Position numbers and translations under genes: made by a program | Notes under the pieces: model-generated | Databases searched by the model: none | What the model was told of the DNA's origin: nothing | The model's input: the letters and a program-made list of their open reading frames with translations, nothing else | DNA from: a virus | DNA: 38,213 nt | Virus record (IMG/VR): IMGVR_UViG_3300046535_001103 | Coordinates: 1-38,213 of that record | Direction: 5' to 3' (one strand) | Part shown: in pieces, positions 1-38,213 of the stretch | Layout of the letters: each line of letters starts with the position of its first letter | Position numbering within the stretch: position 1 is the first letter of the stretch

Positions 1-2
1 AC

Positions 3-12
3 CACACGTGTG
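3..12. repeat. 10-bp perfect palindrome at the left end
   Basis: The ten bases CACACGTGTG form a perfect palindrome directly at the window edge, 44 bases before the small terminase start. Terminase-binding or cos-proximal sites often contain such symmetry, but nothing here proves that role. Confidence 0.35.
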
Positions 13-14
13 AA

Positions 15-42
15 TTGCCCAGTTTTCCTAAATCATTATTAC
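15..42 (+). promoter_or_regulatory. candidate promoter for the terminase/late operon
   Basis: TTGCCC (15-20) and TATTAC (37-42) are separated by 16 bases, each matching the sigma-70 consensus at four of six positions, in an AT-rich island within a GC-rich genome. The small terminase start follows 13 bases later. It could instead be read by the phage sigma factor encoded at the right end. Visual match only. Confidence 0.35.
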
Positions 43-55
43 GGTTGCATGTAAG

Positions 56-517
56 ATGGCGAAGCGCGGCCCCAAACCCAAGCCGAAAGAGCTCAAGATT
101 CTCGATGGGATGCGATCCGATCGCATCAACGCGCTCGCTCCCCCGGCGGTTGCAGGCGACCCGACGCCTCCCGCGCACCTCGACGACACCGCGCGGATTG
201 AGTTTGTGCGGTTCGTCGGCGACCTCAGGGCCCTCGGGGTGTTGTCGCGGACGGACGGCGGGGCCATCGCTCTTTATGCGGCCACTTACTCCCGATGGGT
301 TAAGGCCGAGGCGGCCATCGCAGAGCGCGGGGTATTCGTGACGACTCCCCGAGGCCATATCGCGCAAAACCCGGCGGTTATCGTTGCTCGCGACTCGATT
401 GAAGCCCTCCGGCGGTTGCTTTCGGAATTCGGTTGCACCCCTTCGAGCCGTTCACGGGTGTCGCATGGTGGCATCCCCCCGGCCGATGACCTGGAGGTTT
501 TCCTGAAGCGTGGGTAA
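56..517 (+). CDS. terS: terminase small subunit (P27-like)
   Basis: This 153-residue protein starts with the basic RGPKPKPKELK stretch and a following LDG segment typical of the P27 family of phage small terminases. These recognise the packaging site and feed DNA to the large subunit. The helical middle part (about residues 45-130) fits the family's HTH and oligomerisation core. It is the first gene of the late operon and its 3' end overlaps the large terminase start by eight bases. The ribosome binding site is weak. The family call rests on pattern and on the neighbouring TerL gene. Confidence 0.85.
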   Translation: MAKRGPKPKPKELKILDGMRSDRINALAPPAVAGDPTPPAHLDDTARIEFVRFVGDLRALGVLSRTDGGAIALYAATYSRWVKAEAAIAERGVFVTTPRGHIAQNPAVIVARDSIEALRRLLSEFGCTPSSRSRVSHGGIPPADDLEVFLKRG

Positions 518-2114
518 ACGGGCCCCCTCGACCATCCGCAACCCCTCCGACGAGCTCGCGATTGAGCAGGGTTGCTACTTCGATCCGAAGGAGGCGGCCC
601 GGCCCGGGGCCTTCATCGAGCGCTTTTGCCGGCAATCGCAAGGCCGATGGGCCAACAAGCCTCTCGTTCTCCTCGAATGGCAGACGGATTTCCTCCGGCG
701 CCTGTTCGGATGGAGGCGGGAGGACGGCCGACGACGTTTCGAGAGGGCTTATCTGGAGGTGGCCAAGAAAAACGGCAAGTCAACCATGCTCTCGGCCATC
801 GTGCTCTATCTCCTCCTCGCCGACGATGCGGGGCCCAAAATTTTCATCAATGCATGCGATCGCGATCAAGCCAAGATCATCTTTGACGAATCCATCGCCA
901 TGATTGCGGCCTCCCCCGAGCTCACGAAGCGGCTCAATCCGATTCCCTCTCGGAATCGCATCGTTTACCCCTCGGGCAACGGCTATTGCCAGGCCAATTC
1001 CCATGAGGCCCCCTCGAAGGACGGGGCCAACGCAAGCGCCGTTATCTTCGACGAGCTCCACCGGCATGAAGACAGGGCCTTATGGGATGTCTTCGAGTAT
1101 GCCGGGGCCGGGCGCGACGAGCCTCTCAAGCTCTCGATTACCACGGCCGGCAACAATGAACAGGGCATTTGGTACGAACAAAGGAGCTATTCCGAGGCAG
1201 TCAACCGCGGAGAGATTCCCGATACCACACACCTCGGGGTGGTTTACCGGGCCGAGGCGACCGACGACATCGATTCCCGTGAGACTTGGTTGAAGGCCAA
1301 CCCCTCCCTCGGCCATACGATCCGAGAGGATGCTTTCGCTCGCGACCTCGCCGAGGCCAAGCTTGTCCCGACGAAGCTTGCCCTGTTCAAGCGCCTCCGG
1401 CTCAACATCATCACGCAAACAGAGGCGGGTTTCGTCACCCCCGAGCAATGGAACGCTTGCGGCTCCCCGCACCTCCAGGGCGACGGCTACGCGCCTTGTT
1501 GGGCCGGGGCCGACCTCGCCTCGACGACCGACCTGGCGGCCGTTGTGTGGCTTCTCGGCGACTCCTCGACGGGCCTCGACGTTCGCGCGCGGTTCTGGTT
1601 GCCCTCGGGCCGGGTGGAGGAGCTCGAAAGGCGCGACCGGGTTCCCTACCGAGCATGGATTGAGCAAGGATTCATCGAGCTCACCCAGGGCGATGTGATC
1701 GACTATGAAGCGATCCGGGCGCATGCCCTCGACCTGGCGGGCCGATTCGACCTTCGCAAGCTCCTCCTCGACCCCTGGAATGCAACGCAGCTCGCGGTTT
1801 CCCTCAAAGAAAACGATGGCCTGGAGGTGGAATTCCTCCGGCAAGGGTTCGCAAGCCTCTCGGGCCCGACGAAGGAGCTCGAACGGCTCATTGTCTCCGG
1901 CCAGCTCCGGCACGCAGGCAACCCGGTTCTGCGGTGGATGGCCAGCAACGCGGTTGTCACGAAAGACCCGGCCGGAAACATCAAACTGGACAAGGCCAAG
2001 TCGCGGAACAAAATCGACGGCATGGCGGCGCTCGTCAACGCGATTGCCGGCATGGCCAGCGATCCAACCTCGGGCGATTCTGTCTACGAATCGCGCGGGA
2101 TTCTGATGATATGA
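510..2114 (+). CDS. terL: terminase large subunit (HK97-type)
   Basis: The packaging motor ATPase and nuclease, 534 residues. The ATPase Walker A-type segment is VAKKNGKST (residues 84-92), a form common in HK97-like terminases, and the Walker B segment is AVIFDE with acidic residues D181 and E182. The C-terminal half has the acidic pattern of the RNase H-like nuclease, with ADLASTTDLAA near 335-345, a DPWN segment, and SRNKIDGMAAL near the end. The start is GTG, overlapping terS. Length and motif order are normal for the family. Confidence 0.95.
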   Translation: MGKRAPSTIRNPSDELAIEQGCYFDPKEAARPGAFIERFCRQSQGRWANKPLVLLEWQTDFLRRLFGWRREDGRRRFERAYLEVAKKNGKSTMLSAIVLYLLLADDAGPKIFINACDRDQAKIIFDESIAMIAASPELTKRLNPIPSRNRIVYPSGNGYCQANSHEAPSKDGANASAVIFDELHRHEDRALWDVFEYAGAGRDEPLKLSITTAGNNEQGIWYEQRSYSEAVNRGEIPDTTHLGVVYRAEATDDIDSRETWLKANPSLGHTIREDAFARDLAEAKLVPTKLALFKRLRLNIITQTEAGFVTPEQWNACGSPHLQGDGYAPCWAGADLASTTDLAAVVWLLGDSSTGLDVRARFWLPSGRVEELERRDRVPYRAWIEQGFIELTQGDVIDYEAIRAHALDLAGRFDLRKLLLDPWNATQLAVSLKENDGLEVEFLRQGFASLSGPTKELERLIVSGQLRHAGNPVLRWMASNAVVTKDPAGNIKLDKAKSRNKIDGMAALVNAIAGMASDPTSGDSVYESRGILMI

Positions 2115-2316
2115 TCGGGCCCATCGAGAAAGCACCCGTTGGGCACCATCACCCGGCGGTGTGGTCCGCAAGCCCAGGCGCCGAGTGGGCCCGAGACAGG
2201 GGCATTCTCCGGGGCCCCTCGCAAACCAGCGCAGCCCCGGGACGGCTCGACTCCACCGGGCCCGGGGCAATTCCAAGGCCCGTTACCCCGACCCATGCAC
2301 CATTGAGGCCCCGTTA

Positions 2317-2865
2317 ATGGCGACGACAAAGAGCGGTTTCGTAGTGACCAACAAGGCGGCACTCGTCGGCGCGGCGGTTGTCGCGGCCCCGGCGGTGGAG
2401 GCTATGAGCGATGAGGCGGCAAACGTCGTCGCTCAGGCGGCGGCGGGCAACCCTGGCAACACCGGCAGCGTGCGAATCGACGCGCCGAGTATCAACCTGG
2501 CGACCGCAAGCTATGCCAAGAACGCGGGTGTGTATCTCACCCTCACGGGCACAACGCCGATCACCCTCGACTTCACCGCCATCGCGGCGACCACGGGCGT
2601 TGTCATCGCGGGGGATACGGCTTTCGCGACCTGGAATCAGATCGTTCTGATGAACACCGGGGCGGTTGACCTTGTTATGACCCCCGGCGGCTCCAACCCC
2701 CTCCGGACCCTGCTATCTGGCACGGGGCCGGGCCTCACAATCCCCGCCGGCTCCACGATCACCCTCGCCTCGGTTGCCGGCCTCACCGTCGACGGCACCC
2801 ACAAGACGCTGACCTTTACCCCGACCTCGGGCGGAAGCCTCGGCCTGGCCATCGGGGGCGCGTAA
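2317..2865 (+). CDS. beta-rich virion protein of unknown role
   Basis: The 182-residue product from the ATG at 2317 is rich in Thr, Gly, Ala and Val. Its C-terminal half (about residues 80-180: TWNQIVLMNTGAVDL, then GSTITLASVAGLTVDGTHK) resembles small beta-sandwich domains at the ends of phage fibre and decoration proteins. It lies between terminase and portal, an unusual place for such a protein, so it may be a head fibre or decoration protein. The frame is open back to 2161, but that extension is rich in Arg and Pro and looks non-coding. Confidence 0.7.
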   Translation: MATTKSGFVVTNKAALVGAAVVAAPAVEAMSDEAANVVAQAAAGNPGNTGSVRIDAPSINLATASYAKNAGVYLTLTGTTPITLDFTAIAATTGVVIAGDTAFATWNQIVLMNTGAVDLVMTPGGSNPLRTLLSGTGPGLTIPAGSTITLASVAGLTVDGTHKTLTFTPTSGGSLGLAIGGA

Positions 2866-2872
2866 GCCCCTC

Positions 2873-4132
2873 ATGGGACTTCGCCAGTGGCTTAGTAGGC
2901 GATTCGAGCGCCGAGGGCAAACGTCCATCGGCTCCGGCTATGTCTCCGGCGCTCCGAATCTCTCCGGCACCTACATTACCCCGCAAACGGCCATCGGCCT
3001 TACGGCGGTGTTCGCGGCTATCAACCGCATCGCGACCGATACGGCATGCCTCCCCCTCCACGTTTACGAGAAGCGGCCCGACGGCGGCCGAGAGGTGGCC
3101 GAGGGCTTTTACCTGGAGGAGCGGCTCGCGGTTGAGCCCAATGACGAGCTCGACGCTTTTTCCCTCCGGCGCGACTCGATGGGCCATGTTCTCGGGTGGG
3201 GCACCGGCTATCAGGAGGTGATTCGAGACAAGCGGGGCCGGGTGGAGTCTCTTCACCTCCTCCATCCGGCCAGGACAAGCCCCAAGCGGAATGAGGAAAG
3301 CGGCAAGCTCTTTTACGAGCTCGATGGCGACCCGCGGAAGCGAAAGCTCCCCGAGGACGTGTTGAAGTTCTCGGGCCTCGGCTTCAACGGCCTCCAGGGT
3401 TACAACCCCTGCATCGTCGCCAAGCAATCCCTCGGCCTCAACATGGCGGCCGAGCAATTCGGGGCGGCCTTCTTCGGCAATGGGGCGACCCCCGGGGGCA
3501 TCCTCAAGACCCTTCGCAAGCTCGGGCCTCAAGCCGTTGCGAATCTCCGCAACTCCCTCGGGCAGCTTCACCAGGGCAGTCAATCCGCGCATCAGTTGAT
3601 GATTCTGGAGGAGGGCCTCGAATACCAGCAAACCGCCATTGCCCCCGAGCTCGCGCAATTCATCGCGACCCGGCAGTTTGGCGTTATCGAAGTGGCTCGC
3701 ATGTGGTCGATTCCCCCGCACAAGATCGGCGACTATTCCCAGGCTCACCTTACCAACATCGAACAATCGAACATAGATTACATTTGCACGACGCTTTGCG
3801 GTTATGTCGTGATGCTTGAAGCCCAATACAACCTCAAGCTCCTCACCCGGGAAGAGCGCAAGCGATACGTCATCCTCCACGACTTTTCCCAGCTCCTCCG
3901 CGGCGACATGGCGGCCCGAATCGCATGGCTTCAGGGCATGCACGGCATGGGGTGCATGTCGGCCGACGACATCCTCCGGCATGAGGGGCGCAACCCGATC
4001 GGCCCCGCGAAGGGTGGCGATAAGTATCTCGTCCAGGCGCAATATATCCCCCTCGAAAAAGCGGGCGAGGTTCCTTTTGCCCCGGCCCCGGCCAAGCCTC
4101 CATCCAAGAAAAAGGGTGTGAAAGATGAGTGA
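2873..4132 (+). CDS. portal protein (HK97 family)
   Basis: This 419-residue protein forms the dodecameric DNA entry ring of the capsid. Typical HK97-family portal features are TAVFAAINRIATDTACLPL near residues 43-61, LLHPARTSPKRNE, and the clip/stem region with FGNGATPGGIL. A later segment carries IARMWSIPPHKIGDYSQ, close to the common VPPHLLGD-type pattern. It sits between terminase and protease in canonical order and overlaps the protease start by eight bases. No strong ribosome binding site precedes the ATG. Confidence 0.92.
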   Translation: MGLRQWLSRRFERRGQTSIGSGYVSGAPNLSGTYITPQTAIGLTAVFAAINRIATDTACLPLHVYEKRPDGGREVAEGFYLEERLAVEPNDELDAFSLRRDSMGHVLGWGTGYQEVIRDKRGRVESLHLLHPARTSPKRNEESGKLFYELDGDPRKRKLPEDVLKFSGLGFNGLQGYNPCIVAKQSLGLNMAAEQFGAAFFGNGATPGGILKTLRKLGPQAVANLRNSLGQLHQGSQSAHQLMILEEGLEYQQTAIAPELAQFIATRQFGVIEVARMWSIPPHKIGDYSQAHLTNIEQSNIDYICTTLCGYVVMLEAQYNLKLLTREERKRYVILHDFSQLLRGDMAARIAWLQGMHGMGCMSADDILRHEGRNPIGPAKGGDKYLVQAQYIPLEKAGEVPFAPAPAKPPSKKKGVKDE

Positions 4133-4706
4133 CAAGGCAACCATCGAGCGCCGCGGCATCCTCAGCAAGGTTGAGCTCCGCGCGGGCAAGGATGAGAAGT
4201 CTCCCGGCATGCTTTGCGGTTATGCCGCGCTCTTCGGCTCCCTCTCCCAAGACCTCGGCGGCTTTCAAGAGCAAATCGAGCTCGGGGCCTTCACCGATGC
4301 GGTGGCGCGCGACGACATCCGATGCCTTCGCAATCATGAGCCCGATTGCCTCCTCGGCCGGAACATCAACGGCACCCTGCGCCTCAGGGAGGACGATAAG
4401 GGCCTTTACTTCGAGTGCGATTTGCCCAACACAACCCACGGCCGAGATACGGCCGAGATGATATCCCGAGGAGATATGAGCGGTTGCTCATTCTCCTTCT
4501 CGGTCGACTCCTATGCGTGGGATTTTGACGCCTCCCCGCCAGTGCGCACCCTTCGCAAAGTCAAGCTTTACGACGCGGGGCCCGTCACCTATCCCGCCTA
4601 TCCCGATACATCGGTTGCGTGCCGATCGCTCGAAGCATCCCGGCCCCTGGCGGCCGATCCCCTGGCGCTCCACAAGGCACGGCTCAAGCTCGCGGGCGCT
4701 TTCTGA
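4125..4706 (+). CDS. prohead protease (HK97 family, U35-type)
   Basis: The 193-residue maturation protease cleaves the capsid scaffold (delta) domain. A catalytic histidine candidate is H71 in RNHEPDCLLGR, and the serine motif is SGCSFSF at 119-125 with S122 the likely nucleophile. The region GPVTYPAYPDTSVA is a family hallmark. It lies between portal and major capsid protein and overlaps the portal gene by eight bases. The length matches the family. Confidence 0.93.
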   Translation: MSDKATIERRGILSKVELRAGKDEKSPGMLCGYAALFGSLSQDLGGFQEQIELGAFTDAVARDDIRCLRNHEPDCLLGRNINGTLRLREDDKGLYFECDLPNTTHGRDTAEMISRGDMSGCSFSFSVDSYAWDFDASPPVRTLRKVKLYDAGPVTYPAYPDTSVACRSLEASRPLAADPLALHKARLKLAGAF

Positions 4707-4735
4707 TCCCCAATCCCAACGAAAGAGGAAAGCAC

Positions 4736-6094
4736 ATGGCAGTGAAAGTGTTTGAGCTCCGCCAGGAACGGCAGAAGCTCTATGAGGCCAACAAGGAAAC
4801 CGTCGAGCGGGCCGAGGCCGAGAAGCGGGCCCTCACCAAGACCGAGGAGGAGGAGGTAAACCTCAGATACGCCGACATGGACGTATTGGCGAAGCGCATC
4901 AGCACAATGGAGCGGCTCGCGGGCATCGAGAAGAACGGCCTGGAACCGACCGAGCGCGTTTCCGCGCCTCTCCCCCATGAAGACCCGGCCAACGCGGGCC
5001 GGCACCGTTACAGCATGCTCCGCGCGGCCCGATCGCTCTACCTCGGCCAGGGCAAGCCCGATGGCCTGGAGGGCGAGGTTCACGACGAGCTCGTCAAGCG
5101 CTCCGGCAAGAATCCCCTCGGCTTCATGATGCCTTACCATTCGCGAAGCGAGGGCGCCCGGCTCCACGATCGGCGGATGGAAGCTTTCGGGCCCGAGCGG
5201 CGGGCCCTCGACTCCTCGACCGGCACCGGTTCGGTTCCCACCATCCTGGACAAGGATTGGATTGAATTCCTCCGAACCAAGATGCAAGTCATGGCGGCGG
5301 GCGCTCGCGAAATCACCGACTTGCAAGGCAAATTCGCGATCCCCCGTCAGAGCGGCAAGGGTACGTTCTATTGGGTGGCCGAATCGGGCGCAGTCACCGG
5401 CTCGAATCAGACCCTCGATCAGGTTTTGTTCACGCCACACACCGGCGGGGCCTACACTGACATTTCCCGGCGGTTCTTCGAGCTCACCATCCTCGACTCG
5501 GGCGAGCAATTCGTCAAAGATGACCTCTCGGCCATCATCGGCCGGGGTGTCGACCTGGCGGCCCTCAACGGCTCGGGCGCGAGCAATCAGCCCCTCGGCA
5601 TCCTTCAGAATACCGGCATCACCGGATCGAACACGGTTGCCCTCGGGGCCAACGGCGGGGCCCCGACGTGGGCGGCGCTCGTCGAGCTCTACACGATCGT
5701 TTCCCGGGGCAACGCGGCCGACCTCGGCGAATTCTCTTACCTCGGCAACGCCGATGTCACTGGCACCCTGGCGACCACGGCCAAGATCGGATCGACCTTC
5801 CCTATCTTCCTTCTCGAAGGCGATAAGGTTTACGGCAAGCGCTACCTTCAGACCAACCAGCTCCCGAACAACCTCACCAAGGGCGGCGGAACGGCGCTCT
5901 CGCCGATCATCGGGGCGATCTGGAATCAGCTCATCCTCGCCTATTGGACGGGCGTTGACGTGCTGGTTGACCCCTACACCGGTTCGAGCTCCGGCACCGT
6001 GCGGATTGTCGCGCTTCAGGATATGGACATCCAGGTTCGCCACAATGAGGCGTTCGCCGTTATCGTCGATATGATTTCCAACCAAACCTCTTGA
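4736..6094 (+). CDS. major capsid protein (HK97 fold)
   Basis: The 452-residue shell protein starts at the ATG at 4736, preceded by a GAAAGAGGAAAG ribosome binding site. The frame is open further upstream, but that part overlaps the protease. Residues 1 to about 65 are charged and helical, as expected of the N-terminal delta scaffold that the protease removes. The HK97 core follows, with STGTGSVPTILDKDWIEFLR, then ISRRFFELTILDSGEQFV and a C-terminal MDIQVRHNEAFAVIVDM segment. Confidence 0.93.
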   Translation: MAVKVFELRQERQKLYEANKETVERAEAEKRALTKTEEEEVNLRYADMDVLAKRISTMERLAGIEKNGLEPTERVSAPLPHEDPANAGRHRYSMLRAARSLYLGQGKPDGLEGEVHDELVKRSGKNPLGFMMPYHSRSEGARLHDRRMEAFGPERRALDSSTGTGSVPTILDKDWIEFLRTKMQVMAAGAREITDLQGKFAIPRQSGKGTFYWVAESGAVTGSNQTLDQVLFTPHTGGAYTDISRRFFELTILDSGEQFVKDDLSAIIGRGVDLAALNGSGASNQPLGILQNTGITGSNTVALGANGGAPTWAALVELYTIVSRGNAADLGEFSYLGNADVTGTLATTAKIGSTFPIFLLEGDKVYGKRYLQTNQLPNNLTKGGGTALSPIIGAIWNQLILAYWTGVDVLVDPYTGSSSGTVRIVALQDMDIQVRHNEAFAVIVDMISNQTS

Positions 6095-6130
6095 TTCAGC
6101 CCGCGGCGGCCTAGGCCGTCACGTTCCCCG

Positions 6131-6152
6131 GGGGCCGGCTTGCGTCGGCCCC
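6131..6152 (+). terminator. hairpin after the capsid gene (possible leaky terminator)
   Basis: GGGGCCG (6131-6137) pairs with CGGCCCC (6146-6152) around an eight-base loop, followed by a C/T-rich run with three T residues. It lies 36 bases after the capsid stop and before a ribosome binding site for the next gene. It could lower readthrough or protect the capsid mRNA end. Confidence 0.45.
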
Positions 6153-6177
6153 TCCCCTTTACCCTGGAGTCTCGACT

Positions 6178-6399
6178 ATGCGGCGAATCAAGATCATCTC
6201 CCCGAAGGGCATCCTCCTCGGCAACCGGTTTTACAACCCGGGCGAGGTGGTCACCCTGGAGGACGATAAGCGGGCCTCGGCAATCGTTGCCGAGGGCCAT
6301 GCCGAGCATGTCACCTCGGTCCCGGGCAACGATCCCCACGTTACCGTTCCGAACACCGCGGCGGCCCCCCGGGCCCCCGAGAAAGCGGCCCGGCGCTAA
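6178..6399 (+). CDS. small protein after capsid, unknown
   Basis: The 73-residue product begins MRRIKIISPKGILLGNRFYNPGEVV and ends in a Pro/Ala-rich basic tail. Short proteins of this form, a small beta domain whose pattern suggests residues held at a defined spacing, are often found between capsid and connector genes of HK97-like phages. Their function is not settled. A TGGAGTC ribosome binding site precedes the ATG. It is transcribed with the structural genes. Confidence 0.75.
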   Translation: MRRIKIISPKGILLGNRFYNPGEVVTLEDDKRASAIVAEGHAEHVTSVPGNDPHVTVPNTAAAPRAPEKAARR

Positions 6400-6402
6400 C
6401 CG

Positions 6403-7290
6403 ATGCGGCTCTATCCTGAATTTGTTTTTCCGACGGCCACTCAAACCGGCACGCTCACGAGCGGTTCCCCGGTTGTGAGTGGCCTCACCAATACCGCGCT
6501 CCTCCTCGGGGCGGTGGGAGTATCGGGCACGGGTGTTGCCCTCGACTCCTTCGTGTCGACCATCAACAGCACAACGGCCCTCACGTTGACCGAGAACGCG
6601 ACCTCCTCGGGCACGGTTTCACTCGCGTTCTCCATCGAACCGTTGATGTTGTATCAGGCAAAGAAGCAACTCCGGCTTGAGCCAACCGACATCACGCTCG
6701 ACGACGCCTATATCGCGGGCCTGATCCCCACGGCCCGGCTTGCTGTCGAGCAACTGACCAGGCGGGCCCTCATCACGCAGACCCGGGCCCTCTACCTCGA
6801 CTCCTTCCCCTCGGCCGGCGGGTACTACAATCGAGCCGTGCGCGAAATCTGGCCAAGCCTCGGCGGCCTCCCCTCGGGCCTCGGCTTCTATCCCGGCCTC
6901 ATCCCGAATTCGACGGGCGTCATTGATATCCCGTTGCCCCCCCTACAGTCGATCACCGCGGTTCGTTACCTCGACTTCGCCGGCACTCTGCAAACCGTCG
7001 ACCCCTCGGCCTACAACGTGAGCCTCGATACCCCGGGGCGGATTCAGCCCCAATACTCGCATGTCTGGCCAATCTCCCGGCCGACGATCGACTCGGTTCA
7101 AATCACGTTCGTTGCCGGCTATGGGGCCACGGCCGATAAGATCCCCTCGCCGTTCTCGCAGGCCATGAAGCTCCTCATCGGCCATTGGTACGAACACCGC
7201 GAAGAAGTGAGCGACATCCAGCTTTTCACCGTCCCCGAGGGCATCGCCAAGTCAATCCTCGCCTCGGTCGAATCGGGATTGTACTACTGA
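6403..7290 (+). CDS. head-tail connector (gp6-like) with N-terminal insert domain
   Basis: Residues from about 80 onward (AKKQLRLEPTDITLDDAYI, then ARLAVEQLTRRALITQT) match the HK97 gp6-type connector that forms the ring below the portal. The usual family is around 100-200 residues; this protein has 295. Residues about 14-77 form an extra Thr/Ser/Gly beta segment (TGTLTSGSPVVSGL, then TTALTLTENATSSGTVSLAF), of the kind seen as repeats in virion fibre proteins. The next gene starts inside its stop codon (TGATG). Confidence 0.85.
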   Translation: MRLYPEFVFPTATQTGTLTSGSPVVSGLTNTALLLGAVGVSGTGVALDSFVSTINSTTALTLTENATSSGTVSLAFSIEPLMLYQAKKQLRLEPTDITLDDAYIAGLIPTARLAVEQLTRRALITQTRALYLDSFPSAGGYYNRAVREIWPSLGGLPSGLGFYPGLIPNSTGVIDIPLPPLQSITAVRYLDFAGTLQTVDPSAYNVSLDTPGRIQPQYSHVWPISRPTIDSVQITFVAGYGATADKIPSPFSQAMKLLIGHWYEHREEVSDIQLFTVPEGIAKSILASVESGLYY

Positions 7291-7613
7291 TGAACGCGGG
7301 CCCGAAGCGGTTTCGAGTGACGTTCCAATCGCTCGTCGAAACAAAGGACGGATACGGTCAAAAGGTTGAGTCGTGGCTTGACGTGGCGACCTATTGGGCG
7401 GCCATCCGCAACCTCACCGGGCGCGAGCTCATCAACGCGAAACAGGTCAAGGCGGAATCGCATTACATGATCATCATGCGTTACGTCCCGGGCATCACCC
7501 CGAGCATGCGGGCGGTTTGCGACGGCATCAATTACAACATCGTCAGTCTTAATAACGTCGATATGCGCAAGCGAGAATTGCGTATCGAAGTTCAGGAGCT
7601 CGTTTCCCCGTGA
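7290..7613 (+). CDS. head closure / head-tail joining protein
   Basis: The 107-residue protein starts at the ATG overlapping the connector stop. The pattern KRFRVTFQSLVETKDGYGQ, then WLDVATYWAAIRNLTGREL and a C-terminal beta region, is that of the SPP1 gp16/HK97 gp7-like head-tail joining family, which stoppers the connector after packaging. Its position after the connector gene supports this. The next gene begins with GTG overlapping its TGA. Confidence 0.82.
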   Translation: MNAGPKRFRVTFQSLVETKDGYGQKVESWLDVATYWAAIRNLTGRELINAKQVKAESHYMIIMRYVPGITPSMRAVCDGINYNIVSLNNVDMRKRELRIEVQELVSP

Positions 7614-7987
7614 GCATCACCAACACCTATCAGGTTGCCATGTCGTCTACGGACGGCACGCGGGTTCAAGGCTCGAGCGCCGAGACTGGCACGACGCAAG
7701 TGGTGGTCAATACGCAGCTCCCCGCGGCCTCGACGAATGTTAGCGTCGCGTGCGCGTTCACCGTGGCGAACGTCCAAGGCATCATCCTCCTCGCCAACCA
7801 GAATTGCACGATCAAGACCAACTCATCGGGAAGCCCGGCGAACACAATCAACCTCATCGCGGGAATCCCCCTTATCTGGCTCAAGAGCGCCGGCTATTTC
7901 TCCAACCCGTTCACGGTGGACGTTACTTCGTGGTTCGTCACATGCACCCCGGCAACCACACTTCAGGCGGCCATCCTGACCACGTAA
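7610..7987 (+). CDS. beta-rich structural protein, unknown
   Basis: The 125-residue product starts with GTG at 7610 in a GTGA overlap with the preceding stop; an in-frame ATG lies at 7640. It is low in charge and rich in Thr, Ser, Asn and Val, suggesting a beta-sandwich virion protein. It separates head closure from the gp10-type gene, which are usually adjacent, so it may decorate the neck. I do not recognise a family. Confidence 0.65.
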   Translation: MSITNTYQVAMSSTDGTRVQGSSAETGTTQVVVNTQLPAASTNVSVACAFTVANVQGIILLANQNCTIKTNSSGSPANTINLIAGIPLIWLKSAGYFSNPFTVDVTSWFVTCTPATTLQAAILTT

Positions 7988-8367
7988 TGAGCGACCTCGG
8001 CCTCGACATCCGCGGCCTCGGCGACACGACGCGCACCCTCCAGGCCCTCGGCCGGGCGATTGCCCCCACGGTTGCCCCGTCGCTCCTCGGGGCCCTCCGG
8101 CCAATGGAGGCCAGGGCCGAGGCCGAGGCCCCGGTCTTGACCGGCGAGCTCCGCGCGGCCATCGCGACCCGGCCCGGCCCGGTGGGCTTTGACCATGCCT
8201 CGGCCGAGATGGTCGTTCCCATCGAGCATGGTGTTCACCGCGACCTCGGCACCCAGCACCAGCGCCCCGACCCGTTCCTCCAGCGGGCGGCGCTCGCGAC
8301 CGAGGCCGAGGCGGTTGAGCAAGTCGAGCGGGCGGTTCTCCAGGTAATCGACGACCTTTTGAGATAA
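7987..8367 (+). CDS. HK97 gp10-type neck/tail-completion protein
   Basis: The 126-residue protein starts at the ATG overlapping the previous stop (TAATG). The elements are an N-terminal helix-rich part, then EAPVLTGELRAAIATRPGP, then the EHGVHRDLGTQHQRPDPFLQRA pattern split across a turn. This arrangement is the one seen in HK97 gp10-family proteins that complete the neck and tail. The open frame further upstream is a shadow of the preceding gene. Confidence 0.82.
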   Translation: MSDLGLDIRGLGDTTRTLQALGRAIAPTVAPSLLGALRPMEARAEAEAPVLTGELRAAIATRPGPVGFDHASAEMVVPIEHGVHRDLGTQHQRPDPFLQRAALATEAEAVEQVERAVLQVIDDLLR

Positions 8368-8384
8368 GCCAGGGTAATCCCGAC

Positions 8385-9893
8385 ATGGGCAGCACATTCG
8401 CGCAGCCAGTCAACAATTTCAACACCACACTGGCCTCAAGCCATACGTCGGGGTTCGGGAACCTTGTTTTGACACTCAGCCCCGGCGCCCTCGCCTCGGG
8501 TCGGATCTGGCGCGTGACGGCGCTCCTCAATCCCGATACGGACGATGAGAGCGTACTCTGTATCTATGAGGCCACGAGCAATTCCGGCGCGACCCTGAAT
8601 GGAGTCACCACGGCCGAAGGCTATAGCGATACGAATCTCCCATCGGGCACGGCCATTCAAATACGAATGACCGCGAAGTATTTGAGCGAAGTTCAAACCG
8701 CGCTCAATTCGGCCGAGGCAACGATTGTCACCAATACGGCCAGCATCGCGACAATCAACTCGACCCTTGGAACTCTCGGCTCCGCGGCCTTCGTCTCAAC
8801 CTCGGCTTTCGACCCGGCCGGCGCGGCGGCGGCAATCACCAAAGCCTCCATCGGCCTCGGGAACGTCGAAAACACCGCGCTCTCGACATGGGCCGGCTCG
8901 ACGGCGATTACCACCCTTGGCACGATCACCACCGGCACGGTCCCCGTCGCGCATGTCTCGGGCCTCGGCTCGCTCGCAACGCAAAGCGGCACCTTCTCCG
9001 GAACGTCGAGCGGCACCAATACCGGCGACCAGACAATCACCCTTACGGGCGATGTCACAGGCAGCGGCATGGGAAGCTTTGCGGCGACCCTCGCCAATAC
9101 GGCAGTCACCGCCGGAAGCTATACCCTTGCGAGCATCACGATTGACGCCAAGGGGCGCATCACCGCGGCGGCCAATGGATCGGCCGGGGCCGGAAGCGTC
9201 ACCTCGGTTGCGATGACACTTCCGAGTTTTCTCTCAGTCACCGGAAGCCCGATCACCACGGCCGGAACGTTTATCGTCACGCTCGCGACCCAGGCGGCCA
9301 ATACCGTCTTGGCGGGCCCGACATCGAGCCCCTCAGCGACCCCCACGTTTCGGGCGCTCGTCCCGGCGGATATCCCCGACCTCTCGGGAACCTATGAAAC
9401 GGTTGCGGCGCTTGCGACGTGGGCCGGCTCGACAAGCCTGGTTACCCTCGGCACGATCACAACCGGCACCTGGCACGGCACGGCGGTGGCCGATTCCTTT
9501 ATCGCCAGCGCCTCGACCTGGAACGGAAAGCTATCCCCCAGCGGCTCGGGCGCTTCCCTTACCGGCATTACCGCATCACAGATTGATGAGCCCATCAACG
9601 CGCAGACCGGAACAACCTATACGCTGGTTCTGACGGATTCTGGAAAACTGATCACCCTGGCGAATGCCTCCGCGATCACATTGACCGTTCCGACGAATGC
9701 CTCGGTTGCTTTCGCGGTCGATTCGGTGGTTAATCTCGCGCAGACCGGGGCGGGGCAAGTCACCGTTACGGCGGCCGGGGGAGTGACGCTCCATTCTTAT
9801 CAGAGTAAGACCAATCTTGCCGGCCAATATGCGGGCGCAATGCTCAAGAAAACGGCAACGGATACCTGGCTACTCATCGGAAACCTCGCATGA
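8385..9893 (+). CDS. tail-fibre-like protein with repeated beta segments
   Basis: The 502-residue protein has three parts. The N-terminus (1 to about 110) has NFNTTLASSHTSGFGNLVL and could attach it to the virion. The middle is built of fibre-type repeats, including two LGTITTG segments each following a WAGST motif, and a DVTGSG...TIDAKGRITAA unit. The C-terminal beta domain ends LKKTATDTWLLIGNL, a common end of trimeric phage fibres. Fibre genes normally lie after the tape measure; here it is inside the neck module. Confidence 0.8.
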   Translation: MGSTFAQPVNNFNTTLASSHTSGFGNLVLTLSPGALASGRIWRVTALLNPDTDDESVLCIYEATSNSGATLNGVTTAEGYSDTNLPSGTAIQIRMTAKYLSEVQTALNSAEATIVTNTASIATINSTLGTLGSAAFVSTSAFDPAGAAAAITKASIGLGNVENTALSTWAGSTAITTLGTITTGTVPVAHVSGLGSLATQSGTFSGTSSGTNTGDQTITLTGDVTGSGMGSFAATLANTAVTAGSYTLASITIDAKGRITAAANGSAGAGSVTSVAMTLPSFLSVTGSPITTAGTFIVTLATQAANTVLAGPTSSPSATPTFRALVPADIPDLSGTYETVAALATWAGSTSLVTLGTITTGTWHGTAVADSFIASASTWNGKLSPSGSGASLTGITASQIDEPINAQTGTTYTLVLTDSGKLITLANASAITLTVPTNASVAFAVDSVVNLAQTGAGQVTVTAAGGVTLHSYQSKTNLAGQYAGAMLKKTATDTWLLIGNLA

Positions 9894-10582
9894 TTGGCAG
9901 CGGATTCGGGATTGTCGCGTCGTCGTTTCAAGCCGGCGGTGGCTTCTCGCCGACGGATATAGCCGGGCTAAAGATCTGGCTTAAGGCCGATTCGCTCTCG
10001 CTCTCGGACGGCGACCCGGTCGGGACGTGGGCCGACCAGAGCGGGCTAGGGAATAGTCCGACGTCGAGCGGTTCGAATCGGCCGACCTACCACACGGCGG
10101 TTATCAACGGGTTACCCGCGGTGCAATTTGATGGAGTGGACGATTACCTTACGAAATCGTTCACGCTCGCGCAGCCGGAACACGTTTTCCTGGTGGTTCG
10201 TCAAGACTCTTGGGTTTTAGGCGGTTCGATCCTCGATGGCACTTCGCTTTTCGTGATGCTCATACAGCAATACCCGGGCACACCGTCAGTCATTGCTTAC
10301 GCTGGTGGTTTCGGGCCTAACCCAACGTCGCCTTTGGGGTGGAGTTTGTTTGAGGTGCTCTTTAACGGCGCCTCATCAGAATTCCGGATAAACGCTGGAA
10401 GCGCAACAACTGGGGACGTAGGCGCGTCTAACGGAGGCGGCATCACGCTTGGCGCTCGCGGAGACACCGTTTCGCAGTATGCGGCGGTCACGATCGCGGA
10501 AGTGATTGTCTATGACTCCGCTCTCAGTTCGACCGATCGCGGACACCTCGAAACCTACCTCATGTCGAAGTATGGCCTTTAA
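9890..10582 (+). CDS. LamG/concanavalin-like lectin domain virion protein
   Basis: The 230-residue protein starts with an ATG overlapping the fibre gene by four bases. It contains LKIWLKADSLSLSDGDPVGTW, then PAVQFDGVDDYL and AEVIVYDSALSSTDRGHLE, the usual signature of laminin-G/concanavalin-like lectin folds found in phage adsorption proteins. It probably binds surface sugar, with the fibre protein just upstream as likely partner. The N-terminal 25 residues may be the virion attachment. Confidence 0.78.
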   Translation: MIGSGFGIVASSFQAGGGFSPTDIAGLKIWLKADSLSLSDGDPVGTWADQSGLGNSPTSSGSNRPTYHTAVINGLPAVQFDGVDDYLTKSFTLAQPEHVFLVVRQDSWVLGGSILDGTSLFVMLIQQYPGTPSVIAYAGGFGPNPTSPLGWSLFEVLFNGASSEFRINAGSATTGDVGASNGGGITLGARGDTVSQYAAVTIAEVIVYDSALSSTDRGHLETYLMSKYGL

Positions 10583-10597
10583 CACAAGGGGAGCCCA

Positions 10598-10933
10598 ATG
10601 GCCCAAGACCTCTCAGTGAAGCGAAAGAAACTGATTCCGTCCGTCGTCAACCAGGCGCAGTCGCTCCTCCAGGCGGCTGATCTTGCCGAGCGGTTGAAGC
10701 TCGCGCTCACCCAGGCCGGCGGCGGATTCCAGGACGATGATTTCGCGGCGCCCGCAAACGCGGCATTGCCCGATTATTCGTATTTGCAAGCATATGAGCC
10801 AAATGTGTTCTTGCATATCACGATACCGGCGCTTGACGCTTTTCTAGACTCCTCGATAGCGCCGAATGACTCGCCTCCAAGCACCACAACGCACCGGATG
10901 ATTCTTTACACCGTTCTCGGCCTTGTCCAATAA
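10598..10933 (+). CDS. small hypothetical protein after the lectin gene
   Basis: The 111-residue product has a basic helical first half (KRKKLIPSVVNQAQSLLQAADLAERLKLAL) and a beta/loop second half with no family I recognise. An AAGGGGAG ribosome binding site precedes the ATG. Its place between the lectin protein and the tail terminator suggests a virion or assembly role. Confidence 0.62.
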   Translation: MAQDLSVKRKKLIPSVVNQAQSLLQAADLAERLKLALTQAGGGFQDDDFAAPANAALPDYSYLQAYEPNVFLHITIPALDAFLDSSIAPNDSPPSTTTHRMILYTVLGLVQ

Positions 10934-10958
10934 CGCAAACCGGCACCCGGGCTAACGC

Positions 10959-11462
10959 ATGTTCAACCGCGGGCGATTCAATCAATTCCGATTCGACGGC
11001 CCCATTCTCGGCGGCTCGGGGCCTCCCCCCCCGCCGGCGCTCGACCTCAAACAGGCCATTGTTGAGGAGCTCGAAGCCTCGGCGGCGCTCGCGGCCATTG
11101 TCGGCACCGAGATTTACCCGAGCATGATTCCGCAGACCGCAAGCCTCCCGGCGATTTCCTACGGTTTCCAGCATGGCGGTTTTACCATGCATCTCGCGGG
11201 TTCAACCGGCATGCGCTGGACCCTGGTTGAATTCGAGTTTGAGGCCAACCTTCTATCCGACATCGAAGCAATCAACCGCATCCTCATCAACCGATTCGTC
11301 GGGTTCATCGGCGACCTCGACGGAATCAAGGTTCAATTCGTCACCTATGAAGATGAGGCCGATGGTTATTATGAGCCCCTCGAAGGCTCCGACCTCGGCA
11401 CCCATTGGAAACGAATCTATCTCCTTTTCAAGACCCGCGACCCGATCCCCACAAACGTCTAA
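10959..11462 (+). CDS. tail terminator (DUF3168-like)
   Basis: The 167-residue protein carries the DUF3168 pattern: LKQAIVEELEASAALAAIVG, then IYPSMIPQTASLPAISY, and a C-terminal VTYEDEADGYYEP region leading to HWKRIYLLFKT. Family members cap the tail tube and join it to the head. About 25 residues at the N-terminus, including a run of five prolines, precede the domain. It sits just upstream of the tube gene, the canonical position. Confidence 0.85.
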   Translation: MFNRGRFNQFRFDGPILGGSGPPPPPALDLKQAIVEELEASAALAAIVGTEIYPSMIPQTASLPAISYGFQHGGFTMHLAGSTGMRWTLVEFEFEANLLSDIEAINRILINRFVGFIGDLDGIKVQFVTYEDEADGYYEPLEGSDLGTHWKRIYLLFKTRDPIPTNV

Positions 11463-11471
11463 GGTGATTCC

Positions 11472-11924
11472 ATGACCGTCGTTGAGGCATCCGTACAGCC
11501 GGGCGAAGGAACGCTCCTCCAGGTTTCGATTTCCGCCTCCTTCGTCACCGTGGCGCAGGTTTACGAAGTCGACGGGCCGACCATGCTGGTTGAGGCGATT
11601 GACCGAACGGCGCTCAACACCGGCCTCATCCTCAAGCGGCCCTCGAAGTTCCCCGAGCCCGACAAGGTTTCGCTCAAAGTCTGGTTCGACCCGAGCGACA
11701 ATCACACCCAGCTTCTCTTCACCGGCGATGCCAACGTCCCCGGCACGATCGAAATCTATCAGCTCAAGATCAATGACCAGTACACAACGCACGCGCTTAT
11801 CGGATTCAGCGCGTTCCTCACCTCCTTCAAACTCAACGGAATGAAAGTCAAGAGCAACCTCGGGGCCGATATCGAGCTCCAACTCACGTCTCTGATCGAC
11901 TTCACCCCAGGCACGAGCCCCTGA
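11472..11924 (+). CDS. major tail tube protein
   Basis: The 150-residue protein fits the siphovirus tube fold: VSISASFVTVAQVYEVDGP, a central LKVWFDPSDNHTQLL, an IEIYQLKINDQ strand, and a closing LTSLIDFTPG end. Its position between tail terminator and assembly chaperones supports the call. A strong hairpin with a T-rich tail follows the gene, as is common for abundant structural products. Confidence 0.87.
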   Translation: MTVVEASVQPGEGTLLQVSISASFVTVAQVYEVDGPTMLVEAIDRTALNTGLILKRPSKFPEPDKVSLKVWFDPSDNHTQLLFTGDANVPGTIEIYQLKINDQYTTHALIGFSAFLTSFKLNGMKVKSNLGADIELQLTSLIDFTPGTSP

Positions 11925-11935
11925 CATGGTTCCCC

Positions 11936-11962
11936 GCCGGCCCCCTCGGCCGGCTTTCCTTT
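11936..11962 (+). terminator. intrinsic-type terminator after the tail tube gene
   Basis: GCCGGCC (11936-11942) pairs perfectly with GGCCGGC (11948-11954) around a five-base loop and is followed by TTTCCTTTT. It lies 12 bases after the tube stop, yet the tail genes continue on the same strand. Partial termination that favours tube over chaperone and tape measure is likely. Confidence 0.6.
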
Positions 11963-11995
11963 TCCCCTGGCAACCTCTTTCCTGGAGTCCGTCGC

Positions 11996-12379
11996 ATGAA
12001 CCTCGACCGAAACAAGATCATCCTTCTCAAGCCCGAGCTCAAGCGGGAATCGGTGTTCGTCAAGGAATGGGGGGGCACCGTTTGGGTGCGCACCCTCACG
12101 GCATGGGAACGCGATCACCTGGAGGCGGCATGGGAGGCCACCAAGCGCGTCAACTTTCGCGCCCGGCTCGCGGTGGCGACCGTTTGCGATAACCACGGCG
12201 TCGACCTGTTCATGATCGGCGACATCGAAACCCTCGGGCAGATGCCGGCCCCGGCATTGGAGGGCATCGTCGAAAAGGCATTCAAGCTCAACCGGTTCAC
12301 CAAACAGGATATTGAGGACTTGGAAAAAAACTCCGAGCCAGGCCCCTCCGTCGCCTCCTCTTCCGTCTCGCGGCCTTGA
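11996..12379 (+). CDS. tail assembly chaperone, upstream frame (gpG-like)
   Basis: The 127-residue protein (ELKRESVFVKEWGGTVWVRTL, then ERDHLEAAWEA and FTKQDIEDLEK) has the pattern of the first tail-assembly chaperone of long-tailed phages, which holds the tape measure during tail assembly. Near its end an A AAA AAC slip site (12325-12331) lies in the reading frame. A -1 shift there continues into the next frame and gives a longer fusion of about 218 residues, the expected gpG/gpGT arrangement. A TGGAGTC ribosome binding site precedes the ATG. Confidence 0.85.
   Translation: MNLDRNKIILLKPELKRESVFVKEWGGTVWVRTLTAWERDHLEAAWEATKRVNFRARLAVATVCDNHGVDLFMIGDIETLGQMPAPALEGIVEKAFKLNRFTKQDIEDLEKNSEPGPSVASSSVSRP
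12325..12331 (+). promoter_or_regulatory. programmed -1 frameshift site A AAA AAC
   Basis: The heptamer A AAA AAC lies in the zero frame of the first chaperone, in the X XXY YYZ arrangement for -1 slippage. After the slip the frame reads LRARPLRRLLFRLAALIGC with no stop and joins the second chaperone frame. A G/C-rich stretch follows that could form stimulating structure. Confidence 0.85.
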
Positions 12380-12651
12380 TCGGTTGCACGGTGGAGGAGC
12401 TCGGGGGCCGGATGTCATCGGCCGAGCTCTCGGAATGGCTTGCCTTCGAGTCGATCTATGGAATCCCCGATGTCTACTTTCAGACCGCGGCCATTTGCTC
12501 GACTCTCGATTCTGTTTGGCGCGAGCATCCCCGCAAGATTCATGAGGTGATTCCCTACTTCACCCCGGCCGAGGGCGCCGACCCGATCGGCCAATCCCCC
12601 GCGGAGATGTTTGCCAGACTCCGCACCTATTCGAGCATGCAAAAGAAATGA
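12331..12651 (+). CDS. tail assembly chaperone, -1 frame (gpT-like part)
   Basis: About 106 residues are added to the upstream chaperone after the -1 shift. The piece CTVEELGGRMSSAELSEWLAFESIYG is the typical pattern of the T part of tail chaperones, which recruits tail tube protein. Independent initiation (TTG at 12376) is possible but has no good ribosome binding site and would start in the middle of the LFRLAALIGC segment, so expression as a fusion from 11996 is preferred. Its stop overlaps the tape measure start (ATGA). Confidence 0.85.
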   Translation, partial: LRARPLRRLLFRLAALIGCTVEELGGRMSSAELSEWLAFESIYGIPDVYFQTAAICSTLDSVWREHPRKIHEVIPYFTPAEGADPIGQSPAEMFARLRTYSSMQKK

Positions 12652-14855
12652 GCCTCATCCGTAACATTCAGGTCCGCCTCGGCCTGGACACCTCGCAATT
12701 CTCGGCCGGCGCCCGCATGGCCACGGGCGACCTCCAGGGCCTCACTCGCTCGATGGAGGCGGCCAGGAACGCGGCGGCCTCCTTCAAGATGCCCAGCGTT
12801 CCCCCGCCGGCCCCCGAGGGCCCCGCGGCGAGGGCCTCATCCCCCTCGACCGAGGGCCCTCGGGGGGCCCCTGGCGGGCCCGTGGCGGCCTCCTCGGCCT
12901 CGGCGGCCTCCTCGGGGGCCTCCGCGCAGGCCGAGGGCATGGCGGCCAGTATGGAGCGAATGGAGGCCGGGGCGGTCATCATGGCCAGCCGGATCAAGGT
13001 TGCCATCACCTCGGCCATTGCCCCGATCGGGAATCTTATCGCGCAGGCGGCCTCTCAGTTTCGCCTTGTCGGTGGCACGGTGGTGGAATTCGCCGACAAG
13101 TTCAATTACCTCGGGAAACGCGCGTTCGTCACCCTCGATGTCGTGATGAAAATGTTGGGCAAGATCGGCGAGCGAATGAAGGCATTCAAGCCCGCCGATA
13201 TCGACGTTCTCCCCGTCCCCACGAGAACCAAGGATTATCTCGCGCTCTCATTCCAGGGCAACGCGGTTAAAAAGGCCCTCGACGGAATCGCGGGCGTTCG
13301 GTTCGATGCCTCGGCGGCCAGCGCTGGCAAGTTCACCTCCACGATACGGATCATCGGCCCGGCGGCGCAGCAGGCGGCCCGGGGCATCCGCGCCATCGGC
13401 ACCGAGGTGGCTCTTGCCCTCGGGGTGGTGGGTCTTATCTACAAGATCACCCAGGCGACGGTTGCGTATTTCAAGACGGCAATCGGCGGCGCTCGCGACC
13501 TGGCGGAAACCCAGAACAAGGTCAAGGAGATTTTCGGGGCGACCTCGGGTGTTGTCACCGCCAACGCCGAACGGATGGCCTCGGCCTACAAACTCCCCAA
13601 GGGCGAAATCCTCGACGCGGCTTCGAACATCGGCCTCCTCGCCAAGGGCGCAGGGCAATCAACGGCGGCCTCGGCGCAGCTCTCAAGCGTGATGGTGGAG
13701 GCGGCGGCCAATGCCTCCAGTTTCTACAATGTGCCGTTCGCCGATGCCTTGGACAAGATCCGATCCGGCCTCACCGGCGAAGCGCGACCCTTGAAGGATT
13801 TCGGCATCCTCATGGACGAATCCGCGGTCAAGGCCGAGGGCATGAAACTCGGGTTCATCAAAGCGGGCCAGGAGCTCAACGAACAAGGCAAGATCGCGGC
13901 CCGGAGCTCCATCATCCTCCGGGGCCTCTCGACGGCTAATGGCGACCTGGAGCGCACCCAGGACGGGGTTGCAAACCAGCTCCGGGCGCTTCACGGCAAC
14001 TTTGTGAACAACGCCACGGCCATCGGCGGCCTCTTCCTCCCGGCGGTTCAAAAGGGCCTCGCCGTCATGCTGGAATTCTCCTCGGCAACCTCGGGCACCT
14101 TTGAGGCAATCAAGGCCGGGGTTGAACCGATGGTCGAAACGTTCGTTGCCGGCCTGGACATGATCGGGCTTGTTCTCCGCAACCTCCCGGAATACGGCCA
14201 GATTGCATGGCTTGGGATCAAGGAGGGCGTTTACAACACGATCGCGGTTATCGAAGTGATCCCGGAAAACCTCGGCCGGATCGGCACTTACCTTGCCGGC
14301 AATTGGAAGGAGGTAATCGTCGATGCGGTCACAGCGGTTTGGACCGTCTTTCAAAACCTCGGCAACAATATCGGCGAGCTCTGGCATGCCATTACTCATG
14401 TGTTTGAGTCTGGCGAGTGGTCACCCAACTTCAAGCCCCTCCTCGAAGGGTTCGCCGCAACGGCGGCCCAGCTCCCCGAGATGGCAAAGCCTCAATTCGT
14501 CTCGATGGCCGATGATATCAAGGCCGTCATGGATAAGGTGGCGGCGAATGAGGCCAGGCGGGTGGTCAAGCGCGAGCCCAATGCCAAGCCCGAGCTCCCC
14601 AAGCTCGCGGGTGGGGCCGAGAAAAAGGAGTCAAAGGACAAGGAGGTTAAAACCGCGGCGGCGGCCGAGCTCGGCTCGAAGGAGGCGGCCTCGACCATCG
14701 CCAAGTTCATGAATCAGAGCAAGGCCGATGAGTCGAACAAGGCCACGGCGAAGAACACGGCGGCAATGGCTCGCCACACGATGACCATGGCGCAAGCCCT
14801 CGGAGAGATTGCCCATCGCGGCGGTTCGGATAAGCTCTCGGCCTTCACCCTCTGA
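12648..14855 (+). CDS. tail tape measure protein
   Basis: The 735-residue protein sets tail length and is the longest product in the window. The start MSLIRNIQVRLGLDTSQFSAG is typical of tape measures. Residues about 35-110 are Ala/Pro/Ser-rich low complexity, and a hydrophobic stretch (VALALGVVGLIYKITQATVAYF) lies near 250-270. The next part (ETQNKVKEIFG, then AERMASAYKLPKGEILDAAS) follows the usual tape measure pattern. The C-terminus has Lys/Glu helices. Its length predicts a tail of roughly 110 nm at the usual 0.15 nm per residue. Confidence 0.93.
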   Translation: MSLIRNIQVRLGLDTSQFSAGARMATGDLQGLTRSMEAARNAAASFKMPSVPPPAPEGPAARASSPSTEGPRGAPGGPVAASSASAASSGASAQAEGMAASMERMEAGAVIMASRIKVAITSAIAPIGNLIAQAASQFRLVGGTVVEFADKFNYLGKRAFVTLDVVMKMLGKIGERMKAFKPADIDVLPVPTRTKDYLALSFQGNAVKKALDGIAGVRFDASAASAGKFTSTIRIIGPAAQQAARGIRAIGTEVALALGVVGLIYKITQATVAYFKTAIGGARDLAETQNKVKEIFGATSGVVTANAERMASAYKLPKGEILDAASNIGLLAKGAGQSTAASAQLSSVMVEAAANASSFYNVPFADALDKIRSGLTGEARPLKDFGILMDESAVKAEGMKLGFIKAGQELNEQGKIAARSSIILRGLSTANGDLERTQDGVANQLRALHGNFVNNATAIGGLFLPAVQKGLAVMLEFSSATSGTFEAIKAGVEPMVETFVAGLDMIGLVLRNLPEYGQIAWLGIKEGVYNTIAVIEVIPENLGRIGTYLAGNWKEVIVDAVTAVWTVFQNLGNNIGELWHAITHVFESGEWSPNFKPLLEGFAATAAQLPEMAKPQFVSMADDIKAVMDKVAANEARRVVKREPNAKPELPKLAGGAEKKESKDKEVKTAAAAELGSKEAASTIAKFMNQSKADESNKATAKNTAAMARHTMTMAQALGEIAHRGGSDKLSAFTL

Positions 14856-14861
14856 GATACC

Positions 14862-15758
14862 ATGGCGCTTGTATCCATCGAAGAATCCCCGGATCGCGAA
14901 GGCGGCCAGAACAACCTGTGGCAGCGCACCTACCGGCGCAAGTATATCGTCATTACTGACGACCCATACGACGGGCCCGTTTTCATCGGCCAACAGTTGC
15001 CCTATTTCATCGGCAACTATTACCGGCTCGTCGATAACATGGGTGTGACGCGCGAGCATGATTTCAGCTCCTTCGTCAACAGCCTTGCGATCCGTTGCGT
15101 TTCCAAGGATGCTTGCCAGTGGGAGGCGGTTCTCGAATACGGGCCTTACAACCCGCAGATATTCCAGGCCAACCCGATATCTTGGCCTATCAAGATAGCG
15201 TGGGGTGGCACGAAGTTTGAGCGCGTTTACCAATACGACATCAACGGAATTGCCATCACCAATTCCGCCGGCCAGTATTTCGACCCCCCGGTTGTCGGCG
15301 ACGATTCCCGCATCAACCTCAAGATTGAGCGCAACGAACCGGTTTACAACCCGGCCATCGCGGCGGCCTACAAAGATGCCGTCAACTCCGATGTGTTCTT
15401 CGGGGGCAACCCGGGAACGTGGAAGCTTGCCCTCCCCACGGCCGACCTGGAGTACAACGTCGACTCGGGCACTCCCGACGGCTTCTATTACCGCATCACC
15501 TATAACTTCGAGTATCGCATTGAAGGATGGCAAGCGCTCATCCTCGATCAAGGCACAATGGTTCTCGATGGCGGAAACCGGCTCACCAATGCTCTCGGCA
15601 GCGACGGGGCCCCGGTCAGTTCCCCGATCCCCCTGAATGGCGCGGGCAAGGCCCTCCCCGCGGGGGGCACTCCGACTTTCCTGGCATTCGATATCTATAC
15701 CCCGATGCCATTCGCTCAGCTCAACCTCGATCCCACGTTTGCACCCGGCCAGATATGA
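14862..15758 (+). CDS. tail-tip protein, unknown (298 residues)
   Basis: This directly follows the tape measure, where distal tail proteins normally lie. The product is rich in Tyr, Asn and Pro with beta character (TYRRKYIVITDD, YRITYNFEYRIEGWQALIL). No recognisable Dit or Tal motif is visible, so I do not assign a family. Its position suggests a baseplate or tail-tip hub component. The next gene overlaps its stop (ATGA). Confidence 0.7.
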   Translation: MALVSIEESPDREGGQNNLWQRTYRRKYIVITDDPYDGPVFIGQQLPYFIGNYYRLVDNMGVTREHDFSSFVNSLAIRCVSKDACQWEAVLEYGPYNPQIFQANPISWPIKIAWGGTKFERVYQYDINGIAITNSAGQYFDPPVVGDDSRINLKIERNEPVYNPAIAAAYKDAVNSDVFFGGNPGTWKLALPTADLEYNVDSGTPDGFYYRITYNFEYRIEGWQALILDQGTMVLDGGNRLTNALGSDGAPVSSPIPLNGAGKALPAGGTPTFLAFDIYTPMPFAQLNLDPTFAPGQI

Positions 15759-16117
15759 AAATCTACGGGTTCTCCCATAAGGACGCGGGCCGGATCAAGG
15801 GCACGGTTGACCATCACGAAGGCTACTACCGCACCCAGAATCCGACCCCTCCCCGAGCGAAATATCCAGGCGCCGCGGGCCCCGGTGGGCTCATCGATTT
15901 CCAGAATGGGGGCAGCCAGATTAGCGCCGGTTCGTTCTCAAGCCCAGCCTCAGGGAGTGTGACGCTTTTGGTCCCAGCGACCGGGGCGGCGATGACGGCG
16001 ACCGGAGGCACGACGGTAACCGCTTATAACCAGTGGGGCACGGCGGTTGCCGCAAGCAAGTTCGGCAAAGGCCATTACCGCAACGGTTATTTCTATATCG
16101 TTGTTTGGGATTGCTGA
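15755..16117 (+). CDS. small tail-tip protein, unknown
   Basis: The 120-residue product starts in an ATGA overlap with the preceding gene. It has an N-terminal charged part (KIYGFSHKDAGRIKG) and a Gly/Ser/Thr/Ala-rich second half ending YFYIVVWDC. Low charge and small residues suggest a virion beta structure. The open frame upstream of 15755 is a shadow of the previous gene. No family recognised. Confidence 0.65.
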   Translation: MKIYGFSHKDAGRIKGTVDHHEGYYRTQNPTPPRAKYPGAAGPGGLIDFQNGGSQISAGSFSSPASGSVTLLVPATGAAMTATGGTTVTAYNQWGTAVAASKFGKGHYRNGYFYIVVWDC

Positions 16118-16118
16118 G

Positions 16119-16973
16119 ATGCCTAAGGTTTGCCGATCTTGTTGCACTCCCGTTACGGGCACCCTGTTGGGTTGCAATAGCGCAGCTCTGGCAAGCACCA
16201 CGGCAATCGTCAAAGACCACGGCACCGGCGCGACGGTCGGAAATCTGACAACCAACGGATCGGGCACCATTTCCGGGACAATCACCGCCACGGCGGGCCA
16301 ATCCCTCGATATCGTCGAAGCATCGGGCCGGTTCGCGCCCAAGAATTTCACATACAGTTCACCCAGCCTCGGAACGGTCACCCTCGTCGCCGGCACGGGC
16401 TATGCATGTGGGTGCTGCGCCTATCCTTTTGCTACCACGCTTTTCCTTACGCAGAGCGGCGTCCCCGTCACTCTCACCTATGGGAAAGTGTTCGCGTGGG
16501 GCGGCGTGACGATTACAGGCTGGTACGGATGTGTGAGCGTTCCCAACGCCTCAGTCACTAGGTTCATCAACGGCGGTGGCGTCACCGATTGCTCGGCGGG
16601 TGGGGCCGCCAACACAACCTTCGACTTCCTCCTCTTTATATCCAGCGGCGCCTGCAAGCTCCTCGCCGGCAGCAATTTTTGTTGCGTCACGGGCGGCGCC
16701 AATCCCTCCGGCCTCGCCAATTGCAATTACACCCACTTCGCCGAAGTTTGCTACGATTGCGGCAATCAGCCCATTCCGGCCACCTTTGACGCGGCCGTGG
16801 CCACCGTGAGTAATTTCACGGGCAACGCAGGCCGGGCTGTCACCGTCGGCGCGTGTCCCCCAGCCCTCTCGCTCACGGCCGGCGGCGCCTACCTCACCAG
16901 CACCTCGATCTTTTTGCCTTGCACGGGAGTTACCACGATTCCCATGTGGGGCACGTGCACCATCACCGAATGA
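16119..16973 (+). CDS. cysteine-rich tail protein
   Basis: The 284-residue protein contains about 18 cysteines, starting with CRSCC at residues 5-9 and including a CGCC cluster, a CC pair and a CYDC motif. After the N-terminal cysteines comes a segment like a carboxypeptidase-regulatory beta sandwich (STTAIVKDHGTGATVG, GTISGTITATAG). The ATTLFLTQSGVPVTLTYGK part resembles repeats I associate with planctomycete prophage tail proteins; this is memory, not a search. Disulphides or bound metal may stabilise an adsorption protein. The start ATG lies one base after the previous stop codon. Confidence 0.72.
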   Translation: MPKVCRSCCTPVTGTLLGCNSAALASTTAIVKDHGTGATVGNLTTNGSGTISGTITATAGQSLDIVEASGRFAPKNFTYSSPSLGTVTLVAGTGYACGCCAYPFATTLFLTQSGVPVTLTYGKVFAWGGVTITGWYGCVSVPNASVTRFINGGGVTDCSAGGAANTTFDFLLFISSGACKLLAGSNFCCVTGGANPSGLANCNYTHFAEVCYDCGNQPIPATFDAAVATVSNFTGNAGRAVTVGACPPALSLTAGGAYLTSTSIFLPCTGVTTIPMWGTCTITE

Positions 16974-17308
16974 TGACCATCGACGAAGCTCTGGAGATCG
17001 TCGTCAGACGGACGGGCCACCATCGTTACCGCGCGCTGTGCGACCCCGCGGACCCTGCCCACAACCCGGCCTATCTCCCGCTCGTGATGCGTCTCGCGGG
17101 CGAGCCGGAGCCGGATATTTCACCGAATCTCGCCCCCGAAATCCCCCTGGCGGGCGACCTCGTGGCGGCCCTCGCCCAGCGACTCGGGGCCGACCGGCTC
17201 GCGAAGTGGGTAGAGAAGTGGGCCGGCAGGCCGTGCGGTTGTGCCGAGCGCCAAGCGGCCCTCAACCGGCTCGATGCGACGGCCCGGCGCTTCCTCGGGT
17301 GGCTCTGA
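16970..17308 (+). CDS. small late-operon protein with CGC motif
   Basis: The 112-residue product starts with two ATG codons overlapping the previous stop. It is helical and charged and ends PCGCAERQAALNRLD...RRFLGWL. A C-terminal CGCAxRQxxLN pattern recurs in small proteins at the end of phage tail modules that I have seen, but I know no function. Its last codon lies one base from the stop of the leftward lipoprotein gene, marking the end of the late operon. Confidence 0.68.
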   Translation: MMTIDEALEIVVRRTGHHRYRALCDPADPAHNPAYLPLVMRLAGEPEPDISPNLAPEIPLAGDLVAALAQRLGADRLAKWVEKWAGRPCGCAERQAALNRLDATARRFLGWL

Positions 17309-17309
17309 T

Positions 17310-17618
17310 CTAGCCTCCCGGCCGGGCGGCCCCCGCCTTGGCGATAATCTCCTCGGCCGACATCCCATCAAACGGCCGGAACACCTCGGCTTTCGATAGC
17401 CTCGGGGCCTCCTTCCCCGCCTCGGCCGAGGCCCGCATCAGCGCCGGCAGGCTCAACAGCGTCATTGCCCCCGCCAGCTCGCGGGCGCGATCGGGGCCGA
17501 GGGCCTCCCTCATGCGCGCGATCGACCCGGCGAGGGCCTCCTCCGACGAGCAATCGAGCCGAGGCGGCCCCCCGCAACCGGCCAGGCAGACGAGCAAAAG
17601 GAGCGGCATCACTTTCAT
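17310..17618 (-). CDS. putative lipoprotein (DUF6694-like)
   Basis: The 102-residue protein has a signal peptide with the lipobox LAGC (residues 12-15), so Cys15 would be lipidated. The mature part (RLDCSSEEALAGSIARMREAL, then EEIIAKAGAA at the C-terminus) resembles the DUF6694 lipoprotein pattern. Encoded leftward between the late operon and the regulatory region, it looks like a moron gene expressed in the lysogen, possibly for superinfection exclusion. That role is inference. Confidence 0.75.
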   Translation of the reverse strand: MKVMPLLLLVCLAGCGGPPRLDCSSEEALAGSIARMREALGPDRARELAGAMTLLSLPALMRASAEAGKEAPRLSKAEVFRPFDGMSAEEIIAKAGAARPGG

Positions 17619-17655
17619 GGGTGTTCTCGATGTGGGGGAAATTCTTACAACCTAC

Positions 17656-17682
17656 TTGCATGAGGCATTGCGGTTCATGCAA
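17656..17682. promoter_or_regulatory. 8-bp inverted-repeat operator candidate
   Basis: TTGCATGA (17656-17663) and TCATGCAA (17675-17682) are perfect inverted repeats separated by 11 bases, a centre-to-centre distance near two helical turns. They lie between the divergent lipoprotein gene and the rightward gene at 17726, in an AT-richer stretch. A dimeric repressor site or a transcript hairpin are both possible. Confidence 0.5.
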
Positions 17683-17725
17683 TATATGGCCTCTTCCCCC
17701 TCGCTACGAATGGAGTAGTAAAGCG

Positions 17726-18067
17726 ATGACTTCGGACGTTTCCATCACGATTCAGCCCCGTCCCCTTACAACGATGGTAGCGCAGGAACGCAACGGGTTC
17801 GGCCATTCAACCTCGATTGCACGGCTTTGGCGCCCCGAGGATTGCGGCCGTTGCCGTCTATGCCAGTGTTGCAGCGCTAGCAGGACGGGGCTTTGTCTCG
17901 TCACCATCCCGGATGTTGTCTCGGATGCCGATGCGCCCTTGTTCTCCCTCGACGAATGGGAGCGCCGAGGCCGGCGGCGCGTCGTTGCCTCCGACCTCTC
18001 GACCCCGAACCGCGGCCCGTGCGCCCGGTTGTTTGATCGCGACCTGATCAACGAACAACCGAGCTAA
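17726..18067 (+). CDS. cysteine-containing hypothetical protein (overlaps a leftward gene)
   Basis: The 113-residue product starts at the ATG at 17726, with GGAG about ten bases upstream. The middle has RPEDCGRCRLCQCC, a likely metal-binding cluster, then APLFSLDEWERRGR and a C-terminal GPCARLFDRDLI segment. Codon third positions are GC-rich in this frame. It overlaps the 3' part of the leftward gene ending at 17858 by 210 bases, so one of the two is probably shorter than drawn. Confidence 0.5.
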   Translation: MTSDVSITIQPRPLTTMVAQERNGFGHSTSIARLWRPEDCGRCRLCQCCSASRTGLCLVTIPDVVSDADAPLFSLDEWERRGRRRVVASDLSTPNRGPCARLFDRDLINEQPS

Positions 18068-18217
18068 GGAAGCCTCCTCGCCGTTGAAATCGACGACGCG
18101 GCCAGCCTCCAGGGTAAAACGGCAGACATCGGAGTCAGGCGACAATCCGGGGGGATCTTCGGAGAGTATCAAGTATTCCAGGCTAACAGTCAGAGTCCCG
18201 ATGCGCACCAAGTGCAT
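17858..18217 (-). CDS. small conserved MHLVRIG-type protein
   Basis: The 119-residue frame starts MHLVRIGTLTVSLEYLILSED and continues to FNGEEASLARLF near residue 57. This resembles short proteins frequent in planctomycetes and their phages: an MxLVRIG start, a small beta domain, and a final GEEAxxLxxxL helix. That domain would end near residue 60. The remaining part, of biased composition, overlaps the rightward gene and may be a read-on after loss of the original stop. A CGAGG ribosome binding site precedes the ATG. It is 13 bases from the upstream leftward gene, so they form an operon. Confidence 0.6.
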   Translation of the reverse strand: MHLVRIGTLTVSLEYLILSEDPPGLSPDSDVCRFTLEAGRVVDFNGEEASLARLFVDQVAIKQPGARAAVRGREVGGNDAPPASALPFVEGEQGRIGIRDNIRDGDETKPRPASAATLA

Positions 18218-18230
18218 GTTGCGGCCTCGA

Positions 18231-18599
18231 TTATGCGTGTTTTCCCTTTTTGGGGGCGGTCGGGTTGAGATCCCGGCCGGTTGTCGCGGGCCTTGCATTG
18301 GCCACGGCCTCCAGGCTATGCGCCCAATCGAGATTGGGGCCCGGCAGCGAGAGCAATCCGTCAAGATAACGGTGGCCGTCCCTCATCATCTTGAGGCGGC
18401 CCTCCTCGGGTTGTGCGGCGACCCATAAAAGCAGGGCGCACAGCGCCGATTGCTTGTCGGTGCGCGGCACGGCCCCGATCCCGGCACGAGCGACGTTGTA
18501 TTTGGCCAGCGTCACGAGCTCGTCAAGCGCCTTGGCGACCTCGGGAATGGCGCGAAAACTCGTTTTGTTCTCGTCATCAAGGTTCCTCATGGGGCCCAT
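18231..18599 (-). CDS. hypothetical regulator-like helical protein
   Basis: The 122-residue product starts at the ATG at 18599 behind a GGGGAGGGAG ribosome binding site; an internal ATG lies nine bases later. The first two thirds are helical (FRAIPEVAKALDELVTLAKYN, QSALCALLLWVAAQPEEGRLK), with a basic C-terminus. The arrangement suggests a small DNA-binding or dimerising protein, but no motif is decisive. It is the first gene of the leftward block and diverges from the ribbon-helix-helix gene across a regulatory spacer. Confidence 0.6.
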   Translation of the reverse strand: MGPMRNLDDENKTSFRAIPEVAKALDELVTLAKYNVARAGIGAVPRTDKQSALCALLLWVAAQPEEGRLKMMRDGHRYLDGLLSLPGPNLDWAHSLEAVANARPATTGRDLNPTAPKKGKHA

Positions 18600-18642
18600 T
18601 CTCCCTCCCCGACTTGACGCGCAAAAGCCCTCTTTGCCAGAA

Positions 18643-18749
18643 GCCTCCAAACAACCCGCAGGGATTTTGTCTCCTTTTGGCTTGACGGGGCCGATAATCC
18701 TGTTAGCCTCTCAGGACATTTGGAGGCAATTGGCCTTTGGGAGGCAAAG
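18643..18749. promoter_or_regulatory. operator cluster of GGAGGC half-sites
   Basis: GCCTCCAAA (18643-18651) is the exact reverse complement of TTTGGAGGC (18719-18727). A near direct copy, TTTGGGAGGCAAA, starts at 18736, 17 bases after the second, and its edges form CTTTG/CAAAG. The sites surround the candidate promoter and end just before the ribbon-helix-helix start, as expected for an autoregulated operator. Confidence 0.5.
18682..18709 (+). promoter_or_regulatory. candidate sigma-70-like promoter
   Basis: TTGACG (18682-18687) and TAGCCT (18704-18709) are separated by 16 bases, upstream of the small regulator at 18754 and inside the repeat cluster. The -35 match is good and the -10 match moderate. 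Confidence 0.42.
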
Positions 18750-18753
18750 CGGC

Positions 18754-18951
18754 ATGGGATTTCACACCGTTCAACCAAGCGATAAGGTCAAGATTTCAAT
18801 CCGCGTTGCGGACTCGAAGCGGCAAGAAATCAAGGCGGTGGCGGCCCTCTCGGGCACCGATGTTCAAGGCTGGCTCGAAGCGGCGGCCGATCGCGAGCTC
18901 GAGCGCATGCGTCCAGCGCTACAGGCGCTTCGCATGGCTTCGGCACAATGA
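18754..18951 (+). CDS. ribbon-helix-helix-like regulator
   Basis: The 65-residue product has a beta-strand-like VKISIRVADSKRQEIKAVAALSGTDVQGWLEAAADRE split across strand and two helices, the layout of Arc/CopG-type DNA-binding proteins. GGGAGG precedes the ATG by nine bases. Repeat elements directly upstream are candidate operators. It diverges from the leftward block and could control the switch between leftward and rightward transcription. The family is inferred from size and pattern. Confidence 0.6.
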   Translation: MGFHTVQPSDKVKISIRVADSKRQEIKAVAALSGTDVQGWLEAAADRELERMRPALQALRMASAQ

Positions 18952-18955
18952 CGAT

Positions 18956-18966
18956 AGTGTGACACT
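18956..18966. promoter_or_regulatory. 11-bp palindrome AGTGTGACACT
   Basis: A perfect palindrome with a one-base centre lies five bases after the stop of the small regulator and about 39 bases before the next start. It may be a binding site for one of the local regulators. Confidence 0.35.
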
Positions 18967-19004
18967 CCACCGATATCAAGCGAAATCCCCGAACAGGAGG
19001 AATG

Positions 19005-19235
19005 ATGCGCTCTGCGATTTTGATAGCGGCATGTCTGTTGATTTCCTGCAACGCGGGTTGCACCATCAACAGCCCCTTGGTTGCGCCATCAACCCCCGTC
19101 ATTTGCGGCCCGTGCGGCGCTCAGGCGATGGCGGCCCCGGCAATCACCCCGAGCTCGGGCCCGATCCCCGAGGCCCCGGGCATCTCGATTCCCCGGCTCC
19201 GCGACAACACACGCAGCATGTTCGCCGCACAGTAA
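19005..19235 (+). CDS. small putative lipoprotein
   Basis: The 76-residue product starts MRSAILIAACLLISC, a signal peptide whose LISC (residues 12-15) fits a lipobox. More cysteines follow (GCTI, CGPCG). The mature part is Pro/Ala-rich. The GGAGG at 18996-19000 is better spaced for the second ATG (19005) than the first (19002). No family recognised. A phage lipoprotein here could act at the envelope in lysogeny or lysis. Confidence 0.6.
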   Translation: MRSAILIAACLLISCNAGCTINSPLVAPSTPVICGPCGAQAMAAPAITPSSGPIPEAPGISIPRLRDNTRSMFAAQ

Positions 19236-19290
19236 GCGGCCCCCGGCAACCGGTTCCCATTCGCAACCAAACCCAAGGAAGGGCGATTTC

Positions 19291-19713
19291 ATGCGATACG
19301 AGACCAAGGGCCTATCGGCGGCCTCACTCGTCGGCGATCTGGTGAAAGTCAAGGCCGACCTTCGCGCGGCACGGGAAAGCATCGGCTTTCTCACTGATCG
19401 CGAGCGGCGCATCCTCGAAGCGCTCAAGCCGGCCATCCCCCTCGGTTCGACCGTCAATATCAGGGCCTATTGCTATACCGATACGGCCACCAATCACCAT
19501 CTCGAAATCAACCATGATGAGATCGGCATCACCGCGGCCTTTATTCCTCTGATGGAAACCCACGAGATCAAGTTCCCCGATCCCCCGGCCCCCCTGGAGG
19601 ACACAATCGACGTTGAGCTCCCCGACCACGATGCGGTTATTGACCCCTCTTCTGAGGTGGTCCGCGGCAACCCGATCCCCCCCGACCTTTCCGACCTCGA
19701 CGAATCGACCTAA
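19291..19713 (+). CDS. hypothetical acidic protein
   Basis: The 140-residue product has an N-terminal helical part (LVKVKADLRAARESIGFLTDRERRILEAL), a short beta part, and a long acidic C-terminus rich in Asp and Pro. AAGGAAGGG precedes the ATG. Upstream in-frame sequence back to 19081 overlaps the lipoprotein gene and is not used. No family recognised. Confidence 0.65.
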   Translation: MRYETKGLSAASLVGDLVKVKADLRAARESIGFLTDRERRILEALKPAIPLGSTVNIRAYCYTDTATNHHLEINHDEIGITAAFIPLMETHEIKFPDPPAPLEDTIDVELPDHDAVIDPSSEVVRGNPIPPDLSDLDEST

Positions 19714-19734
19714 CGGCAAGCCCGAGGAGGCGGC

Positions 19735-20037
19735 ATGTCAGTATTGCAATCAAGGATTCCGATTGATGCCTTGCGGCGCGTTGCGGCCGAGCTCCACACC
19801 CTTGGCGAGCCCGCGCGGCTCACCCTGCTATGGTGGTTGATGCAGGGCGAGCGGACAGTAACCGAGCTCTGCGCGGTTACCGGCTTTCGCCAGCAAGCCA
19901 TAAGCCATCACCTCACCTTGCTCAAGCTCCGGCACATTGTTGCGGTTGAGCGGGCCGGCAAGTCGAATCTGTACCGGCTCACCGACTCGGGGCGCGAGGC
20001 GATGCGCCGCGCGGCCATCCCCGGCACCCCCCCTTGA
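19735..20037 (+). CDS. ArsR-like winged-helix regulator
   Basis: The 100-residue protein reads LGEPARLTLLWWLMQGERTV, then TELCAVTGFRQQAISHHLTLLKLRHIV and a wing with AGKSNLYRLTDSG. This is the standard ArsR layout, with the recognition helix at QQAISHHLTLL. No metal-binding cysteine pair of the classical type is seen. A GAGGAGG ribosome binding site precedes the ATG. A second ArsR-like gene lies at 26690. It probably represses a local phage promoter. Confidence 0.82.
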   Translation: MSVLQSRIPIDALRRVAAELHTLGEPARLTLLWWLMQGERTVTELCAVTGFRQQAISHHLTLLKLRHIVAVERAGKSNLYRLTDSGREAMRRAAIPGTPP

Positions 20038-20093
20038 ACCACGGCCCATGTGGGCCTTGGACGTTTCCCACGTCTCTGTTGAGAGCATCCAAT

Positions 20094-20867
20094 ATGAAAC
20101 GGTTTTGGTTACACTTCGGCATTGCCTTGGGGTGGCTCATTGTGGCTTGCCTCACTCTTCAGGCGGTGGTCAAGGGCGAGGAGGCGCAGCCCTCCCCGCA
20201 GACCCCCGGCAAGAATTGGCAACCCGTCATCCCCGCGCCGGCCCCCCCGGTTCCTCCTCCGGCCCCTCGGGCCCCGACCCCGAGGCGCGACTTCGCGACC
20301 CCTCCAACCGACGGGCCCAACGATCCCCCAGCGCCTCCGGCTCCCCCGGCTCCCCCGCCGGCGCCTCCGGCCCCCGCACCAGCGGTTCCCCCTCCGGCCC
20401 CGGTTGCCCCGGTTGTCCCCGTGGCGCGGTTGTCGCTCGAATCTCAGGGTGTGCCGATCATCCTTGGCAACACCGGCAACATCAACCTCGGCACCATCTC
20501 TAACCCGGCCCCAGCGCCCGCAGCGGCCCCCCGGCCAGCGGCCGACCCGGCCCCCGCGCAGTCTCTTGCCCCGATCCTTGTAGCGGTGGCCACGGCCCCG
20601 GCCACTCAATCCCTCATCGCGGGGGCCTCTCGTCGCATCGCGGGGGCCCTCGGCTACCTCGCAACGGGCAAATGCCCCTCCTCGGCCCCCGCAGTCACCA
20701 CGGCCACACCGGCGGCCTTCGTCGCGGCCTACCCAGCGCAGCAGGTTCAACTGATGGCCTACTCGGCCCCGGCTCCCCCCGCGGCGGCCCCGGCTCCAAC
20801 TCCGCAGGCATGGCTTGCGGCCCCGGCACCCAACCCGGCGGCCAAGTGCCGTTTCTTCGGGCAATGA
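20094..20867 (+). CDS. proline/alanine-rich exported or membrane-anchored protein
   Basis: The 257-residue product has one hydrophobic N-terminal segment (HFGIALGWLIVACLTLQAVV) that could be an anchor or signal peptide, then long Pro/Ala tracts. In the middle is a short folded-looking part (ARLSLESQGVPIILGNTGNINLG). The start at 20094 is preferred because the upstream extension overlaps the previous gene. The composition resembles linker-rich cell-surface or periplasmic proteins. No function can be assigned. Confidence 0.6.
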   Translation: MKRFWLHFGIALGWLIVACLTLQAVVKGEEAQPSPQTPGKNWQPVIPAPAPPVPPPAPRAPTPRRDFATPPTDGPNDPPAPPAPPAPPPAPPAPAPAVPPPAPVAPVVPVARLSLESQGVPIILGNTGNINLGTISNPAPAPAAAPRPAADPAPAQSLAPILVAVATAPATQSLIAGASRRIAGALGYLATGKCPSSAPAVTTATPAAFVAAYPAQQVQLMAYSAPAPPAAAPAPTPQAWLAAPAPNPAAKCRFFGQ

Positions 20868-20930
20868 TCTGATCCGGTTCACCCCTCTTTCTCCTCGGAA
20901 CAGGGAGAGGCTTTCCAAGAAAGGCGGCCC

Positions 20931-21326
20931 ATGTTTGTGACCGAGATTACCGTTCACGCGGGACGGACCTTCAACCATCCGCACGAGTCTTATTCCAACT
21001 TCAAGCCGGGTGTCTCGATGACAGCGACCATCGAGCCCGGCGAGGACTCGGGGGAGGCAACCAAGCTCCTCCAGGCCAGGGCCGAGGGCGCGGTGGAAGA
21101 TCTGAAATCCCGCATCCTCAGCGACCTCCAGGCCATCCGCGACCAGCGGGCGCGACAATCTGAGGAGGAGCGACTCAAGGCGGATCTTGAGAGCGCGGAA
21201 ACGAATCTCAAGGACTTCCAGGCTCGGTTCAATCACCAGCGCGCATTGCAACCCGCAAACCGGCAACTCGCCGAGGCGCGGGAAGCGGCCGACGATGACG
21301 AGCCCGACGACGACGGCTCTTTATAA
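20931..21326 (+). CDS. conserved phage-type hypothetical protein with coiled coil
   Basis: The 131-residue product has a beta-type N-terminal half (FVTEITVHAGRTFNHPHESY, then KPGVSMTATI). Its C-terminal half is helical (EGAVEDLKSRILSDLQAIRD, EERLKADLESAETNLKDFQ), probably a coiled coil, and it ends acidic. I recognise the HAGRTFNHP...SYSNFKPGV pattern from small genes in recombination regions of some phages but know no function. A GAAAGG site precedes the ATG. Confidence 0.7.
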   Translation: MFVTEITVHAGRTFNHPHESYSNFKPGVSMTATIEPGEDSGEATKLLQARAEGAVEDLKSRILSDLQAIRDQRARQSEEERLKADLESAETNLKDFQARFNHQRALQPANRQLAEAREAADDDEPDDDGSL

Positions 21327-21338
21327 GCCCCAACCCCA

Positions 21339-21363
21339 GGCCCCGCGGTGTGAGCGCGGGGCC
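21339..21363 (+). terminator. 9-bp GC hairpin, member of a repeated hairpin family
   Basis: GGCCCCGCG (21339-21347) pairs perfectly with CGCGGGGCC (21355-21363) around a seven-base loop, 12 bases after a stop codon. It has no T run. The GCCCCGCG stem is shared with hairpins at 24297 and 25954. Confidence 0.5.
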
Positions 21364-21378
21364 CGTGGAGGCCCTCGA

Positions 21379-21696
21379 ATGAGCAGGTTCCTTGAGAAGG
21401 AATTTGGCAAATGTTCCTCCGACAAGGCCGAGCTCGCGATTCTTCTCTCTGAGCTCGTCGCCTATCACCCGAAGGATACAGTCGATCGCTTTGAGCGCCG
21501 ACTCATGGCGGCCCGAAACATCCTCGCCGAGATAGCGCCGATGACGCTTGCCTCTGAGCTCGCGGCGGCCTCGGCGTCGGTAATCCCCCGTGGCATTGAG
21601 GGCGGCATCATTGCACAGACGACCGGACGGCCAGGCGAGACGATTCAGAAAAGCTATGAGCGCGAAGTAACCCGGCCCCGAAACAGTGAGGACTGA
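21379..21696 (+). CDS. hypothetical helical protein
   Basis: The 105-residue product (KCSSDKAELAILLSELVAYH, then RLMAARNILAEIAPM and ETIQKSYEREV) is mostly helical with no motif I recognise. The upstream in-frame extension covers the hairpin and the preceding gene and is not used. The next short frame starts inside its stop codon. Confidence 0.6.
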   Translation: MSRFLEKEFGKCSSDKAELAILLSELVAYHPKDTVDRFERRLMAARNILAEIAPMTLASELAAASASVIPRGIEGGIIAQTTGRPGETIQKSYEREVTRPRNSED

Positions 21697-21848
21697 TGGC
21701 CGAGGCCATCGCGAAGGCTCGCGCGGAAGCCTACTCCGCGTGTGGCGTTCAAGAGTCTGGCGACTCCCCGGGAAGGTTGCAAACTCCTCGGGCCCGTTGC
21801 AACGGGGGCAAGGTTCGATCCCTTGGGGCGGCAATGGCCAGGGCATGA
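21696..21848 (+). CDS. very short ORF in TGATG overlap, doubtful
   Basis: A 50-codon frame starts with an ATG overlapping the preceding TGA. It begins MAEAIAKARAEAYSACG and then becomes Arg/Gly-rich. The second half coincides with the tRNA-like T-arm element at 21809, so it may be translated only in part or not at all. No ribosome binding site is visible; coupling to the upstream gene would be needed. Confidence 0.3.
   Translation: MAEAIAKARAEAYSACGVQESGDSPGRLQTPRARCNGGKVRSLGAAMARA
21744..21833 (+). other. tRNA-like element, incomplete
   Basis: CAAGG-TTCGATC-CCTTG (21809-21825) has the form of a tRNA T-arm: a five-pair stem with the conserved GTTCGA core. Upstream a GAGTC/GACTC hairpin with a TGGC loop and the palindromic CCCGTTGCAACGGG stem lie in the order of D and variable arms. 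The end stems GGCGTTC and GGGCGGC pair with one mismatch and two wobbles. No normal seven-base anticodon loop forms (about 14 bases instead), so it is not a standard functional tRNA as read. Confidence 0.3.
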
Positions 21849-21881
21849 CGCCTCGGCCGGGGTTGAAAGCAGGGAGGCGAC

Positions 21882-22130
21882 GTGCAAACCAAAAACATGT
21901 GGCTCGACAATGACGGGGGCCTATGGCTTCGCCAGGGCGACAAGGGCCTCGGGCGGCCCGTCAAGATCGGCCATATCGTTCGGTCCCCGCGGTGGCCTCG
22001 GGAACGGGGCGACCGGCCCGACTGGTTCGCAGCCGAGATCAAGCAACTGAAAACCGATTGGGCCGACCCGGAACGCTTCGCGCCGGAACCAGACCCGGCG
22101 GTGGATTCCCGCGGGCGGCCCTACAAGTGA
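21882..22130 (+). CDS. small hypothetical protein
   Basis: The 82-residue product starts with GTG at 21882 because GGGAGG (21872-21877) is four bases upstream; an internal ATG lies at 21897. The sequence has MWLDNDGGLWLRQGDKGLGRP, WFAAEIKQLKTDWADPERF and a polar C-terminus. No motif recognised. It belongs to the small genes preceding the recombination cassette. Confidence 0.6.
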   Translation: MQTKNMWLDNDGGLWLRQGDKGLGRPVKIGHIVRSPRWPRERGDRPDWFAAEIKQLKTDWADPERFAPEPDPAVDSRGRPYK

Positions 22131-22140
22131 AGGAGCATCC

Positions 22141-22326
22141 ATGAATATTCAGAACATCGGCCCGTGCGACTATTGCGGCTCCCCGATCACCGTCGACCTG
22201 GACCGGCCGAAGCCCATCACCGTTGCGTGCGAGTTTTGCGGCCATGTCTACGGCACGATTTCCAACCCCAAACCCCAACCGATAGAAAGGTTGATTCATG
22301 CAACTCCCGGCTATGATCGTAACTGA
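22141..22326 (+). CDS. small zinc-ribbon protein
   Basis: The 61-residue product has two CxxC pairs (CDYCGS at residues 9-14 and CEFCGH at 30-35), the layout of a zinc ribbon. A GAAGGAG site precedes the ATG. It overlaps the exonuclease start by 29 bases, so the two are translated together. It may be a small DNA- or RNA-binding partner of the recombination proteins; that is inference. Confidence 0.7.
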   Translation: MNIQNIGPCDYCGSPITVDLDRPKPITVACEFCGHVYGTISNPKPQPIERLIHATPGYDRN

Positions 22327-23191
22327 CAGGGCCGAATGGCTCCGCGCCAGGAAGGAGGGCATCGGCGCCAGCGAAGCAGCGGCGGCCCTCGGCATGTCCC
22401 CCTTCGAGTCACCGCGCGAGCTCTATCTCCGCAAGCTCGGCATGCTCCCCGATGTTGAGGAAACCGAGGCGATGGCCGAGGGCTCATTCATGGAGCCCTA
22501 CATCGCGCGGCGCTACATGGAGCGCACCGGGCGACTCATCACCGGCACCCAGCTTTTTTACCGATCCCCGATCACATGCCTCATGGCCACGATTGACGGC
22601 ATGACGGACGCGGGTTATCCGGTCGAATTCAAATGGACCACGCGCCCGGGCAACCTTGACCTCGGCGAGGAGGCGACTGACGACTTGCCCCCCCATTGGC
22701 TCATTCAGGGCCATCAGCAAATGATCCTCACCGGCACGGCCCGGGTTGACTTCGCAGTCAAGGCCCCCGGGCGGCCCGTGCGGATCTTCGACGTGCGGCG
22801 CGATGAGGAGCTCTGCGAATCCATCATCATCGGGGTTCGTCGTTTTTGGGCCGACGTTCAAAACCGGGTTGTCCCCGAGAGCAACGGCCGGGCCGACGCG
22901 CGGACCCTCCATCTCATCTACCCCGACAGCCTCGGCGAGGTGGCGCTCGACGATCATGCGGCCAGGCTCATTGATGATTACGAGCGCCTTGGCGGCGAGT
23001 GCAAGGCCCTCGATGAGGAGCGGGCCGAGGCCAAGGCGGCCATCCTCGAGATCCTCGGCAACCATGCACTCGGCCGGCTCCCCGATGGCCGATGCATCAC
23101 GCGCAAGGTCGTCACCGTCGGAGAGAAAACCTACACGCGCAAGGGTTACAGTTTCACCGGAATGTGGATCGGGAAGGGAGGCCGGAATTGA
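22298..23191 (+). CDS. YqaJ-like viral exonuclease
   Basis: The 297-residue nuclease of the lambda-exonuclease type resects double-stranded DNA ends for annealing by RecT. The family motifs are GIGASEAAAALG (21-32), the EGSFMEP segment with acidic residues, and ATIDG...VEFKW, which supplies D100, E110 and K112 of the PD-(D/E)xK core. HWLIQGHQQMILTG follows. The next gene is RecT, started by TTG overlapping this stop, the normal exonuclease-annealase pair. An AAAGG site supports the ATG at 22298. Confidence 0.92.
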   Translation: MQLPAMIVTDRAEWLRARKEGIGASEAAAALGMSPFESPRELYLRKLGMLPDVEETEAMAEGSFMEPYIARRYMERTGRLITGTQLFYRSPITCLMATIDGMTDAGYPVEFKWTTRPGNLDLGEEATDDLPPHWLIQGHQQMILTGTARVDFAVKAPGRPVRIFDVRRDEELCESIIIGVRRFWADVQNRVVPESNGRADARTLHLIYPDSLGEVALDDHAARLIDDYERLGGECKALDEERAEAKAAILEILGNHALGRLPDGRCITRKVVTVGEKTYTRKGYSFTGMWIGKGGRN

Positions 23192-24069
23192 GCAAGGCCC
23201 GAGACATCCAACCCGCGGCGCAGGCGGGCCCCCTCGACCTGGCGGCGACCCTCTACTCCTTGCGGCCCGAGATCAAAAAGGTTCTCACCGGCCCCAAGGT
23301 AATCGAGCGGTTCCTCCGGGTGGCGTTGACCGAGCTCCGGCTCAAGCCCGACCTCCAGCGCTGCACCGCGCAAAGCATCATGGCCAGCATCATGTCAGCG
23401 GCTCAACTCAACCTCGAAATCGGCGGGGCGCTCCGCCACGGCTACCTTGTCCCCTACAAGGGCGAGTGTTCTTTCCAGCCCAGCTATATCGGCCTCCTCG
23501 CCTTGGCGCGGCGCTCCAAGGTGTTCGCCGACATTGATGCGGTTCTTGTCAATGACGGCGACAAATTCCGATACGTGCGCAACCCGAAACCCGAGCTCTT
23601 TCATGAGCCCGCGCTCTGGAATCCGGGGCCCGAGCTCGGGGCCTACGTGTTCGCGGTCTTGAAGAATGGCGAATACAAATTCCTGGCGATGGCCAAGGCC
23701 GAAATCGAGCGCGTTCGGCAATCCTCCAATGCCCCGAATTCCCTCATGTGGACGAAGTATTGGGGCGAGGGCGCCAAGAAAACCGTCTTGAAGCGCTTCC
23801 TCAAGACGTGCGAACTCTCCCCCGAGCTCGCGACCGCAATCGAGCTCGATGACAAGGAATACCGGGACACCACGGCCACGGTTACCGTCGGCCACGTCCC
23901 CGAGGGCAAGGGCGCCAAGGGCCTGGCGGCCAGGCTCCGCGGGCAGCTCCCCCCGCCGGCCCCCGAGGAGGAGGGCCAGGCCCCGGCCTCGGCCTCGGCC
24001 GAGGAGGACCAGGGCGACGACTGGCCGGAATCTGACGACGGGGTGGCGAGCAACCCGAACGACGGTTGA
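23188..24069 (+). CDS. recT: RecT-family single-strand annealing protein
   Basis: The 293-residue annealase is TTG-started in a TTGA overlap, with GGGAGG just upstream. Family signatures are IERFLRVALTELR, QSIMASIMSAAQLNLE, HGYLVPYKGECSFQPSYIG and SLMWTKYWGEGAKKTVLKR. The C-terminus is acidic and Pro/Ala-rich. It coats single strands made by the YqaJ-type nuclease and anneals them, supporting phage recombination and concatemer formation. Confidence 0.93.
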   Translation: MSKARDIQPAAQAGPLDLAATLYSLRPEIKKVLTGPKVIERFLRVALTELRLKPDLQRCTAQSIMASIMSAAQLNLEIGGALRHGYLVPYKGECSFQPSYIGLLALARRSKVFADIDAVLVNDGDKFRYVRNPKPELFHEPALWNPGPELGAYVFAVLKNGEYKFLAMAKAEIERVRQSSNAPNSLMWTKYWGEGAKKTVLKRFLKTCELSPELATAIELDDKEYRDTTATVTVGHVPEGKGAKGLAARLRGQLPPPAPEEEGQAPASASAEEDQGDDWPESDDGVASNPNDG

Positions 24070-24078
24070 AAGGAACGA

Positions 24079-24291
24079 ATGATGAAGTGTGAACGATGCC
24101 CAGCGGTTTCCGTCGCCTATCAGCTTTTCGATTATTGCGCGGAGTGCGCGAAGAATCTTTGCTCCGGTTGCATGGCGGCGGGGTGTTGCGGCCACGCGCC
24201 AGCGGTCAGCGGAATGGCGATTGATTACGGGCGCAAGCCCCAAGATCCGGCATCCTCGGCCGGGCCGGCGCCCGACGATACTCTCGGTTGA
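24079..24291 (+). CDS. small cysteine-rich zinc-finger-like protein
   Basis: The 70-residue product carries CERCP, then CAECAKNLCSGCMAAGCCGH: at least eight cysteines plus a histidine in paired CxxC spacing, suggesting one or two zinc sites (a B-box- or RING-like layout). The tail is disordered. It lies between recT and the first pentanucleotide tract, and a strong GC hairpin follows the stop. Confidence 0.68.
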   Translation: MMKCERCPAVSVAYQLFDYCAECAKNLCSGCMAAGCCGHAPAVSGMAIDYGRKPQDPASSAGPAPDDTLG

Positions 24292-24296
24292 GAGAA

Positions 24297-24317
24297 GCCC
24301 CGCGCGGAACGCGGGGC
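24297..24317 (+). terminator. 8-bp GC hairpin, exact copy 1
   Basis: GCCCCGCG (24297-24304) pairs perfectly with CGCGGGGC (24310-24317) around the loop CGGAA. The identical 21-base element occurs at 25954-25974. It lies six bases after a stop codon and is directly followed by the pentanucleotide tract, so termination or mRNA end protection is plausible. Confidence 0.6.
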
Positions 24318-24519
24318 GAGGCATGGCAGGCAGGGCCAGGTATGGCATGGCGCGGCCGGACGTGGCAGGGCGCGGCAGGCAGGGCCCGGAGTGGCGTGAC
24401 AAGGCAAGGCAGGCATGGCGCCGCACGGCGGCGATTGGCAAGGCTCGGCCTGGCCTGGCCTGGCCTGGCGGGCATGGCGTCGCATGCCGAGGCATGGCGG
24501 CTCGCGGCAAGGCAGGCAA
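24318..24519 (+). repeat. degenerate pentanucleotide (NNGGC)n tract, copy 1
   Basis: About 200 bases consist mostly of five-base units of the NNGGC type, such as ATGGC, AAGGC, AGGCA phases and four tandem CTGGC units near 24450. Strand bias is strong: the top strand is G-rich and the bottom C-rich. The ORFs across it encode only Pro/Ala/Cys/His or Arg/Gly runs and are artefacts. It ends shortly before the ribosome binding site of the gene at 24547, so it should be part of that gene's leader. Confidence 0.8.
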
Positions 24520-24546
24520 GGATTCCTTTTACAAGGAGGTTTTCCG

Positions 24547-25224
24547 ATGGCAACCAGGCCACCCAAGGCAGCTCCGGCGACGATGGGCGACGCGACGGCG
24601 GCGAAGCCCGAGCCCATCGTTATCAAGGCGCTCAACATCGGCGTCATGACGTTCACGATCCGGGGCACTGCGCCCTATGTTGGGAACGCATTCAGCGAGA
24701 AGGCGCGGGCGACGATCATCGAGAAACAGGAGAAAGGCACGCAACGCAGTACGCGCACGAAGGAGCGCGAGGCTAAGGATTTTGAGGCGTGTTTTCGCGC
24801 AGCAACGCATACCTCGCAAAAGGGATGGCATGGCATCCCGGCCAACGCATTTCGCAAGGCAATGATCGCGGCTTGCCGAACATGCGATTTCTCAATGAAG
24901 CATGCAAAGCTTGCGATTTTCATTCAGGCCGATGGCTTGGATAAAACCGACCTCATGCCACTCGTAAGGATCACCAAGGGCACTCCTCGGCACGTAAAGC
25001 ATCACGTTCGGCTCAGTGAGACGACGACTGATATTCGCTCCCGTCCGATGTGGGATGAGGGGTGGGAGGCCGATGTTACCATTCGCTTTGATGCGGGGAT
25101 GTTCAAGCCATCGGATATCGCTAACCTCCTTCACCGCGCCGGATTCCAGGTTGGAGTCGGCGAGGGCCGGGCTGACTCCGAATCGGGCGGCGTCGGGTGG
25201 GGATTCTTCGAGATAGTGGCCTGA
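24547..25224 (+). CDS. recombination-cassette protein with RAMP-like glycine-rich C-terminus
   Basis: The 225-residue protein starts at the ATG at 24547, seven bases after AAGGAGG. The first 25 residues are a linker; the core begins IKALNIGVMTFTIRGTAPYV. Further on are GIPANAFRKAMIAACRTCDF, TKGTPRHVKHHVRL and WEADVTIRFDAGMFKPSDIA, and the end is GVGEGR...GGVGWGFFEI. The last segment resembles the glycine-rich loop that closes RAMP (Cas5/6/7-type) ferredoxin folds; this is a pattern-level inference. It lies downstream of exonuclease and RecT, alone between two pentanucleotide tracts. A single-strand-binding role is plausible. Confidence 0.78.
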   Translation: MATRPPKAAPATMGDATAAKPEPIVIKALNIGVMTFTIRGTAPYVGNAFSEKARATIIEKQEKGTQRSTRTKEREAKDFEACFRAATHTSQKGWHGIPANAFRKAMIAACRTCDFSMKHAKLAIFIQADGLDKTDLMPLVRITKGTPRHVKHHVRLSETTTDIRSRPMWDEGWEADVTIRFDAGMFKPSDIANLLHRAGFQVGVGEGRADSESGGVGWGFFEIVA

Positions 25225-25234
25225 TTCGCCCGCA

Positions 25235-25410
25235 AGACATGGCATGGCAGGCACGGCGGGGCCAGGCATGACAAGGCGGGTCCCGGCGAGGCAGGCGAGG
25301 CGAGGATGGGCTAGGCCGGGCGTGGAACGGCTAGGCCGGGCATGGCAGGCAAGGCGCGACACGGCATGGTGCGGCAAGACCTGGACCGGCGAGGCATAGC
25401 AGGCAAGGCG
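25235..25410 (+). repeat. degenerate pentanucleotide (NNGGC)n tract, copy 2
   Basis: A second tract of five-base-period GGC-rich units (ATGGC, AGGCA, GGCTA, GGCGA types), similar in style but not identical to the one before the preceding gene. It fills the gap from that gene to the ribosome binding site of the next gene. The two tracts bracket exactly one gene. Confidence 0.78.
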
Positions 25411-25434
25411 TCTATATCCCAAGGAGATCAAACA

Positions 25435-25932
25435 GTGTTATCTGATGAGATAAGTTCCGAACTTAATGCCTTATGCGAATCTCGCGGCGGCATTCTCATA
25501 GGGGCGAAGGAGGTTCTCGCTTTCGCCGAGGAGCAACCCCAATCGGCCATCGGCAAGCGACTATTCGCCAAGACCGATAAGGCGGCGGCTCGCGAATGGC
25601 GGCTTGGCGAAGCGCGGACCCTCATTCGCCTCTGGTATGAAAAGGAGCCGCAGACCGATCGGCGAATCAGGGCGGCAATCAGTGTGCCGAGCGACCGCAC
25701 GCTCGGGGCCTATCGGCGAACAACTCACGCGCTGGCCGATACCACAACCCGCGCGGAATTGGTGGAGGAGGCCCTCAAGAGAATCGGGGCGACCCGATCG
25801 GCCTACGGGTATCTCCCCGAGCTCGGGGGATTCTTCGACAAGCTCGACGCGCTGATTGCCGAGACTCGCGCGACACTGGCGGCGGCGCCTCGGCCAAGGG
25901 CGCCCAAAATGAGGAGGCCCAAGGCTTCCTGA
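25435..25932 (+). CDS. phage hypothetical protein after tract 2
   Basis: The 165-residue product is drawn from the GTG at 25435 because AAGGAG (25421-25426) is eight bases upstream; a TTG follows directly. The frame upstream reads through the repeat tract and is rejected. The helical, charged sequence (KEVLAFAEEQPQSAIGKRLF, WRLGEARTLIRLWYEKEPQ, TTRAELVEEALKRI) ends in a basic Pro-rich tail. It resembles phage early hypothetical proteins but I cannot name the family. The tail suggests nucleic acid contact. Confidence 0.65.
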   Translation: MLSDEISSELNALCESRGGILIGAKEVLAFAEEQPQSAIGKRLFAKTDKAAAREWRLGEARTLIRLWYEKEPQTDRRIRAAISVPSDRTLGAYRRTTHALADTTTRAELVEEALKRIGATRSAYGYLPELGGFFDKLDALIAETRATLAAAPRPRAPKMRRPKAS

Positions 25933-25953
25933 TTGATACTCTCGAACGGAGAG

Positions 25954-25974
25954 GCCCCGCGCGGAACGCGGGGC
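25954..25974 (+). terminator. 8-bp GC hairpin, exact copy 2
   Basis: Identical to the hairpin at 24297: GCCCCGCG and CGCGGGGC around CGGAA. It lies 21 bases after the stop of the preceding gene. Two exact copies flanking the repeat-associated gene pair suggest duplication of an end signal, or transfer of this piece as a unit. Confidence 0.62.
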
Positions 25975-26063
25975 GGGGCACGGGGCCATGAATAGGCTCT
26001 AAGCCAGGATGGAACGCGGCCACGAAGGCCGGGCGAAGGATTTGCCACGATCACCCTCGACTC

Positions 26064-26096
26064 GCCGGCCCCGAGCATGGAACGCATGGGGCCGGC
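26064..26096 (+). terminator. 9-bp hairpin upstream of the next gene
   Basis: GCCGGCCCC (26064-26072) pairs with GGGGCCGGC (26088-26096) around a 15-base loop and is followed by ATTT. It could be a terminator or a leader structure for the gene at 26127. Confidence 0.45.
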
Positions 26097-26126
26097 ATTT
26101 ACCATCGAACCAAGAAAGGAGGCCCG

Positions 26127-26573
26127 ATGGCCTCGGTTCTTCAAGATTGGGTGCAAGCCCTCGGGTTGCGGCATCAGGGCGTTTTGGTGGCGGCCGTGCG
26201 CGGATGCGATAGCGTACCGAAGGAAGATCCGTCCAAGGCATTCGTGCGATGCTATCGCGCGGTGGTCTTGAACTCCCATTGCGGCGACCCGGCCAGGGCG
26301 AAAAGCTTTATCCAGGCGGTTGACGATATCGAGCTCACGCGCCGATTCCTGGCGCTCCGCGGAAGCTTTGACCATTACCCGATCCATTACGTTATGCATC
26401 TCGTTCACGCGATGGAGATAGTTGGTTACAAGCACCCCGACATTCAAACCGGAATCACATGGACCGGCTTTTACGCCGAAATGTGTGAGAAGCTCCATCT
26501 TCAGACCGAAAGCCCCGCGCAGCTTGACGAGCGCCTCGGGGCCGATGAGGAAACCTTCGCATCGCGAATCTGA
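26127..26573 (+). CDS. conserved phage protein of unknown function
   Basis: The 148-residue product (WVQALGLRHQGVLVAAVRGCD, then KEDPSKAFVRCYRAVVLNSH, SFDHYPIHYVMHLVHAMEIVGYKHP) follows a pattern I recognise from phage early genes of many hosts, but I know no established role. His, Tyr and Cys residues are conserved-looking, so an enzyme or metal site is possible. A strong AAAGGAGG site precedes the ATG. It ends the recombination cassette. Confidence 0.75.
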   Translation: MASVLQDWVQALGLRHQGVLVAAVRGCDSVPKEDPSKAFVRCYRAVVLNSHCGDPARAKSFIQAVDDIELTRRFLALRGSFDHYPIHYVMHLVHAMEIVGYKHPDIQTGITWTGFYAEMCEKLHLQTESPAQLDERLGADEETFASRI

Positions 26574-26632
26574 TCACCTCCCGCGCATCACCTCTCGACT
26601 CACCCTCGACTGACACCTTTGAGTGACGGCTT

Positions 26633-26657
26633 GCCGGGTTTCACCGTGAGACCCGGC
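26633..26657 (+). terminator. GC hairpin in the intergenic region
   Basis: GCCGGGT (26633-26639) pairs with ACCCGGC (26651-26657). Inside, TCAC/GTGA adds four pairs after one mismatch. It lies 59 bases after a stop codon and before the next ribosome binding site. The downstream T content is low. Confidence 0.45.
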
Positions 26658-26689
26658 GACTCTTCCACGCATTCAAAGGAGTGAACTCC

Positions 26690-27040
26690 ATGTCAACCGA
26701 TGCAACCCCGGCCGAGGCCGAGGCAAGCCCAGCGCCCAAGCCGGCCAAGGCGAAGAAACCCAAAGCCCCCGCGATCGACTTCCGACTGGCGGCCGACCGG
26801 CTCGCGATTGCCGGGCAGACCGAGCGGCTCCGAATCCTGTTCATCCTCGCCGAGGGCGAACATTGCGGCGCCGACCTCATGAGTATTGCCGGCCTGGCGC
26901 AACCGGCCGTCAGTAGTCACCTCGCCATCCTCCGGCAAACCGGAATGGTCGAATCCGAGCGCCGAGGGCAAAAGGTTTTCAACCTGATTGCCCCCTACGG
27001 CCAGCGGATCGTTGATTTCGTGCGGGCCTCCCAACTGTGA
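26690..27040 (+). CDS. ArsR-like winged-helix regulator with basic N-terminal tail
   Basis: The 116-residue product starts at the ATG at 26690, eight bases after AAAGGAG. Residues 1-27 are a Pro/Ala/Lys-rich tail. The winged helix follows: AIAGQTERLRILFILAEGEH, DLMSIAGLAQPAVSSHLAILRQTGMV and SERRGQKVFNL as the wing. The recognition helix has QPAVSSHLAIL. A strong terminator-type hairpin follows, so it is a separate unit upstream of the replication genes and is a candidate for controlling them. Confidence 0.83.
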   Translation: MSTDATPAEAEASPAPKPAKAKKPKAPAIDFRLAADRLAIAGQTERLRILFILAEGEHCGADLMSIAGLAQPAVSSHLAILRQTGMVESERRGQKVFNLIAPYGQRIVDFVRASQL

Positions 27041-27057
27041 GCTCGGGCCAACCTGGA

Positions 27058-27083
27058 GGCCCTCGGGCGGATTCCCGAGGGCC
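27058..27083 (+). terminator. 10-bp hairpin terminator
   Basis: GGCCCTCGGG (27058-27067) pairs perfectly with CCCGAGGGCC (27074-27083) around a six-base loop; outer GGAG/CTCC pairs extend it with a bulge. It lies 17 bases after the regulator stop and just before a candidate promoter. Confidence 0.6.
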
Positions 27084-27110
27084 CTCCTTGGCTTTCCAGA
27101 TTCGTGCCGT

Positions 27111-27139
27111 TTGACGTGGTAAACTACCGTTATCAGGAT
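27111..27139 (+). promoter_or_regulatory. candidate promoter with a small inverted repeat
   Basis: TTGACG (27111-27116) is followed after 17 bases by CAGGAT (27134-27139), a moderate -10 match. The spacer contains GGTA-AAC-TACC, a symmetric element suited to repressor binding. It is AT-richer than its surroundings and lies between a terminator and the replication genes. Confidence 0.4.
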
Positions 27140-27182
27140 GGGGCGGTTGTGCTTATGTATTCAAAGATTAAGAGGTTTCACT

Positions 27183-27458
27183 ATGGCGGATGTGTCAAGC
27201 TATACCGCGGAATCGGTTGCGGCCTCCGAACCGGTTTGGATCTCGATTCCCCAGGCGGCCCGACTCCTCGGGGTGCGCAACGAAATCGTGTATTCGCTCG
27301 TCAAGCACGGGCGATTGACGGTCAAGAAAGTGCCAGGTTGCCACCAGCGGTTGAACCGGCGCGAAATCCTCGAACTCATCACCGCCAGCATCCAGCCCGC
27401 GGTTGCCCCCCTCGCACCGGGGCACTTTGCCGGCACCTCCCGCAAACCCTCGGCCTGA
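27183..27458 (+). CDS. small HTH protein (excisionase/MerR-like)
   Basis: The 91-residue product (WISIPQAARLLGVRNEIVYSL, then VKHGRLTVKKVPGCHQRLNRREILELI) has the layout of the DNA-binding domain of excisionases and MerR-like proteins. An AGAGG site precedes the ATG. It sits just before the replication initiator, so a replication or early regulatory role is more likely than excision. A second protein of this type lies next to the integrase. Confidence 0.75.
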   Translation: MADVSSYTAESVAASEPVWISIPQAARLLGVRNEIVYSLVKHGRLTVKKVPGCHQRLNRREILELITASIQPAVAPLAPGHFAGTSRKPSA

Positions 27459-27481
27459 TCCTCGCCGAGGAGGTTGCGGAC

Positions 27482-28408
27482 ATGCTCCCCTATCTGAAGC
27501 TATTCACCGAGGCGAGAACCGACATGAAATTGCGCACCCTTACGGCCGAGCAATTTCGTGTCTGGTTTCACCTTCTTTGCTACGCCTCCGAACAAGACGA
27601 GCGCGGGGTTATCGAGAAGCCCCTTCGCATCCTGGCGATAGAGGTTTCCGGCGGCGACACAGCGGCATTACAGGCAAGCCTTGATGCATTGTCCGACCTC
27701 GAAATCGTGTCGGTAACACCCTGTAACACCCCTGTAACAACATGTAACACCCCGGGGTTGTTACATGCGCAAAACGAGCGTTTTCGAGTGGCGTTTATCA
27801 ACTTCGAGAAACGACAAGGGCGCAAGCCGTCTTGGACACCCGAAAGAACGCGAGAACGTGTCGCAAAGTCAAGGGCCAACAAGCGTTCAAATGTAGGCCA
27901 TCAATCGCCAGCGAAAGCCGTAACACCCTGTAACACCCCTGTAACAACATGTAACACCCTAGATGGAGATGGAGAATTAGAATTAGGGAGACTTAATACC
28001 TCCCCCCTTGGTATCCCCCCCGGGGTAATTTTGACCGGACAACGGAACGGGGAAGACCTCGCCGACATCAACGCGGCCATCGCGCTCCTCGCCTCCGACC
28101 TGGCGACCGAACATCTCGGCCTTGAACTCGGCCGGCGGCATAACACCGGCGCCTATCGATCCCTCGAAGGATGGCGATTCCGTCGAGCGGCGAAGCGTAT
28201 CCAAGATCCCAGCATCTCGGCATCCCAGCGCCGGAGCTTTCCCTACTTCGTCGGCATCGCCAAAGGCTATTCCGAGGCCGAGCGAATCGAGAAGCCCCCC
28301 GCCAAGCGGGAAAGCCCGGCCCAGCGCCGGCAGCGTGAACTCCAAGAAGGTTTTACGGCAATGGCGGCCCGAGAGAAGGCCGAGCGGGAAAGGGGCGAAG
28401 CGTCATGA
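27482..28408 (+). CDS. replication initiator, replisome-organizer-like, carrying the origin
   Basis: The 308-residue product begins MLPYLKLFTEARTDMKLRTL. The winged-helix part TAEQFRVWFHLLCYASEQDERG through VAFINFEKRQGRKPS is typical of phage replisome organizers. The C-terminal part is basic and helical. Inside the gene, residues about 77-95 and 146-158 are encoded by TGTAACA repeat clusters, giving the odd peptides VTPCNTPVTTCNTP; these are origin iterons, as in lambda gene O. A GAGGAGG site precedes the ATG at 27482. The next gene overlaps the stop (ATGA). Confidence 0.88.
   Translation: MLPYLKLFTEARTDMKLRTLTAEQFRVWFHLLCYASEQDERGVIEKPLRILAIEVSGGDTAALQASLDALSDLEIVSVTPCNTPVTTCNTPGLLHAQNERFRVAFINFEKRQGRKPSWTPERTRERVAKSRANKRSNVGHQSPAKAVTPCNTPVTTCNTLDGDGELELGRLNTSPLGIPPGVILTGQRNGEDLADINAAIALLASDLATEHLGLELGRRHNTGAYRSLEGWRFRRAAKRIQDPSISASQRRSFPYFVGIAKGYSEAERIEKPPAKRESPAQRRQRELQEGFTAMAAREKAERERGEAS
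27712..27765 (+). repeat. origin iteron cluster 1
   Basis: (G/T)GTAACA copies start at 27712, 27722, 27733 and 27743, with steps of 10, 11 and 10 bases, about one helical turn. A fifth copy, TGTTACA at 27759-27765, is inverted. All lie inside the initiator gene. Confidence 0.88.
27919..27956 (+). repeat. origin iteron cluster 2
   Basis: (C/T)GTAACA copies start at 27919, 27929, 27940 and 27950, with the same 10, 11, 10 steps as cluster 1. The cluster repeats the order and intervening bases of cluster 1 almost exactly, implying duplication and selection on spacing. Confidence 0.88.
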
Positions 28409-28980
28409 GGACGGCCGAATGGTTCCCAGCGTGGGCGGGGCGGCACATTGATCGATTCCCCCGGGCCGACTGGCCGGAGGCCGGGGCGGAATTTTGGAAG
28501 ACCCTCCGGCACTTGCTCATTACCAAGGGCGTTACCGAGGAGATTGCGGACGAAGCGAGCCTCAACCTTTTCGAGAATCCGCCGGAACACCTCGGCCAGC
28601 ACCCGAAGGCCCTCCTCGGCGAAGCGCGGCGACTCTTCAAAGCCTCCAACTCGGCGCAGGCCCAAACCGACGACGCGGCCGAGGCCAGGCGGCAATCGGC
28701 CGGGTGCGAGGATTGCCGGGGCGATGGTCTGACCTACCGGTGGCGGCGGAAATCCGCCGGCCTCCTCGACCGCGACGGCAAGCCCCTGATTCCGTTCATA
28801 CTGTTCTATTGCACATGCGCTTATGGAAGGTTCGCCGAGCGGGCCCATCGGAACCGGGCGGCCGACGTTCGCAAACGGTTCCACGACCTCCAGGATTACC
28901 CGTGGCTTTGGGGGCAGGAGTACCGGCAACCCCCGACCGAGGCCGAGGCCCGGTCAATTCGAGTCGACCCGTTGTTCTGA
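28405..28980 (+). CDS. replication-region protein in the lambda P position
   Basis: The 191-residue product starts in an ATGA overlap with the initiator. It has a helical N-terminal half (WPEAGAEFWKTLRHLLITKG, HLGQHPKALLGEARRLFKA), then CEDCRGDGLTYRWRRK and YCTCAYGRF, which together supply four cysteines for a zinc site. No helicase Walker motif is seen. Its position directly after the initiator matches helicase loaders such as lambda P, but the family is not recognised, so the loader role is inference. Confidence 0.7.
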   Translation: MRTAEWFPAWAGRHIDRFPRADWPEAGAEFWKTLRHLLITKGVTEEIADEASLNLFENPPEHLGQHPKALLGEARRLFKASNSAQAQTDDAAEARRQSAGCEDCRGDGLTYRWRRKSAGLLDRDGKPLIPFILFYCTCAYGRFAERAHRNRAADVRKRFHDLQDYPWLWGQEYRQPPTEAEARSIRVDPLF

Positions 28981-29009
28981 TCCCCGATCCCCCGAGTGAA
29001 AGGCGAGTC

Positions 29010-29975
29010 ATGGCGCGACGCAAGAAAACCGACCCAACCGCGGCCCCCGAGGCCCCGGCCCCCGAGGCCCCGGCCCCCGAGCAAGCCCCCGCCGAGGGCC
29101 AGGCCCCCGAGGCGACCAATCCCCCGGCCGAGGCCCCCGAGGCAGCCCCGGCGGCGGCCGAGGCCCCCGCCAGCCCCGAGGCGGCCGTTGCCCCCGAGGG
29201 CCCGACTCTGGAGGCTCGAGTCAAGGCGCTCGAGACGGCCCTCGGCCAGGCCAACCAGCTCGTCACCCGGCAAGCGGCCGTCATCGTCCAGGCGGCCGAG
29301 AATGCCGAGGAGCTCAAGAAATCCCGTGAGAAAGTGGGCAAGCTCGAAGCGAGAATGAACGATGCCAAGGCGGCGGCGGCCTCGGCAAAGAAAGCCTACG
29401 AAACGGCGGTTGAGGAGCATTTCAGCCTTGAGGAGGAGCTCTCGACCGGCCAGGGCCGATTGCCCTTCCCTCCCCCCGAGGCCGAGGCCGAGCCCGAGCT
29501 CACCCCCCCAATCTCGACGGCTCCCCTGGCGGCGGCCATCGGGGCAATGCAGGCCCCCGCCGAGGGCGAGGAATGGCGGGGCGTCGAGCTCTCGACCCTC
29601 GACCCGATGCCGACAACCCTGGTTGCCGTTCTCGCCGAGGCGAATATCCGCACCGTCGGCGACATCGCGGATTTCACCAAGCCGAGCCCCACGGGTTTCT
29701 GCAAACGCCTCACCGACATTCCCGGCGTGGGCAAGGCCAAGGCCGAGAAGATTGAGGCGGCCCTCGACTGGTTTTGGAGCTCCCGGGCGGCGGCGGGCCA
29801 GGCCGAGGCCCTCTCCCCGGCCGAGGCCCCGGCCCCCGAGCTCCCCGCCGAGGAGGCCCCGGCCCCCGCCGAGGCGGAAAACTCCACCCAGGCCCCCGAG
29901 GCCGAGCCCGAGGCGGCCCCCGAGGCCCCCGGCGAGCAACCCGAGGAGGCCCCCGACCCCCAAGCGGCGGCCTAG
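29010..29975 (+). CDS. helix-hairpin-helix protein with coiled coil and acidic tails
   Basis: The 321-residue product starts at the ATG at 29010 behind GAAAGGCGAG. Residues 10-65 are Pro/Ala/Glu-rich. A coiled coil follows (TLEARVKALETALGQANQLV to KKAYETAVEEHFSLEEEL, about 67-145). A helix-hairpin-helix segment lies near 200-252: VAVLAEANIRTVGDIADF, then LTDIPGVGKAKAEKIEAAL. The tail is again Pro/Ala/Glu-rich. It probably binds DNA non-specifically through the HhH motif and proteins through its tails, beside the replication genes. No family name assigned. Confidence 0.72.
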   Translation: MARRKKTDPTAAPEAPAPEAPAPEQAPAEGQAPEATNPPAEAPEAAPAAAEAPASPEAAVAPEGPTLEARVKALETALGQANQLVTRQAAVIVQAAENAEELKKSREKVGKLEARMNDAKAAAASAKKAYETAVEEHFSLEEELSTGQGRLPFPPPEAEAEPELTPPISTAPLAAAIGAMQAPAEGEEWRGVELSTLDPMPTTLVAVLAEANIRTVGDIADFTKPSPTGFCKRLTDIPGVGKAKAEKIEAALDWFWSSRAAAGQAEALSPAEAPAPELPAEEAPAPAEAENSTQAPEAEPEAAPEAPGEQPEEAPDPQAAA

Positions 29976-29985
29976 CTTGCCCCCT

Positions 29986-30042
29986 GGCGAGCGCCCGGCC
30001 CCGGGGTGGATAGATTCCACGTCTGGCGACCGGGCGCTCGTC
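29986..30042 (+). ncRNA. structured intergenic element with nested hairpins
   Basis: A 13-pair outer stem (29986-29998 with 30030-30042; one G-T pair) encloses a perfect GTGGA-TAGAT-TCCAC hairpin (30006-30020). It lies 11 bases after the stop of the HhH gene and about 80 bases before the RusA gene. There is no T run after it. It may be a terminator variant, an mRNA processing signal or a small structured RNA. Confidence 0.45.
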
Positions 30043-30122
30043 TCGGGGCATGCCAGGGCCTTTCATGAATGCACAGGCAAACCGTGAAAACCGCACAAAC
30101 ACGAAAAAGATGAGGTTTGGGG

Positions 30123-30560
30123 ATGCAGATTGAATTCTTCGTCGCGGGCAAGCCAGCCCCGGGCGGGTCGAAAAAAGGATTCGTCAACCCGCGGACGGGG
30201 CGAGTGGTCATTCAGGACGATTGCGACCGCAACGGCCCGTGGATGGCGCGGGTTGCCTATTTCGCGCGGCGGGCTTATCAGGGCGAGCCCCTGGAGGGCC
30301 CCGTCCAGCTCCATCTTCGATTCAGCTTTCTCCGGCCCAAGAGCCATTACCGCACCGGCAAACACTCGGCCGAGCTCCGGCCCGATGCGCCGATATTCCA
30401 TACCAGCAAGCCCGACACAACAAAGCTCACCCGGGCGGCCGAGGACGCGCTAAAGGGCATCACCTGGAAAGATGATTCCCAGGTTGCCTATCAGACCGCG
30501 GAGAAGCGCTACGGCATTACCGAGGGCGTCAAGATCACCATCCGAACAGCGAGGGCATGA
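30123..30560 (+). CDS. rusA: RusA-like Holliday junction resolvase
   Basis: The 145-residue protein fits RusA: FFVAGKPAPGGSKKGF at the N-terminus and the catalytic pattern KPDTTKLTRAAEDALKG...WKDDSQV, giving D98, K101, D108 and D117. RusA resolves branched intermediates made by phage recombination before packaging. The start ATG at 30123 follows AGATGAGG. The next small gene overlaps the stop (ATGA). Length is normal for the family. Confidence 0.92.
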   Translation: MQIEFFVAGKPAPGGSKKGFVNPRTGRVVIQDDCDRNGPWMARVAYFARRAYQGEPLEGPVQLHLRFSFLRPKSHYRTGKHSAELRPDAPIFHTSKPDTTKLTRAAEDALKGITWKDDSQVAYQTAEKRYGITEGVKITIRTARA

Positions 30561-30739
30561 TGGAAGACCTTTCATTCATTGAGCTCGTCGCGCTCATGCG
30601 CCGGCATCAACGCGAATTCTGGCGCATGAAGCCCGAGAACCGGCCCCCGGCCATGCTCGGGCAATGCAAGAAGCTTGAGAAGCGTGTTGACGATGCGGTG
30701 GAGGAGCTCCGACGGGGGCAAGGGCAGCTATTCGCATAG
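30557..30739 (+). CDS. small helical protein
   Basis: The 60-residue product starts in an ATGA overlap with rusA. It is highly charged and helical (FIELVALMRRHQREFWRMK, KKLEKRVDDAVEELRRGQ), likely a short coiled coil. No family recognised. The translational coupling suggests a partner of the resolvase or methylase. Confidence 0.65.
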   Translation: MMEDLSFIELVALMRRHQREFWRMKPENRPPAMLGQCKKLEKRVDDAVEELRRGQGQLFA

Positions 30740-30748
30740 GGAGGCGGC

Positions 30749-31603
30749 ATGAAGCACGCGAAGAAACTGAGATCCCCCCTCAAATGGCACGGGGGCAAGA
30801 GCTATCTGGCGCGGCGGATCATTGAATTGATGCCAGCCCATAAAACCTACGTCGAGCCGTTTGCGGGCGGGCTCAATGTGCTGTTGAACAAGCCGCGGGT
30901 GGGGCCGGAATTCGTGGGCGACATCAACCCGGGGCTATCGCTATTTTGGAGAGTGTTCACCGATGAGTATTCATTCGAGAACATGCGTGAACACCTCCAG
31001 TTTATGACTTGGGCGCGACGGGGGCGACTCAACAAGGAGGGCCTTGAGCACGCATTTGAAGTGGCCAAGAAATTCGTCGAGTTTCCTCCGGTTCCTCTCA
31101 ATCAGGTCGACAGGGCCGGCTTTGCCGCAAGCTTTCTCATGTGCAACCGACTCTCCCGCGGCGGCCTCGGCAAGGATTTCGCCTGGAGTGATCGACTCCG
31201 CGGCGGCCAGCCTGGCGACCTGAATTCATGGGTAACCATGATGGCCAGCCTCGGCGACGTTCACCGGCGAATGTATCACGCGAGCGTTCACCAAATGGAC
31301 GCGGTTGAGTTAGTGGGTACGCAGAACAGCGCCGACACCTTGGTTTACTGCGATCCCCCCTACCTCCATTCAACCCGAACAGCCAAATCTGTATACGATC
31401 ATGAGATGACCGACGAGCAACATGCATATTTGCTCTTTTATCTGTGTGGAGTCAAAAGTCGCGTCATGATCAGCGGCTATCCCAGCGCGTTGTATGACGC
31501 CTCCCTCAGCAAATGGACCCGGCACGACTTCGAGATGCCGAATCACTCCGGCCAGGGCAAGACCAAACAGCGGCGGGTTGAGTGCGTGTGGTGCAATTTC
31601 TGA
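30749..31603 (+). CDS. DNA adenine methylase (D12 class)
   Basis: The 284-residue methyltransferase has KWHGGKSYL (12-20), the AdoMet motif VEPFAGG (35-41) and the catalytic DPPY (202-205), in the Dam/D12 order. It methylates N6 of adenine, probably to shield phage DNA from restriction or to time replication. The target site cannot be read from sequence. A GGGAGGCGGC site precedes the ATG. Confidence 0.9.
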   Translation: MKHAKKLRSPLKWHGGKSYLARRIIELMPAHKTYVEPFAGGLNVLLNKPRVGPEFVGDINPGLSLFWRVFTDEYSFENMREHLQFMTWARRGRLNKEGLEHAFEVAKKFVEFPPVPLNQVDRAGFAASFLMCNRLSRGGLGKDFAWSDRLRGGQPGDLNSWVTMMASLGDVHRRMYHASVHQMDAVELVGTQNSADTLVYCDPPYLHSTRTAKSVYDHEMTDEQHAYLLFYLCGVKSRVMISGYPSALYDASLSKWTRHDFEMPNHSGQGKTKQRRVECVWCNF

Positions 31604-31615
31604 GGAGGCCGAGAA

Positions 31616-32197
31616 GTGAAAACCGTTGACGAAATCCGAGAACCGGCCTTCGCGCTCCTTCACCCGATCTTTCGCGAGTGTTGCGACCCGGATTCCCCCC
31701 GGCTATCCCTCGGGGCCCCTTTCCTGGCGCCAGGCCCCATCGAGAGCATCACCTATGCCATCGCGACCGATGGCCGAATCATCGTGTGGTGCCATGCGCC
31801 CCCGGCGCTCGTCGAGCTCCTCCAGGGTTGCGAGCCCCGACGGGTGCCTTACACCTCGGTTCTTGAGCTCACCCGGCACCGGTGGGGGTACGACAGGCGG
31901 GAAAGCGAGCTCCCCGAGCTCCCGGGGCCGATTGAATGTCATCGTTGCAACGGCACAGGCCCGATCGCGGGCGCTTGCCATTGGTGCGGCGGCAAGGGGC
32001 GCCTCGACCCCTCGGGCAGGGTTCACCTCGGCCGAAACATCCTCATCGGCCTTCGCTATGCCGACATGCTCAAGCGGAATGGGGCGGCGATTTACCTCTC
32101 GCAATATCGCGATGTCAGCATCCCGGTCAAGTTTGTGATTCGTTCCCTGACGGAACCGGTTACGGGGCTTTTGATGCAAGTGGCGGGGGGCGAATGA
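31616..32197 (+). CDS. zinc-finger hypothetical protein
   Basis: The 193-residue product starts with GTG at 31616 behind GAGGAGG. It has a DnaJ-type zinc motif near residues 107-126 (CHRCNGTGP...CHWCGGKG). The part before it (ITYAIATDGRIIVWCHA) looks like a small beta fold. The next gene overlaps the stop (ATGA). Such proteins occur in phage accessory cassettes; no function is known to me. Confidence 0.7.
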   Translation: MKTVDEIREPAFALLHPIFRECCDPDSPRLSLGAPFLAPGPIESITYAIATDGRIIVWCHAPPALVELLQGCEPRRVPYTSVLELTRHRWGYDRRESELPELPGPIECHRCNGTGPIAGACHWCGGKGRLDPSGRVHLGRNILIGLRYADMLKRNGAAIYLSQYRDVSIPVKFVIRSLTEPVTGLLMQVAGGE

Positions 32198-32646
32198 TGC
32201 TTGCGTTGACACTGAAACATCCTTGGGTGTGGGCGATTCTTCACGCGGGCAAGCGGGTGGAAAATCGCAAGTGGGGCCTTCCCCCGGAATACCTCAATCG
32301 TTGGATCTTGCTTCACGGGGGCAAGTCTCCCCTCGGCCCGGCGAGATGGGAGGCACTACGCGATTACCATTCGATATGTAACCATCAGATTATCACACCG
32401 TCCCGACTCGATGCCACGATTCTCCCCGGCATCCGCGGCGCCTTCAAAGTCTCCGAGGTGATCAACAAAGCCTCGGCGCACCCAATGGTCGAAAGCCCCT
32501 GGTTTCACGGCCCCCGCGGGTGGGTTCTCTCCGAGGTGGTCCGGTTTCCCGAGGCGGTCGATTGCCGAGGCAACCAGGGCCTTTGGCATGTCCCCGCCAC
32601 GGTGGCGGCCGAGGTTGAGAGGCTTTATGGGGGGTTGCTGAAATGA
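32194..32646 (+). CDS. ASCH-like domain protein
   Basis: The 150-residue product begins LALTLKHPWVWAILHAGKRV, then ENRKWGLPPE and WILLHGGKS, and ends GWVLSEVVRF...CRGNQGLWHVP. The pattern is that of ASCH/PUA-like phage proteins, thought to bind RNA or modified nucleotides. It starts in an ATGA overlap, and the following gene overlaps its stop the same way, so three genes are tightly coupled. The exact substrate is unknown. Confidence 0.75.
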   Translation: MMLALTLKHPWVWAILHAGKRVENRKWGLPPEYLNRWILLHGGKSPLGPARWEALRDYHSICNHQIITPSRLDATILPGIRGAFKVSEVINKASAHPMVESPWFHGPRGWVLSEVVRFPEAVDCRGNQGLWHVPATVAAEVERLYGGLLK

Positions 32647-32825
32647 GCTATTTCAATGAAGACCAGCGGGATTATATGAGATACCTCGCCGAGCTCCCCA
32701 AGGAGGCGAAGTGCGATTGCGGCTGGCATCCGCGCGGCCGTTGCTTCGGCCGATGCTACGGCGACGAGTCCAAGGGCGGGGCCCCGAGGCGGCCCGAGGA
32801 GGCGAATCAAGATGACCGTTCATGA
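32643..32825 (+). CDS. small cysteine-containing protein
   Basis: The 60-residue product (YFNEDQRDYMRYLAELPKEA, then CDCGWHPRGRCFGRCYGD) has four cysteines and a histidine that could bind zinc. It starts in an ATGA overlap and its end overlaps the excisionase-like gene by 14 bases. No family recognised. Confidence 0.62.
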   Translation: MSYFNEDQRDYMRYLAELPKEAKCDCGWHPRGRCFGRCYGDESKGGAPRRPEEANQDDRS

Positions 32826-33138
32826 AGCGGCGGCGCTCCTCGAAGTCTCCCCCGACCTGGTTTACCGGCTATGCCGGGCGGGGCGCCTTGCCCATTCCCG
32901 CATCGGCCTCGGCCGGGGCGTCATCCGCATCGAGCGGGCCGACGTTGAGGAGCTCCGGCAATCCTCCAGGGTGGAGGCGGGCGAGCCGGGGCGCAAGAAA
33001 GGGGGGCCGAGGAGGAAAGCCCCCGCCGGCCCCGAGGTGGAGGATATCATCGGCCAGTATCGGCGGGAGAAGGAGGCGCGGAAGCGGCCCCGCGCGCTTG
33101 CTTCGCGGCCTCCCGAAGATGGTCAGCCTCACGGTTGA
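32812..33138 (+). CDS. excisionase-like HTH protein
   Basis: The 108-residue product has an excisionase-type DNA-binding domain at residues 1-50: TVHEAAALLEVSPDLVYRLC, RAGRLAHSRIGLGRGVIRI, ERADVEELRQ. The second half is basic, Pro/Arg-rich and probably disordered. It converges on the integrase gene and overlaps its 3' end by 92 bases. A recombination directionality factor next to the integrase is the natural reading. Confidence 0.75.
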   Translation: MTVHEAAALLEVSPDLVYRLCRAGRLAHSRIGLGRGVIRIERADVEELRQSSRVEAGEPGRKKGGPRRKAPAGPEVEDIIGQYRREKEARKRPRALASRPPEDGQPHG

Positions 33139-34114
33139 GTTTCGAGTAAACCCGACTGATCATCTTCGTATCGCGGTGGCCAACCAGTTCGGCCACGGTG
33201 GCAATCGGCACCGAATTCGACAGGGCGGTTGTCACGAAACGATGCCTCATCCCATACAAGCTCACCTCGGCGGGAATCCCGGCTTTCTTGCGAATCTCCC
33301 CCAAGCGGCCAGGCAACCCGGTTGCCGTCCAGGCCCGGCCTTTCATGTTCCGAAAGATTGGGCCCTCGGGCCATTGCTCAATCAGTCTCCGGCTCAACTC
33401 TATCAGGCCCTCGGTCAAATAGACCGAGCGATAGGTCAAGCCCGTCTTACCTCGGGTCTTATTGAGCACCCTCCAAACTCCGGCCCCAAGATCGACCTTC
33501 GCAGCGGTCAAGGTTCGCAGCTCCCCCGGCCGGCACCCCGACTCAACCAGCGCGTAGACAACATCGCGCATCGGCCCCGAAACGGTGGCGAGGAGCGCGG
33601 CGACCTGTTCCTCGGTCGGAATAGCCTCCCGGATCTTGTTGTGTCCCGAGGAGAGCGCTTCGAGCGGGTTCGATCCGATATGGCCAACCCTCTTTGCCCA
33701 TGCCAGGGCGGCCTTGACATGCCTCAGCGCTTGAGCCCTCGCCGACTGATGCCACGTCGGGTTGCCGTCAATCCAGGCGAGCGCATGGCGCGGCTCAAGA
33801 TCCCCGGCCAGGCGGCGGCCGAACGCGGCATCGGCCTTCTCAAGAAACCATTTCTTCGTCGCCATAGAGCACGGGGCCCTCTCACCCCTGGCGACCTCCC
33901 CGCGGAAGTGTGCCAGGTAGAGATTGAAGACATCCGAGCATGTCGGATTGCTCCGGCTTCTCTCGGCCCTCCCCCTCCCCGCCAGCTCGCGATGGAGGGC
34001 CTCCAGGGCCTCGGCCTTCGTCGCCTCCTTGCCGGCCAGCCAAACCTTCACCCCGCCGACCTGGCAATACCAAGGCCCTCCCCCTCGCCTCCACGGCTTC
34101 GGATCTCGCGGCAT
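33047..34114 (-). CDS. int: tyrosine integrase
   Basis: The 355-residue site-specific recombinase has an N-terminal arm-binding region (WYCQVGGVKVWLAGKEATKAEAL), a SAM-like core-binding domain, and the catalytic domain. Catalytic residues are R195 (CRPGE), R290 in YGMRHRF with Y287 at the usual first His position, H313 (VGH) and nucleophile Y323 (RVYSKL). The start at 34114 is chosen over 34189 because a good promoter would start transcription near 34170, downstream of the longer start. The gene reads away from attP. Confidence 0.95.
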   Translation of the reverse strand: MPRDPKPWRRGGGPWYCQVGGVKVWLAGKEATKAEALEALHRELAGRGRAERSRSNPTCSDVFNLYLAHFRGEVARGERAPCSMATKKWFLEKADAAFGRRLAGDLEPRHALAWIDGNPTWHQSARAQALRHVKAALAWAKRVGHIGSNPLEALSSGHNKIREAIPTEEQVAALLATVSGPMRDVVYALVESGCRPGELRTLTAAKVDLGAGVWRVLNKTRGKTGLTYRSVYLTEGLIELSRRLIEQWPEGPIFRNMKGRAWTATGLPGRLGEIRKKAGIPAEVSLYGMRHRFVTTALSNSVPIATVAELVGHRDTKMISRVYSKLNREADHLREAAKQARGAASAPPSPADTGR

Positions 34115-34131
34115 GTCCCCCGACCCCCTGT

Positions 34132-34153
34132 AAGCGTGCGCTAAAGCGTGCGC
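34132..34153. repeat. integrase arm-type repeats, pair (integrase side)
   Basis: AAGCGTGCGC occurs at 34132-34141 and 34144-34153, spaced 12 bases, immediately upstream of the integrase start. The same unit recurs three times, also spaced 12 bases, at 34329-34362. Confidence 0.8.
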
Positions 34154-34168
34154 GCCGACGATCGGCGC
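34152..34168 (-). promoter_or_regulatory. 7-bp inverted repeat in the integrase leader
   Basis: GCGCCGA (34152-34158) pairs with TCGGCGC (34162-34168) around three bases. It would lie at the very start of the integrase transcript and abuts an arm repeat. A leader hairpin or an operator are possible. Confidence 0.45.
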
Positions 34169-34177
34169 TCTTGAGGC

Positions 34178-34206
34178 AGCATAAAACAAGGGGTTTGGCG
34201 AGTCAA
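34178..34206 (-). promoter_or_regulatory. integrase promoter
   Basis: On the minus strand TTGACT (34206-34201) and TATGCT (34183-34178) are separated by exactly 17 bases, each matching five of six sigma-70 consensus positions. It is the best promoter match I saw in the window and lies inside attP, so integrase binding could repress it. Confidence 0.72.
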
Positions 34207-34244
34207 GGCATTTGATTCCATTGACGTTGCGGAACGCCTCTTGA

Positions 34245-34265
34245 TTGCCCTAACTGATAGGGCAA
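34245..34265. other. candidate attP core (inverted repeat)
   Basis: TTGCCCTA (34245-34252) and TAGGGCAA (34258-34265) are perfect inverted repeats around the five-base centre ACTGA. Two inverted core-type sites around a short crossover region is the expected layout for a tyrosine integrase, and it sits between the two groups of arm repeats. Confidence 0.6.
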
Positions 34266-34328
34266 CGCGGCTTTCTGGCAAGTGGAACGGGTGGAGGAAA
34301 TGGAGGCATTGGGCCCTAATGGGCCCCG

Positions 34329-34362
34329 AAGCGTGCGCGGAAGCGTGCGCGGAAGCGTGCGC
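34329..34362. repeat. integrase arm-type repeats, triplet (distal side)
   Basis: AAGCGTGCGC occurs at 34329, 34341 and 34353, with exact 12-base steps. The tract is not part of any credible gene. Confidence 0.8.
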
Positions 34363-34384
34363 GGGCCGGCGGGCAGGGCGCAGC

Positions 34385-34410
34385 AAAAAGCCCCGCGGCA
34401 ACCGGGGCCT
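34385..34410 (-). terminator. intrinsic terminator for the leftward small gene
   Basis: Read leftward, GCCCCG and CGGGGC (34408-34403 and 34395-34390) form a six-pair stem with a seven-base loop followed by five T residues. It lies 19 bases after the stop of the gene ending at 34430 and would shield attP from that transcript. Confidence 0.7.
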
Positions 34411-34429
34411 TGATCTCGCCTCGGGGCCC

Positions 34430-34672
34430 TCATGTCAACCGGTTGAGGGCCTCGGCCAGGCGGTCCCCCTTGTCCCCGAGATGCCATTCATAGGACAGGG
34501 CGGCCTTGTCAGCGATCCCTTCCCGAAGGCCCCGGGCGAAGTCCCCATAGTTCTCGGCCATCCGGCGAAGCTTGGCGACCATTCCACGCTTGGCTGCCCG
34601 GCTCATCCGGGGGAAGGCTCGCGCCCAATCCCAACCCATCGCAACCCCGGTCTTGTAAGCTTTGCTCGTCAT
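34430..34672 (-). CDS. small basic hypothetical protein
   Basis: The 80-residue product starts at the ATG at 34672 behind GGAGGTGAGGGG; a longer frame starts at 34690 upstream of that site and is not used. It is basic and helical (AAKRGMVAKLRRMAENYGDF, LREGIADKAALSYEWHLG). It may bind nucleic acid. A clear terminator follows it. Confidence 0.68.
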   Translation of the reverse strand: MTSKAYKTGVAMGWDWARAFPRMSRAAKRGMVAKLRRMAENYGDFARGLREGIADKAALSYEWHLGDKGDRLAEALNRLT

Positions 34673-34753
34673 CCCCTCACCTCCCTTCATGTCTCAAATA
34701 ATAACAGAGGCGATGCTAGAGTCAATAGTGTCCCGGGAAAATATCTTGGGAAC

Positions 34754-35215
34754 TCATTTCTTGCCCTCGCATCCTCCTTTGAGCCCCTTGCGGGCCTCGG
34801 CCTTGTGGCGAGCGAGGGCCCTCTCGACCGGGGGAGGAATCCGGAGCTCGCGCCCGCACCGGTCACACCCGAGGCAATACGCATAGTGGGGCAGGGTGTT
34901 GCCTTTGCAAAACCGGCAACGGGTGCGCATCTCCCCCGAGCTCGGGTCGGGGATGTGTTCCCACAAGGCCAGGCCCCCCGACCACGGCCAACCCTCGCCG
35001 AGCAACCAGCGGAAGGCCAGGCGGGGCCCCGACCAATACTCGCCATAGGATTTCTCGGCGACCTGTTCAATCCCCTCGGGCTTGCGAAGGAGGAACTCCT
35101 TCATTCGCGGTTCGGCCTCGGCCAGGACGGCGGCAACCCCGGCGGTTACCTCGACCCAATGTGCGACTCCTTCCGAATCGACAAATTCAATCAGCATCTC
35201 GCCGGTTGTTTCCAT
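34754..35215 (-). CDS. zinc-finger-containing hypothetical protein
   Basis: The 153-residue product is drawn from the ATG at 35215, which follows GAGG by six bases; a TTG at 35248 extends the frame by 11 codons. The N-terminal part is acidic (MLIEFVDSEGVAHWVEV). Residues about 110-133 hold CRFC...CLGCDRCGREL, a five-cysteine zinc-binding cluster, and the C-terminus is very basic. It diverges from the lysis-region operon. No family recognised. Confidence 0.65.
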   Translation of the reverse strand: METTGEMLIEFVDSEGVAHWVEVTAGVAAVLAEAEPRMKEFLLRKPEGIEQVAEKSYGEYWSGPRLAFRWLLGEGWPWSGGLALWEHIPDPSSGEMRTRCRFCKGNTLPHYAYCLGCDRCGRELRIPPPVERALARHKAEARKGLKGGCEGKK

Positions 35216-35251
35216 GTTGACCTCGCCGAACTCCAGGCATGAAAGCAAGTG

Positions 35252-35280
35252 TTATCCTTAGCAGAGTTTACCACCAAAGG
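35252..35280 (-). promoter_or_regulatory. weak candidate leftward promoter
   Basis: On the minus strand TTGGTG and TAACAC-like hexamers are separated by about 17 bases upstream of the zinc-finger gene, in an AT-richer stretch. The match is modest, and coordinates are by eye. Confidence 0.3.
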
Positions 35281-35299
35281 CGAGTGGCGGCCCGAACTC

Positions 35300-35361
35300 T
35301 CGCGCACGAAGGGGCGAAAGCATAGGGGCGGCGCTAACCTTCGCGCGCGAAGGGGCGAAAG
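35300..35361. repeat. two 21-bp direct repeats upstream of the lysis region
   Basis: Copies at 35300-35320 and 35341-35361 differ at one base; both end GAAGGGGCGAAAG. The second copy, with the preceding bases, forms the palindrome CCTTCGCGCGCGAAGG. They lie in the divergent space between two operons and directly before the HTH gene start, so they may be its operators. Confidence 0.6.
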
Positions 35362-35369
35362 GCGATTCG

Positions 35370-35555
35370 ATGATTGAGACGGCGGTTGAGATTGACCGAC
35401 TCATCGCATTCAAGGCACTCGCCGACGCGGGCGCTTCTCGGATGAGAATCCAGCAAATCCTAAACATCAAGAAAACCACATATTATGCATACCGTCGCGA
35501 GCTCATCCGACTCAAGAGGGAAGTGAGGCGGCTCGAAGCGGCCGAATCCGCGTGA
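35370..35555 (+). CDS. small HTH regulator
   Basis: The 61-residue product (AVEIDRLIAFKALADAGASR, then MRIQQILNIKKTTYYAYRRE and LIRLKREVRRLEAA) has a resolvase-type helix-turn-helix with a basic C-terminal helix. Direct repeats lie just upstream. It overlaps the metallopeptidase start. It likely controls the lysis/late block or the divergent leftward genes. Confidence 0.65.
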   Translation: MIETAVEIDRLIAFKALADAGASRMRIQQILNIKKTTYYAYRRELIRLKREVRRLEAAESA

Positions 35556-36241
35556 TGTGCAACCAGGCCCCCGATTACGGCATGGCTCCGATCATCCGCG
35601 CTTGCGTCGACCCTCCTCGACCGGCTCCCCCCCTCGGGGTGGAGGAGATGGCGGCGGTTCGGGCCTCCCTTTGGGAACCGGGCCAAACCCTCCGCATCGC
35701 ATTCCGGGGCGGCCGACGGGCCGACCGAAACGCGGTGTTGCTCGCGGCCTCGAAGTGGATGCGCCTGGCGAACATCAAAATCATCCCGGTCAACACCGGG
35801 GCGGCCGAGCTCCGTTGCTCATTCGACCCGATCGGTTCATGGTCATTCGTCGGCCGAGATTGCCTTGCGGTCGATCCCAACTCCCCCACGCTCAACATGG
35901 GGTGGCCAGACGACCCGGGGCGCGACCTTCACGAGCTCGGCCATGCCCTCGGCCTCATCCACGAGCATCAAAGCCCCGCGGCCGGCATCCCCTGGAATCG
36001 ACCGGCGGTTTATGCTTGGTACGCCTCGACGCAAGGATGGTCCCGGGCCGAGATTGACGCGCAGGTTTTCGAGCAATACAACGCGGCCACGATCACCAAT
36101 ACGGCATGGGATAAATACTCCATCATGGAATATCCCATACCGGCCGAGCTCTTGACCGATCCGTCTTTCGCGGTCGGGTGGAATCAAGCGCTATCGCCAA
36201 CGGATATAGCCTTTATCAGCTCGCTCTACCCGAAGGCATGA
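35555..36241 (+). CDS. astacin-like zinc metallopeptidase
   Basis: The protein has 228 residues from the ATG at 35555 (a GTG one codon earlier is possible; numbering below counts that codon as 1). It carries HELGHALGLIHEHQSP at 127-142, the metzincin zinc motif HExxHxxGxxH with a following Glu as in astacins, and SIMEYP at 190-195 as Met-turn. No signal peptide is seen. It lies just before three small membrane proteins, where endolysins normally lie. It could degrade envelope protein at lysis or be a virion protease. Confidence 0.85.
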   Translation: MCNQAPDYGMAPIIRACVDPPRPAPPLGVEEMAAVRASLWEPGQTLRIAFRGGRRADRNAVLLAASKWMRLANIKIIPVNTGAAELRCSFDPIGSWSFVGRDCLAVDPNSPTLNMGWPDDPGRDLHELGHALGLIHEHQSPAAGIPWNRPAVYAWYASTQGWSRAEIDAQVFEQYNAATITNTAWDKYSIMEYPIPAELLTDPSFAVGWNQALSPTDIAFISSLYPKA

Positions 36242-36402
36242 CCGAGCTCCGGCAAATGGCAATCTTCCTCCTCCTCCTCATGGCGGCGGGCCTCAAGCTC
36301 TCGCTTTTCCTTGGAGTCTTACTCGATGGCTTCGCTTCACCCTCTCGGGGGCAAGCCCCCATTCCTGGCCAATCCCGCGGCCCTCGCTCCGACGGGTTCT
36401 GA
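36238..36402 (+). CDS. small membrane protein, overlapping gene
   Basis: The 54-residue product starts in an ATGA overlap with the peptidase. One strong hydrophobic segment (MAIFLLLLMAAGLKLSLFLGVLL, residues about 7-29 in two pieces) is followed by a Pro/Gly/Arg-rich tail. Its 3' part overlaps the next gene by 77 bases in another frame. This could be a holin, an antiholin or a small spanin-like piece, or an untranslated coincidence. Confidence 0.45.
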   Translation: MTELRQMAIFLLLLMAAGLKLSLFLGVLLDGFASPSRGQAPIPGQSRGPRSDGF

Positions 36403-36610
36403 TCCCGGCAAGATTTCCCCGGCCGATGGCATGCGGTCGATCCTCACCGGGTTCGGCCTCTATGGGGCCTTGACTGTTCTCCTCCAGGTTCTCAACTTCT
36501 TCGGGGCAAATCCCCAATTCCTCGGCCCTCATGGAACCGAGGTGGCAGCGGTGGCGGTGGCGGTGGCGCATCTCACGATGGCATTCATGGCGGACAACAC
36601 GACGAAGTGA
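36326..36610 (+). CDS. holin-like protein with two membrane segments
   Basis: The 94-residue product starts at the ATG at 36326, about ten bases after GGAG. A polar Pro-rich N-terminus is followed by two hydrophobic segments, about 42-60 (FGLYGALTVLLQVLNFFG) and 72-91 (EVAAVAVAVAHLTMAFM), and a short polar end. Size and layout fit a two-segment holin. It sits downstream of the metallopeptidase. The functional name is inference. Confidence 0.62.
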   Translation: MASLHPLGGKPPFLANPAALAPTGSDPGKISPADGMRSILTGFGLYGALTVLLQVLNFFGANPQFLGPHGTEVAAVAVAVAHLTMAFMADNTTK

Positions 36611-36629
36611 TTGCCCTCAGGAGGCTCCT

Positions 36630-36842
36630 TTGTCGCATAACACGCAAGCGGCCGGGCGGATTGGTGGCGGAAGCCTCATCGCGGCCTCGATGTTTGGGGA
36701 ATGGCTCACTCAACACGGGCTATCCGATGCGATGGTTTGGATTGCTCTCATTGGCCTACTTTTTAACGTGTTCACGGGCCTACCGGCGGCGGCTGAGTCC
36801 ACCAAGCATGTACGCCGATGGTGGAAGGGCCCCCGGGACTAA
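36630..36842 (+). CDS. small membrane protein, second holin candidate
   Basis: The 70-residue product starts with TTG at 36630 because AGGAGG (36619-36624) is five bases upstream. One hydrophobic segment lies at about 29-48 (AMVWIALIGLLFNVFTGL), with a weaker one before it (GGSLIAASMFGEWL). The C-terminus is basic (KHVRRWWKGPRD), as in many holins. The longer frame upstream overlaps the previous gene and is Arg/Trp-rich nonsense. Confidence 0.65.
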   Translation: MSHNTQAAGRIGGGSLIAASMFGEWLTQHGLSDAMVWIALIGLLFNVFTGLPAAAESTKHVRRWWKGPRD

Positions 36843-36843
36843 G

Positions 36844-37047
36844 GTGGCCGAGAACCACCCGGAACCGGGGCCCCAACCTCCAGGCAAGGGCGACCCCCCC
36901 CGCCAGTGCCAGGGCCACGGGGCGCTTAAGGGATTCTGCAATCGCACCGATGACGTGCGGTTCGATGTGACCACATGCCGTTGGTTGTGTCGGCCATGCT
37001 GGGAAAGGGTTGTCCCGAGTCTCTATGGGAAGCGGCCCAGCGAGTGA
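36844..37047 (+). CDS. small cysteine-containing protein
   Basis: The 67-residue product begins at GTG 36844, one base after the previous stop. It has CQGHGALKGFC and CRWLCRPCW, five cysteines plus a His, likely a zinc site. The N-terminus is Pro/Gly-rich. Start choice is uncertain because no clear ribosome binding site is seen. It ends in a GTGA overlap with the sigma factor start, suggesting coupling. Confidence 0.55.
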   Translation: MAENHPEPGPQPPGKGDPPRQCQGHGALKGFCNRTDDVRFDVTTCRWLCRPCWERVVPSLYGKRPSE

Positions 37048-37673
37048 ATCCCCTCGACCCGTTGCAATACCGGCCGATCGTAGAATTCGCAGTGCGGCGG
37101 CATCGCGGCAATGGCCTGGAGCTCGACGACCTCATTGGCGAGGGCTTTGTTGGCTTGCTTGAGGCCATCAGACGAGTCGAGCGCGGCGGCCTCCGGCATG
37201 ACGGGGCGATCCTCGCCTATTTCATGCGTTGTGTCGCGGGCCGGATCAAACACGCGCTCGCCAGGAACCGATTTATCCCGATTCATGCCGAGGCGCTCCG
37301 AGGCTATCGGCGAGGAGCTCGCGACCGAAGGGCCGACAGCGCGGGGCGATCGTTTGCACTCACCCGGCGCCGCGGGCGATCCGGCGACGATCTCACCCGT
37401 TCCATCCGCGCCCCCGAGGAAAGCGACAACCGGCGGCTTTGGGCCATCCTGGCGCACCTCCCCCCGACCGATTCGGAAGTTCTGCAATTCGCCTTAGGGC
37501 TCGATGGTGGCGATGGCCGAAGTCTCCAGGATGTTGCCGACATCACCGGAATCAAGCGTTGCATGTGCCATCACATTAAGAACAGGGCCCTACGCAAACT
37601 GAGGGCGATTCTGACGAAGGAGGCCCGCATTGTCGCTAGCACAGGTCAACATCCAATCAACGGCCGACAATAA
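37044..37673 (+). CDS. phage-encoded sigma-70-family factor
   Basis: The 209-residue protein has a region 2 at about 25-80 (LELDDLIGEGFVGLLEAIRR, AYFMRCVAGRIKHALARNRF). Region 4 is at about 135-187 (LPPTDSEVLQFALGL, SLQDVADITGIKRCMCHHIK, NRALRKLR), with a linker rich in Arg between. The start is GTG at 37044 in a GTGA overlap; the frame is open upstream to 36975. It lies just before the ends and terminase, so it is a candidate activator of the late operon. Confidence 0.82.
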   Translation: MNPLDPLQYRPIVEFAVRRHRGNGLELDDLIGEGFVGLLEAIRRVERGGLRHDGAILAYFMRCVAGRIKHALARNRFIPIHAEALRGYRRGARDRRADSAGRSFALTRRRGRSGDDLTRSIRAPEESDNRRLWAILAHLPPTDSEVLQFALGLDGGDGRSLQDVADITGIKRCMCHHIKNRALRKLRAILTKEARIVASTGQHPINGRQ

Positions 37674-37845
37674 GGTCACGATCACCGACAGCGCCGGCGC
37701 TCCGATCACCTGGATTAACAGGATCATGATTGAGCTCGACGACATCAGCAAACAGCAAACCTTATTCTTCGGCACAACGTCGTTCTCGGTCAACATCCAG
37801 GCCGGGCCTCCCCCCGCGACAGCCCCCGCTACCCCGGCGGCGTGA
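37630..37845 (+). CDS. small beta-rich protein
   Basis: The 71-residue product starts with TTG at 37630, preceded at ideal distance by AAGGAGG (37617-37623). It overlaps the sigma factor 3' end by 44 bases. The sequence (LAQVNIQSTADNKVTITDSAG, IELDDISKQQTLFFG, TSFSVNIQAG) suggests a small beta domain with a Pro/Ala tail. It may be a head or tail accessory protein. No family recognised. Confidence 0.65.
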   Translation: MSLAQVNIQSTADNKVTITDSAGAPITWINRIMIELDDISKQQTLFFGTTSFSVNIQAGPPPATAPATPAA

Positions 37846-38186
37846 TGCCAGGCAAGATCCCAATACATAAGCCCGAGGGCCTCACCTCGGCGGCCAGCGA
37901 TGCCAGGGCCTACCGCAAGGCGCCCGGCCGGGCCGAGCTCGAAGCCTTCTATAACGGGCGGCGATGGCGCAAGCTCTCGACTCTCTATCGAGCCCAGCAC
38001 CCGACATGCATCGTATGCGAGGGCGAAGGAGTGGTCACCCCGGCCACTCAGGTTCACCACGTCAAGGAAGTGAGCACTCACCCAGCTCTTGCATACGATT
38101 GGAACAACCTCAACGCGCTTTGCACGCGATGCCACAACCGGATGCGAGCCCGAGCAACTCTAGTGGAACCGGTGGGGGGGGGGTGA
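37845..38186 (+). CDS. HNH endonuclease
   Basis: The 113-residue protein has the HNH fold: paired cysteines CIVCEGEG, the catalytic VHHVKE, WNNLNALC and CTRCHNRMRA. HNH proteins of this size next to terminase in HK97-like cos phages are required with terminase for cos cleavage and packaging. It starts at the ATG at 37845 in a TGATG overlap. A run of ten G at 38174-38183 lies at its C-terminus, so the last few residues depend on correct sequencing of that run. Confidence 0.9.
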   Translation: MPGKIPIHKPEGLTSAASDARAYRKAPGRAELEAFYNGRRWRKLSTLYRAQHPTCIVCEGEGVVTPATQVHHVKEVSTHPALAYDWNNLNALCTRCHNRMRARATLVEPVGGG

Positions 38187-38213
38187 TTCTTCTACCGAGG
38201 CAACGCAGAACGG

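What the first reader, a model, noticed from the sequence alone, without database searches (positions are those of the whole stretch)
24318..25434. Five-base-period GGC tracts bracketing a single gene in the recombination cassette
Two tracts of about 180-200 bases each, made mostly of degenerate NNGGC pentamers with strong strand asymmetry, fill both gaps around the gene at 24547-25224 and occur nowhere else in the window. Each also ends just before a ribosome binding site, so both would be transcribed as leaders. A strict period with free bases at two positions suggests selection for a protein footprint on one strand (RecT or the flanked protein) or for RNA structure, not simple slippage.
Basis: partly seen in the sequence, partly recalled or inferred. 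Interest (0 to 1): 0.8.

Follow-up and report, generated by a model that had tools for sequence, protein, structure and literature searches.

The report
Phage VIPR locus: RNA-guide arrays
The two five-base-period tracts are almost certainly arrays of small guide RNAs (vrRNAs) flanking the gene for their CRISPR-related partner protein, so this phage carries a VIPR system, a programmable weapon against other phages first described in a 2026 preprint.

Summary
Lag-5 autocorrelation is 7.3 and 6.4 sd above dinucleotide shuffles, on the + strand only, and the tracts occur nowhere else in the window. The interpretation needs changing. The flanked protein (24547-25224) belongs to the Vipr family: SUSP1 Vipr, the founding member, scores E=2e-47 against a profile of its relatives, a profile search of PDB sequences returns 'SUSP1 Vipr protein' (36pp, E=1e-42), and the AlphaFold model (pLDDT 93) matches the CRISPR Cas7/Csm3 RAMP fold (Z 12). 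The tracts are vrRNA arrays (GGY-NN repeats). Of 120 contigs fetched only by the repeat pattern, 81 encode this protein family. Of 103 loci fetched only by the protein, 80 carry a same-strand tract within 1.5 kb (144 such tracts near the gene, 1 farther, 3 antisense). Modules of about 7-13 repeats are separated by a 4-nt unit, GGCA. The next gene (25435-25932) is a recurrent accessory gene. In a related locus one guide, read by the published 1-nt-skip rule, matches a conserved codon stretch of many vipr genes, supporting the rule in this clade. I found no convincing target for the window's own guides. It is a new member of a known kind.

The parts
24315..24521 (+). vrRNA array T1 (upstream of vipr): GGY-NN pentamers, modules g1-g4
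   Evidence: lag-5 z 7.3; parse
24329..24373 (+). guide module g1, 9 units, NN = AG CA AT AT GC CG GT AG GC
24378..24407 (+). guide module g2, 6 units, NN = AG CC GT GT AA AA
24412..24466 (+). guide module g3, 11 units, NN = AT GC AC GG TT AA TC CT CT CT CT
24471..24510 (+). guide module g4, 8 units, NN = AT GT AT GA AT GG GC AA
24547..25224 (+). vipr: 225-aa RAMP protein (phrog_4652)
   Evidence: SUSP1 Vipr scores E=2e-47 with the family HMM; hhalign E=3.5e-33; PDB 36pp SUSP1 Vipr E=1.2e-42; AF2 pLDDT 93, Csm3 fold Z 12.1
25240..25410 (+). vrRNA array T2 (downstream of vipr): modules g5-g7
   Evidence: lag-5 z 6.4; parse
25250..25274 (+). guide module g5, 5 units, partly irregular downstream
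25294..25343 (+). guide module g6, 10 units, NN = GA GA TG TA CG GT AC TA CG AT
25348..25397 (+). guide module g7, 10 units, NN = AA GC AC AT GC AA CT CC GA AT
25435..25932 (+). candidate vap (VIPR accessory gene), 165 aa, GTG start, phrog_15946
   Evidence: family HMM hits 132 of 192 loci with vipr, always on the same strand; phrog_15946 in 50 of 50 members
24292..24326 (+). 35-nt hairpin repeat, copy 1, just before T1
   Evidence: 91% identical to copy 2; its core 24298-24316 occurs only twice in the window
25949..25983 (+). 35-nt hairpin repeat, copy 2, just after vap; the two copies bracket the whole VIPR unit

Best explanation
This is a phage-encoded VIPR locus ordered vrRNA array - vipr - vrRNA array - vap. 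Shown here: the protein belongs to the Vipr/RAMP family, and GGY-NN tracts go with it across unrelated phages. Inferred from the VIPR preprint: the + strand of each tract is transcribed and cut into small RNAs; Vipr subunits coat the RNA, one per 5-nt GGY-NN unit; and the exposed NN dinucleotides pair with double-stranded DNA with one base skipped between them, silencing genes of competing phages or prophages. The recurrent 4-nt unit GGCA marks module boundaries and may be where one guide ends and the next begins; that last step is my inference.
For: Protein: SUSP1 Vipr against the family HMM, 148.7 bits, E=2e-47; hhalign E=3.5e-33; profile search of PDB sequences returns 36pp 'SUSP1 Vipr protein', E=1.2e-42; AF2 model pLDDT 93.2; Csm3/Cas7 fold, Z 12.1 over 149 residues, rmsd 3.4. 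RNA: GGY-NN repeats as in the preprint (PMC13142463; window units). Association tested in both directions: 81 of 120 contigs fetched by repeat alone encode the protein; 80 of 103 loci fetched by protein alone have a same-strand tract within 1.5 kb, with 144 tracts near vipr on its strand, 1 farther and 3 on the other strand. Module structure: of 667 4-nt units, 584 are GGCA; 402 of 486 module lengths are multiples of 5, mostly 35-65 nt. Guide turnover: L214 and L229 have vipr 92.8% identical but share 1 of about 10 modules. Code: an L193 guide read with 1-nt skip matches 34 vipr genes at 3 or fewer mismatches of 18, while 20 shuffles of its NN order give 0 or 1; all 97 genes at 5 or fewer mismatches have the skipped base at the codon wobble position.
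Against: No convincing target was found for the window's guides: g6, g7 and g1 have no exact match in viral contigs; g3's first 9 NN hit one AT-rich contig, but its last two NN do not match; g6's central 8 NN hit one contig in a small ORF at wobble phase, but both ends fail, about chance level. 14 of 59 units depart from GGY, so some guides may be decaying. No 3' tail shared by T1 and T2 is visible, whereas SUSP1 vrRNAs have one. The accessory protein is not similar in sequence to SUSP1 Vap1. Expression was not testable.
Confidence: 0.95

Rival explanations
1. The tracts are binding sites (DNA or RNA) for RecT or another recombination protein, marking a recombination hot spot.
For: RecE- and RecT-like genes lie directly upstream (22298-24069); RecT-type proteins bind DNA with a short per-subunit footprint (own knowledge).
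Against: Tracts follow the vipr gene in phages where the adjacent annotated genes are not RecT: between tail genes in Gordonia phage ODay and next to excisionase or repressor genes in Saal and Quico. In protein-fetched loci 144 of 145 same-strand tracts lie within 1.5 kb of vipr.
Confidence: 0.02
2. Low-complexity microsatellite produced by slippage, without function.
For: One stretch, GGCCT repeated at 24447-24469, is a pure tandem repeat.
Against: GGY is conserved and NN nearly free, unlike slippage copies; the strand follows the gene; NN of all 16 kinds occur at 3-11%; modules end in a conserved 4-nt unit.
Confidence: 0.01
3. A structured regulatory leader RNA controlling vipr and vap translation.
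For: Both tracts end just before ribosome-binding sites, so they are probably on the mRNA.
Against: Folding no better than shuffles for T1 (z +0.58) and only slightly for T2 (z -1.53); in most relatives the tract lies downstream of vipr or vap; module content changes while the genes stay alike.
Confidence: 0.03
4. A VIPR locus in decay: genes intact but guides degraded and inactive.
For: 14 of 59 units depart from GGY, modules g2 and g5 are short, and no targets were found.
Against: vipr and vap are open and conserved; modules of 8-11 units remain; other loci also show non-GGY units.
Confidence: 0.15

Closest known systems
VIPR systems (Viral Interference Programmable Repeat), exemplar Escherichia phage SUSP1 (PMC13142463; PDB 36pp)
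   Same: RAMP-fold Vipr clearly homologous over the whole domain; GGY-NN repeat tracts flanking the gene; small accessory gene; phage-encoded minimal locus
   Different: Repeats mostly GGC, not GGT; modules run head to tail with a 4-nt GGCA slip between them instead of separate ~100-nt RNAs with a structured 3' tail; accessory protein (phrog_15946) not detectably related to SUSP1 Vap1. The preprint mentions staggered arrays in another type, probably this one, but its supplement could not be read
Class 1 CRISPR effector backbone, Csm3/Cas7 (type III-A)
   Same: Same RAMP fold with glycine-rich loop, Z 12.1 to 9g9f_D; subunits coat a guide RNA at a fixed spacing (for Vipr inferred)
   Different: About 8-15% sequence identity, no CRISPR array, no other cas genes found next to it, 5-nt instead of 6-nt period, gapped code

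Membership tests
VIPR | Vipr protein: small RAMP with RRM core and G-loop, homologous to SUSP1 Vipr | tested here: met
   HMM E=2e-47, hhalign E=3.5e-33, PDB 36pp E=1.2e-42, Csm3 fold Z 12.1, near-invariant G199, G203, R208, G219 and invariant W173
VIPR | Intergenic tandem GGY-NN (YNNGG) repeats next to vipr | tested here: met
   45 of 59 units GGY, NN near random; lag-5 z 7.3 and 6.4
VIPR | 9-16 repeats per vrRNA | tested here: inconclusive
   Modules between 4-nt units hold 5-11 repeats in the window and mostly 7-13 in relatives; true RNA ends unknown
VIPR | 3' tail with conserved structure after the repeats (SUSP1 clade) | tested here: inconclusive
   T1 and T2 share only an AAGGAG ribosome-binding site after the repeats; in relatives arrays run into the next gene
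VIPR | vap accessory gene | tested here: met
   25435-25932 family found in 132 of 192 vipr loci, same strand; but not similar to SUSP1 Vap1, and its fold search gave no match
VIPR | 1-nt-skip DNA code | tested here: inconclusive
   Supported in the clade by the L193 guide against vipr genes and 10 guides at 2 or fewer mismatches with skip 1 versus 3, 4 and 7 with skip 0, 2, 3; no target for the window's guides
VIPR | vrRNA is transcribed and co-purifies with Vipr | not testable with these tools
   needs small-RNA sequencing and pull-down
Class 1 CRISPR-Cas | CRISPR array of direct repeats and spacers with several cas genes | tested here: not met
   no CRISPR-type repeat in the window; the neighbouring genes checked are RecE, RecT and unknowns

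The most novel reading that the evidence does not exclude
Arrays of this clade are read as concatenated guides whose frame is reset by a conserved 4-nt GGCA unit, without a structured tail: a punctuated, CRISPR-array-like form of VIPR in which modules are gained and lost while vipr stays nearly unchanged.
Probability: 0.3. Interest if true: 0.6.

Novelty: new member of a known kind. Interest (0 to 1): 0.45.

Why it matters
VIPR is a recently described RNA-guided system thought to precede CRISPR. This window adds a member with guides on both sides of vipr. The comparison gives an independent two-way association of repeats and protein, a rule for splitting arrays into modules (GGCA units), a recurrent accessory family, and an example of a guide aimed at a conserved codon stretch of rival vipr genes. 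Together these let guides and targets be read from metagenomic phages.

Tried and rejected
Rfam search of 22000-28500: no match, no hammerhead. RNA structure: not above shuffles for T1, weak for T2. A small all-against-all target scan in the first 130 loci did not separate skip rules. Exact target scans for g7, g6 and g1: none; single hits for g3 and the g6 centre rejected as chance level; the 65-aa ORF holding the g6 hit has no homologue in the phage records or PHROGs. A Bradyrhizobium guide (L142) against 196 genomes of its genus: one 1-mismatch hit, about the number expected by chance. Vap fold: Foldseek best E 0.73, no relative found. Vap against SUSP1 Vap1: no detectable similarity. My first HMM pass was contaminated by translated tracts and was redone with tracts masked. 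Wide alignment A1 was too diverse for locus searches, so A2 was used.

Full report
Observation. The two tracts exist as described. T1 (about 24315-24521) and T2 (about 25240-25410) show lag-5 identity 7.3 and 6.4 sd above 1000 dinucleotide-preserving shuffles, with peaks at lags 10, 15 and 20; the signal is on the + strand and nowhere else in the window. The period slips by one base at recurring 4-nt units, so the tracts fall into modules g1-g7. Over the 59 units of these modules the first three positions are nearly fixed (GGC or GGT, entropy 0.36-0.66 bits) and the last two nearly free (1.82 and 1.95 bits).

The flanked gene. 24547-25224 encodes 225 residues, PHROG 4652 of unknown function, without a Pfam or NCBIfam name. 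Relatives at 28-48% identity occur in Mycobacterium and Gordonia phages and a cyanophage. All seven relatives first fetched, two from viral contigs and five from annotated phages, had a GGC pentamer tract nearby.

Association in both directions. A scan by protein alone gave 103 new loci; 80 have a tract on the same strand within 1.5 kb, and counted as tracts 144 are near vipr on its strand, 1 is farther away and 3 are on the other strand.

Identity. A literature search found a 2026 preprint on VIPR systems: a phage RAMP protein, Vipr, with vrRNAs made of GGY/NN repeats whose NN dinucleotides recognise DNA with one base skipped (PMC13142463). Its exemplar, SUSP1 Vipr, which was not used to build the model, scores 148.7 bits, E=2e-47, against the family profile and E=3.5e-33 by profile comparison. 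Searching PDB sequences with the family profile returns 36pp, 'SUSP1 Vipr protein', E=1.2e-42. The predicted structure (76-sequence alignment, pLDDT 93.2) matches Csm3 and other Cas7-type RAMPs (Z up to 12.1). So the gene is vipr and the tracts are vrRNA arrays.

Array grammar. Over 310 tracts in 167 loci, successive GGY motifs are 5 nt apart 7753 times and 4 nt apart 667 times; 584 of the 667 4-nt units are GGCA; 402 of 486 distances between them are multiples of 5, mostly 35-65 nt. The same GGCA-GGC junction is seen in cyanophage, Mycobacterium and Gordonia phage arrays. In the window it lies at 24325, 24374, 24408, 24511, 25246, 25290 and 25344. I infer that it marks guide boundaries. The preprint mentions staggered arrays with overlapping vrRNAs in some types; whether these are the same could not be checked. 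Guides change fast: two loci with vipr 92.8% identical share 1 of about 10 modules.

Accessory gene. 25435-25932 belongs to a family found in 132 of 192 loci with vipr, always on the same strand; all 50 aligned members match phrog_15946. Its model is confident (pLDDT 93.2), but Foldseek gave no significant PDB match, and it is not similar in sequence to SUSP1 Vap1. It is most likely a vap; its role is unknown.

Testing the code. Reading all modules of nine or more units against the held loci with 0-3 skipped bases, 10 guides have a match with two or fewer mismatches at skip 1, against 3, 4 and 7 at skip 0, 2 and 3. The excess is small apart from one guide of L193, which is complementary to the codons for V-T-F-D-A-D-Q-F-T, a conserved stretch of Vipr: 34 vipr genes match with three or fewer mismatches of 18, shuffled guides match 0 or 1, and in all 97 genes at five or fewer mismatches the skipped base falls on the third codon position. 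This supports the published rule in this clade and shows a guide apparently directed at rival VIPR systems. L193's own vipr is among the matches at two mismatches, and the window's vipr differs at 7 of the 18 positions.

Targets of the window. None is established. Exact scans for g7, g6 and g1 found nothing. Nine NN of g3 hit one AT-rich contig, but the last two NN fail. The central eight NN of g6 hit one 38-kb phage contig in a small open frame at wobble phase, but both ends fail. The host is unknown, and its prophages could not be searched.

Alternatives. RecT footprint: tracts occur without recT as annotated neighbour, e.g. between tail genes in phage ODay. Structured leader: folding is not above shuffles for T1 and weak for T2. 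Slippage: contradicted by fixed GGY with free NN and by strand and gene association. Decay of some guides is possible, since 14 of 59 units are off consensus.

Verdict. A VIPR locus with arrays on both sides of vipr, a new member of a kind described in 2026. What is added here is the two-way association, the GGCA module grammar, the accessory family and one vipr-directed guide.

Noticed in passing
window 24292-24326 and 25949-25983: A 35-nt hairpin repeat (CCCCGCGCGGAACGCGGGG core, 91% identical copies) lies just before T1 and just after vap, bracketing the whole VIPR unit; its core occurs nowhere else in the window. Possible terminators or module borders.
   Followed up: partly
window 27713-27753 and 27920-27960: Two 41-nt blocks of GTAACA-type repeats (GTAACACCCT / GTAACAACAT) inside the ORF 27104-28408, spaced 207 bases apart; look like iterons, perhaps a replication origin.
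   Followed up: no
L193 (IMGVR_UViG_3300046812_000216): Very long vrRNA array (182 units) whose guides include one matching a conserved codon stretch of vipr genes of other phages.
   Followed up: yes
L237 6307-6329 (-), IMGVR_UViG_3300033513_000029: Eight consecutive NN of window guide g6 match a small ORF (DCYRVTYR) at wobble phase; both ends of the guide mismatch, so it may be chance.
   Followed up: partly
window 24079-24291: 70-aa ORF with CxxC motifs (zinc-ribbon-like) between recT and T1; no relative among the held loci.
   Followed up: no
window 36975-37673: 232-aa protein resembling an RNA polymerase sigma factor (phrog_351, E=1.3e-13).
   Followed up: no
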